Shown here: positions 1 through 64,000 of the stretch, piece after piece
Layout of the letters: every line of letters begins with the position of its first letter
How positions within the stretch are numbered: the stretch's first letter is position 1
Assembly: GCF_026278245.1 (NCBI RefSeq)
Contig: NZ_CP111079.1
Location: forward strand, 560,501-624,500
From: Pontibacter kalidii
Lineage (GTDB): Bacteria; Bacteroidota; Bacteroidia; Cytophagales; Hymenobacteraceae
Length of the DNA stretch: 64,000 nt
Direction of reading: 5' to 3'
Translations under genes and position numbers: made by a program
Notes under the pieces: generated by a model
Database searches by the model: none
What the model was told of the DNA's origin: nothing
What the model saw: only the letters and a program-made list of their open reading frames with translations

Positions 1-1
1 T

Positions 2-2848
2 GCTTCCGGGGCAGAGGCAGGGGCGGCAGGCAGGCTAGGTTTTCCATACATTCAGAACTACACAAAGCAACAATATAAAGCCGGTAACCAGAACTGGTCG
101 GTAACGCGCAGCCCCGACGGGGTGATGTACTACGGCAACTCTACCGGTCTGCTGGCTTACGACGGCAATAACTGGCAGCTCTACCAGATGCCCCATAAGC
201 TAATCGTAAGGGCCGTGGCTGCAGACGCCAATGGGCGGGTCTATGCGGGAGGCTTTGGGGAGATGGGCTATTGGAGCCACGACGAAGAGGGGCTCTTCCG
301 CTATACTTCCCTAGTGGGGCTGGTGCCGCCGCAGCACCGGCCTGCAGACGAGATCTGGAAGATCTACGTGGACGGGGACAACGTATACTTTCAGTCCTTT
401 ACGAGCATCTTCAGGTACCAGCATGGGAAGATGACCGTGGTGAAAGCGTCGAATCCTTTCCTGTTCCTGCACCAGGCCGGCGGCCGCTACTTCGCAGAGG
501 TCATCTCCGAGGGCCTTTACGAGTTGAGGGGCGACAGCCTGCATTTTGTACCTGGCAGTCAGCAGCTGGGCAGCTCGGGCATTCTGAGCATCCTGCCGTT
601 TTCCGAGGGCAGGATTTTGATCGGCACTGCCAAAAACGGTCTTTTTTTATTTGACGGACAGCAATTTACACCTTGGCAGAACGAGGCAAACGAGTTTCTG
701 AAAACTTACCAGCTCAACAACGGTACCCTGCTCGACGGCAGCTATTATGCCTTCGGAACCATCCTGAACGGGGTGGTAGTGCTGGATGAGGACGGGAAAC
801 TGGTGCACCGCCTCAATAAAAGCAACGGCCTCCAGAACAACACTGTGCTCAACCTCTTTGCCGATGCCGCGCAAAACCTATGGGTGGGGCTGGATAACGG
901 CGTCGACCGGGTGGAAATCAACTCGCCGCTATATTTCTACTTCGATAAGGTGGGCGATTTTGGCACCGTATACAGCAGCATCATCCATGGCAATAAAATT
1001 TACCTGGGCACCAACCAGGGCCTGTACTATAGCAACTGGAGTCCCGGTACCCCAAATGCGGCCCAGCACCTTAACTTTCGGATGATCGAGAACTCCCAGG
1101 GACAGGTATGGGAACTGACTGTTATAGATGGTGAAATTTTGTGTGGCCACAACGAAGGCACTTTCAGAGTAGAGGGAAGTGCGTTGGTCAAAATCTCGGA
1201 TGTGAAGGGGGGGTGGACGATCAAAAAGCTGCAGTCGGACCCCACGGTGCTGATACAGGGCACCTATACCGGGCTGGCCGTGTACCGCAAGGGCAAAGCA
1301 GGGCACTGGGCCTTCTCCCATATGGTCAGTGGCTTTGGCGAGCCGGGCAAGCACGTGGAGCAGGACCAGAGCGGCCATATCTGGGTAAGCCATGCTTACA
1401 AGGGGCTTTACAGGTTAGCGCTGAGCCCCGACCTGCGGCAGGTAACCGATAGCAGGAGCTTCGACGAAAGCCACGGCTTGCCCGGTAGCTATAATGTAAA
1501 TATTTCCCGGCTCTTCAACCGCCTGCTGTTTTCCACCGGCAGCGGGTTCTACCATTACAACGAGGCTTCCGGCAGGTTTATCCCTTACAAGGAGCTGAAT
1601 GGCAAGCTGGGGCCAATGGCCACCTCTAAGCGTGTACTGCCGGCCACCGGTAAAAAGCATTGGTTCATCAACCACGGCAAGGTGGCGCTGGCAGACATGA
1701 GCAATCCGCAGCAGCCCCGCATCAACACGAGCCAGTTCAGCATTCTGGACGGCCGAATGGTGCAGGAATACGAGAGCATCAGCAAGATCAGCGACACCAT
1801 TTACCTGATAAGTATGGACGACGGTTTTGTGATCTATAACTCGGAGGCCAGGGCGCAGCCAAGTATGGCGCTGCCGTCTGTCCTTATCCGGAGGGTGGAG
1901 AATACCGCGGGTAAACAGCAGGTGCTAAGCGAGACAGGCAGGTACAGGCGCGTGTTGGAGCTGCCTTACAGCCAGAATAACGTGCGGCTGTCTTACGCTT
2001 TGCCCTACTTTAAGCAGGCGCAGGTGGAGTTTCAGTATAAGCTGGAGGGGTACGCCGCTGAATGGTCGCCGTGGAGCGACGCTACGCAGAAAGAGTTCAC
2101 CAACCTGGGGCAGGGCGAGTATAGCTTTAGGGTGCGCGCCCGCATAAACGGCGAGGCCGTAACAGAGGCCACCGTATACCGGTTTGTGGTGTTGCCGCCC
2201 TGGTACGCCACCTGGTGGGCTTATACTTTGTACGCCGTGCTGGCGGCGGTGCTGCTCTGGCTGGGCCGAAGGCTATACTTCAGAAAGCTGCAGCGCGATC
2301 AGCAGCGCATCCAGCAAAGGCTGGAGCAGGAGAAGCAGGAGCAACTGCGGCAGGAGGCTATCCTGCACGAGCAGAAACTGGTGAAGATACGGAACGAGCA
2401 GCTGAAGTCGGAGCTCTCGAACAAGAGTCGCGAGCTGGCCAGCACCGCCCTCAACATCGTGAACAAGAACGAGCTGCTGCAGAACATCAGCCATGAGGTA
2501 AACAAGCTGCAGGATGCCGAGGGCAACAGGCTGCCGGAGCGGCAACTAAAGAAAATCCAAAAAATCATACTGGATGGCATGAGCCCCCAGACCGATTGGG
2601 AACTGTTTGAGAATAGCTTTAACGAGACCAATGCCAACTACTTTAAGAAGCTGAAAGAGGACTATCCCGAGCTCACCCCAAACGATATGAAGCTATGCGC
2701 CTACCTGCGCATGAACATGTCGAGCAAGGAGATCGCCTCGCTGCTGAACATTACGGTGCGGGGGGTGGAACTGCGCCGTTACCGCCTCCGCAAAAAGCTG
2801 AACATGGATCCCGATAAGAACCTGGTGGAGTTCTTCATGGAGATTTAG
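2..2848 (+). CDS. Sensor/regulator with reg_prop propeller, Y_Y_Y domain and LuxR-type HTH (5' truncated by window)
   Basis: The frame is open from base 2, and the residues before the GTG at 122 (GFPYIQNYTK, then YKAGNQNWSV) match the usual first blade of two-component-regulator propellers. The gene therefore starts outside the window and the GTG is internal. Order of parts: a periplasmic beta-propeller (about 650 residues with blades such as NGLQNNTVLNLFAD and NLWVGLDNGVDRV), a Y_Y_Y domain, one membrane helix (WWAYTLYAVLAAVLLWLG), a long charged coiled coil, and a C-terminal helix-turn-helix (LTPNDMKLCAYLRMNMSSKE). There is no kinase or receiver domain, so sensing and DNA binding appear joined in one chain. 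It precedes susCD and probably controls this locus by binding an oligosaccharide in the periplasm. The ligand cannot be read from the sequence. Confidence 0.9.
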   Translation, partial: ASGAEAGAAGRLGFPYIQNYTKQQYKAGNQNWSVTRSPDGVMYYGNSTGLLAYDGNNWQLYQMPHKLIVRAVAADANGRVYAGGFGEMGYWSHDEEGLFRYTSLVGLVPPQHRPADEIWKIYVDGDNVYFQSFTSIFRYQHGKMTVVKASNPFLFLHQAGGRYFAEVISEGLYELRGDSLHFVPGSQQLGSSGILSILPFSEGRILIGTAKNGLFLFDGQQFTPWQNEANEFLKTYQLNNGTLLDGSYYAFGTILNGVVVLDEDGKLVHRLNKSNGLQNNTVLNLFADAAQNLWVGLDNGVDRVEINSPLYFYFDKVGDFGTVYSSIIHGNKIYLGTNQGLYYSNWSPGTPNAAQHLNFRMIENSQGQVWELTVIDGEILCGHNEGTFRVEGSALVKISDVKGGWTIKKLQSDPTVLIQGTYTGLAVYRKGKAGHWAFSHMVSGFGEPGKHVEQDQSGHIWVSHAYKGLYRLALSPDLRQVTDSRSFDESHGLPGSYNVNISRLFNRLLFSTGSGFYHYNEASGRFIPYKELNGKLGPMATSKRVLPATGKKHWFINHGKVALADMSNPQQPRINTSQFSILDGRMVQEYESISKISDTIYLISMDDGFVIYNSEARAQPSMALPSVLIRRVENTAGKQQVLSETGRYRRVLELPYSQNNVRLSYALPYFKQAQVEFQYKLEGYAAEWSPWSDATQKEFTNLGQGEYSFRVRARINGEAVTEATVYRFVVLPPWYATWWAYTLYAVLAAVLLWLGRRLYFRKLQRDQQRIQQRLEQEKQEQLRQEAILHEQKLVKIRNEQLKSELSNKSRELASTALNIVNKNELLQNISHEVNKLQDAEGNRLPERQLKKIQKIILDGMSPQTDWELFENSFNETNANYFKKLKEDYPELTPNDMKLCAYLRMNMSSKEIASLLNITVRGVELRRYRLRKKLNMDPDKNLVEFFMEI

Positions 2849-2881
2849 TACCACATCATTACTACATCATTGCCCCTCTTG

Positions 2882-2916
2882 CCCCCCTGAAAGCCGTTTC
2901 TGGGGGGTATTTTTTA
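2882..2916 (+). terminator. Intrinsic terminator of the sensor/regulator gene
   Basis: CCCCCC-T-GAAA, loop GCCG, TTTC-T-GGGGGG, then TATTTTTT. It lies 33 nt after the stop codon of the regulator and separates it from susC. Confidence 0.85.
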
Positions 2917-3121
2917 TGTGATCCCTTCATCTATAACAACCGCTCCACGTATACAGAAGCATGCACTTGCCGGTGCTATTTCACGCCTGCGCCTTACAGG
3001 GTAAGCACTCACTATTTTAGGGATGATGTGGTATTGTAGTGGCGGGCTTTTTGGGCGCCGGGGCTTTTTTGCTGACATTGAAACCATCAACCTAATCAAA
3101 ATCAAACCTATCATAAAACGT

Positions 3122-6100
3122 ATGAAGAGAAAATTTATACTACTCGTCATGTGCCTGCTGGCGGTTCACCTCTCGTTTGCACAGAATACAATTTCGGTGC
3201 AGGGTAGGGTAACCGATGCCACCACCGGGCAACCGCTGATCGGGGCGGGTGTTGTGGTGCAGGGCACCACAACCGGAACTCAGACCAATGCTGATGGCAG
3301 CTATACTTTAAATGCCCCGGCAGACGGTACCCTTTCGTTTAATTACCTTGGTTATAGAAACCTGCAGGTGCCCATTAATAACCGTACGACTATTGATGTA
3401 CAGCTGGAGACAGACGCTGAGGCACTGCAAGAGGTGGTAGTGGTAGGCTATGGTGTGCAGGAGAAACGGGATATTACAGGTTCCATCAGCTCTGTAGAAG
3501 GAGAGGAGATTGCCAGGCAGGCATCACAGAACCCGGTCAGCAATATCCAGGGTAAAGTGGCAGGGGTGCAGATTTCGAACAGCGGCCAGCCAGGGGCATC
3601 GCCTACCGTGCGCATACGGGGTACAGGCTCTGTTTTTGGAGATCCGGGCCCTTTATATGTGGTAGATGGTACTATTGTGCAGGATCTCAGCTTCCTGAAC
3701 CCCAATGATATTGCCTCCATGGAAATCCTGAAGGATGCCTCCAGTGCTGCAATCTACGGCTTGCGTGCAGCCAACGGCGTAATACTGGTTACGACCAAGC
3801 GCGGAAGGGCTGGTGAGGCGCGCATCAACTACAATGGATTTGTAGGAGTGCAGCGCGTGACAAACAAGGTTGATTTAGCAAATTCGCAGCAGTATGCAGA
3901 ACTGATCAACCAGAAAGAAGGATCAGAAATCGTAGACCCTAACCTTCCCTCTACAGATTGGTATGATGAAATCCTGCGTACAGCCAGCATTCACAACCAC
4001 CAGGTGAGCTTTTCCGGAGGGTCTGATAAGATTACCTATAGTGCCAGCGCTGGTTATCTGAACCAGGAAGGCATTATCGACGGAAACAAGTATGAGCGTA
4101 TTACGGCGCGCCTGCAAACAGACTTCAATGCCACAGAGCACATAAAGCTGGGCTATAACGCCATTTTCTATGATTATAACTCAGACGATGTGCCAGGCGG
4201 CGTTACGTACCAGGCCTATGTGGTTCCCCCGGTTGTGCCGGTATTTAAGGCTGACGGTAATTATGGCGACCCGGCAAACCTTGGCCTCGGCACTTTCGGC
4301 AACCCCAGGGCTGCGCTTGATTGGTACAACCAAATCTCCAACGGCCAGAACCTGACTGGTAGTGCCTTCGGTGAGGTCAACTTCCTGGAGAACTTTACGT
4401 TCCGCTCCAGCCTCGGGCTTTCCTACGCTATCAACGAGTACCGCAACTATGTATCCGAGGACTCGCTTACAACCACGCAGGTTGCCCGACGCAGCACCCT
4501 CACAAAATCCAGAAGTAAGTTTACCCGTTGGCTCTGGGAGAATACCCTTACCTTCGATAAGCAGTTCGGAGACCACGAGGTAACTGCCTTGCTGGGGTAC
4601 TCGGCGCAGGAGGATAATGAAGAGGCCTTGATCGGCTCCGCCAACGATGTGCCTTTCGAGTCGGAGGCGACGCTGTACTTAGGCTTAGGAGACCCGGAAA
4701 CCTTTTTTATCACCAACACTGCTGATAAACTTACCCTGCTCTCTTATTTCGGCCGCGTAAACTATAACTACAAGAACCGGTACTTACTCACGGCCACACT
4801 CCGACGCGACGGCTCCTCTAAATTCCCGGAGGATGAACGTTTTGACTACTTTCCAGCAATAGGCTTAGGCTGGGTAGTCTCTGAGGAATCGTTTATGCAG
4901 AACCAGCAAGTGCTGGATTACTTTAAACTGCGCGGCAGTTGGGGCAAACTGGGTAACAGCCGTATTCCTTCCAACATAACCATTCTGCGGCCGGACCTGG
5001 ACAATCCAATCTATACAGCTGTTTTTGGCGGGGTGGTGTACCCGGGTGGTACCATCAACCTGGCGGTTCCACCAACTCTGTTTTGGGAAGTGGTGAAAGA
5101 GACAGACATCGGGGCAGAATTTGCTTTCCTGGACAACAGGCTTACAGCTGAAATCGACTGGTACAATCGTGAGACGGAGGACGCCATTTTCAATACGCCG
5201 CTGCCTGCCACACTAGGTACACTGACAAGTGATATTTTTGGAAACTTTGCCAGCTTCCGTAACAGAGGGCTCGAGTTTGTTGCTACCTGGAATCAGGATG
5301 TCACCGTTGATTTCAGCTACTCTATAAGCGGCAACTTCTCAACCAACAAGAACGAGGTGACCGAGGTGGCTACAGGTTTGCCCCAGTTTAGTGGAGGACT
5401 CCCTGTGGGCCGCATCTTTACCAGCGTAACCCGTGTAGGCGACCCGATCGGGTCCTTTTATGGCTATGAGGTGGAAGGCATCTTCCAAAATGAGCAGGAG
5501 ATAGCAAACTCTGCCCAGGCTAACGTGACTAACATAGAGCCCGGAGACTTCCGCTACCGCGACCTGAACGGCGACAATGTGATCGACGCGAATGACAAGA
5601 CGATCATTGGCAATCCAAACCCAGGGTTCTACTATGGCTTAAACACGAACTTTAGGTACAGAAACTGGGATTTCCAGTTAGACTTTCAGGGCGTTGGCGA
5701 TGTAGACGTGTATAATGCAAACAAAGGAGTAAGGATCGGCAACGAGAACTATACAGAAGACTTTTATGAAAACCGCTGGAGTGGGCCGGGGTCTACCAAT
5801 ACCTATCCAAGTCCTGACTTAAAAGATGCTAACATTCAGGCTAACAGTTGGTATGTGGAGGATGGTAGCTACATGCGTATCCGAAATCTGCAGTTGGGTT
5901 ATACCCTGCCAAGTGCACTTACCAGTGGCTGGAAAATGGAGCGCATCAGACTCTATGTAAATGCGCAGAACCCGGTTACCTGGTTCGACTACACAGGCTT
6001 TACACCTGAGGTAGGAGGAGCCCCCAACAGCGCAGGCGTAGACTTGAACGTGTACCCGCTTTCTGCCACTTATAACTTTGGTGTAGATGTTAACTTCTAA
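3122..6100 (+). CDS. susC: SusC/RagA-type TonB-dependent outer-membrane transporter
   Basis: A 992-residue protein. I chose the ATG at 3122 because it begins a signal peptide (MKRKFILLVMCLLAVHLSFA); the frame is open further upstream but that part is not protein-like. After the signal peptide come a carboxypeptidase-regulatory-like domain (about 25-100), the SusC-specific LQEVVVVGYGVQEKRDITGS stretch, a TonB plug (VRIRGTGSV, PLYVVDG) and a beta-barrel ending in an aromatic residue (GVDVNF). SusC proteins import oligosaccharides across the outer membrane under a SusD lid. The susD gene starts 22 nt downstream. GH144 and GH3 neighbours suggest beta-1,2-gluco-oligosaccharides as cargo; that is inferred from context only. 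Confidence 0.95.
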   Translation: MKRKFILLVMCLLAVHLSFAQNTISVQGRVTDATTGQPLIGAGVVVQGTTTGTQTNADGSYTLNAPADGTLSFNYLGYRNLQVPINNRTTIDVQLETDAEALQEVVVVGYGVQEKRDITGSISSVEGEEIARQASQNPVSNIQGKVAGVQISNSGQPGASPTVRIRGTGSVFGDPGPLYVVDGTIVQDLSFLNPNDIASMEILKDASSAAIYGLRAANGVILVTTKRGRAGEARINYNGFVGVQRVTNKVDLANSQQYAELINQKEGSEIVDPNLPSTDWYDEILRTASIHNHQVSFSGGSDKITYSASAGYLNQEGIIDGNKYERITARLQTDFNATEHIKLGYNAIFYDYNSDDVPGGVTYQAYVVPPVVPVFKADGNYGDPANLGLGTFGNPRAALDWYNQISNGQNLTGSAFGEVNFLENFTFRSSLGLSYAINEYRNYVSEDSLTTTQVARRSTLTKSRSKFTRWLWENTLTFDKQFGDHEVTALLGYSAQEDNEEALIGSANDVPFESEATLYLGLGDPETFFITNTADKLTLLSYFGRVNYNYKNRYLLTATLRRDGSSKFPEDERFDYFPAIGLGWVVSEESFMQNQQVLDYFKLRGSWGKLGNSRIPSNITILRPDLDNPIYTAVFGGVVYPGGTINLAVPPTLFWEVVKETDIGAEFAFLDNRLTAEIDWYNRETEDAIFNTPLPATLGTLTSDIFGNFASFRNRGLEFVATWNQDVTVDFSYSISGNFSTNKNEVTEVATGLPQFSGGLPVGRIFTSVTRVGDPIGSFYGYEVEGIFQNEQEIANSAQANVTNIEPGDFRYRDLNGDNVIDANDKTIIGNPNPGFYYGLNTNFRYRNWDFQLDFQGVGDVDVYNANKGVRIGNENYTEDFYENRWSGPGSTNTYPSPDLKDANIQANSWYVEDGSYMRIRNLQLGYTLPSALTSGWKMERIRLYVNAQNPVTWFDYTGFTPEVGGAPNSAGVDLNVYPLSATYNFGVDVNF

Positions 6101-6122
6101 AACGGAATCAAGAGCAAATCAT

Positions 6123-7589
6123 ATGGAAAAGAACAGAAAGAGGGGCAGAGGAAAGGCTTTAATTGTGCTAGGCGTACTGTTGCTTAGCGGGCTGTATGCC
6201 TGTAAGGAGGAGGAGTTCCTGGATGTGCAACCTCAGGGTGAAACAACCAGCGAGACATTCTTCGTGACACCTGAGGATGCGATCAGATCGGTGAACGCGA
6301 TTTATGGCAACCTGCGGGAGTGGAAAGTTGCCGCGTTTGCCAACCTGGCGATGACGAACATTGCCTCAGACAATGCAGAGAAAGGGAGTGATCCCGGAGA
6401 CGCTGCATTCATGAACGATTTCGATAACTTCACCATTTCTCCCACTCAATTTATTCTGGATGACTACTGGACTGGCCAGTACCAGGCCATCAACCTGACA
6501 AACCAGGCGATCACGAACATCCCGAACATTGAGATGGATCAGGCGCTGAAGGATCGCCTGATTGCGGAGGCTAAGTTTCTGCGTGCCTATCATTACTTCA
6601 ACCTTGTCAGAGCCTTCGGCGATGTGCCGCTGCTCACGCGTGTTCCAACAGAACCGGAGGAACTGAACCCGGTGCGCACTCCAAAAGAGCAGGTATACCA
6701 ACAAATTATTCAGGATCTGACAGATGCAGCGCAGGTGCTGCCTCAGAGTTATGATGCAGCCAATGTTGGCCGCGTTACCGAAGGGGCCGCACTTACCCTT
6801 CTGGCAAAGGTGCAGATGTACCAGGAGAACTGGCAGGCAGTGTATGACCTTACCAGCCAGGTAATGAGCATGGGCTACTCGCTCACACCGAATTACTACG
6901 ACATCTTCCGTATTTCAGGGGAGAATAACAGTGAGTCTATTTTTGAGGTGCAGGCCACGACCATACCCGGAAACTGTGGGGCGTCTAACCTGCAGTGGGG
7001 GGAAGTACAGGGAGTTCGCCCCCAGTTCGGCTGGGGATTTGGCATACCTACTGAGGACCTGGTCAATGCCTACGAAGAGGGAGATGAGCGCCTGGACGCT
7101 ACTATTTTGTTTAGAGGGGAAACAACCCCTGAAGGCGATAAGATCGATGAGAATGCATCAAATCCGCGGTATAACCAAAAGGCCTATGTACCAAGCTACG
7201 TAACGCGGGAGTGTGGTTATGCTAAAGATCAGAACATGCGCATTTTACGCTATGCAGAGGTGCTTTTGATGCATGCCGAGGCCGCCAATGAGCTAGGCAT
7301 GACCCAGGAGGCACTGGATGCACTGAACCAGGTGCGCGAGAGAGCTGGTTTAGATCCAATCACGTCTGCTTCGCAGGAGGAGTTGCGCAACATTATCTGG
7401 CACGAACGCCGGGTGGAGCTCGCGCTGGAAGGGGATCGCTTCTTTGACCTGGTGAGACAAGGCAGAGCAGCGGAGGTGCTGCAAGCGCAAGGGAAACAGT
7501 TTACAGAAGGTGTAAATGAGGTATATCCTATTCCACAGCGCCAGATAGACCTCAGCAACGGTGTGCTTACCCAGAACCCGGGTTATTAA
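6123..7589 (+). CDS. susD: SusD/RagB-type glycan-binding lipoprotein
   Basis: A 488-residue lipoprotein. The start at 6123 gives a basic N-terminus, a hydrophobic stretch and a lipobox ending at Cys27 (LSGLYAC). The SusD N-terminal signature FLDVQPQGETTSETFF and the C-terminal pattern RYAEVLLMHAEAANELG followed by WHERRVELALEGDRFFDLVR are both clear. It forms the surface lid of the SusC channel and binds the glycan. It is co-transcribed with susC. A hairpin terminator follows, which may lower expression of the downstream enzymes relative to susCD. Confidence 0.95.
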   Translation: MEKNRKRGRGKALIVLGVLLLSGLYACKEEEFLDVQPQGETTSETFFVTPEDAIRSVNAIYGNLREWKVAAFANLAMTNIASDNAEKGSDPGDAAFMNDFDNFTISPTQFILDDYWTGQYQAINLTNQAITNIPNIEMDQALKDRLIAEAKFLRAYHYFNLVRAFGDVPLLTRVPTEPEELNPVRTPKEQVYQQIIQDLTDAAQVLPQSYDAANVGRVTEGAALTLLAKVQMYQENWQAVYDLTSQVMSMGYSLTPNYYDIFRISGENNSESIFEVQATTIPGNCGASNLQWGEVQGVRPQFGWGFGIPTEDLVNAYEEGDERLDATILFRGETTPEGDKIDENASNPRYNQKAYVPSYVTRECGYAKDQNMRILRYAEVLLMHAEAANELGMTQEALDALNQVRERAGLDPITSASQEELRNIIWHERRVELALEGDRFFDLVRQGRAAEVLQAQGKQFTEGVNEVYPIPQRQIDLSNGVLTQNPGY

Positions 7590-7603
7590 TTACTAAATAA
7601 TTG

Positions 7604-7647
7604 AAGTATGGGGCCGCCGCAAGGCAAGGCTCCATACTTTCTTTTCT
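7604..7647 (+). terminator. Terminator or attenuator hairpin after susD
   Basis: AAGTATGG (7604-7611) pairs perfectly with CCATACTT (7632-7639), with an inner GCC/GGC pairing, then a T-rich tail TCTTTTCTTTC. The arm is a variant of the AAGTATA motif that fills this window. Confidence 0.65.
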
Positions 7648-7677
7648 TTCACTATTTAGACTACACTTTCGCAACGG

Positions 7678-9306
7678 ATGTTGAACAAACAGCTATGGTA
7701 CTGCTGCCTGCTACTGCTATGCACACTGCTGTCCTGCAAGGGCGAGGCAGATGAGGAGCAGCCTGCACCGGGACCAACTGATCCTGTAGCCCCCTCAGAA
7801 CCCACGGCAGCAGAAGATAAAGCCCTGCTGGATGAAGTACAGGAGAGTACCTTCCGCTACTTTTGGGACTTTGCCCATCCTGCCAGTGGTATGGCGCGTG
7901 AGCGCAGCAGCTCCGGCGACCTCGTAACCACAGGCGGCACCGGCTTCGGCGTGCAGGCTATACTTGTAGGAGTGCACCGCGGCTGGATCACACGTGAGCA
8001 GGCTGTAGAACGACTAAACAAACTTTCAGATTTTCTGGCCAAGGCCGATCGTTTTCATGGCGTATGGCCACACTGGCTGCATGGCAATACCGGCGCCACC
8101 ATTCCTTTTAGCCCCAAAGATAACGGCGGCGATCTGGTGGAGACATCCTTTCTGATGAACGGCCTGCTTACGGCCCGCACCTACTTTAATGGCGGCGGCG
8201 CAGAGGCAGAGCTCCGGCAAAAGATCACCCAGCTCTGGGAAACAGTGGAGTGGGACTGGTACGCCTCGCGTGGTGACGGCAAGCTCTACTGGCACTGGAG
8301 CCCCACCTATGGCTGGGAGATGAACATGCCCCTACAGGGCTGGAACGAGGCACTGATCACCTACGTGCTGGCCGCCGCCTCGCCCACCCACCCCATCTCG
8401 CCGGAAGTATACCGGAATACCTGGGTGAGCGCCAACTTCGGGGCCGCACAGAACTACGGCGGCTATACCTTGAAAATGGGACCGGCCTATGGTGGTCCGC
8501 TGTTCTTTGCCCACTACTCTTTCCTGAGCCTCGACCCGCGGCAGCTGGAAGATACCTATACGAACTACTGGCAGCAAAACCTGAACCATACCATGGTGAA
8601 CCGCTCCTACAGCCTCAGTTCTGCGCCGCAGAGCTACGGCTACACCGAGAGCTTCTGGGGCCTTACGGCTTCCGATGATCCGGATGGTTATGCCGCTCAC
8701 TCACCCGCCAACGACAATGGCACGGTGGCACCCACGGCGGCGCTGGGTTCTTTCCCCTACACACCCTATTACAGCATGCAGGTGCTCCGGAAAATGTACA
8801 AGGGCCTTCGCAGCCGGATGGTGGGGGAGTATGGCTTAAAGGACGCGCATAACAAGGCCCGTAACTGGACAGCCACCGACCACCTGGCCATCGATCAGGG
8901 GCCGATTGTGGTGATGATAGAGAATTACCGCAGCGGACTGCTCTGGGGCCTGTTTACTAACCTGCCCGAAGTACAGACCGGGCTTTCCAAACTGGGCTTC
9001 CGAAAACCGACCTACGATACAGGCTTTCCGCTGGTAACACCCGATATCAGAACAAGCCAGGTAGATCTGTTGCGCCACCCGGACAAGGACAACTACCTGA
9101 TCGATGTGGCCACGAAAGAAGCTGGGAGCTATACCCTAAAACTGCTGCAAGAGGACGGCACGGAGCTAAAAACGATCTGGAACAACGAGAGCAAAAGTGC
9201 TGGACTGGAGCAGGTGGCGCTGGGGCAGGAACTGGCGCCGGGAAAGTATAAACTGCTGCTCCGTTCGGGCGCTACATCTAAAGAGATCCTGCTTTACCTC
9301 CATTAA
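7678..9306 (+). CDS. GH144-type endo-beta-1,2-glucanase family lipoprotein (copy A)
   Basis: A 542-residue protein with a lipobox at Cys20 (LLCTLLSC). The glycoamylase/GH144 (alpha/alpha)6 barrel covers about 45-445 with family blocks FRYFWDFAHPASGMARERSS, TGGTGFGVQAILVGVHRGWI, KADRFHGVWPHWL, NGGDLVETSFL, LYWHWSPTYGWEMNMPLQG and IDQGPIVVMIENYRSGLLWG. About 90 extra residues at the C-terminus look like a small beta-sandwich (GSYTLKLLQEDG, GKYKLLLRSG) absent from copy B. Characterised GH144 enzymes act on beta-1,2-glucans, releasing sophoro-oligosaccharides or sophorose. Anchored on a membrane, it would cut imported or surface glucan. Endo versus exo action cannot be decided here. Confidence 0.88.
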   Translation: MLNKQLWYCCLLLLCTLLSCKGEADEEQPAPGPTDPVAPSEPTAAEDKALLDEVQESTFRYFWDFAHPASGMARERSSSGDLVTTGGTGFGVQAILVGVHRGWITREQAVERLNKLSDFLAKADRFHGVWPHWLHGNTGATIPFSPKDNGGDLVETSFLMNGLLTARTYFNGGGAEAELRQKITQLWETVEWDWYASRGDGKLYWHWSPTYGWEMNMPLQGWNEALITYVLAAASPTHPISPEVYRNTWVSANFGAAQNYGGYTLKMGPAYGGPLFFAHYSFLSLDPRQLEDTYTNYWQQNLNHTMVNRSYSLSSAPQSYGYTESFWGLTASDDPDGYAAHSPANDNGTVAPTAALGSFPYTPYYSMQVLRKMYKGLRSRMVGEYGLKDAHNKARNWTATDHLAIDQGPIVVMIENYRSGLLWGLFTNLPEVQTGLSKLGFRKPTYDTGFPLVTPDIRTSQVDLLRHPDKDNYLIDVATKEAGSYTLKLLQEDGTELKTIWNNESKSAGLEQVALGQELAPGKYKLLLRSGATSKEILLYLH

Positions 9307-9362
9307 GAACAAGTGTAAACCAGTATCTGAGATAAAAATTACAGAAACAAAACAATACACAC

Positions 9363-10745
9363 ATGAAGCGAACCTTACTAGCCATACCCTTGCTGGCCGC
9401 TCAGCTTTTCTATGGCTGCCAGAGTTCTTCCGAAACGAGCACCGTTACAACTGAGCCAGCTGCCGACACCACTGCAACAGCTGGCCAGCAGCTGTCGGAT
9501 GAGGAGTTGCTGGCGCTGGTGCAGGAGCAGACCTTTCAGTACTTCTGGGAGGGGGCAGAGCCTAACTCGGGGCTTGCCCGCGAGCGTATCCACATGGATG
9601 GCGATTATCCACAAAATGACCAGAATGTGGTTACCACCGGTGCCACTGGCTTTGGTTTAATGGCCATTGTAGTGGGCATGGAGCGTGGCTTTATTACCCG
9701 AAAGGAAGGGGTGCAGCACCTGCAGAAGATGGTGAACTTTCTGGAGAAAGCCGACCGTTTTCATGGGGCCTGGAGCCACTGGATAGAGGGGGAGACAGGC
9801 AAGGTAAAGCCGTTCGGGCAAAAAGATAATGGCGGCGACCTGGTGGAAACGGCTTTCCTGGTGCAGGGCATGTTGACGGTGCGCCAGTACCTACAGGATG
9901 GCAATGAACAGGAAAAAGCCTTAGCAGCACAGATAGACAAGCTCTGGAAAGGAGTAGATTGGAACTGGTACCGCAACGGCGGGCAAAACGCGCTTTACTG
10001 GCACTGGAGCCCCACCTATGGCTGGGAGATGAACTTTCCAATTCGCGGATACGATGAGTGCCTGGTAACCTATGTGCTGGCGGCCTCTTCGCCTACGCAC
10101 GGAGTGCCCGCCGAAGTATACCACGAGGGCTGGGCCCGCAGTGGGGATATTACATCTGGCGCTACCATGTATGGCCGTGAGGTGGTGTTGAACCACAACG
10201 GACACAAAGGCAGCGTCGGGCCGATGTTCTGGGCACACTATTCTTACCTGGGCCTCGACCCGCGCGGGCTCACCGACAAGTACGCCGACTACTGGAAACT
10301 CAACCAGAACCACACCCTGATACAGCGCGACTACTGCGTGGACAACCCGAAAGGCTACAAAGGCTACGGAGAAGATGCCTGGGGGCTTACCTCCAGCTAT
10401 TCTCCGAAGGGCTACGCTGGTCATAGTCCTGAAAACGACCTGGGCGTAATCACACCGACCGCGGCTCTTTCGTCTTACCCTTATGCACCGGAAGCGTCCT
10501 TGAAAGTAATCCGCCACCTTTACGAAGAACTGGGCGACAAAGTGATTGGGAAGTACGGGCCGTACGATGCTTACTCGGAGGAGCACAACTGGTTCCCGCA
10601 GCGCTACCTGGGCATCGACCAGGGACCGATAGTGGTGATGATCGAGAACGGTCGCACAGGCCTGCTCTGGGATCTGTTCATGAGCGCTCCGGAAGTGCAG
10701 AGCGGCCTGAAAAAGCTAGGCTTCCAAAGTCCGCAGCTCAAGTAA
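9363..10745 (+). CDS. GH144-type beta-1,2-glucanase family lipoprotein (copy B)
   Basis: A 460-residue protein with a lipobox ending at Cys19 (LFYGC). A single GH144 domain fills the chain after a Thr/Ala-rich linker. The blocks FQYFWEGAEPNSGLARERI, TTGATGFGLMAIVVGMERGF, WHWSPTYGWEMNFPIRGYDE and IDQGPIVVMIENGRTGLLWD align closely with copy A. It starts 56 nt after copy A and is probably in the same transcript. Three diverged GH144 copies in one locus suggest division of labour, for example endo-glucanase versus sophorose-releasing exo-enzyme. This copy is compact, with no accessory domain. Confidence 0.88.
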   Translation: MKRTLLAIPLLAAQLFYGCQSSSETSTVTTEPAADTTATAGQQLSDEELLALVQEQTFQYFWEGAEPNSGLARERIHMDGDYPQNDQNVVTTGATGFGLMAIVVGMERGFITRKEGVQHLQKMVNFLEKADRFHGAWSHWIEGETGKVKPFGQKDNGGDLVETAFLVQGMLTVRQYLQDGNEQEKALAAQIDKLWKGVDWNWYRNGGQNALYWHWSPTYGWEMNFPIRGYDECLVTYVLAASSPTHGVPAEVYHEGWARSGDITSGATMYGREVVLNHNGHKGSVGPMFWAHYSYLGLDPRGLTDKYADYWKLNQNHTLIQRDYCVDNPKGYKGYGEDAWGLTSSYSPKGYAGHSPENDLGVITPTAALSSYPYAPEASLKVIRHLYEELGDKVIGKYGPYDAYSEEHNWFPQRYLGIDQGPIVVMIENGRTGLLWDLFMSAPEVQSGLKKLGFQSPQLK

Positions 10746-10840
10746 GTATAAAAGCTGGCAGGCGCAGGAATAGCTCTCGCGTCTGCTTTTAAAGGAACAT
10801 ATATTACCTGACAGGAATATCAAAGTATAAACCCATACAC

Positions 10841-12574
10841 ATGAGAAAAGCCTTACAAGCTATACTTTCACTGGCCATACTTTGGGGCGGGAGCTTCGCT
10901 GCCCAGGCGCAAAGCACGCAGGCGAGCACCTACTGCAACCCCATCAACATCGACTATACGTATGCCGTGTATGATGCCTACCGGGATATCTCGTACCGCT
11001 CCGGGGCCGACCCAGCCGTGGTGGAGTTCCGCAACGAGTACTACATGTTCGTGACCCGCTCGATGGGCTACTGGCACTCCACCGACCTGCAGAACTGGAA
11101 CTTCATCAAACCGGAGAAGTGGTACTTTCAGGGATCCAACGCTCCTGCGGCCTTCAACTACAAAGACTCGGTGCTGTATGTGGCCGGCGACCCCTCCGGC
11201 TCTATGAGCGTGCTGTATACCGATGATCCCAAGCGCGGCGACTGGAAAGCGACACCCGGTATTCTGGGCGATCTGCAGGACCCGGCGCTCTTTATCGACG
11301 ACGATGGAAAGGCTTACATGTACTGGGGCTCCTCCAACACATACCCCATCCGGGTAAAAGAGCTGAACAGGAAAGATCGCTTTAAGCCGTCGGAGAAAAC
11401 GGTGGAGCTTTTTACCCTGCACGGCGACAAGCACGGCTGGGAGCGTTTTGGGGAGAACCACTCCGACACGGTGCTGGCCGGTTACATGGAAGGCCCCTGG
11501 ATGACGAAGCACAACGGCAAGTACTACCTGCAATATGCCGCCCCCGGCACCGAGTTTAACGTGTATGGCGATGGCGTGTACATTGGCGATTCGCCGCTAG
11601 GGCCGTTTACGTATGCCCCGAACAACCCGGTATCCTATAAGCCTGGCGGCTACATGAACGGGGCAGGGCACGGCAGCACCGTGGTAGGGCCGGCAGGGGA
11701 GTACTGGCACTTTGGCTCGGCTTCGGTGTCGGTTAACATGAACTGGGAGCGCCGCATCAACATGTTCCATACCACCTTCGATAAGGATGGGCTGATGCAC
11801 GTGAACACCTACTTCGGCGACTATCCGCACTACGCACCGGCTGTGCCAGGCAAGGCAGGTGATTTTGCCGGCTGGATGCTCCTGTCCTACAAAAAGCCGG
11901 TGAAGGGCTCCTCTACCTTAGAAAACTTTAAGCCAGAGAACATGCTCGACGAGAGTACCAAGACCTTCTGGGTAGCCGAGCAGAACAACGACCAGCAGTG
12001 GGTGCAGATAGACCTGGAGAAGCCCGGCAAAGTATACGCCGTGCAGGTAAACTACCACGACTACAAATCCAACCTCTATGGCAAAGTGCCGGGGCTGTAT
12101 CACCGCTATGTGGTGGAGGGCTCTACGGACGGTAAAAACTGGCAAACGCTGGTGGACAGGAGCGACAACTACAGGGATGTGCCTAACGATTACGTCGAGC
12201 TGGGTACCCCGCAGACGGTGCGCTACATCCGCTACCGCAACATCCACGCGCCGACGCCTAACCTTTCCATTTCGGGCCTGCGCGTGTTTGGGGTGGGAGA
12301 AGGTAAAGCTCCTGCCCGGGTAAAGAACTTTAAGGTAAACCGCAAGCAGGACCGCCGCGACGCCATGATCACCTGGGACAAACAGGCCAATGCGCAAGGT
12401 TACAACGTGCTTTGGGGCATCGCACCGGACAAACTCTACAGCTCCTGGATGGTGTACGACGATAACAAGCTGGACCTGAAAAGCCTGGGCGTGGACCAGG
12501 GCTACTACTTCGCCATCGAAGCCTTCAACGAAAATGGTGTGTCACAAAGGACGAAGGCGGTAAAGGTGGAGTAA
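10841..12574 (+). CDS. GH43-like glycoside hydrolase with discoidin (F5/8C) and FN3 domains (copy 1)
   Basis: A 577-residue secreted protein with a signal peptide cleaved near AQAQ (about 24). The five-bladed propeller (about 30-340) shows the three GH43-clan acidic residues: Asp57 in RSGADPAVVEF, Asp147 in LQDPALFIDDDGK and Glu217 in GYMEGPWM. A discoidin-like domain (about 360-485, FWVAEQNNDQQWVQIDLEKP to LSISGLRVFG) and a fibronectin-III-like tail follow. A close paralogue lies at 20,173. GH43 enzymes are often arabinosidases or xylosidases, but this subfamily is not one I can assign to a substrate. Its place among GH144/GH3 genes suggests it removes side groups or acts on a companion linkage. 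Confidence 0.85.
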   Translation: MRKALQAILSLAILWGGSFAAQAQSTQASTYCNPINIDYTYAVYDAYRDISYRSGADPAVVEFRNEYYMFVTRSMGYWHSTDLQNWNFIKPEKWYFQGSNAPAAFNYKDSVLYVAGDPSGSMSVLYTDDPKRGDWKATPGILGDLQDPALFIDDDGKAYMYWGSSNTYPIRVKELNRKDRFKPSEKTVELFTLHGDKHGWERFGENHSDTVLAGYMEGPWMTKHNGKYYLQYAAPGTEFNVYGDGVYIGDSPLGPFTYAPNNPVSYKPGGYMNGAGHGSTVVGPAGEYWHFGSASVSVNMNWERRINMFHTTFDKDGLMHVNTYFGDYPHYAPAVPGKAGDFAGWMLLSYKKPVKGSSTLENFKPENMLDESTKTFWVAEQNNDQQWVQIDLEKPGKVYAVQVNYHDYKSNLYGKVPGLYHRYVVEGSTDGKNWQTLVDRSDNYRDVPNDYVELGTPQTVRYIRYRNIHAPTPNLSISGLRVFGVGEGKAPARVKNFKVNRKQDRRDAMITWDKQANAQGYNVLWGIAPDKLYSSWMVYDDNKLDLKSLGVDQGYYFAIEAFNENGVSQRTKAVKVE

Positions 12575-12786
12575 GGTGCTTAACCTAAGTACACGAACTA
12601 TACTTTAATTACACTTAAACTAATACTGCACCCTGAACTATACTAAACCCAGATCGATGTACAAACCTGATCCCAGTCCTTGGGTTGAGCGCCTTGTGAG
12701 ATCCGGTGCCCGGTAAGGGCAGCGACTTGGCGCAGGAGGGAACACAGCGCGATGCCCTTATCGAGGGCCCCTACCCCCAGGACGAG

Positions 12787-12825
12787 CCCTCTCGGGCTGG
12801 AGAGCACCAAAGCCAGAAATGAAAC
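12787..12825 (-). repeat. Dispersed repeat, copy 1 (partner at 63962-64000)
   Basis: The reverse complement of these 39 bases matches 63962-64000 with four mismatches. Shared blocks are GTTTCATTTC, TGGTGCTCTC and AGCCCGAGAGGG. It contains a small hairpin, AGCCC-TCTC-GGGCT. The second copy runs off the window end, so the full repeat is probably longer. Confidence 0.75.
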
Positions 12826-12971
12826 GAGTTGGTTGTAAATCTACAGGATGAACGGAAGTTAGATAGAATAGCTTGTGTCAAAATACAAGAAGCAGCGTCT
12901 AAGAAAGTATAAGCCAGCAAGTATAAGCAAAGTATAAAGTATGAATCAACAAGTATAAAAGTATGGCTTAC

Positions 12972-13095
12972 GCGGACTAGGAAGTCCGCAGCAGCTTTGG
13001 TTCCGGACAGGGATGTCCGGAACAGCAAAACTTTTTAAGCCAGTCGAGTCGGAGAGTCGGCATTACAAAAGGACACAAGTCTGAAGACTTGTGCC
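12972..13095. repeat. Three tandem REP-like perfect hairpins with 4-nt loops
   Basis: 12972-12989: GCGGACT-AGGA-AGTCCGC. 13001-13022: a 9-bp stem TTCCGGACA with loop GGGA. 13074-13093: CACAAGTC-TGAA-GACTTGTG, extended by GG/CC with one bulged A. Each has a perfect stem and a purine-rich tetraloop, and none has a T-tract, so they do not look like terminators. Confidence 0.7.
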
Positions 13096-13150
13096 AGGAA
13101 AGAGGGAGCTATAAAAGTATAAATCAGAAAGTATAAACCAGCTTAAAACC

Positions 13151-15313
13151 ATGCGAAGTATACTTCTTGCCATCCTTACCCTGTTGAGCGCCACCAACCT
13201 GCTGGCGCAGGAGACTCCCTACACCAGGGTTTTCTTCGATAACAGTTTGATGGGCAAGGACCACTTTTATACTTCGGCCAGCTATACTTCGCCGAGCTGG
13301 GTAAAGAACAGCCGAGGCAAACTGCCTGTGAGCGAGGAAGTATACGTTACCCCCGGCAATGCGCTCGAGCTGAAGTATAATTCCGCGAAAGGCGGGCATT
13401 GGCAGGCGCAGGTGCTTTACCACCCCATCCGGGGCATGGACTTTTTCCGGCCACAGGAGAAGCTGGTCTTCCGGCTATTCGTTAAATCCAACACGGCGGC
13501 GACAGAACTTCCGGCAGTGGCCATTGGCAAACGGGAGGCAAAGGAACTCTCCCAGTTCCTGCCGCTGCAAAACTTCCTCCCTACCTGTAAAACCGGTGCC
13601 TGGCTGACGGTGGAGGTGCCCCTGAGCAGCTTCAAAGGCCTGAGTTACAGCGATACGAAGGAGTTGGATGTGGTGGCCTTTCAGCAGCAGGCAGCGGATG
13701 GAAAGTGGCACGAGCTGTACCTGGATCAGATGGAAATGCTGCCCCTGCAAGCTGGAGAAAGTATAAAAGCCGCTCCTAAACTGCTAAGCGCCAAAGGTTA
13801 TGAGAAGCACATCGACCTGACCTGGGAAAAGATCGAGGATCCTGCCGTGCGTTACGTGCAGGTATACCGCTCCACAGATAACAAGAACTTCAAGCCGGTG
13901 GCGGTACAAATCCCCTCCATCAGCCGCTATGCCGATTACGTGGACACCGTGGGGCAGACGTTCTACTATAAAATCAGCCTGCTGGATGATCGATACCAGG
14001 AAACAGGGCTTTCTGAAAGTATGAGTGCCACCACCCGGCCCATGACGGACGAGGAGTTGCTGACGATGGTGCAGGAGGCGAACTTTCGTTACTATTGGGA
14101 GGGAGCGGAACCCAACAGCGGGCTGGCACTGGAGAATATTCCGGGCCGCAGGACGATGGTGGCCTCCGGGGCCTCCGGCTTTGGCGTAATGGCCCTGCTG
14201 GTGGGCATTGAGCGCGGGTGGATAACGCGGGAGCAGGGCGTGGAGCGCTTTCTGCAGATCTTGCGCTACCTCAACAAGGCCGAGAAATTCCATGGCGCCT
14301 TTTCGCATTTTATCAGCGGCGAGACCGGCAAGGCAGAGCCCTTTTTCGGCCCGCGCGACAACGGCGGCGATTTGGTGGAGACGGCTTTCCTGGTGCAGGG
14401 GCTGCTGGCGGCGCGGGAGTATTTCACGGCGAACACGCCGCAGGAAAAAGAGATCCGCAATACCATTACCACTATCTGGCGCGGCGTGGAGTGGGACTGG
14501 TACCGCAAAAAGCCGGAAAGCGATTTCCTGACCTGGCACTGGTCGCCGGACCAGGCCTGGGTGCTGAACCACCAGCTTATCGGCTGGAATGAGACGATGA
14601 TCGTGTACCTGCTCGGCATCGCTTCGCCTACGCACAGCATACCGGCCAGCATGTACTACAGCGGCTGGGCCAGCCAGAGCGAGAAAGCGCTGCAATACAG
14701 GGCCGCCTGGGGGCAAACCAAAGAGGGAATGATGTACACCAACGGCAACACCTACTTTGGCATCCCGCTGCCCGTGGGGGTGTCTAACGGCGGGCCGCTG
14801 TTCTTTATACACTATTCCTATATGGCGGCAGACCCGCACAAGCTCATCGATAGGTATACCAACTACTTCGAAAATAACCGGAACATCGCGCTGATAAATT
14901 ACCGATATTGTACAGAGAACCCGGAGAACCACCAGGGCTACAGCGAAAATAGCTGGGGCCTGACGGCCTCTGACGGCCCTTGGGACTATTCGGCCAACGA
15001 GCCGGTGCCACATGCCGATACCGGGAAGATGACGCCGACCGGGGCGCTGGCCTCCTTTCCGTACACCCCGGAGGAGTCGATGCGCGCGCTGAAGCACTTT
15101 TACCGTGTGTATGGCCACTTTCTGTGGGGAAGCTATGGCTTCCGGGACGCCTTTAACCTGGACGAGAACTGGGTTTCGCCGCTGTACATGGGCCTGAACC
15201 AGGCTCCCATCACGGTCATGATTGAAAACCACCGCAGCGGCCTGATCTGGAACCTGTTCATGAAAAATAAAGAGATTCAACAAGCCCTTAAAAAAATAGA
15301 GAAAACCCGATGA
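13151..15313 (+). CDS. GH144-type enzyme with N-terminal beta-sandwich and FN3 modules (copy C)
   Basis: A 720-residue secreted protein with signal peptide MRSILLAILTLLSATNLLAQ. Residues about 25-215 form a carbohydrate-binding-like beta-sandwich (VRFFDNS-type start, then YLDQMEML), about 215-295 an FN3-like module (HIDLTWEKI, YYKISLLDD), and about 300-715 the GH144 domain (FRYYWEGAEPNSGLALENI, NGGDLVETAFLVQG, TWHWSPDQAWVLNHQLIGWN, LNQAPITVMIENHRSG). The last 4 nt overlap the next gene (ATGA), so the two are translationally coupled. Differences in catalytic-domain blocks from copies A and B (WSPDQAWV instead of WSPTYGWE, LNQAP instead of IDQGP) suggest a different subsite specificity. Confidence 0.87.
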   Translation: MRSILLAILTLLSATNLLAQETPYTRVFFDNSLMGKDHFYTSASYTSPSWVKNSRGKLPVSEEVYVTPGNALELKYNSAKGGHWQAQVLYHPIRGMDFFRPQEKLVFRLFVKSNTAATELPAVAIGKREAKELSQFLPLQNFLPTCKTGAWLTVEVPLSSFKGLSYSDTKELDVVAFQQQAADGKWHELYLDQMEMLPLQAGESIKAAPKLLSAKGYEKHIDLTWEKIEDPAVRYVQVYRSTDNKNFKPVAVQIPSISRYADYVDTVGQTFYYKISLLDDRYQETGLSESMSATTRPMTDEELLTMVQEANFRYYWEGAEPNSGLALENIPGRRTMVASGASGFGVMALLVGIERGWITREQGVERFLQILRYLNKAEKFHGAFSHFISGETGKAEPFFGPRDNGGDLVETAFLVQGLLAAREYFTANTPQEKEIRNTITTIWRGVEWDWYRKKPESDFLTWHWSPDQAWVLNHQLIGWNETMIVYLLGIASPTHSIPASMYYSGWASQSEKALQYRAAWGQTKEGMMYTNGNTYFGIPLPVGVSNGGPLFFIHYSYMAADPHKLIDRYTNYFENNRNIALINYRYCTENPENHQGYSENSWGLTASDGPWDYSANEPVPHADTGKMTPTGALASFPYTPEESMRALKHFYRVYGHFLWGSYGFRDAFNLDENWVSPLYMGLNQAPITVMIENHRSGLIWNLFMKNKEIQQALKKIEKTR

Positions 15314-15978
15314 GAAAAATCTACACGTACTTCGCCCTGCTGTTTATACTTCTGGCCCTTCCAAACGCCCAAGCCCAGCAGAGCAACCCACCCTTTTGGA
15401 AAGAGATCCAGGCCTTTAAGCAGCAGGACAGCCAGCAGATGCCGCCCCAAGACGCCATCCTTTTTGTGGGCAGCTCCTCCATCAAACTCTGGAAGAACCT
15501 GCAGGAGATGTTTCCGAAGCATACGGTCATCAATCGTGGCTTTGGCGGCTCCAACCTCCTCGACCTGAAGCGTTACCTCAACGATATCGTGATCCCCTAC
15601 CAGCCCAAACAAATTGTGATCTACTCCGGCGAGAACGACATTGCCGGGGGTAGTGTGCAGGCGCCGGAGGTGCTGGAGCGTTTTCAGGATGTGTTCCAGG
15701 GCATCAGGCAGGAGCTGCCGCAGGTGCCGGTGGTGTTTGTGTCGATCAAGCCCAGCCCTTCGCGCATCCAGTATAAACCTATTATTGAGGAATCGAACCG
15801 GTTGATAAAGGCCTATCTGCAAACACAACCTAAGACCAGGTATGTGGATGTGTACGAGCCGATGCTGCAGGCGAACGGCAAACCGAAGCCGGAGATTTTC
15901 ACAAAAGACAGCCTGCACATGAACCAGCAGGGCTACCAGATCTGGAGGAAGAAGATAAAATCAAGCTTGATTAAATAA
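15310..15978 (+). CDS. SGNH/GDSL-type secreted hydrolase (probable esterase)
   Basis: A 222-residue protein with signal peptide MRKIYTYFALLFILLALPNAQAQ. SGNH blocks are visible: FVGSSSIKLW (block I, nucleophile Ser56), INRGFGGSN (block II Gly), YSGENDIAGG (block III Asn) and DSLHMNQQGY (block V Asp and His). It overlaps the GH144 gene by 4 nt (ATGA). Family members remove acyl groups from glycans or lipids. In this locus, removal of an ester substituent from the glucan is a reasonable inference. The substrate is unknown. Confidence 0.82.
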   Translation: MRKIYTYFALLFILLALPNAQAQQSNPPFWKEIQAFKQQDSQQMPPQDAILFVGSSSIKLWKNLQEMFPKHTVINRGFGGSNLLDLKRYLNDIVIPYQPKQIVIYSGENDIAGGSVQAPEVLERFQDVFQGIRQELPQVPVVFVSIKPSPSRIQYKPIIEESNRLIKAYLQTQPKTRYVDVYEPMLQANGKPKPEIFTKDSLHMNQQGYQIWRKKIKSSLIK

Positions 15979-15994
15979 CCTAACTATAGCATAC

Positions 15995-18349
15995 ATGAAA
16001 CGAATCATACGCACAGCCTTGGTGATGTCTATCGGGTTGATGAGCACGCAGTGTAATACAGCCCAGCAGCCTACTACGGCCCAGCAAACCCAAACCGTGG
16101 AACAGACCACGCCAACAGCTGTGGCAAGCAACACAGCAGACCCACGCATGCGCCAGTTTGTGGACAGCCTCCTGAGCCAGATGACGCTGGAGGAGAAGAT
16201 CGGGCAGCTGAACCTGGTGTCGGTGGGCTTCGATGTGACGGGGCCGGTGGTGAGCGAGAACGTGGACGAAAACATCCGCAAGGGTAACGTAGGCGGCGTA
16301 TTCAATACCTATACCCCGGTGGCTGCCCGAAAGCTGCAGGAGTTTGCCGTCAACAACACGCGCCTCAAAATTCCGCTGTTGTTCGGGTATGACGTGATCC
16401 ACGGGCACCGCACCATTTTCCCGATTCCGCTGGGCCTCTCGGCGAGCTGGGACATGGAGGCTGTGGAGCGCAGTGCCCGCATCGCCGCCGACGAGGCCTC
16501 TGCCGATGGCCTCAACTGGGTGTTCTCGCCGATGGTGGACATTGCCCGCGACCCACGCTGGGGCCGTGTAGCGGAAGGCGCCGGGGAAGATCCCTACTTG
16601 GGTTCTCAGATTGCCAAGGCGATGGTGCATGGCTACCAGGGCGATGACCTGACAAAGGAAAACACCGTAATGGCCACCGTGAAGCACTTCGCGTTGTACG
16701 GGGCCTCCGAGGCTGGCCGCGATTACAATACCGTGGATATGAGCCTTAACCGCATGTTCAACGAGTACATGCCGCCTTACAAGGCAGCTATCGACGCGGG
16801 TGCAGGCAGTGTGATGACCTCTTTTAACGACATCAACGGCGTGCCAGCTACCGGCAACCGCTGGCTGATGACCGAGCTGCTGCGCGAGCAGTGGGGCTTC
16901 GATGGCTTTGTAGTGACGGACTATACTGCCATCAATGAGATGATTGCGCACGGCGTGGGCGATGAGGCCAAAGTGGCCGAGCTGGCCCTGGAGGCGGGTG
17001 TGGACATGGACATGGTAGGCGAAGTGTTCCTCAAGCACCTGAAGCAGGCCGTAGCAGCAGGCAACGTGACCGAGGAGGACATCAATACAGCGGCGCGGCG
17101 TATCCTGGAGGCAAAGTATAAACTGGGCCTGTTTGAGGACCCTTACCGTTATGCGGATGAGCAGCGCGCCAAAAACACGATCATGAAGCCGGAGTACCGC
17201 GAGGCAGCCCGGGACATTGCCCGCAAAAGCATGGTGCTCCTGAAAAACAGCAAGCAGACGCTACCACTCAAGAAGTCTGGTACGATCGCGCTCATCGGCC
17301 CGCTGGCTAACAACCAGCGCGATTTAATCGGTAACTGGAGCGGCGCCGGCGATTGGAAGCAGGCCGTGTCGGTGGAGCAGGGCATCCGCAATGTGGCCGG
17401 CAACGGCATCAAGATCAACTATGCCAAAGGCGCCAACATTACCGACGATGAGCAGATGATCAAGCGCCTGAATGCCCACGGCGGCGAGCTGCAGCTCGAC
17501 AACCGCACCTCCGAGCAGCTGATTGCCGAGGCCGTGAAAGTGGCGCAGAAATCGGATGTGATCGTGGCCGTGGTAGGGGAGTCGCAGGGCATGAGCGGGG
17601 AGGCCGCCAGCCGCGCCGACATTGGCCTGCCCGGCAAGCAGCAGGAGCTGCTGATGGCGCTGAAGAAAACCGGCAAGCCGCTGGTAGTGGTGCTGATGAA
17701 CGGCCGTCCGCTAACCCTGACCTGGGAAGACCAGAATGCGGATGCTATGTTGGAGACCTGGTTTGCCGGCACTGAGGCCGGGAACGCCATTGCCGATGTG
17801 CTGTTCGGTAACTACAACCCGTCGGGTAAGCTAACCGCTACCTTCCCGCAGGTAGTGGGCCAGATTCCGCTGTACTACGCACACAGAAACACGGGCCGCC
17901 CCTTCAACGGAGACCTGCTCAACAAGTACACCACCCGTTACATGGACGTGACCAACGAGCCGCTGTACCCCTTCGGCTACGGCTTGAGCTACACTACCTT
18001 CAACTACTCCAAACCGCAGTTGAGCAAAACCAGCATCAGCCCCAGCGAGAACCTGGAGGTAACCGTGCAGGTGCAGAACACCGGCAACTACGATGGCGAG
18101 GAAGTGGTGCAGCTCTATATCCAGGATGTGGTGGCCAGCATCACGCGCCCGGTAAAAGAGCTAAAAGGCTTCCAGAAGATCAACCTGAAGAAAGGCGAGA
18201 GCCGGACCGTGACCTTCACCATCACCCCGGACGATCTGAAGTTCTACAACAACGACCTGGAGCACGTGCTGGAGCCAGGAGAATTCAAGGTATTTGTTGG
18301 CACCAACTCCCGCGACGTGCAGGAGGCCAGCTTTACCGTGACACCATAA
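15995..18349 (+). CDS. bglX: GH3 beta-glucosidase, BglX-type
   Basis: A 784-residue exported protein. The N-terminus has a hydrophobic stretch and Cys20 (LMSTQC), a loose Bacteroidota lipobox. GH3 N-domain with RDPRWGRVAEGAGEDPYLGS and the nucleophile region GFDGFVVTDY (Asp309), then the C-domain (IALIGPLANNQRDLIGNWSG, GESQGMSGEAASRADIGLPG) and a C-terminal FnIII-like domain (EVTVQVQNTGNYDGEEVVQLYIQD). It would split oligosaccharides released by the GH144 enzymes to glucose. GH3 enzymes active on sophoro-oligosaccharides are known in Bacteroidota beta-1,2-glucan loci. Start chosen for the signal sequence, 16 nt after the SGNH stop. Confidence 0.92.
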   Translation: MKRIIRTALVMSIGLMSTQCNTAQQPTTAQQTQTVEQTTPTAVASNTADPRMRQFVDSLLSQMTLEEKIGQLNLVSVGFDVTGPVVSENVDENIRKGNVGGVFNTYTPVAARKLQEFAVNNTRLKIPLLFGYDVIHGHRTIFPIPLGLSASWDMEAVERSARIAADEASADGLNWVFSPMVDIARDPRWGRVAEGAGEDPYLGSQIAKAMVHGYQGDDLTKENTVMATVKHFALYGASEAGRDYNTVDMSLNRMFNEYMPPYKAAIDAGAGSVMTSFNDINGVPATGNRWLMTELLREQWGFDGFVVTDYTAINEMIAHGVGDEAKVAELALEAGVDMDMVGEVFLKHLKQAVAAGNVTEEDINTAARRILEAKYKLGLFEDPYRYADEQRAKNTIMKPEYREAARDIARKSMVLLKNSKQTLPLKKSGTIALIGPLANNQRDLIGNWSGAGDWKQAVSVEQGIRNVAGNGIKINYAKGANITDDEQMIKRLNAHGGELQLDNRTSEQLIAEAVKVAQKSDVIVAVVGESQGMSGEAASRADIGLPGKQQELLMALKKTGKPLVVVLMNGRPLTLTWEDQNADAMLETWFAGTEAGNAIADVLFGNYNPSGKLTATFPQVVGQIPLYYAHRNTGRPFNGDLLNKYTTRYMDVTNEPLYPFGYGLSYTTFNYSKPQLSKTSISPSENLEVTVQVQNTGNYDGEEVVQLYIQDVVASITRPVKELKGFQKINLKKGESRTVTFTITPDDLKFYNNDLEHVLEPGEFKVFVGTNSRDVQEASFTVTP

Positions 18350-18431
18350 TTGGTTAGGTGAGTTGGTGCTGCCGGACCTTTAAGGCCGGCGGCGCCACAA
18401 CCTCACTTTTTATACCTTAAAATTCGCTACC

Positions 18432-19952
18432 ATGATGAACTTATACCTGCACAGAAAGTGGCTGGCAAGTATACTGGCGCTGCTGCTGTGGCTACCTGCG
18501 GCACAGGCCCAGAAAAAGAAGCAGGCCAAGCCCATGAACGTCATCTTTATACTTAGTGACGACCACCGCTACGATTTCATGGGTTTTATGAACAAAGTGC
18601 CGGAGCTGGAAACACCCCACATGGACCGGCTGGCCAAAGAGGGCGCGCATCTGCAGAACGCCTTTGTCACTACCTCACTTTGCTCGCCCAGTCGCGCCTC
18701 CATCCTGACCGGCCAGTACGCCCATACCCACGAGATAGTCGATAACAGCGCGCCGCTCCCCGAAGGACTGGTCTTCTTTCCGCAGTACCTGCAGCAGCAG
18801 GGCTACCAGACCGGCTTTTTCGGCAAGTGGCACATGGGCAACACCGACGATGAGCCGCAGCCGGGCTTTAACAAGTGGGTGAGCTTTAAGGGGCAGGGCG
18901 TCTACTACAGCCCTACTTTTAACATAGATGGCCAGGAGGTGAAGCAGCCGGAAGATAGCTATACGACCGACCTGCTTACTGATTACACGTTGGAGTGGCT
19001 GAAAAAGCGTGATAAGAGCAAGCCTTTTTTCGCCTACCTCTCGCACAAGGGTGTGCACGCCGAGTTCATGCCGGCTAAGCGCCATGAGGGTAAGTATAAA
19101 GACATTGAGATCGTGAGCCCGCCTTCCATGTACCTCACCGCCACCGACTCCAGTAAGCGCTACGGCAAGGTGCAGGAGCCGCAGGGGCCGGTAAACGTGC
19201 GCGACATCCCCAAGTGGGTGAAGGCGCAGCGCAACAGCTGGCACGGCGTGGATGGCATGTATGACGGCGAGATAAAGTTCGACGACTTTTACCGCCAATA
19301 CCTGGAGACCCTGCTGAGCGTGGACGAAAGCATTGGCCGTGTGCTGGACTGGCTGAAGAAGGAGGGGCTGGATAAGAACACGCTCGTCATCTACATGGGC
19401 GACAACGGCTTTCAGTTCGGGGAGCTGGGCCTGATCGACAAGCGCGACATGTATGAGGCCTCTATCCGGGTGCCTTTGCTGGCGCGCGCGCCCGGCCTGA
19501 TAAAACCCGGCACCAAGGTGGAGCAGATGGTGCTCAACGTGGATATCGCTCCCACCATTATGGAACTGGCAGGCCTGGAGAAGCCGGCGCAGATGCAGGG
19601 CAACTCGTTTCTGCCGCTGCTGCAGGGCCAGAAAGTGCCGTGGCGCGACAAGATCTTCTATGAGTATTATTGGGAGTGGGCTTTTCCGCAAACACCCACT
19701 ATTTTCGGCATCCGCACCGATAGGTATAAGTACATCTACAACCACGGCGTCTGGGACATCAACGAACTCTACGACATACAGCAGGATCCGGGGGAGATGA
19801 ACAACCTGATCCGCGACCCGGAATACGCGAAGCTTGCCGGCGAGCTGAAGGCGGAGATGTGGAACTGGCTGGAAGCGACTAACGGGCTCCAGATCCCGCT
19901 CAAGAACGTGCCCTACAAGCGCATCGACTTACCATACAAAGGAACTTACTAA
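18432..19952 (+). CDS. Type I (formylglycine) sulfatase
   Basis: A 506-residue secreted enzyme (signal ends near LPAAQAQ). Cys84 in TSLCSPSRASILTGQ is the C-x-P-x-R formylglycine site. Metal ligands are seen in ILSDDHRYD (Asp43, Asp44) and MGDNGFQFGE, with the GKWHMG and LSHKGVHAEF blocks. It needs a formylglycine-generating or anaerobic maturase encoded elsewhere. A sulfatase in a GH144/GH3 locus is unexpected, as beta-1,2-glucans are not generally sulfated. It may act on a decorated glucan, or the locus may serve a composite polymer. Two adjacent ATGs (18432, 18435) are possible starts. Confidence 0.9.
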   Translation: MMNLYLHRKWLASILALLLWLPAAQAQKKKQAKPMNVIFILSDDHRYDFMGFMNKVPELETPHMDRLAKEGAHLQNAFVTTSLCSPSRASILTGQYAHTHEIVDNSAPLPEGLVFFPQYLQQQGYQTGFFGKWHMGNTDDEPQPGFNKWVSFKGQGVYYSPTFNIDGQEVKQPEDSYTTDLLTDYTLEWLKKRDKSKPFFAYLSHKGVHAEFMPAKRHEGKYKDIEIVSPPSMYLTATDSSKRYGKVQEPQGPVNVRDIPKWVKAQRNSWHGVDGMYDGEIKFDDFYRQYLETLLSVDESIGRVLDWLKKEGLDKNTLVIYMGDNGFQFGELGLIDKRDMYEASIRVPLLARAPGLIKPGTKVEQMVLNVDIAPTIMELAGLEKPAQMQGNSFLPLLQGQKVPWRDKIFYEYYWEWAFPQTPTIFGIRTDRYKYIYNHGVWDINELYDIQQDPGEMNNLIRDPEYAKLAGELKAEMWNWLEATNGLQIPLKNVPYKRIDLPYKGTY

Positions 19953-20172
19953 ACATAATAACGCAACTGTGTGATTTAGAGCGCTCCCGCTATACCCCTG
20001 CCGGCGTGGCTGTTCCGCTGCGGCAGCGGGGCAGGGAAGGGGGATAGGAGGTGGTGTGGCGCGCAGCGGCTCGTTTAAGTGCTCAGCAGCCATGGCAAAG
20101 ACTCATGCGTTGCCTCCCGCAGATACGGGACTGGAGGTACAGATGTAGGGGAGTGACTTCTTAACAACAAGG

Positions 20173-21945
20173 ATGAAGTATAACCGCAGGAATATCAAAA
20201 GTATGAAAACCGGGGCACGGCGGAAGGCTCTTCTGGCGGGGCTGGTGGGTTGGATGCTGTCTTTTTATACTTTGGCGCAGGGGCAGCACACCTACTGCAA
20301 CCCCATCAACATAGACTATACTTACAGCGTGGTGCATGCCAGCCGGGGCGTATCCTTTCGCTCGGGTGCCGACCCTGCCGTGGTGCCGTTCCGGGGCGAA
20401 TATTATATGCTCGTGACACGTTCCCAAGGCTACTGGCACTCCAAAGACCTGCGCAGCTGGCAGTTTATCAGGCCGCAGAGCTGGTATTTTGAGTCCTCCA
20501 ATGCGCCTGGGGCCTGGCCTATGGGCGACTCCGTCCTGCTGGCACTGGGGAATCCGGCATCGGCGCAGTCTGTTATCTATACCGATAACCCTAAGGTAGG
20601 CACCTGGCGGGGAGTGCCGTCTGTGCTGCCGCTGACGCTGCACGACCCGGCGCTTTTTGTGGATGACGATGGCAAAGTATACCTCTACCATGAGTCCTCC
20701 AACACGCAGCCGCTGCAGGGGCTAGAGCTAAACCCAGGGCACTACTTTCTTCCTGCCGGCGAAAACAAAAAACTCATCAGCCTTGACCCCAAGCAGCACG
20801 GCTGGGAGCGCTTTGGGGAGAACCACACCGACACCGCGACAGCCGGTTACCTGGAGGGTGCCTGGATGACTAAGTATAAGGACACTTATTACCTGCAGTA
20901 TGCCGCGCCCGGTACGGAATGGAATGTCTATGCAGATGGGGTGTATACTTCAGAGGCGCCGCTTGGCCCTTTCACCTATCAGGAGTACAGCCCCTTCTCC
21001 TACAAGCCCGGCGGCTTTATCAGGGGAGCGGGCCATGGCAGCACCGTGCAGGACCCCTGGGGCAAGTGGTGGCACTATGGAACGATGTTGATCGGCGTTA
21101 ACTTTAACTTTGAGCGCCGCATCGGGCAGTTCCCGGCAGGGTTTGACAAAGCTGGGCAGCTCTATGCAAACACCGCTTACGGGGACTATCCGCACTATTT
21201 GCCCTCTCCGGATAACAAGGACCGCCAGAGCCTCTTCACCGGCTGGATGCTGCTATCCTACAACAAGCCGGTGAAGGCTTCTTCTGCACAGGAAAACTAT
21301 ACTCCTGAGCATGTGGTGGACGAAAGCATCAAAAGCTTTTGGGTGGCGCAGACCAACAAGCCCGGCGAGTGGCTGGAGGTAGACCTGGAGCAGGTGAGCG
21401 AGGTGAGGGCGGTGCAGCTCAATTACCACGACCACAAGTCCAACATCTTCGGAAAACCAGACACGCTCTACCACCAGTACCTGCTGGAATACTCGCTGGA
21501 CGGGAAGAACTGGAAGGTACTGGTAGATAAAAGGGTGATCCGGCAGGATGTGCCAAATGATTACGTAGAGCTGCCGCAGCCGCAGAAAGCCCGCTACATC
21601 AGGTTCACCAATCACCATGTGCCCACGCCCCACCTGGCCATCTCGGGGCTGCGGGTTTTCGGGAAAGGCGCGGGTAAAAAGCCTGGCGTACCGGCACGAT
21701 TCAGCGTAAGCAGGGGCGCAGACAGGCGACAGGCAAAACTGGCATGGCAGCCAGTAAAGGGAGCGCAGGGCTACCACCTCTACTATGGCATTGCGCCCGA
21801 TAAACTCTACAACTCGGTGTTGATCTATCAGGACACCGCGTATGAGCTGAATGCGCTGAACGTAAACCCCGCCTACTACTTTCAGGTAGAGGCCTTTAAT
21901 GAAAACGGAATCAGTAAACGAACCAAGGTGGTGAAAGTAGAGTAG
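20173..21945 (+). CDS. GH43-like glycoside hydrolase with discoidin and FN3 domains (copy 2)
   Basis: A 590-residue protein with the same architecture as the gene at 10,841. Catalytic Asp67 (RSGADPAVVPF), Asp158 (LHDPALFVDDDGK) and Glu228 (GYLEGAWM) are all kept, followed by a discoidin-like and an FN3-like domain with near-identical blocks (YCNPINIDYTY, SYKPGG, GAGHGSTV, YIRF, LAISGLRVFGKG). The signal peptide fits better from the inner ATG at 20,203 (MKTGARRKALLAGLVGWMLS), so that may be the true start. The two copies flank the GH144-C/GH3/sulfatase genes, consistent with duplication inside the locus. Confidence 0.83.
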   Translation: MKYNRRNIKSMKTGARRKALLAGLVGWMLSFYTLAQGQHTYCNPINIDYTYSVVHASRGVSFRSGADPAVVPFRGEYYMLVTRSQGYWHSKDLRSWQFIRPQSWYFESSNAPGAWPMGDSVLLALGNPASAQSVIYTDNPKVGTWRGVPSVLPLTLHDPALFVDDDGKVYLYHESSNTQPLQGLELNPGHYFLPAGENKKLISLDPKQHGWERFGENHTDTATAGYLEGAWMTKYKDTYYLQYAAPGTEWNVYADGVYTSEAPLGPFTYQEYSPFSYKPGGFIRGAGHGSTVQDPWGKWWHYGTMLIGVNFNFERRIGQFPAGFDKAGQLYANTAYGDYPHYLPSPDNKDRQSLFTGWMLLSYNKPVKASSAQENYTPEHVVDESIKSFWVAQTNKPGEWLEVDLEQVSEVRAVQLNYHDHKSNIFGKPDTLYHQYLLEYSLDGKNWKVLVDKRVIRQDVPNDYVELPQPQKARYIRFTNHHVPTPHLAISGLRVFGKGAGKKPGVPARFSVSRGADRRQAKLAWQPVKGAQGYHLYYGIAPDKLYNSVLIYQDTAYELNALNVNPAYYFQVEAFNENGISKRTKVVKVE

Positions 21946-21954
21946 GGACCAACT

Positions 21955-22770
21955 ATGAAGTATAAGAACCTCGATATGACAAAGTATACACAACTTTTGC
22001 TGGCTCTGCTGCCCTTGCTGCTAGCAAGTATAACCACGCAGGCGCAGGGCGAGCTGGACGCATACCAGCGTAAAGTGTATGTGCAGGGCAACGACACGCT
22101 GCCTTACCGTATCCTTTACCCGAAGAACTTTAACCCTAAGCAAAAGTACCCGCTGGTGCTGGTGCTGCACGGGGCCGGCGAGCGCGGTAACAACAATGAG
22201 TCACAACTGGTGTATGGAGCCAAGCGCTTTCTGGAGGAGCAGGAGCAGTACCCGGCCATTGTCGTTTTTCCGCAGTGCCCCCGGGATAGCTACTGGTCTA
22301 ACGTGAACATCCTGCCTAATGCGCAGGGCCAGCGTACCTTTAACTTTCAGGCGGGCGGGGAGCCCACCCCTGCCATGGCGGCGCTGATGGGGCTGCTGAA
22401 AGAGCTGCGTAAAAGCGGAAACGTAGACAAAGACCGGGTGTACCTCGGTGGTCTTTCCATGGGGGGCATGGGCACCTTCGAGTTGCTGCGCCGCCAGCCC
22501 CGCACTTTTGCAGCAGCCTTCCCGATTTGTGGGGGAGGAGCCCCGGAAGCCGCCCGCAAGTATGCCAGGAAGGTGGAAAGCATCTGGGTTTTCCATGGTG
22601 AGGACGACGGTGTTGTGCCGGTGGAGCATTCCAGGGTGATGGCCGGGGCCATAAAGCGAGCCGGTGGCAACGTGAAGCTGACCGTGTATCCGGGCGTGAA
22701 CCACAACAGCTGGGACTATGCCTTTAAAGAGCCGGAGCTGCTGCAGTGGCTGTTCTCCCAAGAGAAATAA
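21955..22770 (+). CDS. Secreted alpha/beta-hydrolase (prolyl-oligopeptidase/esterase family)
   Basis: A 271-residue protein. Hydrophobic export segment TQLLLALLPLLLASITTQAQ, oxyanion segment VLVLHGAGERGNN, nucleophile elbow GGLSMGG (Ser168), acid in FHGEDDGVVP (Asp217 or Asp218) and His250 in PGVNHNSWDY. It starts 9 nt after the GH43-like gene and is probably co-transcribed. The inner ATG at 21,976 is an alternative start. Related proteins in polysaccharide loci are carbohydrate esterases or phospholipase/carboxylesterase-like enzymes. The substrate is unknown. It is the last gene of the locus and is followed by a strong terminator. Confidence 0.82.
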   Translation: MKYKNLDMTKYTQLLLALLPLLLASITTQAQGELDAYQRKVYVQGNDTLPYRILYPKNFNPKQKYPLVLVLHGAGERGNNNESQLVYGAKRFLEEQEQYPAIVVFPQCPRDSYWSNVNILPNAQGQRTFNFQAGGEPTPAMAALMGLLKELRKSGNVDKDRVYLGGLSMGGMGTFELLRRQPRTFAAAFPICGGGAPEAARKYARKVESIWVFHGEDDGVVPVEHSRVMAGAIKRAGGNVKLTVYPGVNHNSWDYAFKEPELLQWLFSQEK

Positions 22771-22822
22771 AGTATGATTTTAAGGTGCTACAGGCACACA
22801 AGAGTTTATCTCCAGGAAAAGG

Positions 22823-22848
22823 GGTAGAAGTTTCTTCTACCTTTTTTT
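22823..22848 (+). terminator. Intrinsic terminator closing the polysaccharide locus
   Basis: GGTAGAAG-TTT-CTTCTACC followed by TTTTTTT, 53 nt after the esterase stop codon. Confidence 0.92.
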
Positions 22849-23261
22849 ATGCCTGCTTTACAACGGCAGCAGCTCAAAAGTCTCTTTTAAAGTATAGCCT
22901 TCTTGTATAAATACCGGGGTCCCGCACCTGATCGCTGTCGCCTGACTGGGTTCACAGCAGAGAGTTTTTTCTGATCCCGCCAAAATTAACACACGAATAA
23001 CATAGAATGTATATGTTTGACTATTAGTAAATTGGATGCCGTAGGCTTCGCTACAGCGAGGAGGTGGCGCCATGAAAAAAAGTCATTGGTATAACCCTAA
23101 GCTTCGTTTAAAGTATAGAAGAAAGCTAATTGAACGTAATTGCGGTTTATTCACATTATTTCCAGAGCCATTCACCCATTTGTAATAAAAGTTGTGATTT
23201 TCTTCTCTAGATTTGAACTATCAGACAATCCCGCATGTATATACCCTAGAAGCTTAATACT
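22849..23261. other. Spacer of about 410 bp without a recognised gene
   Basis: An open frame on the - strand (22858-23073, 71 codons) has no recognisable family, no clear start context and an unusual composition, so I do not call it. Two AAGTATA copies (near 22,890 and 23,110) are present. The part nearest 23,262 is AT-rich and may hold the promoter of the small gene there. Confidence 0.5.
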
Positions 23262-23531
23262 ATGAAAGAATTAGAAAGAATCGAGAAAGGATTGAAGAAA
23301 AGCAACACATTGCTTTACAAAACAAACGACAAAGGATTAGCTTGCTCTTTTGTGAACGGGGGCCTGGTGGTAGACTCTTTTGTGATTGAAGACCATGTAA
23401 TAGCAGATGCGCTCGCTAAAAAAGGAACGAACGGTGTGGTAGAAGGCAGTACCTTCAGCATGCTCCGCAATAACTACGACTGGTTCTCACTACATGTGAA
23501 GACAAAGAAGCTTTACGAAACCCTCAAGTAA
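23262..23531 (+). CDS. Small conserved-looking hypothetical protein (89 aa)
   Basis: An 89-residue soluble, charged protein beginning MKELERIEKGLKKSN, with a Lys/Glu-rich helix and a mixed alpha/beta remainder (SFVNGGLVVDSFVIEDHVIA). No signal peptide or membrane segment. I do not recognise the family. A real gene is supported by codon-like composition, a monocistronic setting and a strong terminator immediately after the stop codon. Confidence 0.7.
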   Translation: MKELERIEKGLKKSNTLLYKTNDKGLACSFVNGGLVVDSFVIEDHVIADALAKKGTNGVVEGSTFSMLRNNYDWFSLHVKTKKLYETLK

Positions 23532-23532
23532 C

Positions 23533-23559
23533 AAAAAAGCAGCCCAACGGCTGCTTTTT
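23533..23559. terminator. Bidirectional intrinsic terminator
   Basis: AAAAAA-GCAGCC-CAAC-GGCTGC-TTTTT between the convergent small gene (ends 23,531) and the YczE-like gene (ends 23,576), serving both. Confidence 0.9.
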
Positions 23560-23575
23560 CGCTTTTATCCCCTTT

Positions 23576-24238
23576 CTATACTTTCACTTCTTGCGGCTTC
23601 TCCTCACTTAGCGCCTCCCGCAGCTTTACAAACACACCCATGGATACCTGGAAGACCGGGCTGAGGATGAGTGTGTACAGGAACGTGACCACGTGAATCG
23701 GCCCGCCCAGCAAGAAACCCACCACCAACACAATGCTTTCTACAATTATCCGGGCCTTGCTTACTGACAGGCTGGTCCGGTCCGCAATGGTTAGCATGAA
23801 GCCGTCGCGGGGGCCGGCGCCGATGCCGCCCGCCACATACAAGCCTCCTGCTGTGCCGATGATCAGGATCGCGAACAACAGCCACACATAATCAAACCAT
23901 GTATAGGTTGCCTCCGGCAGAAAATCGAGCCAAAGGAAAAAGTCCATGAAGGGGCCAATGAGCAGCGCGTTCAGAAACGTGCCGATGTTGATATACTTCC
24001 TGCTGACCAACAGCGAGGAAAATATGACCACCATGCCCACGATCACACTCCAGGTGCCGATGCTCCAGCCGAACTTATCCGAGAGGGCAACGTTCAGTAC
24101 ATCCCAGGGGTGCAGGCCCAGGTGCCGTACCTTTACGGCAATGGCAATACCGAGGCCGAATAAAATCAGCCCCAGAAAAAAGAAAGTATAGCGAATGACC
24201 CAGTTGCGCAGGGTATCGGATTTTACAGACAAAGCCAT
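23576..24238 (-). CDS. YczE/YitT-like multi-pass membrane protein
   Basis: A 220-residue integral membrane protein with about five or six hydrophobic helices. Family-typical segments are HLGLHPWDVLNVALSD, GTAGGLYVAGGIGAGPRDG and SKARIIVESIVLVVGFLLGG, as in the YczE/YyaS/YitT group. The function of this group is not established. Start at the first Met, before a basic segment and the first helix. It lies alone between two terminators. Confidence 0.8.
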   Translation of the reverse strand: MALSVKSDTLRNWVIRYTFFFLGLILFGLGIAIAVKVRHLGLHPWDVLNVALSDKFGWSIGTWSVIVGMVVIFSSLLVSRKYINIGTFLNALLIGPFMDFFLWLDFLPEATYTWFDYVWLLFAILIIGTAGGLYVAGGIGAGPRDGFMLTIADRTSLSVSKARIIVESIVLVVGFLLGGPIHVVTFLYTLILSPVFQVSMGVFVKLREALSEEKPQEVKV

Positions 24239-24307
24239 ACTGCAAGCTTAAGCAAATCTGCCCACTCTGCCATCGCCGCCGGCTAAAAAACGAGCCAGGT
24301 AGCATAT

Positions 24308-24341
24308 AAAAAAGACTCCCCGCCAAAGTTGGCGGGGAGTC
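24308..24341 (-). terminator. Strong terminator of the outer-membrane receptor gene
   Basis: GACTCCCCGCCAA (24314-24326) pairs with TTGGCGGGGAGTC (24329-24341). On the - strand the run at 24308-24313 gives TTTTTT after the stem, 34 nt beyond the stop codon at 24,376. Confidence 0.9.
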
Positions 24342-24375
24342 CGGGTAGATAGGTAGTAGTGTATTCTTTGGAGGC

Positions 24376-26874
24376 TTAGAGGCCGCCGGCGGCGCCGTTG
24401 CCGTCGCCCTGTTTGGTGTCGTCGTTGCGGATGCTGCGCTTGCGGCGCGGCTGCTTCTGCTTCTCCATCTTACCGAAGCGGTAGTCGAAGGTGACACGGG
24501 CACCGCGGTTATAGTTGTTGATACGCATGCGCTGGGTGAAGTCAATGGCCTCCACGTCGTTGTTCATCTTCATGCTCTTGCGGAACGGGTTATCCAGACC
24601 TAAGCTGATGCCGCCCTTGCCTTCAAACAGCTCCTTCTTAAAGGCCAGCGCGTGGTAAGAGAAGGAGGCAAACTTGCCCTGCAGCTGAATTCTGCGTGAG
24701 TTGAAGCCGCCGTTAAACTGGGCGCTGAAGCCTTTTCCGAAGTCATAGGAGGAGTTACCGTTGACGTTGTACATCCAGCCGCTGTTCTCGTACAGCGAGC
24801 TCTTCAGGTCTACAAAGTAGATGTTGGAGCTGCCGCTAATCGACCAGGCCTTAACCGGTTTTAAGGAGCCGAAGAGGCTGATACCATAAGTCTTGTTCTG
24901 GGCCACGTTGGCAAAGGTCAGGATGGTGTTGTCACCCTCCAGCTGCGGTACCGTCTCAATGGCATTATCTGTTTCGCGCATGTACAGGTTGGCGCTGATA
25001 GAAGCCGTTTTAAAGTAAGTGCTGTAGCCCATCTCGTACAGGTTGGTCAGCTCGGCATCCAGGCGAGGATTACCACGCACGATTGTTCCGGGTGCCTGCT
25101 CCTGGTCAAACGGGTTCAGGTAGAACAGCGACGGACGCTGGATGCGCTGCGTGAAGTTAGCCTTCAGCGTGTGCTTCTCCTTCAGTGTATAAGACAAGGC
25201 TATACTTGGGATCAGGTTGTTATAGCTGTCGGAATAAGTCTCTCTTTCCTGGCCGCCGTCTTCGCGCTCCTGAAAGTAGTCACCGTCAATCTCGGTCTGC
25301 TCGAAGCGGGCTCCCACTTTCACGTTCACTTTCTTTACCGCAAAGCCATAGGTAAAGTAGGAGGCGTACACATCCTGCGCATAATCGAAGTTCAGGTTGC
25401 TGTTGGCTTCATCCACTAACGTGATGTCGCGGTAGAAACCGTCGCTCTTCACATCCCGGAAAATGGTCTTGGCACCCAGTTCCAGTGTCGTTTTGTTCTC
25501 GAACGGTTGCACATAATCAGCCTGGAAGGTAAGCTCGTTGTTGGCTCCGTCGTTGTTGTTTCGCTGCAGGAAGAACGGCGCTTGGCCATCGCTGTAGCGG
25601 TCCTGGTAGTTGCGGGTGTCAGTATCGGTCATGGTGTACTGCGACAGGATCGCCAGCTCGTGGCCCTGTTTCCCGAAGGTATGCACGTAGTCCAGGTTCA
25701 GGTCGGTGCCTAAACGCTCGTTACGGTTCTCGATGTCCGTGTTAAACGTATAAGCCGGGTCTTCCACGCCATTCTCAGTGAAGTGCTGTGCCTGGTCGTT
25801 CTGCATCTTAAACTGCCCTCCGTTGCGACGTACACCGCCCGAAATGGTGTTCTTGGCATTGATGTCGTAGTCGAACCCAAGTTGCGCGTTCATAAAGGCG
25901 CCGCGTATCTTGGTGTCGCCAAATTGCTCACGTCTGCTCTGCGTCCCATCTTCATTGTTAAAGGTGGTGATGTTGCTCATGTCGCCGTGGTTGTAGAAAT
26001 GCACCCCGCTGGCGGTGGCGTTGATGCCCAGCTTGCCGCGGCGCACGTTCAGGCTGGCGTTGCCGTTACTGGCGCGCGTGCCGCCGGTTAGCGCCACAGA
26101 GCCGCTCACGCCCTCCAGCCCGCTGTCTTTTTTTGTAATGATGTTGATGATACCGGCCGTACCCTCGGCGTCATACTTGGCCGAAGGGCTGGTGATCACC
26201 TCCACGGTTTTGATCATGTCTGCCGGGATCTGCTTGAGCGCATCGGCCACGCTGCCCGCCATGATGGAGGAGGGCTTGTTGTTGATGAGCACGCGTACGT
26301 TGCCGCTGCCGCGCAGCTGCACGTTACCGTCGGTGTCCACGCTCAGGGAGGGTACCTTCTGAAGCACGTCGGCCGCATTGCCGCCGGCGTTCGTAATGTC
26401 TTTCTCGGCGTTGTACACGGTGCGGTCGATTTTTTCCTCCACCAGCGGCTTCTCCCCGGTAATCACCACCTCGCTCAGCTTCTGGGCATCAGAGGCCAGG
26501 GAGATCGTGCCCACGTTCACCTCGGCATTATCGGAGGCGATGGTTACGTTCTCCACCACCTGCTGCTGATACCCCAGAAACGACACGTTGAGTTTATACT
26601 TGCCAGCCGCCACTTTCTGAATCGTGAAGCTGCCTTTGTTGTCGGCCATGGCGCCGTCGATGGGTTTGCCGGTGCTCAGGTTGATAAGGGCCACGGTGGC
26701 AAACTCCACGGGTTGTTTGGTTTCGGCATCCAGCACCATGCCGCTGATTCTGGCGTTGCCTTTCGGGGCAGGCATGGCGGCCTGCTGCTGTTGCGGGCTT
26801 GCCTGCTGTGGTGCCTGTGCCCATCCCGCTGTGGTGCTCAGGCCCAGCAGGATCAGTAGTAAATGCTTCTTCAT
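24376..26874 (-). CDS. TonB-receptor-like outer-membrane beta-barrel protein
   Basis: An 832-residue protein with signal peptide MKKHLLLILLGLSTTAGWAQ. A carboxypeptidase-regulatory-like domain (about 42-125, GMVLDAETKQPVEFATVALI), a plug with LSEVVITGEKPLVEEKIDRT and IPADMIKTVEVITSPSAKYD, then a long barrel (outer membrane beta-barrel protein family, PF14905 type). It is not a SusC: no SusD follows and it lacks the SusC signature. The tail after the last strand is basic and Gly-rich (KQPRRKRSIRNDD), which is unusual for a barrel C-terminus. Such proteins are often iron- or peptide-linked, but no substrate can be assigned here. Confidence 0.88.
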   Translation of the reverse strand: MKKHLLLILLGLSTTAGWAQAPQQASPQQQQAAMPAPKGNARISGMVLDAETKQPVEFATVALINLSTGKPIDGAMADNKGSFTIQKVAAGKYKLNVSFLGYQQQVVENVTIASDNAEVNVGTISLASDAQKLSEVVITGEKPLVEEKIDRTVYNAEKDITNAGGNAADVLQKVPSLSVDTDGNVQLRGSGNVRVLINNKPSSIMAGSVADALKQIPADMIKTVEVITSPSAKYDAEGTAGIINIITKKDSGLEGVSGSVALTGGTRASNGNASLNVRRGKLGINATASGVHFYNHGDMSNITTFNNEDGTQSRREQFGDTKIRGAFMNAQLGFDYDINAKNTISGGVRRNGGQFKMQNDQAQHFTENGVEDPAYTFNTDIENRNERLGTDLNLDYVHTFGKQGHELAILSQYTMTDTDTRNYQDRYSDGQAPFFLQRNNNDGANNELTFQADYVQPFENKTTLELGAKTIFRDVKSDGFYRDITLVDEANSNLNFDYAQDVYASYFTYGFAVKKVNVKVGARFEQTEIDGDYFQEREDGGQERETYSDSYNNLIPSIALSYTLKEKHTLKANFTQRIQRPSLFYLNPFDQEQAPGTIVRGNPRLDAELTNLYEMGYSTYFKTASISANLYMRETDNAIETVPQLEGDNTILTFANVAQNKTYGISLFGSLKPVKAWSISGSSNIYFVDLKSSLYENSGWMYNVNGNSSYDFGKGFSAQFNGGFNSRRIQLQGKFASFSYHALAFKKELFEGKGGISLGLDNPFRKSMKMNNDVEAIDFTQRMRINNYNRGARVTFDYRFGKMEKQKQPRRKRSIRNDDTKQGDGNGAAGGL

Positions 26875-27412
26875 AGTTTATGCGTTCAGGTGGTCAGTTG
26901 ATTTCAGTCTTGTAAAAGTTTTCATACGCGCTTTTTCTGGTTCCTCACCCTACAAAGTAAAGCGGCAAAACTGTACTGCTAAAACAGAATATACCAATGC
27001 TCAGCATTTCTATATGAATAGCCGTTGGCACCCGATAAGCAGTTGGTGGGAATAAACAGCGGCTTGGTCGGCTTCGGGTGGGGCAGGAGCGGGAAAAGTG
27101 CAATTGCTAAAGTGTTAAAAAGCGCGTTTAACCACTGCAGAGGCAGAAGAAGCGGGGCAGCGGGAGAGGAAAAGAGTACAGCTGTACAGATGGGGCTTCG
27201 CCTGCCTGAACTTAAAAGTGCAACAGATTAAAGCGCCTAAGGTAGCGTGGCGTAGGCTATAGTTTCCTCGTGAAGGCTCAGGTAAAGTATAGGTGGTATA
27301 GCTTTTAAGGTGCTGAGGCAGACACAGTAGCTCCGGGGCGGGCAGCGAAGCAAAAAGTGAAAAATAATTGCAGCGCATTGTAGCCTTTCTCCAATTCCTT
27401 AGTACATTTGCA
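26875..27412. other. Divergent intergenic region without a recognised gene
   Basis: About 540 bp between the - strand receptor gene and the promoter of the sulfite reductase transcript. I see no credible gene. It must hold the receptor promoter; an inexact -7-like CTTTACTTTG lies near 26,955 on the - strand. Confidence 0.5.
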
Positions 27413-27420
27413 TCGAATCG
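27413..27420 (+). promoter_or_regulatory. Predicted Bacteroidota -7 box (TACATTTG) of the sulfite reductase transcript
   Basis: TACATTTG fits the TAnnTTTG consensus of Bacteroidota housekeeping sigma. An ATTG (27387-27390) lies at a plausible -33 distance. It would start RNA just upstream of the SAM riboswitch. Confidence 0.7.
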
Positions 27421-27437
27421 TATTGCTACCCGCAATC

Positions 27438-27540
27438 AATTTATAGACGAAGAGGCGAGAGAACAGGCTCCGCGACCCTCTGGCAACCATCCGCTTTGGA
27501 AAGGTGCCACATCCTGCCCAACAAAGGGAAAATATAAATT
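27438..27540 (+). ncRNA. SAM-I (S-box) riboswitch upstream of the sulfite reductase operon
   Basis: The closing P1 helix is AATTTATA (27438-27445) with TATAAATT (27533-27540), an exact match. Inside are the S-box core segments GAAGAGGCGAGAGAACAGG, GACCCTCTGGCAACC, AAAGGTGCCACATCCTGCCC, arranged as in SAM-I aptamers (four-way junction, kink-turn and pseudoknot segments). It lies 17 nt after the predicted -7 box. No terminator hairpin follows directly. Instead a poly-Cys leader ORF starts 8 nt later, so SAM may control ribosome entry on the leader rather than a classic terminator. The family identity is strong; the output mode is inferred. Confidence 0.93.
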
Positions 27541-27548
27541 ACAACACC

Positions 27549-27668
27549 ATGAACGCAACACAAAAGACCTCTGCATCCGGAAGCGCCACTTTGCCATTTA
27601 GCTTTGCTTCCTTTTCCGCCATCGCTCCCGCCGCGATGTGTTGTTGCTGTTGCTGTTGTTCCTGCTAA
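27549..27668 (+). CDS. Poly-cysteine leader peptide 1 (39 aa)
   Basis: An ATG 8 nt after the SAM riboswitch opens a 39-codon frame, MNATQKTSASGS then a Phe/Ala/Ser-rich stretch, then AAMCCCCCCCSC and a TAA stop. Seven Cys codons in a row (TGT TGT TGC TGT TGC TGT TGT) are followed by Ser-Cys. A shorter version could begin at the inner ATG (27,636). It precedes sulfite reductase, so a ribosome would stall here when Cys-tRNA is scarce. This resembles amino-acid attenuation leaders; poly-Cys leaders are known from mycobacteria. A hairpin AGCTTC-TTCT-GAAGCT (27705-27720) begins 36 nt after the stop. Translation itself is not shown by the sequence. Confidence 0.75.
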   Translation: MNATQKTSASGSATLPFSFASFSAIAPAAMCCCCCCCSC

Positions 27669-27704
27669 GGGAATCCCTTCATCTTTCTTGGCCTAACTTC
27701 TTGT

Positions 27705-27720
27705 AGCTTCTTCTGAAGCT
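27705..27720 (+). promoter_or_regulatory. Hairpin downstream of poly-Cys leader 1
   Basis: AGCTTC-TTCT-GAAGCT, perfect 6-bp stem, followed after a short C/G-rich stretch by T-runs near 27,734 and 27,742. The T-run is not directly adjacent, so it is not a textbook terminator. A similar perfect hairpin sits at nearly the same distance after leader 3. Confidence 0.4.
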
Positions 27721-27808
27721 GTTTCCCGGGCCGTTTTCCTGTTTTTTTCCCGCGCTAACAGTGGTGGCAAGTATAAACTGCCTTTGCTGTGGCGCACAAC
27801 AATACCCT

Positions 27809-27940
27809 ATGCACGCAGCAACAAGTTTCCCGGTTTTACTTTTTACTCCTGCTACAGCCTCAGCTCTGGTAACTTCTTCGGCTTTCGCACAGGCTATGTG
27901 TTGTTGTTGCCAGCAGTTCTTTGGCATGCGCGCCTGTTAG
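27809..27940 (+). CDS. Poly-cysteine leader peptide 2 (43 aa)
   Basis: A second short frame between leader 1 and sulfite reductase. It starts MHAATSFPVLLFTPATAS, then after an Ala/Ser-rich part reads AQAMCCCCQQFFGMRAC and stops at TAG. The MCCCC block begins at codon 30, exactly as in leader 1, and the last residue before the stop is again Cys. The ORF ends 112 nt before the sulfite reductase ATG. The parallel layout suggests duplication of the leader or a second attenuation point. Expression is inferred only. Confidence 0.6.
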   Translation: MHAATSFPVLLFTPATASALVTSSAFAQAMCCCCQQFFGMRAC

Positions 27941-28052
27941 GTTAATCCATACTTTATATGTTATCAGCAGCGCCGCCAGTACAGGCCGTGTCTGCCATCC
28001 ATCTATTCTTTTATCTAAAGCCGCGTTGGCGGCAATTTATACTTGTATTACT

Positions 28053-30146
28053 ATGCAAAGCTTCAGAACAGAAATAGAAAACCCGATTGTAGAAAAGGAC
28101 ATCATCGAGCTGGAAAGAAAGATCCGGCTTTACCGCGAAGGCAAGCTCCAGGAAGATAAGTTCAAGAGCCTGCGCCTGGCCCGCGGCGTATACGGGCAGC
28201 GGCAGCTGGGCGTACAGATGGTGCGCATCAAACTCCCTTTCGGCAAGGTGACCACACAGCAGCTGCTCCGCATCGCCGACATCTCCGAAGAGTACTCTAC
28301 CGGCAACCTGCACCTGACCACGCGGCAGGACATACAGCTCCACTTCGTGAGCCTCGACAGAACCCCGGAGCTGTGGGCGAAGCTGGAAGAGGATGATGTC
28401 ACCATCCGCGAGGCCTGCGGTAACACGGTACGTAATGTCACGGCATCGCCGGAGGCAGGCATAGACCCCGGGGAGCCTTTTGATGTGTCGCCTTACGCCG
28501 ATGCCACCTTCCGCTATTTCCTGCGCAACCCGATCTGCCAGGAAATGGGTCGCAAGTTCAAAATGTCCTTCTCCTCCAGCGACTCCGACACGGCCATGGC
28601 TTACATGCACGACCTGGGCTTTATTGCGAAGGTAGAAAATGGAGTGCGCGGTTTTAAAGTGATGATCGGCGGCGGCTTGGGCGCACAGCCGGCGCTGGCG
28701 CATACTGCTTTTGAATTTCTGCCCGAGGATAAAATCATCCCGTTCATCGAGGGTGTGCTGCGTATTTTTGACCGCCACGGCGAGCGCAACAACCGCAACA
28801 AGGCCCGCTTTAAGTACCTGATTACCAAGTTAGGGCTGGAAGAGGTGCTGCGCCTGGTGAACGAAGAGTATAGAGCGCTGAAGTCGCACAGGTTCGAGAT
28901 CGACACAAGTATAGATTTCAACGCTGCGCTACCTATCGCCAAAGAGATACCGGACTACGTGATCGAGGATACTGACAAGTATAGCAAGTGGTTGAAGACG
29001 AACGTGTTCCGGCAGAAGCAGGACGGTTTTCACGGCGTCTATATCAAAGTGCAGCTCGGGGACATCAGCAGCGATACGGCTCGGAAACTGGTGCCGCTGG
29101 TGCGGGAATTTGCGGCCGATGACATCCGGGTGACGCAGGGGCAGAACCTGCTGCTCAAGTATGTGCGCCAGGAGGCGCTGCCCTATTTCTTTGCCAGACT
29201 GGATGAGTTGGGACTGGCTGAGCCGGGTTTCAACAGTGTGGCTGACATTACCACCTGCCCCGGCACCGATACCTGCAACCTGGGCATCTCGAACAGCACT
29301 AACATCACCAAGGTGCTGGAGCAGGTGATTATGGAGGAATACCCGGAGATGCTGTTCAATACGGATATCAAAATCAAGATCAGTGGCTGCATGAACTCCT
29401 GCGGTCAGCACGGCATGGCGAACCTGGGCTTTCACGGTTCTTCGCTGAAAAGCGGTAAAAGCGTTTTGCCGGCCCTGCAGGTGCTGTTAGGAGGCGGAAC
29501 CCTAAGTAACGGCGAAGGCCGCATCGCGCAGAAGCTCCTGAAAGTGCCCAGTAAGCGCGGACCGGAAGTGCTGCGCTACGTGCTGAACGATTACCTGGCC
29601 AACAAGCAGGGGGAGGAGCGCTTCAACGCCTATTACGACCGCCACGGCAAGGACTACTTTTACCAGCTGCTGAAGCCGCTCACAGACCTGACCACCCTCA
29701 CGCCGGAAGACTTTATAGACTGGGGGCACCAGGATGGTTTTCAGCCTGCCATTGGTGTGGGCGAGTGTGCCGGTGTGATGATTGACCTGGTGGCCACGCT
29801 GCTCTACGAAGCGGATGAGAAGCTGGAGTGGGCCGGGGAGGCGCTGGAAGAGCAACGATTTGCCGACGCGATCTACTATGGGTATGCTGCCTTTATCAGC
29901 ACAGCCAAGGCACTGCTGCTCGACAAGAGCGTGAGCACCAACACCCAGCACAGCATCATGGAGGAGTTTGACAAACATTTTGTAGAGACAGGCATCTTCA
30001 CATTTGAGCCTGATTTCAAAAGCAAAGTGCTGCAGCTGAACCAGCAGGAACCAGGCGAGGCCTTCGCCAAGGATTATTTGAACCAGGCGCTGCTGTTCCA
30101 GCAGGAGGCAACCCGCTACAGGAAAGAAAAAGCTGTGAATGCCTGA
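28053..30146 (+). CDS. Nitrite/sulfite reductase (siroheme, [4Fe-4S]) with HEPN-like C-terminal domain
   Basis: A 697-residue cytoplasmic enzyme. I chose ATG 28053 (MQSFRTEIENPIVEKDIIEL) because the 44 residues before it in the open frame overlap leader 2 and are not protein-like. Two ferredoxin-like half domains and siroheme/iron-sulfur domains are seen, with the Cys clusters TTCPGTDTCNLGI and ISGCMNSCGQHGMANLGFHG. The last roughly 130 residues (ECAGVMIDLVATLLYEADEK, FADAIYYGYAAFISTAKALL) look like a HEPN-type helical domain. It reduces sulfite to sulfide in assimilation; siroheme genes follow. The SAM riboswitch and poly-Cys leaders upstream fit sulfite rather than nitrite as substrate. Confidence 0.9.
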   Translation: MQSFRTEIENPIVEKDIIELERKIRLYREGKLQEDKFKSLRLARGVYGQRQLGVQMVRIKLPFGKVTTQQLLRIADISEEYSTGNLHLTTRQDIQLHFVSLDRTPELWAKLEEDDVTIREACGNTVRNVTASPEAGIDPGEPFDVSPYADATFRYFLRNPICQEMGRKFKMSFSSSDSDTAMAYMHDLGFIAKVENGVRGFKVMIGGGLGAQPALAHTAFEFLPEDKIIPFIEGVLRIFDRHGERNNRNKARFKYLITKLGLEEVLRLVNEEYRALKSHRFEIDTSIDFNAALPIAKEIPDYVIEDTDKYSKWLKTNVFRQKQDGFHGVYIKVQLGDISSDTARKLVPLVREFAADDIRVTQGQNLLLKYVRQEALPYFFARLDELGLAEPGFNSVADITTCPGTDTCNLGISNSTNITKVLEQVIMEEYPEMLFNTDIKIKISGCMNSCGQHGMANLGFHGSSLKSGKSVLPALQVLLGGGTLSNGEGRIAQKLLKVPSKRGPEVLRYVLNDYLANKQGEERFNAYYDRHGKDYFYQLLKPLTDLTTLTPEDFIDWGHQDGFQPAIGVGECAGVMIDLVATLLYEADEKLEWAGEALEEQRFADAIYYGYAAFISTAKALLLDKSVSTNTQHSIMEEFDKHFVETGIFTFEPDFKSKVLQLNQQEPGEAFAKDYLNQALLFQQEATRYRKEKAVNA

Positions 30147-30238
30147 TGGAGAAGCCGGTCTTAGAGAAGATCAAAATCTGATTACTCAAGAACCACTTTC
30201 ACTCATTCACTCATCCACTCATTCAAAATTCAAAAAAC

Positions 30239-31078
30239 ATGGCATCCAGAAGAAAAGAAATAAGAAACACGGCTGCAGGGCAGCAGGCAAGTATAACAAA
30301 GTATAAACTACCCAGATTAACGCTGGTCGGCGCTGGCCCCGGCGATGAGGAGTTGATCACCCTGAAAGGCATAAAGGCGCTGCAGCAGGCCGATGTGGTG
30401 CTCTACGACGCGCTGGTAAACCCGGAGCTGCTAAAGTATGCCCCGGCCGGGGCGCCGAAGATCTTTGTGGGCAAACGCGCCGGAGCGCACCACCTCCGGC
30501 AAGAGGAGATCAACAACCTGATCGTGGATTCCGCCTTTGCACACGGCCACGTAGTGCGCCTGAAGGGGGGCGACTCCTTTGTGTTCGGTCGAGGCTATGA
30601 GGAACTGGCGCATGCCGATAAGTTCAATATACAGACGGCGGTGGTGCCGGGCATTTCCAGCTCTGTTGCGGTGCCCGAACTGCAGCAGATCCCGCTCACC
30701 ATCCGGGGCGTGAACGAAAGTTTCTGGGTGATTACCGGCACCACGAGCTCCGGGGAGGTATCCTCCGACATAAGTTTGGCCGCACAATCCGATGCGACTG
30801 TGATAATTTTGATGGGAGTGAGTAAATTAGCGCAGATTTCAGAGATCTTTACGGCAGCTGGTAAAGCCGACACGCCTGTAGCAGTGATCCAGAATGGTTC
30901 TTTGCCGGATGAAAAGATCGCGCTGGGGAATGTGCACAACATTGTGGGGCGGGTAGAAGCGCAACAGGTAGGCGCCCCGGCAATTATCGTTATAGGAGAG
31001 GTGGTAAATTACCACCCGGCGCTGCGCTACACGCTGGCCCTGCAACAGCAGCAGGAATTAACGGCTGTGGAAGTATAA
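30239..31078 (+). CDS. cobA: Uroporphyrinogen-III C-methyltransferase (siroheme synthesis)
   Basis: A 279-residue SAM-dependent methyltransferase. Family motifs: LTLVGAGPGDEELITLKGIK (Gly-rich SAM site), VRLKGGDSFVFGRGYEEL, VVPGISSSVAVP and PLTIRG. It makes precorrin-2 from uroporphyrinogen III, the first step to siroheme for the sulfite reductase encoded just upstream (92-nt gap). It consumes SAM, which fits control of this transcript by a SAM riboswitch. Confidence 0.94.
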   Translation: MASRRKEIRNTAAGQQASITKYKLPRLTLVGAGPGDEELITLKGIKALQQADVVLYDALVNPELLKYAPAGAPKIFVGKRAGAHHLRQEEINNLIVDSAFAHGHVVRLKGGDSFVFGRGYEELAHADKFNIQTAVVPGISSSVAVPELQQIPLTIRGVNESFWVITGTTSSGEVSSDISLAAQSDATVIILMGVSKLAQISEIFTAAGKADTPVAVIQNGSLPDEKIALGNVHNIVGRVEAQQVGAPAIIVIGEVVNYHPALRYTLALQQQQELTAVEV

Positions 31079-31100
31079 ACTTATCGTATCAAAAGTATAG

Positions 31101-32636
31101 ATGGATAGTCCTCAAGGAGACAATAGGAACGCTGCCCCTTCCCCAACAGAGGCAAGCGGTGCCGCTAATCCCTTATTCCCTGTTTTTCTGAAGCTGGAGG
31201 AGTTGCAGACTTTGGTGGTAGGCGGTGGGGCTGTTGGCTTGGAAAAGCTCTCGGCCATACTTGCCAATAGCCCCAAGGCGCAGGTGCGGCTGGTGGCGCC
31301 GGAGATCCATGTGGATATTTGGGCGCTGGCGGCAAAGCACCCGCAGGTAGAGCTGGCGGTGCGCGAGTTTCAGGAGGAGGACCTGACGGAGAAGGACCTG
31401 GTGCTGGTCGCCACCGACGATCACGTGCTCAACAAAGCCATCCGCGACCTGGCCAAGTCCAGGAAAATACTGGCCAACGTGGCCGACACTCCTGAGCTTT
31501 GTGACTTTTACCTGGGCTCGGTGGTGCAGAAAGGCAGCCTGAAGCTGGGCATTTCCACGAACGGTAAATCGCCCACGGTGGCCAAGCGCGTGAAGGAGGT
31601 GCTGAACGAGGCCTTTCCGGATGAGATAGACCAGGTACTGGGCAAGATGGGGAAGATCCGGGCGCAGCTGAAGGGCGATTTTGCCGAAAAGGTAAAGCAA
31701 CTGAACGCGCTTACGGAAGGCTTGGTAACACCTGTGCCGGTGCCTAGGGTACTACTCAAGTATAACCTGATCTCGGTGCTGGTGCTGGTATTTTCGGCCA
31801 TCGCCCTGATGGTGACGGGCCACCTGCTGTTCATCTACATCCCGTTGCAGACCATTGGAAACCTGGCCATGGATGTTGCCGGGCAGATCGACTCGGATAT
31901 CCTCATTTTTATACTTGCCGGCTTTGTGGCGCAGCTGATCGACGGAGCCCTGGGTATGGCTTATGGCGTGAGTGCCACTACTTTTCTGCTGAGCGTAGGG
32001 GTAAGCCCGGTGGCGGCCAGTGCCAGTGTGCACGCCTCCGAGATCTTTACCTCCGGCGTATCGGGCTGGATGCACCTGAAGTTCAGGAACGTGAACAGCA
32101 AACTATTCAAGAGCATTGTGCTGCCGGGCGTGCTCGGGGCCATACTGGGTGCGTACCTGCTTTTTACGTTTGAAGAGTACCTGTACGTCATCAAGCCGCT
32201 CGTGGCAGGATACACGTTGGTGCTGGGCATTCTGATCCTGCGCAAGGTGCTGCGAAAGAAGGTAAAGAAGAAGCCGGTGAAAAAGCTGGGCTTCCTGGCT
32301 ACGGCAGGCGGGTTTCTGGATGCCATCGGCGGTGGGGGCTGGGGGCCAATCGTGTCCTCCACGCTGATTGCCAAAGGCCGCAACCCCATGTATACTATCG
32401 GCTCCGTGAACCTGGCTGAGTTTTTCGTGTCTATTGCCAGTTCTGCCACCTTTGTGGCCTTTGCAGGTATCTCGCACTGGCAAATCATCCTGGGGCTTAT
32501 ACTGGGCGGCTGTATCTCGGCTCCTATCGGAGCCATGATGGCGCGTCGCCTGCCGGTTAAAACCATGATGATCATCGTGGGCATAGTGGTGATCATCGTC
32601 AGCCTGAGGCTGATCGTGATGGCCCTGCCGTTTTAA
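31101..32636 (+). CDS. Fusion of precorrin-2 dehydrogenase (Met8/CysG-N-like) with TSUP/TauE-family permease
   Basis: A 511-residue protein with two parts. Residues about 20-215 are a siroheme-synthase N-terminal domain: FPVFLKLEELQTLVVGGGAV, NAD-binding GGGAVG, LVATDDHVLNKAIRDLAK and GISTNGKSPTVAKRVKEVL. From about 220 the chain becomes a multi-pass TSUP permease (LIDGALGMAYGVSATTFLLS, GVSPVAASASVHASEIFTSG, GGFLDAIGGGGWGPIVSSTL). The first part oxidises precorrin-2 and may insert iron. The second would move sulfite, sulfate or an organosulfonate. There is no stop codon or frameshift at the junction. Located between cobA and a sulfur-metabolism PLP enzyme, it links cofactor making with sulfur transport. 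Confidence 0.9.
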   Translation: MDSPQGDNRNAAPSPTEASGAANPLFPVFLKLEELQTLVVGGGAVGLEKLSAILANSPKAQVRLVAPEIHVDIWALAAKHPQVELAVREFQEEDLTEKDLVLVATDDHVLNKAIRDLAKSRKILANVADTPELCDFYLGSVVQKGSLKLGISTNGKSPTVAKRVKEVLNEAFPDEIDQVLGKMGKIRAQLKGDFAEKVKQLNALTEGLVTPVPVPRVLLKYNLISVLVLVFSAIALMVTGHLLFIYIPLQTIGNLAMDVAGQIDSDILIFILAGFVAQLIDGALGMAYGVSATTFLLSVGVSPVAASASVHASEIFTSGVSGWMHLKFRNVNSKLFKSIVLPGVLGAILGAYLLFTFEEYLYVIKPLVAGYTLVLGILILRKVLRKKVKKKPVKKLGFLATAGGFLDAIGGGGWGPIVSSTLIAKGRNPMYTIGSVNLAEFFVSIASSATFVAFAGISHWQIILGLILGGCISAPIGAMMARRLPVKTMMIIVGIVVIIVSLRLIVMALPF

Positions 32637-32708
32637 GAACTAACTGCTGACCAAGCCCTGCAGATGCAATGGATGCATCCGTGGGATCAATACAAAAAAT
32701 GAAATTAC

Positions 32709-33869
32709 ATGAGTGATAACACGACCGGGGCAATCCGCCTCCAGGCGCAGCGCTCGCACTATCGGGAGCACTCGGTGCCTTTGTATCTTACCTCCAGCTT
32801 CACGTTTGAGGATGCCGAACAGGCGCGTGCCGTGTTTGCCGAGGAGGAGCAGGGGCAGGTATACTCCCGCTACGCCAACCCGAACGTAGACGAGCTGATC
32901 CAGAAGGTGTGCTTTCTGGAGAAGGCGGAGGATGGCTTTGCCTTTGCCTCCGGGATGGGGGCCATCTTCGGGTGCCTGGGGGCGCTGCTGCAGTCCGGCG
33001 ACCATGTGCTGGCCTGCCGTTCGCTGTTCGGCTCCACGCACCAGCTGCTCACCAACATCTTCCCGAAGTGGGGCATACAGTATACGTACGCCGATGCCGC
33101 CAAGCCGGAGGAGTGGGAGCGCCTGATCACGCCCGCGACCAGGCTCATCCTTATCGAGACGCCTTCTAACCCGGGCCTGGAGCTAATTGACCTGGCGTGG
33201 CTGGGGGAGCTGAAGAAAAAGCATAACCTGCTGCTGGTGGTGGATAACTGCTTTGCCACGCCTGTCCTGCAGACGCCCACCGACTATGGGGCTGACCTGG
33301 TGCTGCACTCTGCCACCAAGTATATCGATGGGCAGGGACGTGTGCTGGGGGGGATAGCCGTGGGTAGCAAGGAGTTGATTGCGCAGATCCGGTTCTTTGC
33401 CCGCCATACCGGTCCGGCGCTGTCGGCGTTTAATGCCTGGATACTGTCGAAAAGCCTGGAGACGCTAAGCCTGCGCATGGAGAAGCACTGCGAAAATGCC
33501 CTGAAACTGGCAGAGGCCCTGGAGGGCAACCCGGCGCTGGAGAAGGTCAATTACCCGTTCCTGCCGTCGTTCCCGCAGTATGTGCTGGCGAAGAAACAAA
33601 TGCGCCTGGGCGGTGGCATTGTGACGCTGCAGATAAGGGGCGGCTATGAGGCAGCCAAACGCTTTATTGACAACCTGCAGATGGCCAGCATTACCTCTAA
33701 CCTGGGTGATACCCGTACCATTGTCACCCATCCGGCCTCTACCACACACTCCAAACTGACCGAAGAAGAGCGTTTGGCTACGGGCATCACCCCAGGCCTG
33801 GTGCGCGTTTCAGTGGGGCTGGAAAGTATAAACGATATCATTGGGGACATACAGCAGGCGCTGGAGTAG
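32709..33869 (+). CDS. PLP-dependent trans-sulfuration enzyme (O-acyl-homoserine sulfhydrylase or cystathionine gamma-synthase type)
   Basis: A 386-residue Cys/Met-metabolism PLP enzyme. The Schiff-base lysine is Lys204 in LHSATKYIDGQGRVLGG. Other family blocks are YSRYANPNVDELI, FASGMGAIFGCLGALLQSGD, ETPSNPGLELIDLAWLGEL, VVDNCFATPVLQ and SLGDTRTIV-like NLGDTRTIVTHPASTTHSKL. The last block is typical of sulfhydrylases. In this operon it would use sulfide from sulfite reductase to make homocysteine. Sequence alone does not separate it from cystathionine gamma-synthase. Confidence 0.9.
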   Translation: MSDNTTGAIRLQAQRSHYREHSVPLYLTSSFTFEDAEQARAVFAEEEQGQVYSRYANPNVDELIQKVCFLEKAEDGFAFASGMGAIFGCLGALLQSGDHVLACRSLFGSTHQLLTNIFPKWGIQYTYADAAKPEEWERLITPATRLILIETPSNPGLELIDLAWLGELKKKHNLLLVVDNCFATPVLQTPTDYGADLVLHSATKYIDGQGRVLGGIAVGSKELIAQIRFFARHTGPALSAFNAWILSKSLETLSLRMEKHCENALKLAEALEGNPALEKVNYPFLPSFPQYVLAKKQMRLGGGIVTLQIRGGYEAAKRFIDNLQMASITSNLGDTRTIVTHPASTTHSKLTEEERLATGITPGLVRVSVGLESINDIIGDIQQALE

Positions 33870-33937
33870 TAGTTATTGGTTTTTAGTTGTTCGTTATCAG
33901 AGGGGAGGTTAAGCCTCTACTACTAGCCAACAAGATC

Positions 33938-33960
33938 TCCCGAAACAAATTCGGGATTTT
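33938..33960 (+). terminator. Probable terminator after the sulfhydrylase gene
   Basis: TCCCGAA-ACAAA-TTCGGGA followed by TTTT, 68 nt after the stop codon. Confidence 0.65.
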
Positions 33961-34136
33961 CATCTTTCAGGATGACAACATAGTAGAATGAACAGGCTCC
34001 GCGCTTTAGAAGGGGAGAATGTGAAGTTGTACCCTTCCCTTTGCTTTAGGGCAAGCCCTATATTTGTCGGGAGTATAAATTTGCTTTTACACTACCTGCG
34101 GGCGTAGCTTGCAGGCATACTAGACACTATTTTTAC

Positions 34137-34553
34137 ATGGAAGTTAACCTTACACGCGTAGACCAGGATTTTCATTTTGTGGCGGAAGGAGCCTCAGGAG
34201 TGGAAATCAACATAGACGGCTCACCGGAGATCGGTGGCCACAACGCCGGCGCCCGCCCCATGGAAATGCTGCTCATGGGCCTTGGCGGCTGCAGTGCCAT
34301 CGACATCATCCAAATTCTGAAAAAGAAGCGCCAGCAGATCGACTCCTTCAAAATTAATGTGAAGGCAGAGCGGGAGCAGGGGGAACTGCCTTCTGTGTTT
34401 AAGCAGATCCACGTTCACTTTATACTTGGCGGCCCGCTGGAAGAACTGAAAGTACAGCAAGCCATCCAGCTCTCGATGGACAAGTACTGCTCGGTAGCGG
34501 CCATACTTTACCATACCGCCACGATCAGTTATACTTATGAGCTGGTGAGGTAG
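34137..34553 (+). CDS. OsmC family protein
   Basis: A 138-residue cytoplasmic protein. The first peroxidatic-type Cys52 lies in GLGGCSAIDIIQI and the second in MDKYCSVAAILYHTA, both in family positions. OsmC proteins reduce organic hydroperoxides or take part in sulfur/thiol stress. It sits at the end of the sulfur-assimilation genes after a likely terminator, so it may have its own promoter. Confidence 0.88.
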   Translation: MEVNLTRVDQDFHFVAEGASGVEINIDGSPEIGGHNAGARPMEMLLMGLGGCSAIDIIQILKKKRQQIDSFKINVKAEREQGELPSVFKQIHVHFILGGPLEELKVQQAIQLSMDKYCSVAAILYHTATISYTYELVR

Positions 34554-34800
34554 AGGATGGAAAGGAACAGGCGTTAAGTTTAGCTATTGTCCCCTCGAGG
34601 ACAAGTGAGAACGAGAGTTTGAAACTTGCGACCGTTGGTCACAGGGGGCTTTACTCTTGCGGGTTTATACTTTGAATGAAAGCTACTGGGGGTTCTTCTG
34701 AACTTGACACCCCTATTGTCCCCTCAAGGGGACAGATACACCTGAGCAGACGCACTTGCAAAGGTTGTTGCCAATGCTTTCACTACCGAACAGATAAATA
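34554..34800. other. Convergent spacer with two palindromic repeat copies
   Basis: No gene seen. Two related palindromes lie at about 34584-34604 (CTATTGTCCCCTCGAGGACA) and 34713-34734 (CTATTGTCCCCTCA then AGGGGACA), both able to fold into hairpins. Confidence 0.6.
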
Positions 34801-34835
34801 AAAAGCCGCTGCAAGTATACATTGCAGCGGCTTTT
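34801..34835 (-). terminator. Terminator of the cysHDN operon
   Basis: AAAAGCCGCTGCAA (34801-34814) pairs with TTGCAGCGGCTTTT (34822-34835). On the - strand the stem is followed by TTTTTATT. The seven-nt loop carries the GTATAC core of the AAGTATA motif. It lies 28 nt after cysN and could also stop + strand RNA. Confidence 0.92.
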
Positions 34836-34863
34836 AGCTTTTATAGGAAGTATAAACTTGAAG

Positions 34864-36120
34864 TTAATACGCAATCTCGGCTACCATACCGGCACCTACT
34901 GTTGCAAAAGATGTCTCATCTACAAGTATAAATCCGCCGTTGGAGCGGTTGTCGGCATACTTGTCGAGCAGGAGTGGGGAGGCTGTTTTGATCTGCACGC
35001 GGCAGATGTCATTCAGTTGTACCTGGTCCACATCCTCCAGGTGATCGAGGGTGTTAATGTCGATCTTGTAATCGATGTGGCGTACTACGCAGCGGGTTTC
35101 GGTGGAGTTGTGGCGGAGCAGCAGCTTGGCACCCGGCTTCAGCGCCTTGTTGTGCATCCAGCAGATCTCTGCCTCAAACTCCTGTGCTACCTCCAGGTTA
35201 TCGGCGGCCTTCACGATCACATCGCCACGGCTAATGTCCACTTCATCCGCCAGCTGTAAAACGACCGACATCGGAGCGAAAGCCTCCTCCAGTAACCTGC
35301 CTCCCAGCTCCACGGATTTAACCGTAGTCGATTGGCCTGATGGCTGCACTGTCACCTTATCGCCTGCCTTATAGGTGCCGCTGATCACCTTACCGGCATA
35401 GCCCCGGTAGTCGTGGTGCTCGGCTGTGAGCGGGCGAATGACATACTGCACCGGGAAACGGGCATCCTCCAGGTTAAAGTCCTGCGATACGGGTACCTGC
35501 TCGAGGTGCTCCAACAGGCTCGGCCCCTGGTACCACGGCATGGTCAGCTCGGAGCCCTCCACAATGTTATCGCCTTTCAGGGCGCTCACAGGTATAAAGG
35601 TGATCTCTTTGGCGCGTAGCTTCCTGGCAAACTGCTTGTAGTCCTCCACAATCTGGTCGTATACCTGCTCATCATAGCCTACCAGGTCCATCTTGTTAAT
35701 ACAGATCACCAGGTGCGGGATACCCAGCAGCGAGGAGATGATGGAGTGGCGGCGTGTCTGCTCCTGCACGCCCTTACGGGCATCTACCAGGATGATGGAC
35801 AGGTTGGAGTTAGAGGCACCTGTTACCATGTTGCGGGTATACTGGATATGGCCCGGCGCATCGGCGATGATGAACTTACGTCGCTCAGTGGAGAAGTACT
35901 TGTAGGCCACATCAATGGTGATGCCCTGCTCGCGCTCCGCCTTCAGGCCGTCCGTAAGTAAGGAAAGGTCTACCTGCCCGTCCTCATTTACGCGGCCGGA
36001 GCTCTCGATGGCTTCCAACTGGTCGGCGAAGATCTGCTTGGTGTCGTAGAGCAGGCGACCGATGAGTGTGCTCTTGCCGTCGTCTACGTTGCCGGCAGTA
36101 ATAAATCGTAGTATGTCCAT
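34864..36120 (-). CDS. cysN: Sulfate adenylyltransferase subunit 1 (GTPase)
   Basis: A 418-residue translation-factor-type GTPase. G1 ITAGNVDDGKST (10-18), G3 DAPGHIQYTRNM and G4 NKMDLVGYDE are intact, followed by EF-Tu-like beta-barrels. The length matches CysN alone, without a fused APS kinase (CysC). With CysD it makes adenosine 5'-phosphosulfate from sulfate and ATP, driven by GTP. It overlaps cysD by one base (TAATG), so the two are translationally coupled. Confidence 0.96.
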   Translation of the reverse strand: MDILRFITAGNVDDGKSTLIGRLLYDTKQIFADQLEAIESSGRVNEDGQVDLSLLTDGLKAEREQGITIDVAYKYFSTERRKFIIADAPGHIQYTRNMVTGASNSNLSIILVDARKGVQEQTRRHSIISSLLGIPHLVICINKMDLVGYDEQVYDQIVEDYKQFARKLRAKEITFIPVSALKGDNIVEGSELTMPWYQGPSLLEHLEQVPVSQDFNLEDARFPVQYVIRPLTAEHHDYRGYAGKVISGTYKAGDKVTVQPSGQSTTVKSVELGGRLLEEAFAPMSVVLQLADEVDISRGDVIVKAADNLEVAQEFEAEICWMHNKALKPGAKLLLRHNSTETRCVVRHIDYKIDINTLDHLEDVDQVQLNDICRVQIKTASPLLLDKYADNRSNGGFILVDETSFATVGAGMVAEIAY

Positions 36121-37028
36121 TAAAAGTATCCTCCTTTCTTACGGTCTTCCATCGCTGTCTCCGACAGTTTGTCGTCGATGCGGGTGGCGCCGCGCTCACT
36201 TATCTTTGACTCCAGAATCTCTGCAATTACCCCATCAATGTCGTGGGCTATACTTTCCACAGCGGCCGTACAGGTCATGTCGCCCACGGTGCGGAAACGC
36301 ACCTGCTTGGTCACGACCACATCGTCGGGCTCCTGGAAAATAAAGTCAGACCAGGCCATCAGCTTGCCGTCGCGCACCAGGCACTCGCGCTCGTGGGTGT
36401 AGTAGATGTTTGGCAGGGCTATTCCCTCGCGTTTAATGTAGTTCCAAACGTCCAGCTCGGTCCAGTTAGAGATCGGGAACACGCGCACGTTCTCGCCTTT
36501 GGTGATGCGGCCGTTGTAGATGTTCCAGAGCTCGGGGCGCTGGCGCTTCGGATCCCACTGACCAAACTCGTCGCGCACCGAGAAGATGCGTTCCTTGGCG
36601 CGGGCCTTTTCCTCGTCGCGACGGGCACCGCCAATGCAGGCGTCAAAACCAAACTCCTCGATGGTCTCCAGCAAGGTATGGGTCTGCAGCGCGTTGCGGC
36701 TGGCATAGCGGCCCTTCGGCTCCGAAAGGTTCTTGCGTTTAATGGTTTCCTCCACGTTGCGCACGATCAGTTTCTCACCCAGGCGCTCGGCCAGCTCATC
36801 GCGGTAGCGGATCGCCTCCGGGAAATTGTGCCCGGTATCGATGTGCACCAGCGGGAACGGGAACTTGCCAGGGCGGAAAGCCTTCTCGGCCAGGCGTACC
36901 AAGGTGATGGAATCCTTGCCTCCGGAGAAAAGCAGGGCCGGCTTCTCGAATTGCCCCGCTACTTCGCGCATAATGTGGATCGCCTCTGCCTCCAGCTGAT
37001 CGAGGTAATCCAGGTATCTTTTTGTCAT
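36120..37028 (-). CDS. cysD: Sulfate adenylyltransferase subunit 2
   Basis: A 302-residue PP-loop ATP pyrophosphatase-type protein. The ATP motif is LLFSGGKDSITLVRL, with HIDTGHNFPEAIRYRDEL, ARAKERIFSVRDEFGQWDPK and VFPISNWTELDVWNYI as CysD family blocks. It activates sulfate together with CysN. The spacer to cysH (112 nt) is filled by low-complexity CTAACTC-type repeats. Confidence 0.97.
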   Translation of the reverse strand: MTKRYLDYLDQLEAEAIHIMREVAGQFEKPALLFSGGKDSITLVRLAEKAFRPGKFPFPLVHIDTGHNFPEAIRYRDELAERLGEKLIVRNVEETIKRKNLSEPKGRYASRNALQTHTLLETIEEFGFDACIGGARRDEEKARAKERIFSVRDEFGQWDPKRQRPELWNIYNGRITKGENVRVFPISNWTELDVWNYIKREGIALPNIYYTHERECLVRDGKLMAWSDFIFQEPDDVVVTKQVRFRTVGDMTCTAAVESIAHDIDGVIAEILESKISERGATRIDDKLSETAMEDRKKGGYF

Positions 37029-37140
37029 ATCTTTGTTCGTTGCTCGTTATTGGTTGTTAGTTATTAGTGGTTCGGTATCAGTAAACCCCAACTCTCTAAC
37101 TCCTAAACTCCCCAACTCTCTAACTTGTAAACTTTCTAAC
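37029..37140. repeat. Low-complexity degenerate repeats between cysH and cysD
   Basis: Repeated variants of AACTCTCTAACTCCTAAACT and TTGCTCGTTATTGGTTGTTA. The latter resembles the reverse complement of sequence near 48,505-48,530 and parts of 33,875-33,895. Confidence 0.55.
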
Positions 37141-37860
37141 TTATCTGGCGTGCAGCCCGCACTCTTTTTTTGAGTTATCCTCCCACCACCAGCGGCCGGC
37201 GCGGAAGTCCTCGCCCTCGGCAATGGCACGGGTGCACGGGGCGCAGCCAATGCTCACGAAGCCCTTGTCGTGCAACGGGTTGTATGGGATGTGCAGTGCT
37301 TTTACAGCTGCCCATACCTCGTCTAAAGTATAGTGCAGCAGCGGGTTATACTTGATGAGCTGGTGCGCCTCGTCCCACTCCAGTAGCTGCAGCTCCTGCC
37401 GCGCGCCCGATTGCTCGGAGCGGATGCCGGTAACCCATACCTGCACGCCCTGCAGGGCACGGTTCAGGGGCTCCACCTTGCGGATATAGCAGCACTGCTT
37501 GCGGTCATCGATGGAGTTGTAGAAGCTCATCGGGCCCTTTTCGTTCACCAGTTGCTCCACGGCCTCGTGCCTGGGGAAGTATACTTCTATCTTCTTTCTG
37601 TAACGCTGGTTTGTTTTGTGCAGCAGGGTATAGCTCTCGTTAAAGAGACGGCCGGTATCGAGGGTGAACACGCGGATCGGCAATTCCTGCTCAAAAATGT
37701 GGTGCGTAATGAGCTGGTCTTCAATACCCAGGCTGGAAGAGAAGGCGATGTTGCCGCTGAACTCCTCCGCCAGGTAGCGCAGGCCCTCAGCTGCCGGCAA
37801 ACCGGCCATGGCAGCGCGCAAGGAGTCTAGCCGGGCCAGAAGTTCCTGTGATAAATCCAT
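37141..37860 (-). CDS. cysH: Phosphoadenylyl/adenylyl-sulfate reductase, iron-sulfur type
   Basis: A 239-residue PAPS/APS reductase. PP-loop-type nucleotide segment FSSSLGIEDQLITHHIFE, then Cys-Cys in DDRKQCCYIRKVEPL, Cys-x-x-Cys in IGCAPCTRAIAEG and the catalytic Cys near the end (KKECGLHAR). The CC...CxxC pattern marks the [4Fe-4S] form that uses APS directly. This fits the absence of an APS kinase in the cluster. It is the first gene of cysH-cysD-cysN and lies behind the SAM riboswitch and poly-Cys leader. Confidence 0.95.
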   Translation of the reverse strand: MDLSQELLARLDSLRAAMAGLPAAEGLRYLAEEFSGNIAFSSSLGIEDQLITHHIFEQELPIRVFTLDTGRLFNESYTLLHKTNQRYRKKIEVYFPRHEAVEQLVNEKGPMSFYNSIDDRKQCCYIRKVEPLNRALQGVQVWVTGIRSEQSGARQELQLLEWDEAHQLIKYNPLLHYTLDEVWAAVKALHIPYNPLHDKGFVSIGCAPCTRAIAEGEDFRAGRWWWEDNSKKECGLHAR

Positions 37861-37933
37861 ATAGCTAAAAGTTTGAATCTGTGATAAACTGGACTGCTAA
37901 ATACAGTTTTCGATTAAATACTGCCGTTGCTCC

Positions 37934-38008
37934 ACCTGTTACAGGTACAGCGGCAAAGGATGCTCTGCACTTGCTGCTGCTCCGCAGCAAAGCCTGATTC
38001 AAATCAGG
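37934..38008 (-). promoter_or_regulatory. Series of hairpins in the cysH leader
   Basis: On the - strand after leader 3: CCTGATT-TG-AATCAGG (37993-38008), TTGCTGC-GGAGCA-GCAGCAA (37971-37990) and ACCTG-TAA-CAGGT (37934-37946). The first begins 28 nt after the leader stop codon. None has a T-tract, so termination by Rho or control of translation is more likely than an intrinsic terminator. Confidence 0.45.
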
Positions 38009-38036
38009 GAAGGAGCAAGGTGAGGAGGTGCTTCGA

Positions 38037-38168
38037 TCAGCACATACAACAACAGCAGCAACAGTACCCTTGCATGGTGCGGGCAGTATTGGGAATAATG
38101 GTAGCCTGAGCAGTGGTGAGGCCACGGCGGGCTATACTTGGTGCTGGTGTGTTCGTGTAGGTTTGCAT
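38037..38168 (-). CDS. Poly-cysteine leader peptide 3 (43 aa) upstream of cysH
   Basis: On the - strand, an ATG at 38168 opens 10 nt after the P1 helix of the SAM riboswitch. The peptide starts MQTYTNTPAPSIARR and ends TMQGYCCCCCCMC before TGA: six Cys codons in a row, then Met-Cys. An inner ATG at 38,075 would give the 12-residue MQGYCCCCCCMC. Length, distance to the riboswitch, position of the Cys run and terminal Cys all parallel leader 1, although the rest of the peptide differs. It is the expected form of a cysteine-sensing leader for the sulfate-reduction operon. Confidence 0.75.
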   Translation of the reverse strand: MQTYTNTPAPSIARRGLTTAQATIIPNTARTMQGYCCCCCCMC

Positions 38169-38178
38169 TGCGTTGTCT

Positions 38179-38282
38179 ATTTATATGCCCCGGACCAGCC
38201 GGGATAGGATTTGGCACCTTCCCCGACTTGGGAGGTTGCCAGAGGGTCAGGGAGCCTATTCTCTCGCCTCTTCTCTATAAAT
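38179..38282 (-). ncRNA. SAM-I (S-box) riboswitch upstream of cysHDN
   Basis: On the - strand the P1 helix is ATTTATA (38276-38282) with TATAAAT (38179-38185). The core shows GAAGAGGCGAGAGAATAGG, TGACCCTCTGGCAACC, GAAGGTGCCAAATCCTATCC, nearly identical to the aptamer at 27,438. The 3' edge of P1 is 10 nt from the leader 3 start codon, with no terminator between them. This is the mirror image of the + strand cassette. Confidence 0.93.
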
Positions 38283-38318
38283 CTTTTACAGACGTTACCG
38301 TCCTTTTTACTAATGATG

Positions 38319-38326
38319 CAAAATTA
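38319..38326 (-). promoter_or_regulatory. Predicted -7 box (TAATTTTG) of the cysHDN transcript
   Basis: On the - strand TAATTTTG fits TAnnTTTG. The predicted start leaves about 28 nt before the riboswitch, including a small GACG-GTAA-CGTC hairpin. A -33 element is not clear. Confidence 0.6.
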
Positions 38327-38384
38327 CATATTTTTCTGAACTGTGTAAATTTTGTGCGTAATTTATTCTGAAACAGGCGATAAA

Positions 38385-39104
38385 TCAGCCTGCCAGCCTG
38401 GTTACGTACTTTACCAGCGAGCGCTTGGCAATGGGCAGCAGCGACTGCTCCAGCGGTACCGGAAAGGTAGACACGGCGGCAAAGGTGGCCGGGTTTGGCA
38501 GTTCCTTCCGCTCCTTTATCAGCTGCGCCTTCAGGTGCTCATGCGTCAGGGCCAGGCCGCGGCGCACGGTTTGCAGGTGCTGTGTGTTAATGCCCCTGTA
38601 CTTCTCGTAGGTATTCTCAAAAACGGTGATGTGGTAGCTGTACACCCGGGTTTCCTTGCCGGGTAAACTCTCCAGGAAAAGGTAGCCCTCGTTGTGGTAA
38701 ATAGGCGTGATGCCCACCGGGGTGATCTCGAGGTGGCGCTCCACGAAATCATACAGCTCTTTGCCCTCCTCCAGCGCCTGGCTGAAAAGCGGCGTGGCAT
38801 ATTGGATGATCTCCTCTATTTGCTCCATTGTTTCATCGTCCTGCACGATCTTCTCATACACCAGCTCCAGCTTCTCGAAGTCGGCGCGGCTGATGCGCTG
38901 CGGGAAAGACTCGTACACCAGTTGCTTGTGCTCCTTTACCTGCTTGAGATTGCGGTAATGCATGATCAGATCGGAGAAAATCGGGTAGAGGCGTTGTTTG
39001 CCAAACTCGGTTTTGGCGGCCTGCAGGTAGGCCAGCAGCAGGTATTTCTTGTACTCAAAATCCAGCAGCCCCTCGGTAAGCCAGTTGACAGGTAGGGTGT
39101 TCAT
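38385..39104 (-). CDS. Conserved-looking hypothetical protein (239 aa)
   Basis: A 239-residue soluble protein beginning MNTLPVNWLTEGLLDFEYKK, largely alpha-helical and rich in Leu, Glu and Tyr. A central segment (EGYLFLESLPGKETRVYSYH) may be a short beta-sheet. It has no signal or membrane segment and no motif I can name. It ends just downstream of the cysH promoter. Function unknown. Confidence 0.8.
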   Translation of the reverse strand: MNTLPVNWLTEGLLDFEYKKYLLLAYLQAAKTEFGKQRLYPIFSDLIMHYRNLKQVKEHKQLVYESFPQRISRADFEKLELVYEKIVQDDETMEQIEEIIQYATPLFSQALEEGKELYDFVERHLEITPVGITPIYHNEGYLFLESLPGKETRVYSYHITVFENTYEKYRGINTQHLQTVRRGLALTHEHLKAQLIKERKELPNPATFAAVSTFPVPLEQSLLPIAKRSLVKYVTRLAG

Positions 39105-39239
39105 AGGCCTTCAACTTTAATGGTTAATTGCTGTGCTATTAAACGAGAAAGGGGTGGGGGAGGGTTAGGGGGTAAAAAGACAGAAAGTACGGGAGGGGGC
39201 GTTGTTTTTATGGACATGCTCGATCTTTACCCGAACCCT

Positions 39240-40625
39240 TCATTCTTTTACACCAGCTACCGCTATGTGTAGGCTATTTGGGGAGGCTGCCTCCGGCGAG
39301 GTCCGGATCTGGTGCATGACCGAGCGGATAGCCCGGTGTAGCTCCTGCTTTTGTGCAACCGTCACGTTTACCATTTTATACTTTTCTTCTCCTTTTAGCA
39401 TCCTGGTGCGCCAGTCCCATTGGTTGATGGTGCGGTGCTGGCCATTGTCCATCCACCAGGCCGTAAACAGCGTGTCTTTACCCTTTTGCAGCTCGCCCAC
39501 ATACACCGTGTTGCTGCCAACCTGCCGTTGCTGTACCTGCCGGAATGTATAGCCGCTCCCTTCCCAGCAAATGAGCGGGTGGTGCTCGGTCGAGTAAAAG
39601 GCCTGCACAGGTTTCAAGTACACCAGCACCTCCTGGTTACTATACTTGGTCACGCCATTATCCAAGCTTTCCATTTCAAAATCTGTTAGCTGGGGCACGG
39701 CTTGTTCGGTTGCCATCCATGGTTTTTTGCTTTGGATTTGCAGACCTGTACTTGCTAGCAGCAGGAGCAGGAGGTAGTTCAGCAGTAAGGAGCCCCGCAA
39801 ACTCATCTGCGAGCTTTTGGGTTTGCAGCTTACTGGCCTTGCAAGGTATTGATGCAGCCATTTGGCCAGAAAATAAAACGGGATGAGCGTGTAAAACAGC
39901 AGGCAGAGCAGACCGATAATATCGTGTAAGGGATTAGCCGGCAAAATTTTAAACCAAACGAGCAACAGAATGCGCAACAGGTTGGAAACCAGGTTAAGTA
40001 GCAACATGACACCCAGCATCAGGCCGATGGACCAAAGCGGCCATACGTGCTGCGTTGCCCGCTGCAGGTGGGCAAGTATAAATACCCCCAACATAAGCGA
40101 GAGCGACAGCATCGACAGCCCGGCACACGCCGGATCAACCGCGAATTCCTGGCCGTTCACAAGGATGATGTTGCCGGCAGCCTCTGCGTGGGTGGCGATT
40201 TGCTTCAGTACAGCAACGGCCCAATCGGTCAGCTGCATCCGAAGCGGAAAGCTGAGGATGTTGGCAACATACTTAAGGATTGGGGAAGCCACGCCCAGCA
40301 GCAGCAAGGGGAACCACGAGATACGACCAAGTATAAGCTGTGCCCCGCACCAAAGTGCCACCAGGAAGGCAAAGAAGAAAAGCGTACTGTTCAGTAAATG
40401 TGCCGAAAGTATAGCAAGGGCAATGGCCAGGAGCAACAAGACCGGTGAAAAAGCTTTTTCTTTCCCCGGCAGGGCTACCAACGGCGCCAGTACAAGGGCC
40501 AGCAACCATTGGCTATCCCAAAGCAAGTACTCTTTCAAAAAATACCCGCCTACGGCTACGTATAAACTCAGCACTACCAGGGGCACCAGCAGGCGTTCTG
40601 TCGGTCGGAGGAGAGTCAGGTTCAT
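39240..40625 (-). CDS. xrtN: Exosortase, XrtN-like
   Basis: A 461-residue multi-pass membrane protein. The exosortase catalytic triad is visible: Cys167 in DPACAGLSML, Arg218 in SNLLRILLLV and His234 in NPLHDIIGLL. After the eight or so core helices, a C-terminal periplasmic part (from about 290, TDFEMESLDNGVTKYSNQEV) resembles the EpsI-like domain often fused to exosortases. It overlaps the upstream gene by 4 nt (ATGA). That gene encodes a protein ending in a PEP-type sorting signal, its probable sole substrate. This fits the known pairing of exosortase N with MSEP-CTERM proteins. Confidence 0.88.
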   Translation of the reverse strand: MNLTLLRPTERLLVPLVVLSLYVAVGGYFLKEYLLWDSQWLLALVLAPLVALPGKEKAFSPVLLLLAIALAILSAHLLNSTLFFFAFLVALWCGAQLILGRISWFPLLLLGVASPILKYVANILSFPLRMQLTDWAVAVLKQIATHAEAAGNIILVNGQEFAVDPACAGLSMLSLSLMLGVFILAHLQRATQHVWPLWSIGLMLGVMLLLNLVSNLLRILLLVWFKILPANPLHDIIGLLCLLFYTLIPFYFLAKWLHQYLARPVSCKPKSSQMSLRGSLLLNYLLLLLLASTGLQIQSKKPWMATEQAVPQLTDFEMESLDNGVTKYSNQEVLVYLKPVQAFYSTEHHPLICWEGSGYTFRQVQQRQVGSNTVYVGELQKGKDTLFTAWWMDNGQHRTINQWDWRTRMLKGEEKYKMVNVTVAQKQELHRAIRSVMHQIRTSPEAASPNSLHIAVAGVKE

Positions 40626-43129
40626 TTCAGGATGTATGGCTTAAGTGTGATGGTGCCTACGATCAGGATGGCAAGTATGATCAAAGCCCATTCTTCAGGT
40701 TCTGGCACAGCTCCGGAAGCATTCATGCTGGCGTTGCCCAGGCTGTCTTTGCTTTTCTGGATATCAAAACGCTCGTAGTCCTGCTGCGTCTCCAGCACGA
40801 TCAGGCTTGAAACCGGGCTTACGATATTGGCCTGCGCGGCTTCTGCAAGCAATTCCTCTTCGATGAAATCTTGACAGAAATAACGGGGACCGATTTGCTG
40901 CAGCAAGTGGTTATAGGCAAACAGGCGTAGCAGATGATCCGGCGCGTCACCTGCCAGGGAGGCTTCGGTTTTTACAACGCCTAAACCCGACGCGCCTAAG
41001 GATACGATGTTCTTATCCGGCGTTGTTTTGAGGAATTGCTGCTGCTCTAGTAGCGCTGCCAGCTGACCTTCCTCTCCGTGCATGGCGGTGATGACACGCA
41101 GCTCTTTCAGGCTTTTAAAGTAGGACGAAAGCTGCTCACTCAGCGAGTAAACCCTGATGGCGGTTTGCATCGGCAAGGCATCGGCCATTTCCACTGAAAA
41201 TGGGGTGTCTTTCAGATCATGAAGGTTGGGAGAGGCACCGTTGCTCTTGCTGATGACGAGGGCTTGCCCGGGGTGCTTCACCTTGTGGAGCGGAAAGAGA
41301 GAGTAATTTTGCTGTTGCAGCAGCTCAAACAACTTTGCACGGTTCTGTTCTGTTAGCTGCACCATCTCTCCATTCCAAATATAAACCTGGTTTCCTTTTA
41401 CCAACTGCCATACTTGCCTGAACTCCCTAGCAGACCAGCTCACATTAACATCCAGGTATACCTGCTGTGGCTTGAAATGGTCCAGTTGCTGCGGAAGGGC
41501 TACCAGTTTATAGCTGTTGCCACCAAAGCTGAAACTGCCCTTGGCTAAAGCAGGCGCCTCGAAACTCATACTCCAGTCCTGTTGATAGTTGCTCTGGCGT
41601 TTGTACGCGTTATTTCGTGTCAGTTTATATCCAAATGGAAGCTCTAAACCGGCAACCTGATCCTCGAGGTATATTACTGATGTTTCGGATGCGGCTTTAG
41701 CGGATGGGCCCGTAAAGTATACATTGTCGTACACCAGCCTTCGGCCATCCTGGCGAAGGGGAGAGGTGACGCCGATTTTAAACTGGCGGTTTTCTGCCGG
41801 GGTGCAGGGAAAAACACGCACCGACACCCGGTTGCCTTCCTGCCAATGCACGACAGAGGGGTCGCGTGCTTCAACGCCTACAATGGTGTTGTAAGCGGTT
41901 TGAGCCTTGCTTTTTGTCGTAAGGTAGCCTTTCTCTTCGCGGCCATTGATCCAGAGCGACAACGAGGATACCACGCTTCCTTCGGGTAAAAAGAAAGTAT
42001 AAATGGCTTCCTGCTCGTTCCAGCTATTCGGCATGTTGTTGTGTATTCGCAGTACTTTTTCGGTATAGGCGAGGCGGTACCGCGGGTAGATCCGCACCTG
42101 CGACACCACATTGGCTGTACTCAGGTTGTTGCCCGACCACAGCCGCTGTTCTGCCTGGTGCCGCGCATCGTACATGCTCTCCAGAATTTTCACTTTCTCT
42201 TTCCTGTCCAGGTTGGGCACCCCCAGAAAAAAGACAGCCAATGTTACCAGCGGATCGTGGCGTTTGATTTCAGTGAAGTTTTCACCGGGCATATCCCACA
42301 TACTAAAACTGGTACTGGGTACCTGGTAGACAAAGTCTGTTTTCATGATCCGCTCTGTCAGGTAATCGGCTGGCAGATGCTGGCTTAATTTCACCCAACG
42401 CGGCAGGCTTTCATTTTCCTCTATCACAAAGTCATTGTTATAGAAGTCTATCTGAGCGCTCCGGGTATGCCACTGCCAGATAAAAAATACCCCGAAAAGG
42501 ATAGGGAATGCGGCTCCGGCCAAAAAGCTACGCAGGTACTGGCGGTCTTTGGAAGCCGTCTTTTGCACCCCGAAACCTACACTCAGCACCACCCACAAAG
42601 GCACAAATGTGTGCAGCGAAATGCCCAGTACGACTATTCCTACAATGCTGATAAAATAGAGTGGCAACAAGTATACCGCATAGTATATCCAAAGCATGAT
42701 GCCGGCTCCAAGTATAAAAAGCAGTACCTGGTTGAGGAGTTTCGGTAGCCGCTCCTGAAAGCTATACACCACCAGCGTTGCGCAAAAGAGGGTGACAAAT
42801 GCCTCGAGCCACGGAACAGAATCCTGAAAAATGTTCATCTCCCGGTTAAGGGAAAAGCAGCTGATGATAAAGAGCACCTGGTATAAGTACAGGTAGTTTA
42901 AGTGTTGGAAAGGCCTTTTGAAGGAAAACACCCTTTCCAATAGCATAGCCATAAAGTATATCGCAGCCAAACCATAGTTTAGCCAGAAGATGCCGAATGC
43001 AGATCCATCTGTTGCCGCAGTGCCCCACTCCGGAAGCATAAAGATAAGTGAGGAAATTGCAATCAGACCCACACCAACATAGTGCAGCTTCAGGTCGGTT
43101 TTAGCAGGTATTCTGGTTAGTGTTTGCAT
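40622..43129 (-). CDS. MSEP-CTERM-type large membrane protein with VIT-like domain and exosortase sorting tail
   Basis: An 835-residue protein. The first roughly 220 residues contain about six membrane helices. A VIT-like beta region follows (about 330-470: YTFFLPEGSVVSSLSLWING, QTAYNTIVGVEARDPSVVHW, VSVRVFPCTPAENRQFKIGV), then a long extracytoplasmic part. The C-terminus is VPEPEEWALIILAILIVGTI plus a short TLKPYILK tail: a PEP-type motif, one hydrophobic helix and a basic end, the form of an exosortase target. The exosortase gene overlaps its stop codon. The role of the pair is unknown; the VIT part suggests adhesion or surface assembly. Confidence 0.85.
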   Translation of the reverse strand: MQTLTRIPAKTDLKLHYVGVGLIAISSLIFMLPEWGTAATDGSAFGIFWLNYGLAAIYFMAMLLERVFSFKRPFQHLNYLYLYQVLFIISCFSLNREMNIFQDSVPWLEAFVTLFCATLVVYSFQERLPKLLNQVLLFILGAGIMLWIYYAVYLLPLYFISIVGIVVLGISLHTFVPLWVVLSVGFGVQKTASKDRQYLRSFLAGAAFPILFGVFFIWQWHTRSAQIDFYNNDFVIEENESLPRWVKLSQHLPADYLTERIMKTDFVYQVPSTSFSMWDMPGENFTEIKRHDPLVTLAVFFLGVPNLDRKEKVKILESMYDARHQAEQRLWSGNNLSTANVVSQVRIYPRYRLAYTEKVLRIHNNMPNSWNEQEAIYTFFLPEGSVVSSLSLWINGREEKGYLTTKSKAQTAYNTIVGVEARDPSVVHWQEGNRVSVRVFPCTPAENRQFKIGVTSPLRQDGRRLVYDNVYFTGPSAKAASETSVIYLEDQVAGLELPFGYKLTRNNAYKRQSNYQQDWSMSFEAPALAKGSFSFGGNSYKLVALPQQLDHFKPQQVYLDVNVSWSAREFRQVWQLVKGNQVYIWNGEMVQLTEQNRAKLFELLQQQNYSLFPLHKVKHPGQALVISKSNGASPNLHDLKDTPFSVEMADALPMQTAIRVYSLSEQLSSYFKSLKELRVITAMHGEEGQLAALLEQQQFLKTTPDKNIVSLGASGLGVVKTEASLAGDAPDHLLRLFAYNHLLQQIGPRYFCQDFIEEELLAEAAQANIVSPVSSLIVLETQQDYERFDIQKSKDSLGNASMNASGAVPEPEEWALIILAILIVGTITLKPYILK

Positions 43130-43227
43130 GTTGCGGGCATAGTTTTATAATTCCACCACATCTAAGTGGGGGAGATCTACTTCTTTATATTTTAAAGTAT
43201 AAACTAGCGGATATGTACCTCAAGCAG

Positions 43228-44472
43228 CTACCTGAACCCAAACAGCACCGGAAACAGGAACACGACAAGGGCCGCCCAGGCGAAATAAACCGGCAGGTAA
43301 AAAGCGATGGTCCTACCCACAGCTCCCATGTCCTCCTTTTTTGTGAGCGATCTGAGAAGCGCCCGGGTTACCAGCAGCAGGTGCACCAGCATCAGGATGT
43401 TGCTGCCCAGTACCGCTAATCTGTTCGGCGTAATGCCCCACTCTGCTATCCGGAATAAAATAGCCGACAAGGCGATGCTGTTTACTACAACCGTGACGAT
43501 GGCCAGGAGAAACAGTATCCAGGTACCTGTTGTGTCCTGCTCGTTCCTGGATTTATCAGCGATCGAGAAAAAGATAAGCGCCATTACCCCAATTAGCAGC
43601 ACATTGAACAGTATCAGGAAGTCCCGGTCGGTGTAGGGGTCTTTGCCGGAGAAGGGGATAGCGATGAGGTAGGCGGTGAGCATGAGCAGCACCAGCGGAC
43701 TAAAGATCTTGGCGATGACAGGCGATACCTTGTTTACCAGCTGCGGATTGGTCTGCGTGAGGTAGGTGCCAACGATGGGTATGGCTGCCAGCCCGAAAAC
43801 GCCAATGTACTCGGCATAGAACTGCTCTATCTGGATCCCTATTATCGCAAAGAGCCCGATTGTAATACCCGTCAAGAGCACGCCTGCTATGGCCAGCAGC
43901 GCAGTCATGACCAGCAGGTCGCCGTTGAAGCTGAGGTACCCTAGTCGCCTGTTATAGTTGTTGAGCTCGTTTCCGGTAAAGGCTACCCCAAGCAAGGCCC
44001 ATAGCAGCAGGGGCAGATGTAGGCAGGCTAGCACCAGGGTGTCACTTGCAGGAGCATCCGGCAGCAGGTTAATGTAAACCAGGAGGAGAAGCATAGCCCC
44101 GCCAAGCAGAGCCATCTTACGTGCGGGCAGTTTGTTCTTCCAGGCAAAATAGGCCGTGAGCAGCGGGAAGATGATGAAGCTGATGTTTCTGGGGTAAAAG
44201 AACGCTTCATCGACGGGTAAGAAGGCGGGCAGCTTGGCAAGTATACCTGCTACCAGCGATGCCGTCACCACCAGCAGCAGGTCCCGGGTGGTGCCCCAGT
44301 TGATCTCATCGGTTTCGTAACGGAGCCGTTCGTTCCAGAAATCAGCGAGCGCGTTGCCGCGAAGCTCAGGGTATATTGTCCGGAACTCCTGCGTAAAAGG
44401 GGCCTTGTTGCTCCTGTATAGCTTTTCGAGCTGACCGGGGTCGTTTAGATGTGTACGTATCTCGTCTTTCAT
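43228..44472 (-). CDS. Multi-pass membrane protein, DUF4153-like
   Basis: A 414-residue protein. A roughly 60-residue soluble N-terminus (MKDEIRTHLNDPGQLEKLYR) precedes about 10-12 membrane helices. Segments such as YFAWKNKLPARKMALLGGAM and GITPNRLAVLGSNILMLVHL look like the DUF4153 family. Function unknown. It is the last gene of a - strand series of small membrane proteins with a winged-helix regulator. An AAAGTATACTTT palindrome lies about 20 nt upstream of its start. Confidence 0.8.
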   Translation of the reverse strand: MKDEIRTHLNDPGQLEKLYRSNKAPFTQEFRTIYPELRGNALADFWNERLRYETDEINWGTTRDLLLVVTASLVAGILAKLPAFLPVDEAFFYPRNISFIIFPLLTAYFAWKNKLPARKMALLGGAMLLLLVYINLLPDAPASDTLVLACLHLPLLLWALLGVAFTGNELNNYNRRLGYLSFNGDLLVMTALLAIAGVLLTGITIGLFAIIGIQIEQFYAEYIGVFGLAAIPIVGTYLTQTNPQLVNKVSPVIAKIFSPLVLLMLTAYLIAIPFSGKDPYTDRDFLILFNVLLIGVMALIFFSIADKSRNEQDTTGTWILFLLAIVTVVVNSIALSAILFRIAEWGITPNRLAVLGSNILMLVHLLLVTRALLRSLTKKEDMGAVGRTIAFYLPVYFAWAALVVFLFPVLFGFR

Positions 44473-44519
44473 GGCGGGGTTAGTTGGTCTTTAGAAAGTA
44501 TACTTTGATGCTGGCGTAT

Positions 44520-44810
44520 CTACCACTTGTCAAGCATGTCTCCCAGGTCACTCACGCCTAAGGTGAACATGATCAGGATAATGCCCAGGATGATTTTAAC
44601 GACAGCTGGAAGCGAGAAACCAAGCTTCTTCCTGACATAAAGATTAGCCGGCGGCAAGTAAATCAGGGAGATGAGAAGATAAGCAACTCCCGGAACGGGG
44701 TGCACCAAGAGCAAGTTCAAGATACCCACCGTGATGACTACCAGGCCAAACACCCAGCCGCTCATAGCCCAGATAATTGGTTTGCTAGGTACTGCTGTTT
44801 TGCTTTCCAT
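44520..44810 (-). CDS. Small membrane protein (96 aa)
   Basis: A 96-residue protein with three predicted helices (WAMSGWVFGLVVITVGILNL, VPGVAYLLISLIYLPPANLY, IILGIILIMFTLG). It resembles the 109-residue protein at 45,222 in layout: two helices, a YLPPANLYVRKKLGFSLP-type loop, then a third helix. The two are probably paralogues. Function unknown. Confidence 0.75.
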   Translation of the reverse strand: MESKTAVPSKPIIWAMSGWVFGLVVITVGILNLLLVHPVPGVAYLLISLIYLPPANLYVRKKLGFSLPAVVKIILGIILIMFTLGVSDLGDMLDKW

Positions 44811-44878
44811 TGTTATTTCAGGTTTTAGTGGTCGGTTACACTTTTCAGTTCAGTTTGCGCCATGGGTGGTGTTACTGT

Positions 44879-45169
44879 TCAGCTTCCAGCGAACGGCGAC
44901 CCGAAAATGCCGACTGCCAGTTCGGCCCAGATGAGGAAGAGCACTACCAGGATAAGGGCAATAAGGCCGATCCGATAATCCATATTCCTTACCTTTCTAA
45001 GCACAAATTCACACAGCAGGCCGGTGCTGAGCAGCAGCACGCCCATGAGCACAAAATCAAATAGGCCCCAGTCCACCTCGCTGGTGAACTGCATCGCTAT
45101 GAATGGAATGGACAGGATAAGCACTACGGCAAGCATAATGCCGGTAAGTCTTTTGTTTTGCGTGATCAT
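44879..45169 (-). CDS. Small membrane protein (96 aa)
   Basis: A 96-residue protein with three hydrophobic segments (GIMLAVVLILSIPFIAMQF, GLFDFVLMGVLLLSTGLLCE, YRIGLIALILVVLFLIWAEL). The last segment ends in a WAELAVGIFGSPFAGS tail common in small Bacteroidota membrane proteins found beside winged-helix regulators. Function unknown. It belongs to the - strand series driven from about 46,960. Confidence 0.78.
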   Translation of the reverse strand: MITQNKRLTGIMLAVVLILSIPFIAMQFTSEVDWGLFDFVLMGVLLLSTGLLCEFVLRKVRNMDYRIGLIALILVVLFLIWAELAVGIFGSPFAGS

Positions 45170-45221
45170 AACGTTCTGGTTTTAAGTTGATGTTTTGGTT
45201 TATGTGTTTGATTATCAGTTT

Positions 45222-45551
45222 TTAAAAGCTGTTTAGCATCAGTTCTATCTTATCGAATAACTCGCCCACGCCCATTGCTGCCCAGATAATGAACATGCCC
45301 AGCAGGATTTTCACTAACCCGATTTTGGGGATGGAGAATCCGAGTAATCTTTGGAGAATGGTATTAACCGGGAAGAAGTAAATGAGCGATAGAAGTATGA
45401 TGAAAACTCCAAAACCGGGGTCGTTTCCCCAGAAGGTATTCACAAAGCCGATAGCGAAAAATAAAATGCCGAACAGCCAGCTGATGATGGTAAGGGCGGT
45501 AGCGCCGTCATTTCTCGCTACTTCTCCCTGATATTCTTTTTTGTCGTGCAT
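45222..45551 (-). CDS. Small membrane protein (109 aa)
   Basis: A 109-residue protein with three hydrophobic helices (TIISWLFGILFFAIGFVNTF, FGVFIILLSLIYFFPVNTIL, VKILLGMFIIWAAMGVGELF). Its YFFPVNTILQRLLGFSIPKI loop matches the layout of the 96-residue protein at 44,520, suggesting duplication. Function unknown. Confidence 0.78.
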   Translation of the reverse strand: MHDKKEYQGEVARNDGATALTIISWLFGILFFAIGFVNTFWGNDPGFGVFIILLSLIYFFPVNTILQRLLGFSIPKIGLVKILLGMFIIWAAMGVGELFDKIELMLNSF

Positions 45552-45594
45552 GACGCTATACTTTAAAATTTTTGAAACACCTTTTCAATTCTGA

Positions 45595-45942
45595 TCAATC
45601 CCACATGGTGCCGGCTAATCCGAGCACCGTACCAAGCCAGAGCACCACAAGGAATACTATCAGGCTCAGCACATAGGCAAACACCTCCCGCCAGCCGCCC
45701 TGGGAGCGGAGATGGTCCATGTTGTAGAAGAACAGCCCGCCGAGGGCACCGGCTGCCGGAACCACCAGCAGCGGCCTGATCCACCATAGCGTCGGCCATT
45801 CCGGGTCAGGCTCCCCGGCCCCGATCAGGAAGAAGGAGATCAGGAGTAGCCCGATCCCTGCGCCCATTAACAACCGTTTTCCCACCGGAGCCGGATGAAC
45901 AGGCCTATTCTGCGATTCGCTTTTCTGTGTCATGGCTTGCAA
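45595..45942 (-). CDS. Small membrane protein (115 aa)
   Basis: A 115-residue protein with four hydrophobic segments (RLLMGAGIGLLLISFFLIGA, TLWWIRPLLVVPAAGALGGL, VFAYVLSLIVFLVVLWLGTV). A Met at codon 4 (45,933) is an alternative start. A perfect ACTTTG-N5-CAAAGT operator lies 42 nt upstream, between this gene and the regulator gene, so a second promoter of the series probably lies here. Function unknown. Confidence 0.78.
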   Translation of the reverse strand: MQAMTQKSESQNRPVHPAPVGKRLLMGAGIGLLLISFFLIGAGEPDPEWPTLWWIRPLLVVPAAGALGGLFFYNMDHLRSQGGWREVFAYVLSLIVFLVVLWLGTVLGLAGTMWD

Positions 45943-45983
45943 GTTTTAATCGTTCTTAAATTGATTTTTCCTGTTTGTAAAGT

Positions 45984-46000
45984 ACTTTGAAATGCAAAGT
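45984..46000. promoter_or_regulatory. Inverted-repeat operator ACTTTG-N5-CAAAGT (site 1)
   Basis: ACTTTG-AAATG-CAAAGT, perfect 6-bp arms with a 5-bp spacer, immediately upstream of the 115-residue membrane protein gene. The same element recurs at 46966-46982 in front of the first gene of the series. Confidence 0.7.
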
Positions 46001-46017
46001 ATAAGTATAAAAAAAAA

Positions 46018-46326
46018 TTAGCTGCCGTTCCGATTGCTCAAAATTAATTGCTCCAACGCATCCAAGTGGCTCTTAAAGGCTTCGCGGCCGGCATCAGTGG
46101 CATGGTAGGTCGTGTTCGGCTTGCGGCCTACGAACTGCTTTTCCACGCGCAGGTACTCGGCTTCTTCCAGCGCCCGCAGGTGGCTGGCCAGGTTCCCGTC
46201 CGTCAGCTGCAATGTGTCTTTCAGGGTGTTAAAATCTGCCTTCTCCTCCACCATCAGTACCGACATAATGCCCAGCCGCGCCCTGCTTTCGAAGGCTTTG
46301 TTTATATTTTCAAGGTAATCTTTCAC
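46018..46326 (-). CDS. Winged-helix transcriptional regulator (HTH_34 / MarR-ArsR-like)
   Basis: A 102-residue DNA-binding protein. A single winged helix-turn-helix fills the chain: ARLGIMSVLMVEEKADFNTL, recognition helix TDGNLASHLRALEEAEYL and wing KQFVGRKPNTTYHATDAG. No ligand-binding domain. It follows the 207-residue membrane protein by 7 nt and precedes the smaller membrane proteins. Two identical inverted repeats flank its transcription unit, making autoregulation and control of the membrane genes likely. Confidence 0.88.
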   Translation of the reverse strand: MKDYLENINKAFESRARLGIMSVLMVEEKADFNTLKDTLQLTDGNLASHLRALEEAEYLRVEKQFVGRKPNTTYHATDAGREAFKSHLDALEQLILSNRNGS

Positions 46327-46333
46327 AGGTCTG

Positions 46334-46957
46334 CTAGCGTTCGTACTTAAAATACATCAGCGTGCCGTACACGATGTGCAGCACCCCGAAACCCAGCGTC
46401 CAGGCCAGTAAACCGTAGCCCACAAAAAAGCTGGCGAGCAGGCCCAGTACGATCTCGAGCAGGCCCAGGTACCGGATGTCGCTCAGGGTATACTTGCTGG
46501 CATTCAGTAAACCACAGCCATAAAACAGCAGCATGGCAGGCGCCACCAGATACAACAGGTCATGGTACACAAGTATGGCACAGAACACCCCGCCTGCCGC
46601 AACCGGTATGAACAGGTTAACGAGCATGCGCTCCGTCTTGCTGTCCCACACCCGGTGGCTGTTCTTTTTGGCGTTGCGTGCCGTGAAATAGGTAGCCGAG
46701 CAAAGGGCAAGTATAAATACAAGCCCCGCCACTGCCGCCAGGAACATGAGATTGTCTTGGGTCAGGGTAAGGCCCAGTGACGCTCCATACTTGATGCCTT
46801 GGCTTACCAGGTACCACTTCACCACGGCCGCCCCTAAGAGCGCGGAGACGCCGGCTGCTATTCCCGACAGGCCGCTAAGCGAGATAAAGCGGGAAGAGCG
46901 ATCCATGATGTTGCGGATCTCGTGCAGGGCTTCTAGTTGGTCTTGCTGCTGGTTCAT
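46334..46957 (-). CDS. Multi-pass membrane protein (207 aa) co-transcribed with the winged-helix regulator
   Basis: A 207-residue protein with a short soluble N-terminus (MNQQQDQLEALHEIRNIMDR) and about six membrane helices. It has a Lys/Arg-rich cytoplasmic loop (TARNAKKNSHRVWDSKTERM). Proteins of this pattern are often found directly upstream of HTH_34 regulators in Bacteroidota. Function unknown. The operator at 46966-46982 lies 8 nt before its start codon. Confidence 0.8.
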   Translation of the reverse strand: MNQQQDQLEALHEIRNIMDRSSRFISLSGLSGIAAGVSALLGAAVVKWYLVSQGIKYGASLGLTLTQDNLMFLAAVAGLVFILALCSATYFTARNAKKNSHRVWDSKTERMLVNLFIPVAAGGVFCAILVYHDLLYLVAPAMLLFYGCGLLNASKYTLSDIRYLGLLEIVLGLLASFFVGYGLLAWTLGFGVLHIVYGTLMYFKYER

Positions 46958-46965
46958 GGTAAAGT

Positions 46966-46982
46966 ACTTTGAGTTTCAAAGT
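46966..46982. promoter_or_regulatory. Inverted-repeat operator ACTTTG-N5-CAAAGT (site 2)
   Basis: ACTTTG-AGTTT-CAAAGT, perfect arms, spacer of the same length as site 1 but different sequence. Placed just upstream of the 207-residue membrane protein and winged-helix regulator, where binding would block transcription or translation. Confidence 0.7.
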
Positions 46983-47221
46983 TAATAGTGCTTTACGTAA
47001 TGTCAAGCGAAAAGAATAAATATTTTGAAAATAAGATGCACCCGGTGCCTTTTCGCTGTGAGAACTGCGATGCCCAAGCCTGAAACGGAGCGGCGAGCGG
47101 AGGCATCCCTCGCAAAGCACGGCCAAACCAAAGCCCCCGCCTTACGTTTAAATGGCAAACCCGGGGCGGGAAGTATAAAGTATAGCGTTCTGCCCCATCC
47201 ATACATGAAACAAAACAAACG

Positions 47222-47527
47222 ATGAATTACACAGAGCATTACGAAGGCATAAAACTAGACGTGCAGGCTGTTGATATTACCATTTCTGACGCCCTGCAGC
47301 AAAGCGTGCGCGATACCATTGACAAGGTGAAGCGCCACGCGAAAAAGATCGACTCCGTGGACGTGTACTTTAAGGAGGAGGCCAGCCAGGCTACCAACAG
47401 CAAGAGCGTGCGCATGCGCGTGGGTATACCCGGTAACGATGTTTTTGCGCAGGACGAAGGCGACAACTGGCATGAACTGCTCAAGAACGTGGAGGAGAAA
47501 CTAAAGCGACAGCTGGAGAAAAGATAA
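47222..47527 (+). CDS. raiA: Ribosome hibernation promoting factor / RaiA-like
   Basis: A 101-residue protein of the short HPF/YfiA class: VQAVDITISDALQQSVRDTI, a beta strand with DSVDVYFKEE, VRMRVGIPGNDVFAQDEGDN and a Lys-rich last helix (LKNVEEKLKRQLEKR). It binds the 30S subunit in stationary phase. No long C-terminal dimerisation domain is present. It is monocistronic, with a terminator 22 nt after the stop codon. Confidence 0.92.
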   Translation: MNYTEHYEGIKLDVQAVDITISDALQQSVRDTIDKVKRHAKKIDSVDVYFKEEASQATNSKSVRMRVGIPGNDVFAQDEGDNWHELLKNVEEKLKRQLEKR

Positions 47528-47549
47528 ACTGCCTCTGGCCTTACAAGGC

Positions 47550-47594
47550 AAACCCGCTGCATTTATACTTGTAGATGCGGCGGGTTTGTTGTTT
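47550..47594 (+). terminator. Terminator of raiA with AAGTATA-motif loop
   Basis: AAACCCGCTGCAT (47550-47562) pairs with ATGCGGCGGGTTT (47575-47587), one T-G pair, followed by GTTGTTTT. The 12-nt loop contains TATACTT, the inverse of the AAGTATA motif. Confidence 0.85.
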
Positions 47595-47676
47595 TCCCAT
47601 CACCTGCAGGCGCTTCCTTTTAGAGCCCTCGGCCAGGACATCCGTTATACTTGTACCACCAAATCAGAAGTATAAA

Positions 47677-48459
47677 ATGAGTGAATCCTACTATCCGCAC
47701 AAAACCATACTCATAACCGGCGGCGCGCAGGGCATTGGCCTGGGGATGGCCTATCGGTTTGCCCAGGAAGGGGCCACCGTCGTTATCGCCGATAACGACG
47801 AAGAAGCCGGCCGGCAGGCGGAGCAGTGGCTGCAGGGGCAGGGCTATCAGGCCCTATTCGTGCGTTGCGATGTAAGTAGGGAGGAGGAGGTACAGGCGCT
47901 GATGCGGCAGGTGGGGGAGAAGTATAAAAGCCTGGATGCGCTCATCAACAACGCCGGCATTGCCGACCCGTTTCAGGGGCCGTTGCAGGAGTTGGAGATG
48001 GCTGCCTTCGACAAGATGCTGGCCGTGAACCTGCGCGGCCCGCTGCTGTGTGCCAGGTATGCTTTGCCGCTTTTGCAGCAGGCAGAGCACCCGGCCATCC
48101 TGAACATCTCCAGTACCCGTGCCTTTATGTCGGAGCCCGACACCTTTGCCTACTCTGCCTCCAAAGGCGGCCTGGAGGCCCTCACGCACGCGCTGGCCGT
48201 GAGCCTGGCTCGGGAGCGGGTGCGGGTAAACGCCATTGCCCCGGGCTGGATAGAGGTGGGCGAGTGGAAAAAGGCGGAGGACAAGTATGCGCCGCAGCAC
48301 ACCAAAGAAGACAGGGAACAGCACCCTGCCGGCAGAGTGGGCGAGCCAAACGACATTGCCGAGGCCGCCCTCTTCCTCTGCTCCGACAAAGCCGGCTTCA
48401 TTACGGGGCAAAGTATCATAATAGACGGCGGCATGAGCGTGAAAATGATTTACGCTTAG
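47677..48459 (+). CDS. Short-chain dehydrogenase/reductase (SDR)
   Basis: A 260-residue classical SDR. NAD(P) motif TGGAQGIGLG, NNAG in ALINNAGIADPF, catalytic Ser in LNISSTRAFM, Tyr and Lys in YSASKGGLEAL, and the family C-terminus AALFLCSDKAGFITGQ then IIDGGMSV. I start at 47677 (MSESYYPHKTILITGGA); the longer frame upstream overlaps the raiA terminator. The substrate cannot be inferred. Confidence 0.93.
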   Translation: MSESYYPHKTILITGGAQGIGLGMAYRFAQEGATVVIADNDEEAGRQAEQWLQGQGYQALFVRCDVSREEEVQALMRQVGEKYKSLDALINNAGIADPFQGPLQELEMAAFDKMLAVNLRGPLLCARYALPLLQQAEHPAILNISSTRAFMSEPDTFAYSASKGGLEALTHALAVSLARERVRVNAIAPGWIEVGEWKKAEDKYAPQHTKEDREQHPAGRVGEPNDIAEAALFLCSDKAGFITGQSIIIDGGMSVKMIYA

Positions 48460-48568
48460 CGTTAGAAAGTTAAAGAATTAGAAAGTTGAAAGTGGCCGGT
48501 AACGAACAATTAATAACGAGCAACTAATAACCCCATCCCCGTAGAAAGTATAGAAACAGAGCCAAGCT

Positions 48569-49201
48569 ATGATGAGAGACATGCCCGAAAACCTGTCGCT
48601 GCTTTATGTTACTAACCCCATGTGCGCGTGGTGCTATGGCTTTACGCCGGTGGTGCGCCGTTTGCGGGCCTTGTGGCAGGGGCGGGTAGAGGTAAAAGTA
48701 CTTTTCGGGGAGCTGCAGGCGCACGAAACACAGCCGCTGCAGCACGAACATAAAGAACGCCTGGCCCTGAGCTGGCACCGCGTGCAGGAGCGCACCTACC
48801 TTCCGTTCGAGTACCGCTTTTTCATCCAGCGCAGTTTTGTGTTTAACACCGAGCCAGCCTGCCGCGCCATGCTGTGCGTGCGCCTGCTGCGGCCTGTACT
48901 CACCCTGGAGGTGCTACGGGCCATGCACTCTGCCTTTTTCGTGGATAACATCGACCTGAAGGACACGATGGAGCTGGTGCGCCTTGTCCGTCTCTTCGGC
49001 ATCCCCGAGAACCTGTTCCTGACCTTATTTGAGTCTGAGGAGATTATGCGGCAGATGGAGGATGAGTTTGCCTTCGTAGACGACATCGGGGCCACGACCT
49101 ATCCAAGTGTTTACCTGAACACCGAAGACGGCCCCCAGCGCCTCACCGCCGGCTATGTAGACTTGGGGGAACTGGAGCAGCGCCTGCTGCAGCTGCTGTA
49201 A
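48569..49201 (+). CDS. DsbA-family / FrnE-like thioredoxin-fold protein
   Basis: A 210-residue cytoplasmic protein. The redox motif is NPMCAWCYGFTP (Cys-Ala-Trp-Cys). A helical insertion follows and the cis-Pro region is ATTYPSVYLN. No signal peptide, so it is a cytoplasmic DsbA-like oxidoreductase of the FrnE/2-hydroxychromene isomerase group. Two closely spaced Met codons are possible starts. Confidence 0.85.
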   Translation: MMRDMPENLSLLYVTNPMCAWCYGFTPVVRRLRALWQGRVEVKVLFGELQAHETQPLQHEHKERLALSWHRVQERTYLPFEYRFFIQRSFVFNTEPACRAMLCVRLLRPVLTLEVLRAMHSAFFVDNIDLKDTMELVRLVRLFGIPENLFLTLFESEEIMRQMEDEFAFVDDIGATTYPSVYLNTEDGPQRLTAGYVDLGELEQRLLQLL

Positions 49202-49361
49202 GGGGCCAAGACAGGATTTATACTTTATTTATATAAGTAGTTTTATATATAGGCCTTCATGAGCATCTATAACAACCTCTTTACTTGTTTTGTCGTATAT
49301 TAAAACTTCAGTATATTTAAGTGTTCTTGAGTTTAGACCGAATAGAGAACCAGACCCCCAT

Positions 49362-49721
49362 ATGAGAAGCAAAACGACCACAAACCAAGTTGATGAGTAC
49401 ATAGACAAACTGACGCCCGAGAAGCAGCTGTTGGCTCAGGAAGTGCGCCGCATTATCCACGCCTCGGTGGCCCACCTGGAGGAGTGCGTACGCTGGGACT
49501 GCGCCTGTTATTTCTTCTACGGCCCTGTGTGCTACTTTTCCTCCTCGCGTAGCGGTATCCATTTTGGTTTTTTCCGGGGCAAGGAGCTATCTGATCCGCA
49601 CCGCCGCCTGGTGAGCCGCAATGGCCAGTACCCGCACATTAAGATCCGTACCATCGCCGATATTGATGAGGCCTACTTCGCCGACCTGGTGCGCGAGGCG
49701 GTGCACCTGAACCAGAACTAA
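49362..49721 (+). CDS. DUF1801-type small protein
   Basis: A 119-residue protein: VDEYIDKLTPEKQLLAQEVR, then a beta core (WDCACYFFYGPVCYFSSSRS, IHFGFFRGKELSDPHRRLVS) and a helical end. This is the DUF1801 layout of small (often YdhG-like) proteins. I start at 49362 because the longer frame from 49,290 runs through an AT-rich leader. Role unknown. Confidence 0.8.
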   Translation: MRSKTTTNQVDEYIDKLTPEKQLLAQEVRRIIHASVAHLEECVRWDCACYFFYGPVCYFSSSRSGIHFGFFRGKELSDPHRRLVSRNGQYPHIKIRTIADIDEAYFADLVREAVHLNQN

Positions 49722-49725
49722 GTTC

Positions 49726-50637
49726 TTAGAGGCTGCCCTCGTGGCTGCATTCCTCGCCCGGGCTCTCGAGCTCGATGGTGACGTGCTGTATGTCCATGGC
49801 GGCCATGGCAGAGCGCACCTTTTTCTTCAGCTCTTCGGCCTGGTGCAGCGGCAGCGCAGATGTGGCGACAGCATGCACGGTCAGCACGTTATAGGCCCCA
49901 TCCAGGGTCCAGATGTGCAGGTCGTGCACCGAGTTGATCTCCGGCATCTCCTGCAGCTTTGCCTCCACCGCCTCCGGTTTGATATGGGAAGGGGAGCCCT
50001 GCAGCAGGATATTCATGGTTTGGCGCAGGTTGCGCACCACGTTATAGAGCACGTACAACGTAATCACCACCGACAGCAGCGGGTCTATCCAGGGCAGGTC
50101 GAAAAAGTATAGGATGATGCCGCCTACCAGCACGGCTGCCCAGCCCAGCACATCCTCCATCAGGTGCAGCCTCACCACGCGCTCGTTCAGCGAACTACCA
50201 CTCTTGAGGCGCAACACAGCGGCTCCGTTCACGATCACGCCAAGTATGGCAAAGGCTATCATGCCCGGCGCATGCACTTCCTGCGGATCCCAGATACGGG
50301 GCACCGCCTCCGAAAGTATAAAGAAAGAACCCACCAGCAGCACTACCGAGTTAATCACCGCCCCCAGCAAGGTGAAGCGCTTGTAGCCAAAGGTATACTT
50401 CTGGTCGCGGCCGCGCTTGGCCACGTTCTCAAAGTACCAGGCCAGTCCCAGCGAGAGCGAGTCGCCCAGGTCGTGAAGGGCATCCGAAAGTATGGCCACG
50501 CTGTTTATCCAGATGCCGCCTATAATTTCGAGCAGGGTAAAGCCCAGGTTCAGGAAAAAGGCCACCTTTATATTGCTGCCGCCATGGTGGTGGTGATGCC
50601 CGTGTTGGCCTTCGTGGTGCCGGTGATCGTGTGCCAT
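49726..50637 (-). CDS. Cation diffusion facilitator (CDF) metal efflux protein
   Basis: A 303-residue membrane transporter. I start at 50637, giving MAHDHRHHEGQHGHHHHHGG, a His-rich metal-binding N-terminus. Six helices contain the metal site pairs (SVAILSDALHDLGDSLSLGL and the second HxxxD-type HLMEDVLGWAAVLVGG), and the C-terminal cytoplasmic domain has SVHDLHIWTLDGAYNVLTVH. Probable export of zinc or a similar divalent metal. It is divergent from the two-component system at 50,771. Confidence 0.9.
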   Translation of the reverse strand: MAHDHRHHEGQHGHHHHHGGSNIKVAFFLNLGFTLLEIIGGIWINSVAILSDALHDLGDSLSLGLAWYFENVAKRGRDQKYTFGYKRFTLLGAVINSVVLLVGSFFILSEAVPRIWDPQEVHAPGMIAFAILGVIVNGAAVLRLKSGSSLNERVVRLHLMEDVLGWAAVLVGGIILYFFDLPWIDPLLSVVITLYVLYNVVRNLRQTMNILLQGSPSHIKPEAVEAKLQEMPEINSVHDLHIWTLDGAYNVLTVHAVATSALPLHQAEELKKKVRSAMAAMDIQHVTIELESPGEECSHEGSL

Positions 50638-50709
50638 AATCCTATAAAACGGTAAATGCTGTTTTAGGGTGTCTGCTTGCCGCGCCGTTGCGCTTTGGCG
50701 TATAGGTTG

Positions 50710-50717
50710 TACATTTG
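50710..50717 (+). promoter_or_regulatory. Predicted -7 box (TACATTTG) of the two-component operon
   Basis: TACATTTG fits TAnnTTTG, 53 nt before the response regulator start; a TTTGG lies about 20 nt upstream of it. Confidence 0.6.
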
Positions 50718-50770
50718 TGCCCTGCGCCCGCAAGCCTAATGCCACGCAGGCACGTAAACACCCATCGTCC

Positions 50771-51454
50771 ATGAAGATACTGCTTATTGAAGATGAACCA
50801 AAAGTCGCCTCCTTTATTAAGAAGGGCTTGGAGGAACAGAGTTACGAGGTAGACCAGGCCTATGACGGCAGCCTGGGCATCCGGCTGGCGCTGCAGAAGG
50901 AGTACGACCTTATCATCCTCGATATCATCCTGCCAAACATGAACGGGCTGGATGTGTGCCGCGAGATCAGGCGCCACAACAGCACGGTATCCATATTGAT
51001 GCTCACAGCGCTCGGCACCACCGACGACAAGATCATAGGCCTGGACGCCGGCGCTGACGATTACCTGACCAAGCCCTTCGAGTTCAAGGAGCTTCTGGCG
51101 CGCATCCGGGCCATCTCCAGGCGCAGCAGCGAGAGCATCGTGGGTGAGCGGTTGGGCATAGCCGACCTGGAGATGGACGTGGTGCGCAAAACCGTCCTAC
51201 GGGCCGGCAAGCCCATCAGCCTGACGGCCCGCGAGTTCGCCCTGCTGCACTACCTGCTGCGCAACAAGGGCCGCGTGGTATCCCGTGTGGATATCACCGA
51301 GCAGGTATGGGAGACCTCCTTCGACACAGGTAGCAACGTGATAGACGTATACATCAACTTTCTGCGCAAGAAGGTGGACAAAGGCCATACTTCCAGGCTG
51401 ATCCACACGCTGGTAGGGATGGGCTATGTGCTGAAAGAACAGGACGAAGTATGA
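50771..51454 (+). CDS. OmpR-family response regulator
   Basis: A 227-residue protein. Receiver domain with phosphoacceptor Asp51 (LIILDIILPNMNGLDV), acidic pocket IEDEP and Lys in DYLTKPFEF. The C-terminal winged helix has LTAREFALLHYLLRNKGRVV and VDVYINFLRKKVDKG. I start at 50771 (MKILLIEDEP). It overlaps the sensor kinase by 4 nt. Two downstream genes (SulP and carbonic anhydrase) carry a four-fold repeat typical of OmpR-family binding directly at their promoter, making them candidate targets. Confidence 0.95.
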   Translation: MKILLIEDEPKVASFIKKGLEEQSYEVDQAYDGSLGIRLALQKEYDLIILDIILPNMNGLDVCREIRRHNSTVSILMLTALGTTDDKIIGLDAGADDYLTKPFEFKELLARIRAISRRSSESIVGERLGIADLEMDVVRKTVLRAGKPISLTAREFALLHYLLRNKGRVVSRVDITEQVWETSFDTGSNVIDVYINFLRKKVDKGHTSRLIHTLVGMGYVLKEQDEV

Positions 51455-52842
51455 AAATCCGCTCTAAACTGACGCTGCAGTTCGCCAGTATCTTTGCTCT
51501 GATCCTGGTGCTTTTCTCGCTGGTCGTCTACTATTTTACCTCCCTTTACCGGCAGGACGATTTCTACAAGCGCATCCTGAATCGCGCGGAGGTGGCGGCC
51601 CGGCACGTACTGGAGGCCGATGAGGTAGGGGCAGCGGCACGGCGGCAGAACATGATCGACTTTTACCACGAGCTTCCGCATGAGGCTGTCCGGATCTACA
51701 ACAGGAGCGGCGAGCTGGTATTCTCCCACGGCGACGGCAACCTGGGCATCACGCCCGCCATACTGGAGCGCCTGCTGCAGGATGGGGCCGTGGAGTACGA
51801 CAGCGACGTGCGGCAGGTGGTGGGCATCTGCTACCAGGATAACGGCGAGGAATACGCGGTGCTGGCCTCCAGCATCGATGCCTATAGTCTGCGCAAGCTT
51901 CAGAATCTGAAGATTATACTGATCGTAGGCATGCTGGGATCCGTGGTGGTGGTGGTGCTGGCAGGGTGGATTTTTGCCAAGCAAGCGCTGCGCCCCATCA
52001 CCAAGGTCGTGAGCGAGGTGGAGAAGATCAGCGCCAGCGACTTGCACCTGCGCCTGAGCAACGCCGACGGCAAAGATGAGCTCTCGCACCTGGCGCAGAC
52101 CTTTAACAAGATGCTCGACCGCCTGGAGCTTTCCTTCGAGATGCAGAGCACCTTTGTCTCCAACGCCTCGCACGAGCTGCGCACACCCCTTACCGCCATG
52201 ATAGGGGAGCTGGAGGTGGCCCTGATGAAGCCGCGTGAGCCGGAGGAGTACCAGCGGGTGCTGCAGAGCACCCTGGAGGATGCCCGCCTGCTCACCGAAC
52301 TCTCGAACGGCCTGCTGCAGATTGCCCAGGCAAGTATAGATAACGCCAAGATCAAGCAGACGCTGCTGCGCTTCGACGAACTGTTGTGGATGGCCCGCGA
52401 CCAGGCCCTGAAGCGCCAGCCACAGGCCCGTATCGATATAGACTTTGCCAGCTTCCCGGACGATGAGAAACGCCTGATGGTGCAGGGCAACGAGGCTCTC
52501 TTGCTGATTGCGGTGGTAAACGTGCTGGAAAATGCCATCAAGTTCTCGCCGAATGGGCGGGCGGCCATCGGGCAGATAGAGGTGCAGCAGCGCGATGTGG
52601 TGCTGCGCGTGCAGGACCATGGCCTGGGCATTGCCCCCGAGGACCTGAAGCACGTGTTCGTCCCTTTCTTCCGGGCCGAGAATGTGCGCAACATTACGGG
52701 GCACGGCATCGGACTGCCGCTGGCAGAGCGTATCCTGAAGCTGCACAGGGGCAGCATTGCGGTGCATTCGCAGATCAACAAGGGCACTGAGGTAACTATC
52801 TCGCTACCCCAGGCTTTCGCAACGATTCCTGCCCACCCGTGA
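51451..52842 (+). CDS. Sensor histidine kinase
   Basis: A 463-residue membrane kinase. N-terminal helix (FASIFALILVLFSLVVYYFT), periplasmic domain about 30-150, second helix (ILIVGMLGSVVVVVLAGWIF), HAMP, HisKA with His241 (SNASHELRTPLTAMI) and HATPase with Asn361 (NVLENAIKFSPNG), then GLGIAPEDL and GIGLPLAERI. ATGA overlap with its regulator. The signal is unknown; a divergent CDF gene hints at metals, the downstream SulP/carbonic anhydrase at anions. Confidence 0.95.
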   Translation: MKIRSKLTLQFASIFALILVLFSLVVYYFTSLYRQDDFYKRILNRAEVAARHVLEADEVGAAARRQNMIDFYHELPHEAVRIYNRSGELVFSHGDGNLGITPAILERLLQDGAVEYDSDVRQVVGICYQDNGEEYAVLASSIDAYSLRKLQNLKIILIVGMLGSVVVVVLAGWIFAKQALRPITKVVSEVEKISASDLHLRLSNADGKDELSHLAQTFNKMLDRLELSFEMQSTFVSNASHELRTPLTAMIGELEVALMKPREPEEYQRVLQSTLEDARLLTELSNGLLQIAQASIDNAKIKQTLLRFDELLWMARDQALKRQPQARIDIDFASFPDDEKRLMVQGNEALLLIAVVNVLENAIKFSPNGRAAIGQIEVQQRDVVLRVQDHGLGIAPEDLKHVFVPFFRAENVRNITGHGIGLPLAERILKLHRGSIAVHSQINKGTEVTISLPQAFATIPAHP

Positions 52843-52882
52843 TTTTAATTCCCTTTTAATGTCTTTTTAATTTCCCCTTAAT
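52843..52882 (+). promoter_or_regulatory. Four direct repeats TTTTAAT with exact 11-bp period (response-regulator operator)
   Basis: TTTTAAT begins at 52843, 52854 and 52865, and a degenerate CCTTAAT at 52876, so all four are spaced exactly 11 bp (one helical turn). They end 10 bp before a TAGGTTTG promoter box. This is the form of OmpR/PhoB-type activator sites. It overlaps the end region of the kinase gene, directly upstream of the SulP gene. Confidence 0.8.
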
Positions 52883-52892
52883 CCCGGCAGCG

Positions 52893-52900
52893 TAGGTTTG
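52893..52900 (+). promoter_or_regulatory. Predicted -7 box (TAGGTTTG) of the SulP/carbonic anhydrase operon
   Basis: TAGGTTTG fits TAnnTTTG; the operator repeats occupy the -33 region, consistent with an activator-dependent promoter. Confidence 0.75.
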
Positions 52901-52992
52901 TGCCAGTTAGGTGAGACAAGCTATTCTGCGCTTGCACCTTAGCGTGAGCGGGTGCAGGTGTGGAAGCTTGCCGAACAAGATCAGAATTAAAT

Positions 52993-54564
52993 ATGACAGA
53001 AAAAGGAGAAAGAAGAAACTACTTGGCTACCCTGGGAAAGGATTTCCCCTCTGGGTTGGTCGTATTCTTAGTGGCGCTGCCACTGTGTCTGGGCATTGCG
53101 CTGGCCTCCGGCGCACCCTTGTTTGCCGGTATCATCACGGGTGTAGTAGGGGGTGTGGTAGTGGCCTGGCTCAGCGGCTCACAGCTGAGCGTAAGCGGTC
53201 CGGCTGCCGGCCTAACGGTCATCGTGCTGAACGGTATCGAGGCGCTGCAAACCTACGAGGCGTTCCTGCTGGCCGTGGTGCTGGCCGGTGTGCTGCAGTT
53301 GGTGCTGGGCTTTCTGAAGGCCGGGGTGATCGGGCTATACTTCCCTTCCTCCGTTATCAAAGGCATGCTGGCTGCCATCGGTCTTATCCTTATCCTGAAG
53401 CAGATTCCGCACTTCATGGGTGCCGATGATGACTTCTTTGGCGAGATGCGGTTCTTCCAGCCTGACGGGCGCACCACCTTCTCCGAGATTGGCCACGCGT
53501 TCTCAGCCATCAACCTGGGCGCTTTGATGATAGGCGCTATTTCGCTAGCCATACTTATCGGCTGGGATACAAAGGCGCTGAAAAAGTATAAATTCTTTAA
53601 GCTGGTGCCGGGGGCGCTGGTGGTGGTGCTTCTATCCATCGCCCTGAACGAGCTGTTCAAGGCTTCCTTCCCCGGGCTTGTAGTGGGGGCGCAGCACCTG
53701 GTAAGCCTGCCGGTGATCGGCTCTGTCTCGGAACTGGGGCAGGAGCTTCGCTTCCCCGACCTGTCGGCCTTCGCCAACCCGCAGCTGTACGTGGTGGCCT
53801 TTACCATTGCCATCGTTGCGAGCCTGGAAACGCTACTAAGCGTGGAGGCGATCGATAAGCTGGATCCGCACAAGCGCCGCACCCCTAACAACCGGGAGCT
53901 GATGGCGCAGGGCGTGGGTAACATCACAGCGGGCCTGATTGGCGGTTTGCCCATGACCGCGGTGATCGTGCGCGGCTCTGCTAACGTGGCCTCAGGCGCC
54001 GAGTCCAAGATGTCTGCCTTTATACATGGCCTTTTCCTGCTGCTGTCGGTGCTGTTTCTGGCCAGCTTCCTGAACCTGATCCCGCTCTCGGCGCTGGCTG
54101 CCGTGCTGCTGGTGGTAGGTTTCAAGCTCACCAAGCCCGTACTTTATAAAACGCAGCTGAGGCTGGGGCATGAGCAGTTCATCCCCTTCATCGTTACTAT
54201 TCTCGCCATCCTGTTCACCGACCTGCTGGTTGGTATCTGCGTGGGCCTTGCCGTGGGTGTGTTCTACATCCTGAAGGCCAACTATAAATCGCCCTACTTC
54301 TTCCACAAGGAGGAGCACCGGGAGCGCGAGATTATCCGCATTAAACTAAGCGAGCACGTGTCGTTTCTCAACAAGGCCAGCATCGTGCTTACCCTGGACC
54401 ACATGCCCCGAAACAGCCACGTGATCATAGACGGAGAGAACTCCGAGTACATAGACTACGATGTGCTGGAAGCGATACAGACGTTCAAGAAAACCGCGCA
54501 TGAGCGTAATATACAGGTGGAGCTGATCAATATTAAAGATGTGGCCGTATTGGATCTGCATTAA
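52993..54564 (+). CDS. SulP-family anion transporter (probable bicarbonate uptake) with STAS-like tail
   Basis: A 523-residue membrane protein. I start at 52993 (MTEKGERRNYLATLGKDFPS). About 11-12 helices follow with SulP blocks (DFPSGLVVFLVALPLCLGIA, GSQLSVSGPAAGLTVIVLN, LPMTAVIVRGSANVASGAES). The tail (VSFLNKASIVLTLDHMPRN, HVIIDGENSEYIDYDVLEAI) is a short STAS-like domain. The carbonic anhydrase gene starts 55 nt later. SulP next to beta-carbonic anhydrase is a known pairing for bicarbonate transport, so I favour bicarbonate over sulfate despite the sulfur genes elsewhere in the window. Confidence 0.9.
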   Translation: MTEKGERRNYLATLGKDFPSGLVVFLVALPLCLGIALASGAPLFAGIITGVVGGVVVAWLSGSQLSVSGPAAGLTVIVLNGIEALQTYEAFLLAVVLAGVLQLVLGFLKAGVIGLYFPSSVIKGMLAAIGLILILKQIPHFMGADDDFFGEMRFFQPDGRTTFSEIGHAFSAINLGALMIGAISLAILIGWDTKALKKYKFFKLVPGALVVVLLSIALNELFKASFPGLVVGAQHLVSLPVIGSVSELGQELRFPDLSAFANPQLYVVAFTIAIVASLETLLSVEAIDKLDPHKRRTPNNRELMAQGVGNITAGLIGGLPMTAVIVRGSANVASGAESKMSAFIHGLFLLLSVLFLASFLNLIPLSALAAVLLVVGFKLTKPVLYKTQLRLGHEQFIPFIVTILAILFTDLLVGICVGLAVGVFYILKANYKSPYFFHKEEHREREIIRIKLSEHVSFLNKASIVLTLDHMPRNSHVIIDGENSEYIDYDVLEAIQTFKKTAHERNIQVELINIKDVAVLDLH

Positions 54565-54619
54565 GTATAAAAAGGAATATAAACAGATAAGAGGATTAAA
54601 ATAAAGCAAACGTTATTTT

Positions 54620-55261
54620 ATGGAGAAGATATTTGAGAACAATAAGAAATGGGTTGCCGAAAAGCTGGCCGGGGACAGTGATTTCTTTACCAAGCTTGCT
54701 AACGGCCAAAAGCCGCGCTACCTCTACATTGGCTGCTCCGACAGCCGCGTGCCTGTAAACGAAATTACCGGTACGGGTCCGGGCGAGATATTTGTGCATC
54801 GTAACATTGCCAACATGGTGGTGCACTCGGACATAAACATGCTGTCGGTGCTGCAGTATGCCGTGGAGGTGCTGAAGGTGAAGGACGTGATCGTGTGCGG
54901 CCACTACGGCTGTGGCGGTGTGGCCGCGGCTGCTAGTAACAAGCAGTTTGGGCTGATGGACAACTGGCTGCGCAACATCAAGGACGTGATCCGCCTGCAC
55001 GAGGAGGAACTGATGAGCATGGAGGATGAGGAGCAGCGCCAGCGCCGCCTGGTGGAGCTCAACATCATAGAGCAGGTGCATAACCTGTCGAAGACGTCTA
55101 TTATCCAGAACGCCATGCTGAGCGATAATGCCCCGAGGCTTTGGGGGCTGGTGTATGATATCCGGGAAGGCCTGCTGCGCGACCTGAAAGTGGGGGAGAA
55201 GGATTTCCAGCAGTACGACCACATCTACAGCGTAACCGGTGACATGACCACTACTACCTAA
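54620..55261 (+). CDS. Beta-class carbonic anhydrase
   Basis: A 213-residue enzyme. Zinc ligands Cys39 (YIGCSDSRVP), His95 and Cys98 (VCGHYGCGGV), with the Asp41/Arg43 dyad, all present. ITGTGPGEIFVHRNIANMV is the family block. It interconverts CO2 and bicarbonate in the cytoplasm, most likely working with the upstream SulP transporter under control of the neighbouring two-component system. Confidence 0.96.
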   Translation: MEKIFENNKKWVAEKLAGDSDFFTKLANGQKPRYLYIGCSDSRVPVNEITGTGPGEIFVHRNIANMVVHSDINMLSVLQYAVEVLKVKDVIVCGHYGCGGVAAAASNKQFGLMDNWLRNIKDVIRLHEEELMSMEDEEQRQRRLVELNIIEQVHNLSKTSIIQNAMLSDNAPRLWGLVYDIREGLLRDLKVGEKDFQQYDHIYSVTGDMTTTT

Positions 55262-55287
55262 GTGCCTTTTGTTTATGTTTAGTTGAT

Positions 55288-55325
55288 AAGCGCCTCCCAA
55301 TTTTAGGGGAGGCGCTTTGTTTTTG
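55288..55325 (+). terminator. Terminator of the SulP/carbonic anhydrase operon
   Basis: AAGCGCCTCCC (55288-55298) with GGGAGGCGCTT (55307-55317), then TGTTTTTGT. Confidence 0.9.
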
Positions 55326-55335
55326 TCTATACTCT

Positions 55336-55944
55336 CTAGAAGCCCGGCACGTAGCTCAAGGTAAGCTGGAAGGAGGTGTTGCGGCGCTCACGCCCCTCAT
55401 AGGCTCCCTCGTCGTCTATGTTCTTCAGGCCGCCGTTGTAGCGCAGACCCAGCCCGATGCCGCTCGGAGCCCGGTAGCCAAGTCCGGCAGCGTAGCCAAA
55501 GTCAATAGGATAGGGGTCGTCCGTGATGTCGGTCTCAGTGGTGGTCGTGGTATTAGCCCGGCTAACCTCCCGGATGCGCTTGGCCTTTACCAGGAACGAT
55601 GCCTGCGGTCCCAGCTCAAAAAACAGGCCGCTCACCTGCAGGTGCAGCAGCACCGGAATATCCAGGTAGTTCAGGCGCAGGCGATCCTCTGTTTCAATAT
55701 CATTGGTGTTGAACGTATACCTGGAGCCTTTGGAGGTATACAGCACCTCTGTCTGGATGCCGATCAGCTCGTTAAAACCGTGGCGGGCCGTAATACCGGC
55801 CGTATAGCCTGGGCGGTAGTCATAGTTGTTGGCATGTTCGCCCCTGAGGGTGCCAAGGTTCAGGCCGGCTTTTACGCCCATGGACTGGGCACTGGCTGCG
55901 CCAGCCAGCAGAGAAAGGCCTACGCCAAGGATAAATTTCTTCAT
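55336..55944 (-). CDS. Outer-membrane beta-barrel protein (porin-like, OMP_b-brl_2 type)
   Basis: A 202-residue protein. I start at 55944, where MKKFILGVGLSLLAGAASAQ is a signal peptide; the longer frame to 56,052 is non-coding. Typical barrel strands: MGVKAGLNLGTLRGEH, YTAGITARHGFNELIGIQTE, YLDIPVLLHLQVSGLFFELG, with a terminal aromatic (LSYVPGF). It belongs to the small PorT/outer-membrane-barrel class of Bacteroidota. No substrate can be inferred. Confidence 0.88.
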   Translation of the reverse strand: MKKFILGVGLSLLAGAASAQSMGVKAGLNLGTLRGEHANNYDYRPGYTAGITARHGFNELIGIQTEVLYTSKGSRYTFNTNDIETEDRLRLNYLDIPVLLHLQVSGLFFELGPQASFLVKAKRIREVSRANTTTTTETDITDDPYPIDFGYAAGLGYRAPSGIGLGLRYNGGLKNIDDEGAYEGRERRNTSFQLTLSYVPGF

Positions 55945-56051
55945 GATAAAGTATAAATTAAAAGCTTTTAAATAGCGGGTAAGGCTGCAGTAGGCTGCCC
56001 TGCTGCCCGCAAAAGTATAAAAAGCTTTGAATATAGCCAGCCTAAAATGCA

Positions 56052-56083
56052 AAAAGCCCTGCTACAGCTGTAGCAGGGCTTTT
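56052..56083 (-). terminator. Terminator of the SWFGD-repeat gene
   Basis: A 32-nt perfect palindrome; arm AAAAGCCCTGCTACAG with its exact complement. On the - strand TTTTT follows the stem. It lies 78 nt after the stop codon. Confidence 0.88.
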
Positions 56084-56160
56084 GTGTGGCGCTTTTGCCA
56101 CTATCTTTCAGGAAAGCTTACCGACGGTAGCCGCTGGGAAGCGGCCGCCTGTCTGTGTGC

Positions 56161-57162
56161 CTACCATTCATAATCTCTTCTCGAAGATGATCCGTAAGAG
56201 TAGGGAGGTCCGCCATAGGTGTTTCCGTACCCACTTGAGCTTCCATACCGGTTGCCGGTATGGAAGTCGCGGTCCCTGTCGCGGTCACGCATCTCGTCCA
56301 TTCTTCTGCGGCGCTCGGCCTCCTCATCCCCGAACCAGGACTTTACCTCGTCGCCGGCGCGGTCAAAGAAGCCTCTGTCGTCATCACGGTCTCGGTCCCT
56401 GTCGTGGCCGGAAGAATAGCGGTCTCTGTCGTAGCTGCTGCTGCCGTAGCCGGATGAGCCGTAGCTGCCTCTTCCGGAGGAGCCATAGTTGCTGGTAGTA
56501 TAGCCTGTGCCGTACGTGCCGCTGCCATAGCCTGAGGATCCGCTACCGCTGCCGTAGTTGCTGCCATAGCCTGAGGATCCGCTGCCGTAGTTGCTGCTGC
56601 CGTAATTTCCGCTATAGTTAGAGCCGCTGCTGTACGAAGAGCCTGGGCTGTAGGACGAACCGGAACCATAGGAAGAGCCGGAACCGGAACCGGATGAACG
56701 GCCATAGTTAGAGGAGCCATAGTTGCTGCCGCTCCAACGGTCGCTGTCACGGTCGCGCATCTCATCTCTTCTTCTGCGGCGCTCGGCGTCATCATCGCCA
56801 AACCAGGATCTTACCTCGTCCTTAGAGCGGTCCCACGTGTCGCGTTCGCCTCGGTGGCTTCTGTCACGATCGTAGTCGGAGCTATAGCCTGAAGAGCCGT
56901 AGCCGTAGTTGGAGGAACCGGTGCCGGCCGAGCGGCCGTAGGATGAGGTATTGCCGTAGCCTGAGCTGGAGTAGGCATCCGTGCCGGAGCCCAGATCAGA
57001 TCTGCGGCTGCCGTAGCCACTGGATGAGCTATCGTAGCCAGTGCGGCGGTTGCGGTTTGTTATGTCGAAATCGTTCGAATAGTAGTTTCTGGCAGATCCT
57101 CTTGACTGGGACCTGTCGTTGTCGTTGAACGGGTTGTAACCCGAGTTTTCATAGCTTCTCAT
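56161..57162 (-). CDS. Disordered Gly/Ser/Tyr-rich protein with two SWFGD segments
   Basis: A 333-residue low-complexity protein (start at 57162, MRSYENSGYNPFNDNDRSQS). Two copies of a charged segment, DEVRSWFGDDDAERRRRRDE and DEVKSWFGDEEAERRRRMDE, each followed by MRDRDxDR, are separated and flanked by tandem SSGYGSSNYG-type repeats. The SWFGD segment occurs in proteins named after it; its function is not established. There is no signal or membrane helix. The Tyr/Gly/Ser linkers resemble phase-separating or nucleic-acid-associated tails. Nucleotide repeats make the region prone to length variation. Confidence 0.82.
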   Translation of the reverse strand: MRSYENSGYNPFNDNDRSQSRGSARNYYSNDFDITNRNRRTGYDSSSSGYGSRRSDLGSGTDAYSSSGYGNTSSYGRSAGTGSSNYGYGSSGYSSDYDRDRSHRGERDTWDRSKDEVRSWFGDDDAERRRRRDEMRDRDSDRWSGSNYGSSNYGRSSGSGSGSSYGSGSSYSPGSSYSSGSNYSGNYGSSNYGSGSSGYGSNYGSGSGSSGYGSGTYGTGYTTSNYGSSGRGSYGSSGYGSSSYDRDRYSSGHDRDRDRDDDRGFFDRAGDEVKSWFGDEEAERRRRMDEMRDRDRDRDFHTGNRYGSSSGYGNTYGGPPYSYGSSSRRDYEW

Positions 57163-57730
57163 AGGTTCTATTAGTTTTAATTTAAAGATATTACTTACAT
57201 GCAATAGCAAGTGCCGAAAGCAGAAGCATCAGATACTAAATGCTTTCGACGTATTTTTCTACGGTGAGCAGGATGATATGTTATATTATCGCCTGTTTTC
57301 AGAGCCCCACAGCCTTTTACCCTCCTTCAGGCCGTCACAGTAATCCTACTCTGTACGCTAGCAATGAATTAGTAAGACAGATGCAGTGCAATTCCATGTA
57401 AGCATGACTGTATAAGTATAATACATTATTGGTATTCTAAAAATTGTATTTACTCTATGTGTTTTGTTGTATCTAATTTCACACAGTTTATTAATTAGTG
57501 TGTAACTATATGTGTCTGAGTTGATACTGGTGGTGTTTGGACGATTTTTATTGTACTTCATTTATTTGTCTAATTGTAATTTTTTATAGTAAAGCGTTAG
57601 GTTTATTGTTTGGGCTTATATAATTTTGTGGCGTGTTGGAATTATGTGGCAGCAGAAATGGTTGAGCCAGGAGTGCAATTTATACTGCGGACTACCCGTT
57701 TACGGCACGATACTTTTAGTCATATTACCT
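57163..57730. other. AT-rich 568-bp spacer
   Basis: Much lower GC than its surroundings, especially 57,360-57,640. A 67-codon - strand frame (57358-57561) has no recognisable features and I do not call it. It probably holds divergent promoters for the SWFGD and lipoprotein genes. An acquired remnant is possible. Confidence 0.55.
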
Positions 57731-58132
57731 ATGAAACTTAAAACTTTGCTGGCCTCTATGGTTGCTGTTGTTACATTTACAGCCTGTGAGGACATCTTTG
57801 AGGGGGGAAACCTTCAACCAGATGGTTCTACCCCGAGCTTAACCATCAACAACCCTGGTAAAAACCAGGCCATTACTGTCACAGGCGGCCTGCGTGTAAA
57901 CATCACAGCCGTTGACAAAGACAATGTAGAAAACCTGAACTTCACGCTGAGAGGCGAGACGGCCGAGAAAGCAGTGCTGAATTTCAGTACCCGGCCAGGC
58001 AAGAAAGTGGTGGAGTTTGATACGACACTTAACGTTGGCGGCATCGCGCCGGGCACCTATAAGCTTATTGTAGCGGCCACCGACAAGCGCACGAACCTAA
58101 GCACCAGAGAGGTAACGGTTAACGTGAAGTAA
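57731..58132 (+). CDS. Small lipoprotein with DUF4625-like beta-sandwich
   Basis: A 133-residue lipoprotein. I start at 57731 (MKLKTLLASMVAVVTFTACED, lipobox TFTAC). The rest is an Ig-like beta fold (SLTINNPGKNQAITVTGGLR, NINFTLRGE-like NLNFTLRGETAEKAVLNFST, GTYKLIVAATDKRTNLSTRE), as in the DUF4625 family. Function unknown. A strong bidirectional terminator follows. Confidence 0.8.
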   Translation: MKLKTLLASMVAVVTFTACEDIFEGGNLQPDGSTPSLTINNPGKNQAITVTGGLRVNITAVDKDNVENLNFTLRGETAEKAVLNFSTRPGKKVVEFDTTLNVGGIAPGTYKLIVAATDKRTNLSTREVTVNVK

Positions 58133-58154
58133 TCCTGATTATACTTTTCCTGAT

Positions 58155-58190
58155 AAAAAGGCGGCTCCGAGTAATCGGAGCCGCCTTTTT
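58155..58190. terminator. Bidirectional terminator between lipoprotein and topB
   Basis: AAAAAGGCGGCTCCGA-GTAA-TCGGAGCCGCCTTTTT, 16-bp perfect stem with T-tracts on both strands, between convergent genes ending at 58,132 and 58,214. Confidence 0.95.
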
Positions 58191-58213
58191 ATTTATGCTA
58201 CTGGCATGGCCAC

Positions 58214-60655
58214 TCAGAACTGGAACACCACCTGCCACTGCTCGTTCAGGGATAAGGAGGCATCAAAAGGCTCGCCTGTTTTCTGCGATACAAACCCCTT
58301 TATTTTAGGTGTCTTTCCCTTGAGCAGCAGCGTCGCGATCTGTTTTTCAGATAGTTGCTTGCCGCCCATCTCGAACGGCACCACAAACTGGCAGCCTTCC
58401 CGGAACCTGCTGCAGCCATAAGCGGCTTTGCCTTTCAGCAGCTTGCCCTGCTTGCAGCGCGGGCATTGGGCAAACGGGTCTTTGGCGGGGGCTTTCTCCA
58501 CCAATTCCACTTGCAGCTGGTGGCTTGCATCCAGCTTAAGTATGGCGTCAAATGTATCGCCCTGCTCGTTTTTAAACCCCTTGATGGTCGGGGTTTTTCC
58601 TTTGCCCAGCAGCGCCGTCACCTGTTTCTCTGTCAATTCTTTACCATGCTGCTCAATGGGTATCAGGAAACGGCAGCCCTCCTTGTAACGGATACAGCCA
58701 TAGGCCTTGGAGCCTTTCAGGATGTGCCCCTCGCGGCAGGCAGGGCAGGCGCCCAGACCTTGAGAAGGCGTGGCTTCCTTCTTTTCTGCGGGCTTTATAC
58801 TTGTCTTCTTGCCTTTGCTGGCTGGTTTCTCTTCCTGCTGTGGCTCCAGTGTCACGGTGGCGCGGTCATACTTCACTTCCTGTACCAGGTTGGTCACGAA
58901 CTCCTGTAACTCCTGCAGGAAGGCTTCGGCCTTAAACTCACCGCCCTCGATCTGGCGCAGCTTGCGCTCCCATTGCCCGGTCATCTCCGCCGACTTCAGC
59001 GTTTCGTTCCTGATCACACCGATCAGGTCGATGCCCATCTGCGTAGGGATGATCTTCTTCTTTTCCTTGCGGATGTACTGGCGTTTGAAAAGGGTCTCGA
59101 TGATAGCGGCACGGGTAGAGGGGCGGCCGATGCCGTTCTCTTTCAGCGCCTCCTTCAGCTCCTCGTCGTCTACCTGCCTGCCGGCTGTTTCCATGGCGCG
59201 GAGCAGGGTAGCCTCGGTATACTCTTTGGGCGGATTGGTCATTTTCTTCTCCAGCAGCGGCTCGTGCGGCCCGTGCTCGCCCTTCTCAAAGAGTGGCAAA
59301 ACGCCAGCGGCTTCTTCTTCCTCCTTGGCATCCTTGCCTGTGGGCGCATCAGATGATTTCACGTCGTCGGCACCGTAGAGCACGCGCCAGCCCGGCTCCA
59401 GAATCTGCTTGCCACGCACCCGAAATGTATAACCCGCCGACTCGGCCATCACCGTGGTGTTGCTCACGATACAATCCTGGTAAAAAGCGGCGATGAAACG
59501 GCGCGTGATGATGTCGTATACATCCGCCTCGCGGCCATACAGGTTGCCAGCCGCATCGCCGGTCGGGATAATGGCGTGGTGGTCGGTAACTTTGTTGTTG
59601 TTGAAGACCTTTTTAGTCTTGCGGATCTTACTTTGCAGCAGCGGCGCCACCTCCTGCCTGTAGTTGCTCAGGCCCTGCAGGATGCCGGGGATCTTTGGGT
59701 AGATGTCATCCGGGAGGAAGGTAGTGTCTACGCGGGGGTAGGAGACAACCTTTTTCTCATACAGGCTCTGCACCGTTTTCAGCGTCTCGTCGGCCGACAT
59801 GCCGTGCTTGTTGTTGCACTCGATCTGCAGCGAGGTCAGATCGAAGAGCTTGGGCGGTGCCTCGGTGCCTTTCTTTGTCTCTACATCCGTGATCGTGAGC
59901 TCATCCTGCTTGATGGCCTCCATGATTTTCTGTGCCTCCTCCTCTTTTTGGAAGCGGCCGTTGGTGCTGGCAAAGGTTGTGTCGCGGTAAAGGGTTTTGA
60001 GTTCCCAGTAGGGCTGCGGCACAAAGTTGGCAATTTCGTGGTGGCGGTTCACGATCATGGCCAGCGTGGGTGTCTGTACCCGGCCGATGGACAGGGTCTG
60101 GCGGCCGCCGTTGGCATACTTGAGCGTGAACAGGCGCGTGGCGTTCAGGCCCAGCAGCCAGTCGCCGATGGCGCGGCTCTTGCCCGCCTGGTAGAGCAGG
60201 TCAAACTCGGAGCCCTCCTTCAGTTTGGCAAAGCCCTGCCGGATGGCGTCCTCGGTGAGCGAGGAGATCCAGAGGCGCTTGAAAGGCTTTCTATATTTGG
60301 CCTCGGTCAGTACCCAGCGCTGGATCACTTCCCCTTCCTGGCCAGCATCCCCGCAGTTGATCACCTCTTCGGCGTTTTCCAGCAACTTTTTAATGATGCC
60401 GAACTGCTTTTGCACCCCGCTGTCCTTCATCAGCTTAATGCCATACTTCTCGGGCAGCATGGGCAGGTCGTAGAGGCTCCAGCGCTTCCACTCGGGGCGG
60501 TAGTCGTCGGGCTCGCGCAAGGTGCAGAAGTGGCCGAAGGTCCAGGTTACCTGGTAGCCGTTGCCCTCAAAGTAGCCGTCTTTTTTTGTCCTGGCACCAA
60601 TCACCATGGCAATCTCACGGGCTACGCTCGGTTTCTCAGCAATGCAGACTTTCAA
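58214..60655 (-). CDS. topB: DNA topoisomerase III with tandem C-terminal zinc-finger modules
   Basis: An 813-residue type IA topoisomerase. Toprim with Glu7 (CIAEKPSVAREI) and Asp103 (INCGDAGQEGEVIQRW), catalytic Tyr306 in VSYPRVDTTFLPDD, and SIGRVQTPTLAMIVNRH. After about residue 640 come two copies of a Cys-rich module (CPACREGHILKGSKAYGCIR and CPRCKQGKLLKGKAAYGCSR), each followed by a KQxTALLxKGKTPxIKGF segment as in topoisomerase C-terminal repeats. It relaxes and decatenates DNA. Length and domain order match TopB proteins of Bacteroidota. Confidence 0.95.
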   Translation of the reverse strand: MKVCIAEKPSVAREIAMVIGARTKKDGYFEGNGYQVTWTFGHFCTLREPDDYRPEWKRWSLYDLPMLPEKYGIKLMKDSGVQKQFGIIKKLLENAEEVINCGDAGQEGEVIQRWVLTEAKYRKPFKRLWISSLTEDAIRQGFAKLKEGSEFDLLYQAGKSRAIGDWLLGLNATRLFTLKYANGGRQTLSIGRVQTPTLAMIVNRHHEIANFVPQPYWELKTLYRDTTFASTNGRFQKEEEAQKIMEAIKQDELTITDVETKKGTEAPPKLFDLTSLQIECNNKHGMSADETLKTVQSLYEKKVVSYPRVDTTFLPDDIYPKIPGILQGLSNYRQEVAPLLQSKIRKTKKVFNNNKVTDHHAIIPTGDAAGNLYGREADVYDIITRRFIAAFYQDCIVSNTTVMAESAGYTFRVRGKQILEPGWRVLYGADDVKSSDAPTGKDAKEEEEAAGVLPLFEKGEHGPHEPLLEKKMTNPPKEYTEATLLRAMETAGRQVDDEELKEALKENGIGRPSTRAAIIETLFKRQYIRKEKKKIIPTQMGIDLIGVIRNETLKSAEMTGQWERKLRQIEGGEFKAEAFLQELQEFVTNLVQEVKYDRATVTLEPQQEEKPASKGKKTSIKPAEKKEATPSQGLGACPACREGHILKGSKAYGCIRYKEGCRFLIPIEQHGKELTEKQVTALLGKGKTPTIKGFKNEQGDTFDAILKLDASHQLQVELVEKAPAKDPFAQCPRCKQGKLLKGKAAYGCSRFREGCQFVVPFEMGGKQLSEKQIATLLLKGKTPKIKGFVSQKTGEPFDASLSLNEQWQVVFQF

Positions 60656-60958
60656 GCTGTTAGGGGTTTAGGAAGATGTTCATCAGACTCCAAATTTAGC
60701 ATTTTTATGCCGCATCTGCGAATAAAAGCCAGCCTTATATCACTGTAAATAAACGTATGAGAGTTGAAACATTAAACCTGTTGGCCGGTTAGGTGGGTAC
60801 AATCATAAAACAAGTATGCCTGCTATGGCTATACAAGCATATCTTTAAAGTTATACTTAAATGAATTGATGTTTAGTGCTGAAACACGTGGGATAAGTGC
60901 TAAACATTACGCTGCTGATTGATGTACACCGAATGAAGAACTACTACACAACACTAAC
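60656..60958. other. 303-bp divergent spacer between topB and metallophosphoesterase
   Basis: No gene seen. Apart from the topB promoter box at 60691-60698, it is AT-rich with one TATACTT copy (near 60,852) and no clear hairpin. Confidence 0.6.
60691..60698 (-). promoter_or_regulatory. Predicted -7 box (TAAATTTG) of topB
   Basis: On the - strand TAAATTTG fits TAnnTTTG, 36 nt before the topB start codon. Confidence 0.6.
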
Positions 60959-61783
60959 ATGCATGCTTTAAAAAAATGGTATAGCCGTGGCTTCCTGGCC
61001 GCGGGTATCTTGGCATTGGCGCTACTGAACCAGGCCTGCGAGGAATTCGAGTACAGCCCTTACGAGATCAGGCTGGACGATGACGAAAAGAACATTAACG
61101 GCCGCAACATCGAACGGATAAGCGCCCTCCCTATTTCCCCCACCGATACGCTGCGCTTTATACTTACCGCCGACACGCAGGGCTTTTATGAGGAGAACGA
61201 GAAACTGGTAGCGCACATCAACCGGCGCGACGACATCGACTTTGTGCTGATTGGCGGCGACCTGACGGACTTCGGACTGACAAAGGAGTTCCGGCTGGTG
61301 CACCAGGATTTCAAAACATTGAAGGTGCCCTATGTGGCCGTGGTGGGCAACCACGACGCCATCAACAACGGCAAGCAGGTGTTTTCGGCCATGTACGGCG
61401 ACTACGACGTGAGCTTTTCCGTGGGCAACGCCAGGTTTATACTTCTGAATACCAATTACCTGGAGTTCGACAAGCAGGTGCCCGACCTGGACTGGCTGGA
61501 GACGGAACTGCAGGCTGCGCAGGAGCAGGAGAACATCTTTGTGATCTCGCACATCCCACCCACCAATACCGAGTTCGGCGAGGAGAACGCAGTGCGGTAT
61601 GGCGAGCTGATGAATCAGTATAGTGTCACCTATTCGCTGCACGGGCACAACCACAACTACAAGTTCCACTTTCCTTTCGGGGAGGGGGTGCCGGTGCTGG
61701 AAACGGCGGCCACCGAGAAACTGGAGTACATTGTGTTCACGGTGGTGGGCGATGAGGTAAACTTTGAGCGCGTTAAGATCTAA
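60959..61783 (+). CDS. Metallophosphoesterase lipoprotein
   Basis: A 274-residue exported protein with lipobox near Cys27 (LALLNQAC). Calcineurin-type motifs: LTADTQG (Asp), LIGGDLTDFG, VVGNHDAINNG, ISHIPP and LHGHNHN, all complete. It would hydrolyse a phosphoester in the periplasm or on the surface, metal dependent. The next gene starts 2 nt after its stop codon, so the two are translationally coupled; that gene is an outer-membrane-like protein of unknown role. Confidence 0.9.
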   Translation: MHALKKWYSRGFLAAGILALALLNQACEEFEYSPYEIRLDDDEKNINGRNIERISALPISPTDTLRFILTADTQGFYEENEKLVAHINRRDDIDFVLIGGDLTDFGLTKEFRLVHQDFKTLKVPYVAVVGNHDAINNGKQVFSAMYGDYDVSFSVGNARFILLNTNYLEFDKQVPDLDWLETELQAAQEQENIFVISHIPPTNTEFGEENAVRYGELMNQYSVTYSLHGHNHNYKFHFPFGEGVPVLETAATEKLEYIVFTVVGDEVNFERVKI

Positions 61784-61785
61784 CC

Positions 61786-62385
61786 ATGAATCTAAGACTA
61801 CTACTGATCATACTTTGCTTCCTTAGCCTGCCGCTTTATACGTATGGGCAGGAGGATAGCACCAGCGCGCGCCAATGGTACGCTCCCGACGCCCTGACGC
61901 TGCAGTTCGCCGGAAACGTTGGCATGTTTGCGGTTGGCCCGAACTATAGTTTTGCGCAGGATAAAGTAAATGCGGAGCTGCTCTATGGCTTTGTGCCAAA
62001 GTTTGATGCCGAGGAAGTGCTGCACCTGCTCACCATCCGGGGCATTTACAAGCCGATAAAGCGGGTTGAGCTCAACGAGAAGTATAAACTCACGCCCCTG
62101 CGCCTGAACCTGGGCCTGAGCTACTACTTCCGCGACCAGTTCTCCACCTCCTGGGACAGCTCTTACCCCAAAAACTACTACTGGTGGACGAGCAGCCTGC
62201 GCGTAACCGGCGGCCTGGGCGCAGAACTGCACCGCCCGATCCGCAACAGCCGAAGTATAAAAGAGCTCACCCTCTACGGGGAGGTGGGCACTTACGACCT
62301 GATCGTGACCTCCGCCGTAAAAGACCCTACGCTCACCGCCTGGGACATTATGAGTTTTGCCATTGGCGTGCGGGCAGGGTTTTAG
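61786..62385 (+). CDS. Predicted outer-membrane/exported protein (199 aa)
   Basis: A 199-residue protein with signal peptide MNLRLLLIILCFLSLPLYTYG. Alternating aromatic strands (TLQFAGNVGMFAVGPNYSF, LRLNLGLSYYFRDQFSTSWD, WWTSSLRVTGGLGAELHRPI) and a terminal GVRAGF suggest a small beta-barrel. I do not know a family name. It is coupled to the metallophosphoesterase gene (2-nt gap). Confidence 0.78.
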   Translation: MNLRLLLIILCFLSLPLYTYGQEDSTSARQWYAPDALTLQFAGNVGMFAVGPNYSFAQDKVNAELLYGFVPKFDAEEVLHLLTIRGIYKPIKRVELNEKYKLTPLRLNLGLSYYFRDQFSTSWDSSYPKNYYWWTSSLRVTGGLGAELHRPIRNSRSIKELTLYGEVGTYDLIVTSAVKDPTLTAWDIMSFAIGVRAGF

Positions 62386-62448
62386 GGCAATAAAGTATAA
62401 AACTTAAGTTACGATTTACTAATTCAGCGCAGGTGTGAACTCACCCCT

Positions 62449-62512
62449 AACCTCTCCGAGAAGGGGAATCACCTACTCTTTTGCAAAATTCCCTTTCTCG
62501 GAGGGGTGGGTT
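62449..62512. repeat. Imperfect long inverted repeat (palindromic intergenic element)
   Basis: CCGAGAAGGGGAAT (62456-62469) pairs with ATTCCCTTTCTCGG (62488-62501) with one mismatch; flanking AACCTCT and GGGGTGGGTT extend the arms partly. Loop about 18 nt. No T-tract. Confidence 0.65.
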
Positions 62513-62552
62513 AATCGGAACTTGAGTTATAAAGTATAAAACAGGAAATCAG

Positions 62553-62774
62553 ATGCAGCCGATCGGGAAAACCATTGTTATACTTGGGGTTATACTTGTG
62601 GTAATCGGGCTGGTGGTGTGGCTGGCCGGCGACAAGTTTAGCTGGTTTGGTCACCTGCCCGGCGATATCCGCGTGGAGAAGAAGAACATGCGCTTCTACG
62701 CGCCTATCACCAGCATGATCCTGCTCAGCATCCTGCTCTCGCTGGCGCTGTGGCTGTTCCGCAAGCTCTTTTAG
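62553..62774 (+). CDS. DUF2905-type small membrane protein
   Basis: A 73-residue protein with two helices (TIVILGVILVVIGLVVWLAG and ITSMILLSILLSLALWLFRK) and the family loop FSWFGHLPGDIRVEKKNMRF. This is the DUF2905 family, function unknown. Preceded by AAAGTATAAA and closely spaced TATACTT copies within its first codons (two between 62,580 and 62,600). Confidence 0.88.
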   Translation: MQPIGKTIVILGVILVVIGLVVWLAGDKFSWFGHLPGDIRVEKKNMRFYAPITSMILLSILLSLALWLFRKLF

Positions 62775-62841
62775 GGGGATGCGGTGGTTTTATACTTTGG
62801 CCATACTTTCCTAACTTGCTGCCGCCAAAGTATAAATCCCG

Positions 62842-62922
62842 ATGAAAGTCAAGCTCCACAAAGACCTTTACGCTTTGCTAGCCATGGTGCTGGTGTTTCT
62901 GCTGCTTTGGCTTTTGTTCTGA
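62842..62922 (+). CDS. Very small membrane peptide (26 aa)
   Basis: ATG at 62842 opens a 26-codon frame: MKVKLHKDLYALLAMVLVFL then LLWLLF and TGA. A basic N-terminus precedes one long hydrophobic helix. The stop is 3 nt before the start of the next gene, so coupling is likely. No family known to me. It could be a small membrane peptide or a leader that couples translation. Confidence 0.5.
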   Translation: MKVKLHKDLYALLAMVLVFLLLWLLF

Positions 62923-62925
62923 GCC

Positions 62926-63690
62926 ATGTTCTTTATACTTTCCAAAACTCTCGATTTCCTGCTGATGCCCCTGGTGTGGGTGCTTGTGCTGCTGTTCCTG
63001 GCCGTTTTCATGAAATCTGTGAAATGGCGCCGCGTCAGCCTGATCAGTGCACTGGCGATGCTGCTGTTTTTCAGCAACCCCTTTCTCAGCAACCTGGCCT
63101 GGCGCGCCTGGGAGGCCAAGCCGGTGCCGGTTAGCGAGGTGGGCAAGTATGACGTGGCCGTGGTGTTGACGGGCGTGACTTCCTTTAAGCCCGATATCAC
63201 GGACCGGGTGCACACCAACAAAGGGGCAGACCGCTTTCTGCACACGCTGCAGCTCTACCGCCTGGGTAAAGTGGATAAGATCCTGATAACTGGCGGCAAA
63301 GGCTTTTTGCTGGACGAGATGACGCCGGAGGCGGAGCAGCTGAGGCAAGTCATGCTCTTGGCTGGCGTGCCGGATGAGGATCTAATTGTGGAGACTGGCG
63401 CTGTGAACACGCGCGAGAATGCAGTATATGCCGCCCAGGTGCTGGCGCAGCATCCGAGCTGGAAGAAGGTGCTGCTGGTAACCTCTGCCTTCCACATGCG
63501 CCGCTCCGAGGGCTGCTTCCAAAAAGTGGGCGTGTCCTTCGACAGCTATCCCACGGATTTCTACTCCTCTGAGCTGGTCTTTACGCCGGACTATACGTTA
63601 ATCCCCAGCGCCGTTGCCTTTGAGGGCTGGCACCACCTCATCCACGAAATAGCCGGGTATGTGGTGTATAAATTGTTGGGGTACTGCTAA
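62926..63690 (+). CDS. YdcF/ElyC-type DUF218 membrane protein
   Basis: A 254-residue protein. Two N-terminal helices (LSKTLDFLLMPLVWVLVLLF and VSLISALAMLLFFSNPFLSN) are followed by a DUF218 domain: DVAVVLTGVTSF, ILITGGKGF, ESxNT-like GAVNTRENAVYAAQVL and LVTSAFHMRRSEGCFQ. In E. coli the related ElyC and SanA act in envelope/peptidoglycan or enterobacterial-antigen metabolism. The exact role here is unknown. Confidence 0.9.
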   Translation: MFFILSKTLDFLLMPLVWVLVLLFLAVFMKSVKWRRVSLISALAMLLFFSNPFLSNLAWRAWEAKPVPVSEVGKYDVAVVLTGVTSFKPDITDRVHTNKGADRFLHTLQLYRLGKVDKILITGGKGFLLDEMTPEAEQLRQVMLLAGVPDEDLIVETGAVNTRENAVYAAQVLAQHPSWKKVLLVTSAFHMRRSEGCFQKVGVSFDSYPTDFYSSELVFTPDYTLIPSAVAFEGWHHLIHEIAGYVVYKLLGYC

Positions 63691-64000
63691 CTGCTTTCTG
63701 CTGCCGTAGATGCGGTTTACCCCTTGCTTTAGCTTCTCTGGTGCAAGCGCCTGCTTGTGCCTTCATCGCTTAGCTATTGCAGTTCCTCCGCTGGCGCGCG
63801 TTTGCAACTCGTGTCCTTCTATGGTGTCGGGTTTGTAACCCGACTGGCTCGCAGAGCCATACTTTATACTTTGGCTATACTTCCATAGCCGCTGTTTCCT
63901 GCAACTGGACACAAGCTACACTTATTAGCTGCCGTTCATCCACGGCTTTACTACCTGCATTGTTTCATTTCCGACTGTGGTGCTCTCAAGCCCGAGAGGG
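63691..64000. other. Intergenic region with palindromes and dispersed repeat
   Basis: No gene seen. It holds GTCGGGTT-TGT-AACCCGAC (63826-63844), GGCTC-GCA-GAGCC (63846-63858), two TATACTT copies near 63,865-63,880, and the second copy of the 39-nt repeat at the very end. Confidence 0.65.
63962..64000 (+). repeat. Dispersed repeat, copy 2 (truncated by window end)
   Basis: Matches the reverse complement of 12787-12825 at 35 of 39 positions. Continues beyond the window. Confidence 0.75.

Follow-up and report, generated by a model that had tools for sequence, protein, structure and literature searches.

The riboswitch and the leader-peptide attenuator are each known as separate parts. Among attenuators, the closest described systems, as far as the cited portions of the papers go, are the terminator-less Cys leader peptides that a 2005 study predicted for Actinobacteria, with a suggestion of Rho (PMC1262725), and the mycobacterial poly-Cys small ORFs (Canestrari et al. 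2020), cited as cysteine-responsive attenuators in PMC13236596 and PMC9094748. Among riboswitches, the cited parts of the respective papers describe translational SAM-I riboswitches with the initiation site in the 3' side of P1 and a P1-start distance of less than 15 nt (PMC2258182), a Xanthomonas SAM-I riboswitch that senses uncharged initiator tRNA (PMC7270179), and the B12 riboswitches with uORFs of M. tuberculosis metE and ppe2, the latter with termination-reinitiation at an overlapping start (PMC11260477).

The leaders described here, from Pontibacter kalidii and its relatives, resemble the mycobacterial and actinobacterial Cys leaders in having a Cys run near the stop, a place before cys genes and no conserved terminator. 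They differ from the mycobacterial poly-Cys ORFs, which are leaderless by title and for which the cited text mentions no aptamer, in that a SAM-I aptamer stands directly upstream and Met/Cys mixtures occur. The leaderless arrangement, in which the transcript starts at the ORF, is thus not what the sequence predicts for these loci, with a conserved aptamer directly upstream. The aptamer and the P1-start distance below 15 nt are shared with translational SAM-I as described in the cited part of PMC2258182, but the start codon here is that of a leader ORF and not that of the gene. As in Xanthomonas, SAM and tRNA inputs would act on one SAM-I leader; there, by the cited text of PMC7270179, the expression platform binds the tRNA directly, whereas here a ribosome would read codons. 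A link between a riboswitch and uORF translation, which here is inferred, is shared with the M. tuberculosis B12 riboswitches, for whose uORFs the cited portion of PMC11260477 mentions no run of amino-acid regulatory codons. Tandem riboswitches likewise bring two-input logic into one leader, but with two aptamers; a term search of the tandem-riboswitch review (PMC9481103) found none of leader peptide, uORF, cysteine and Bacteroid. The combination of riboswitch and leader-peptide attenuator was not found described in an open-licence paper library, a scope outside which lie most subscription journals and all preprints, making this weak evidence.

We read the architecture as a putative two-stage RNA regulator, in which SAM would gate the start of a leader peptide and the Cys/Met codons of that peptide would sense charged tRNA, and we put the probability of this reading at roughly 0.72.

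The cysI and cysH leaders of the window

The window (the whole 64-kb stretch of DNA analysed) holds two Rfam matches at gathering score, both SAM and each the single aptamer of its leader; no T-box match at gathering score and no leader with two aptamers was found in the same scan. The first aptamer lies at 27438-27540 on the forward strand (RF00162, 60.7 bits, E 1.3e-11, against a gathering score of 44.4 in cmscan) and has the P1 3' strand TATAAATT. It was aligned with 29 others to give an alignment of 30 leader-type aptamers (A2), chosen by us, in which the TATAAAT columns show no variation. An 8-nt spacer (27541-27548) separates the end of P1 from the ATG of leader ORF 1, a predicted ORF of 39 aa at 27549-27668 (+), MNATQ...AAMCCCCCCCSC, whose C-terminus reads MCCCCCCCSC. 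Its seven-Cys codon run, mixed TGT and TGC, occupies 27639-27659. The P1 3' strand and spacer together (27533-27548, +) form a putative initiation region for the leader ORF, which would be masked upon P1 formation. The sequence-only reading had described just such a SAM-I aptamer, 8-nt gap and 39-codon ORF with seven Cys, and this description was borne out in full.

Leader ORF 2 (27809-27940, +) is a predicted ORF of 43 aa, MHAAT...AMCCCCQQFFGMRAC, with a second run of four Cys codons at 27899-27910 and the C-terminal end GMRAC. Its MCCCC begins at codon 30, the same position as in leader ORF 1; the coincidence, pointed out in the sequence-only reading, holds in the window genome, but the position of the Cys run varies across the ten loci in which ORF 2 was found. 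Near the start of ORF 2, the GCAGCAACAA segment (27815-27824, +) is able to pair with the first Cys run. Three hairpins were also marked in the leader: a small one at the stop codon of ORF 1 (27659-27672, UUCC-loop-GGRA, helix 2 of A3), one 5' of cysI (27970-27991, helix 4 of A3), and a terminator-like GCCGC-UUGG-GCGGC hairpin just 5' of cysI (28020-28033), all on the forward strand.

The gene that follows (28053-30146, +, ATG at 28053) encodes a cysI-like sulfite/nitrite reductase of 697 aa with Pfam NIR_SIR and NIR_SIR_ferr domains. The earlier name, sulfite reductase, is kept because the protein belongs to the NIR_SIR family and the gene has siroheme and cysHDN neighbours, but the protein falls below every NCBIfam sulfite- or nitrite-reductase cut-off. 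Its C-terminal region is HEPN-like, with a score of 21.7 just under the Pfam cut-off of 22. Nearby, an ORF at 31101-32636 (+) combines, by Pfam, the N-terminal domain of siroheme synthase (NAD_binding_7) with a sulfite-exporter domain of the TauE/SafE family, a joining of siroheme synthesis to sulfite transport that looks unusual.

The second copy, aptamer and leader ORF together, runs from 38283 to 38037 on the reverse strand, 5' of cysH, and does not figure in the sequence-only reading. Its leader-type SAM-I aptamer (38178-38283, -) scores 73.2 bits against the gathering score of 44.4, and the ATG of its leader ORF (38037-38168, -; 43 aa, MQTYTNT...GYCCCCCCMC) stands 9 nt past P1, with a run of six Cys codons at 38046-38063. 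In both copies, therefore, the start lies within the 15 nt of a translational SAM-I riboswitch, at 8 nt and 9 nt, and is the start of the leader ORF. A GUGC...GCAC hairpin at the leader stop codon (38028-38043, -) was recognised by eye in alignments of part of the group. Downstream are cysH, of the PAPS reductase family (37141-37860, -), a cysD-like gene named from its domain and position (36120-37028, -), and cysN (34864-36120, -).

A run of Cys codons alone is not rare here and was not used as evidence: genome-wide, TGYx4 has 206 occurrences where the reversed pattern has 24, and within the window it has 10 where shuffles give 0.26. The case rests instead on the reading frame of the run, on its site 3' of the aptamer and on its conservation.

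The 5.05-Mb genome contains five SAM-I riboswitches. Four are of the leader type, with a TATAAATT-like P1 3' strand, standing 5' of cysI, cysH, metY and a gene with an Na+/H+ antiporter family domain (NhaC-type), and all four have a Cys-rich ORF with its ATG 7, 8, 9 or 9 nt past P1; the fifth stands 5' of a metH-like gene and has no Cys ORF. The same split appears among 35 SAM-I loci: P1 ends of the GATAAG kind mostly precede terminator hairpins, with no Cys ORF, and leader ORFs follow the TATAAATT-like P1 ends; two of these ORFs (L013 and L027) contain Cys and Met yet lack a three-Cys run. At L326 and L328 a 389-aa protein ORF takes the leader's position, its ATG following the leader-type aptamer, an arrangement which indicates that the leader ATG occupies the gene-start position of a translational SAM-I riboswitch.

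Leader ORFs in the genus and in the class

Loss of the Cys run in relatives that keep the same riboswitch, which the sequence-only reading had named as evidence against itself, was not seen at cysI. A search of 50 genus genomes recovered the gene in 22, and every one of these loci has, upstream of the gene, both an ORF with four or more Cys in a row and the aptamer, whose core was detected by pattern in 21 and by Rfam in L087 (SAM-I, 68.3 bits); for most cysI and cysH loci, detection of the SAM core was by pattern, not by Rfam. Leader ORF 2 is present in ten of the 22 (L066-L075, the window and nine relatives) at lengths of 40-47 aa. Its start, M(R/Q/P/H)(T/A)A, and its end are conserved, and its middle (codons 7-18) varies, with 54-64% of sites differing per codon position. 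An eleventh locus, L077, has a Cys ORF at the place of ORF 2, but an unlike one.

For cysH, 70 of 115 places were read. All 24 of the window type (L096-L119, 67-100% identity to the query) have both the SAM core and a Cys ORF, the latter with four or more consecutive Cys in 23. Among the other 46 (L120-L165), the SAM core is present in 31, 22 of them with an ORF of at least three Cys within 400 nt (GTG and ATG starts mixed) and nine without; the remaining 15 comprise eight with a Cys ORF and seven with neither. Six of those seven belong to a second cysH type of the same genus (56-58% identity; L136, L140, L143, L161, L163, L164), in which neither SAM core nor Cys ORF was found in 1 kb upstream at any of the six loci read. 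Seven cysH loci of genus label g6 (L123, L131, L145, L149, L150, L155, L165) have a 22-aa ORF like MVYSSHTKRMRFCCCSSGCCCC before the gene; none has a SAM core by pattern, and the two checked gave no Rfam match.

Beyond the genus, loci were collected with a covariance model, R1, of 30 leader-type aptamer sequences. Because R1 stops at the ATG, Cys content played no part in the search. Matches, including SAM-I of both kinds, were found in 233 of 395 Bacteroidia genomes, and 89 loci high in the list were hand-picked as a class sample, some second hits per genome and others being omitted. An ATG ORF of 20-60 codons was found in 49 of the 89, its start having to fall in a narrow interval from -12 to +6 relative to the model end. 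At least three Cys in the last 12 codons were counted in 41 of these 49 (eight being without), compared with 16 of 973 length-matched control ORFs from the same loci, and at least four Cys plus Met in 43 of 49, compared with 7 of 973; locus counts of this kind are not phylogenetically independent. When the same stretch is read in other frames, the Cys criterion is reached in 11, 0 and 0 of the 49. No Cys ORF was found in the 23 loci called metH.

The 40 loci without an ORF in the search interval include six called metY and two called metX. At least one true case was missed by that interval, namely L297, where leader-type SAM and a 42-aa ORF ending in CCCCCCC accompany a cysH-like gene. Close to that gene a cysI-like start was read on the opposite strand, and the two may be divergent. 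At L281, L288 and L299, high-scoring aptamers stand 5' of a sulfhydrylase-like gene with no Cys leader. The 41 Cys-leader loci fall in 13 family labels (f1, f2, f3, f6, f20, f31, f34, f35, f40, f41, f42, f46, f49), and L297 adds f63. Tying the layout to sulfite reductase, as the sequence-only reading did, proved too narrow: it also occurs 5' of cysH, metY, metX, an NhaC-type transporter and other genes. Gene names in the class sample and codon counts come from regular expressions, and the class "other" includes several metX-like genes.

A named example is L263, from a Chitinophagales MAG, where SAM-I (85.2 bits) and an ORF ending in CCCCCCC stand 5' of cysH. Across 80 cysH loci of named organisms, searched by pattern, we found a SAM core in three, an ORF with at least three Cys in 11 and both in only two, so that aptamer plus Cys ORF before cysH is not common beyond the home family. 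Outside class Bacteroidia, none of the seven loci of a phylum scan (six metY-like, one metH-like) had a Cys ORF. Poly-Cys leaders also occur with no Rfam match (L123, L131, L185, L189, L223, L273), as do poly-Cys ORFs before cysH with no aptamer, for example in Rufibacter; the two modules are thus separable and assort separately. At L179 an aptamer that the pattern search had missed stands roughly 110 nt 5' of the poly-Cys ORF.

Two further observations concern the layout itself. In L022, L029 and L330, SAM-I and a poly-Cys leader stand 5' of a protein with ATP-grasp-like Pfam matches, which were scanned in L022, the other two proteins beginning alike. In addition, R1-matching SAM aptamers lie divergently about 300 nt apart at G109:C5:292693-292809 and 293089-293203 and at G103:C4:400051-400170 and 400476-400588, which suggests that in each case two leaders share a single divergent promoter region.

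Codons, RNA structure and expression platform

The codons near the leader stop follow the pathway of the downstream gene. At least two Met in the last 14 codons are found in 40 of 62 metY/metX leaders compared with 3 of 49 cysI/cysH leaders (identical peptides removed; Fisher p 7e-11, uncorrected for relatedness), and the runs themselves read, for example, CMCMCCCC (metY), CCCMCMCM (metX-like) and CCCCCCC (cysH). The leaders thus have what is expected of an attenuator, a short ORF with pathway-matched regulatory codons close to its stop. Such matching by gene is needed by a Cys/Met sensor read by ribosomes and is predicted neither by a metal-binding role nor by a structural RNA role.

This bears on the proposal that translation as such is what matters, SAM-controlled translation protecting the transcript or coupling to the gene, with the Cys run either incidental or serving the peptide, for instance as a small Cys-rich protein that binds metals or thiols. 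Cys-rich peptides can bind metals. A riboswitch and a uORF can also interplay with no tRNA sensing, as in the part of the M. tuberculosis study cited (PMC11260477). Against this, the N-terminal codons vary while the start and the terminal run are kept, Met accompanies Cys mainly before Met-pathway genes, and in most leaders read no more than a few codons separate the run from the stop. We regard this explanation as improbable.

Codon-position differences point to coding in the cysH run. Across 12 cysH loci, run codons -7 to -4 have pairwise differences of 0.00, 0.04 and 0.40 at codon positions 1, 2 and 3, compared with about equal values of 0.27, 0.25 and 0.23 in codons 2-8 of the same leaders, and this freedom of the third position in the run is a mark of coding. 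Cys codon use in the leaders is TGT 203 and TGC 120. In the cysI run (16 loci) the third position is quiet too (0.09), which may reflect RNA pairing, and this observation lends something to the view that the UGY repeats are RNA structure, pairing with downstream GCA repeats, and that no peptide is made. A GCAGCA segment does stand opposite Cys run 1 in cysI, and some loci have strong duplexes, such as L067 (z -4.6) and L074 (z -3.6). That view has to contend with the in-frame ATG, the stop and the Cys/Met mixtures, with the third-position freedom in cysH, with other frames that are without most of the signal, and with pairing that is not conserved in cysH; we consider it very unlikely. As a general feature, a duplex between the Cys run and an anti-Cys segment further downstream was rejected, pairing energies being weak overall and mostly near shuffled level in 22 cysI and 24 cysH leaders.

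A five-helix structure model was drawn from ten cysI leaders. In this model 90.0% of cells are paired, compared with 87.7% when shuffled and 25-60% when slid, the slides favouring the model because the structure was drawn from the same ten sequences. Four pairs show both-sided changes, a number reached by 30 of 500 shuffles, which amounts to moderate covariation. In A3, helix 1, between the GCAGCAACAA segment and Cys run 1, is paired in 90% of cells with zero covariation, and its duplex energies are weak overall. Helix 2, at the leader stop, has both-sided changes in two of three pairs with 76.7% of cells paired and is absent from L069/L070, and helix 4 has both-sided changes in two of seven pairs with 92.8% paired. 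The terminator-like hairpin just 5' of cysI shows one-sided changes only. Consensus folding of the cysH leaders found little besides the stop hairpin. Some of the cysI and cysH leaders have a small hairpin around the leader stop; a stop-enclosing hairpin as a general part was rejected, being significant in 18% of 22 cysI, 4% of 24 cysH, 18% of 11 metY and 4% of 45 class leaders. From run pairing, consensus folding and stop hairpins, no antiterminator of general occurrence emerged.

Classical attenuation by an intrinsic terminator, in which pausing at the Cys codons permits an antiterminator and completion of the leader peptide leads to a terminator before the gene, would draw on the conserved hairpin before cysI and on three terminator-like hairpins in the window leader, at 27620, 27667 and 28020, where shuffles give 1.5. 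In the class, 22% of 45 leaders have a significant terminator score. The corresponding figures are 18% of 22 cysI, 8% of 24 cysH and 0% of 11 metY leaders, obtained with a near-identical score, compared with 59% of 46 leaderless SAM-I loci, whose score is 17.0 against 8.2 when shuffled. No terminator was found in the window at 37800-38400, around the cysH leader. With 0-22% of leader loci significant, an intrinsic terminator was rejected as the general platform, and we hold classical attenuation of this kind to be unlikely, though the best placed of the alternatives considered here.

Two other candidate platforms were weighed. Translational coupling by overlap is unlikely, as the median gap between leader stop and gene is 388 nt for cysI and 193 nt for cysH; the median is 130 nt for genus metY and 121 nt for the class. 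As for Rho, the 80 nt past the leader stop are richer in C than in G in 20 of 22 cysI and 22 of 24 cysH loci, with a mean skew of 0.08-0.10 compared with -0.025 and 0.014 in upstream tiles. Because the leader ORFs themselves have the same skew (0.092), the excess of C is a weak sign of Rho, compatible with Rho loading.

Proposed regulation and its meaning

The two-stage regulator would work as follows. At the first stage, SAM binding would stabilise P1, whose A/U-rich 3' strand ends 7-9 nt before the leader ATG, and P1 formation would mask the region about 8-16 nt 5' of that ATG, so that no ribosome starts. Bacteroidetes are described as being without Shine-Dalgarno sequences, and in F. johnsoniae start regions are less structured from -20 to +20 and structure there tunes initiation (PMC6847099, as far as the cited part goes). 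On these grounds, the SAM-bound state would be the state in which the leader is untranslated. At the second stage, low SAM would allow the leader to be translated, and scarce Cys-tRNA would make the ribosome pause in the codons by the stop; in metY/metX leaders, scarcity of Met-tRNA would also cause pausing at the Cys/Met codons. A paused ribosome would keep the leader permissive, by blocking Rho entry, by refolding of the RNA or by both, and the operon would be expressed; with no paused ribosome, the downstream leader would be closed. At cysI, the second Cys leader would act as a second checkpoint. SAM, as an end product, is expected to repress, which makes an untranslated leader the OFF state, and expression is then expected only when SAM and Cys (or Cys and Met) are both low.

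The sequence comparisons show the aptamer, the position of the ORF, the conservation of its codons, the phylogenetic spread and the lack of a general terminator; from there we infer translation, SAM binding, stalling and the Rho or refolding step. The interpretation is well supported as an architecture, and the physiological role is putative. For the proposal that SAM acts on the start of the leader and Cys supply on passage through it, as the sequence-only reading had put it, comparative support is strong, because the spacing in this genome is 7-9 nt, the Cys codons of the cysH run are conserved with free third positions, Met appears before Met-pathway genes and the terminators of leaderless SAM-I loci are mostly lacking. 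On balance we also favour, somewhat less firmly, a Bacteroidia-wide class of leaders in which the aptamer would license a leader peptide, gene-tuned Cys/Met codons would set pausing, the whole would form a NOR-type gate on SAM and charged Cys/Met-tRNA, and cysI would have a double checkpoint.

If true, the riboswitch and the leader-peptide attenuator, which are usually treated apart, are joined in one leader, and this combined regulator spans no fewer than 13 family labels in a group for which an absence of Shine-Dalgarno sites has been described (PMC6847099). The reading predicts gene-specific codon tuning of sulfur sensing. It is also a caution for the annotation of riboswitch targets, in which the ORF nearest the 3' side of an aptamer can be overlooked. 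Sulfur-assimilation genes in many Bacteroidia probably read SAM and amino-acid supply via one RNA leader.
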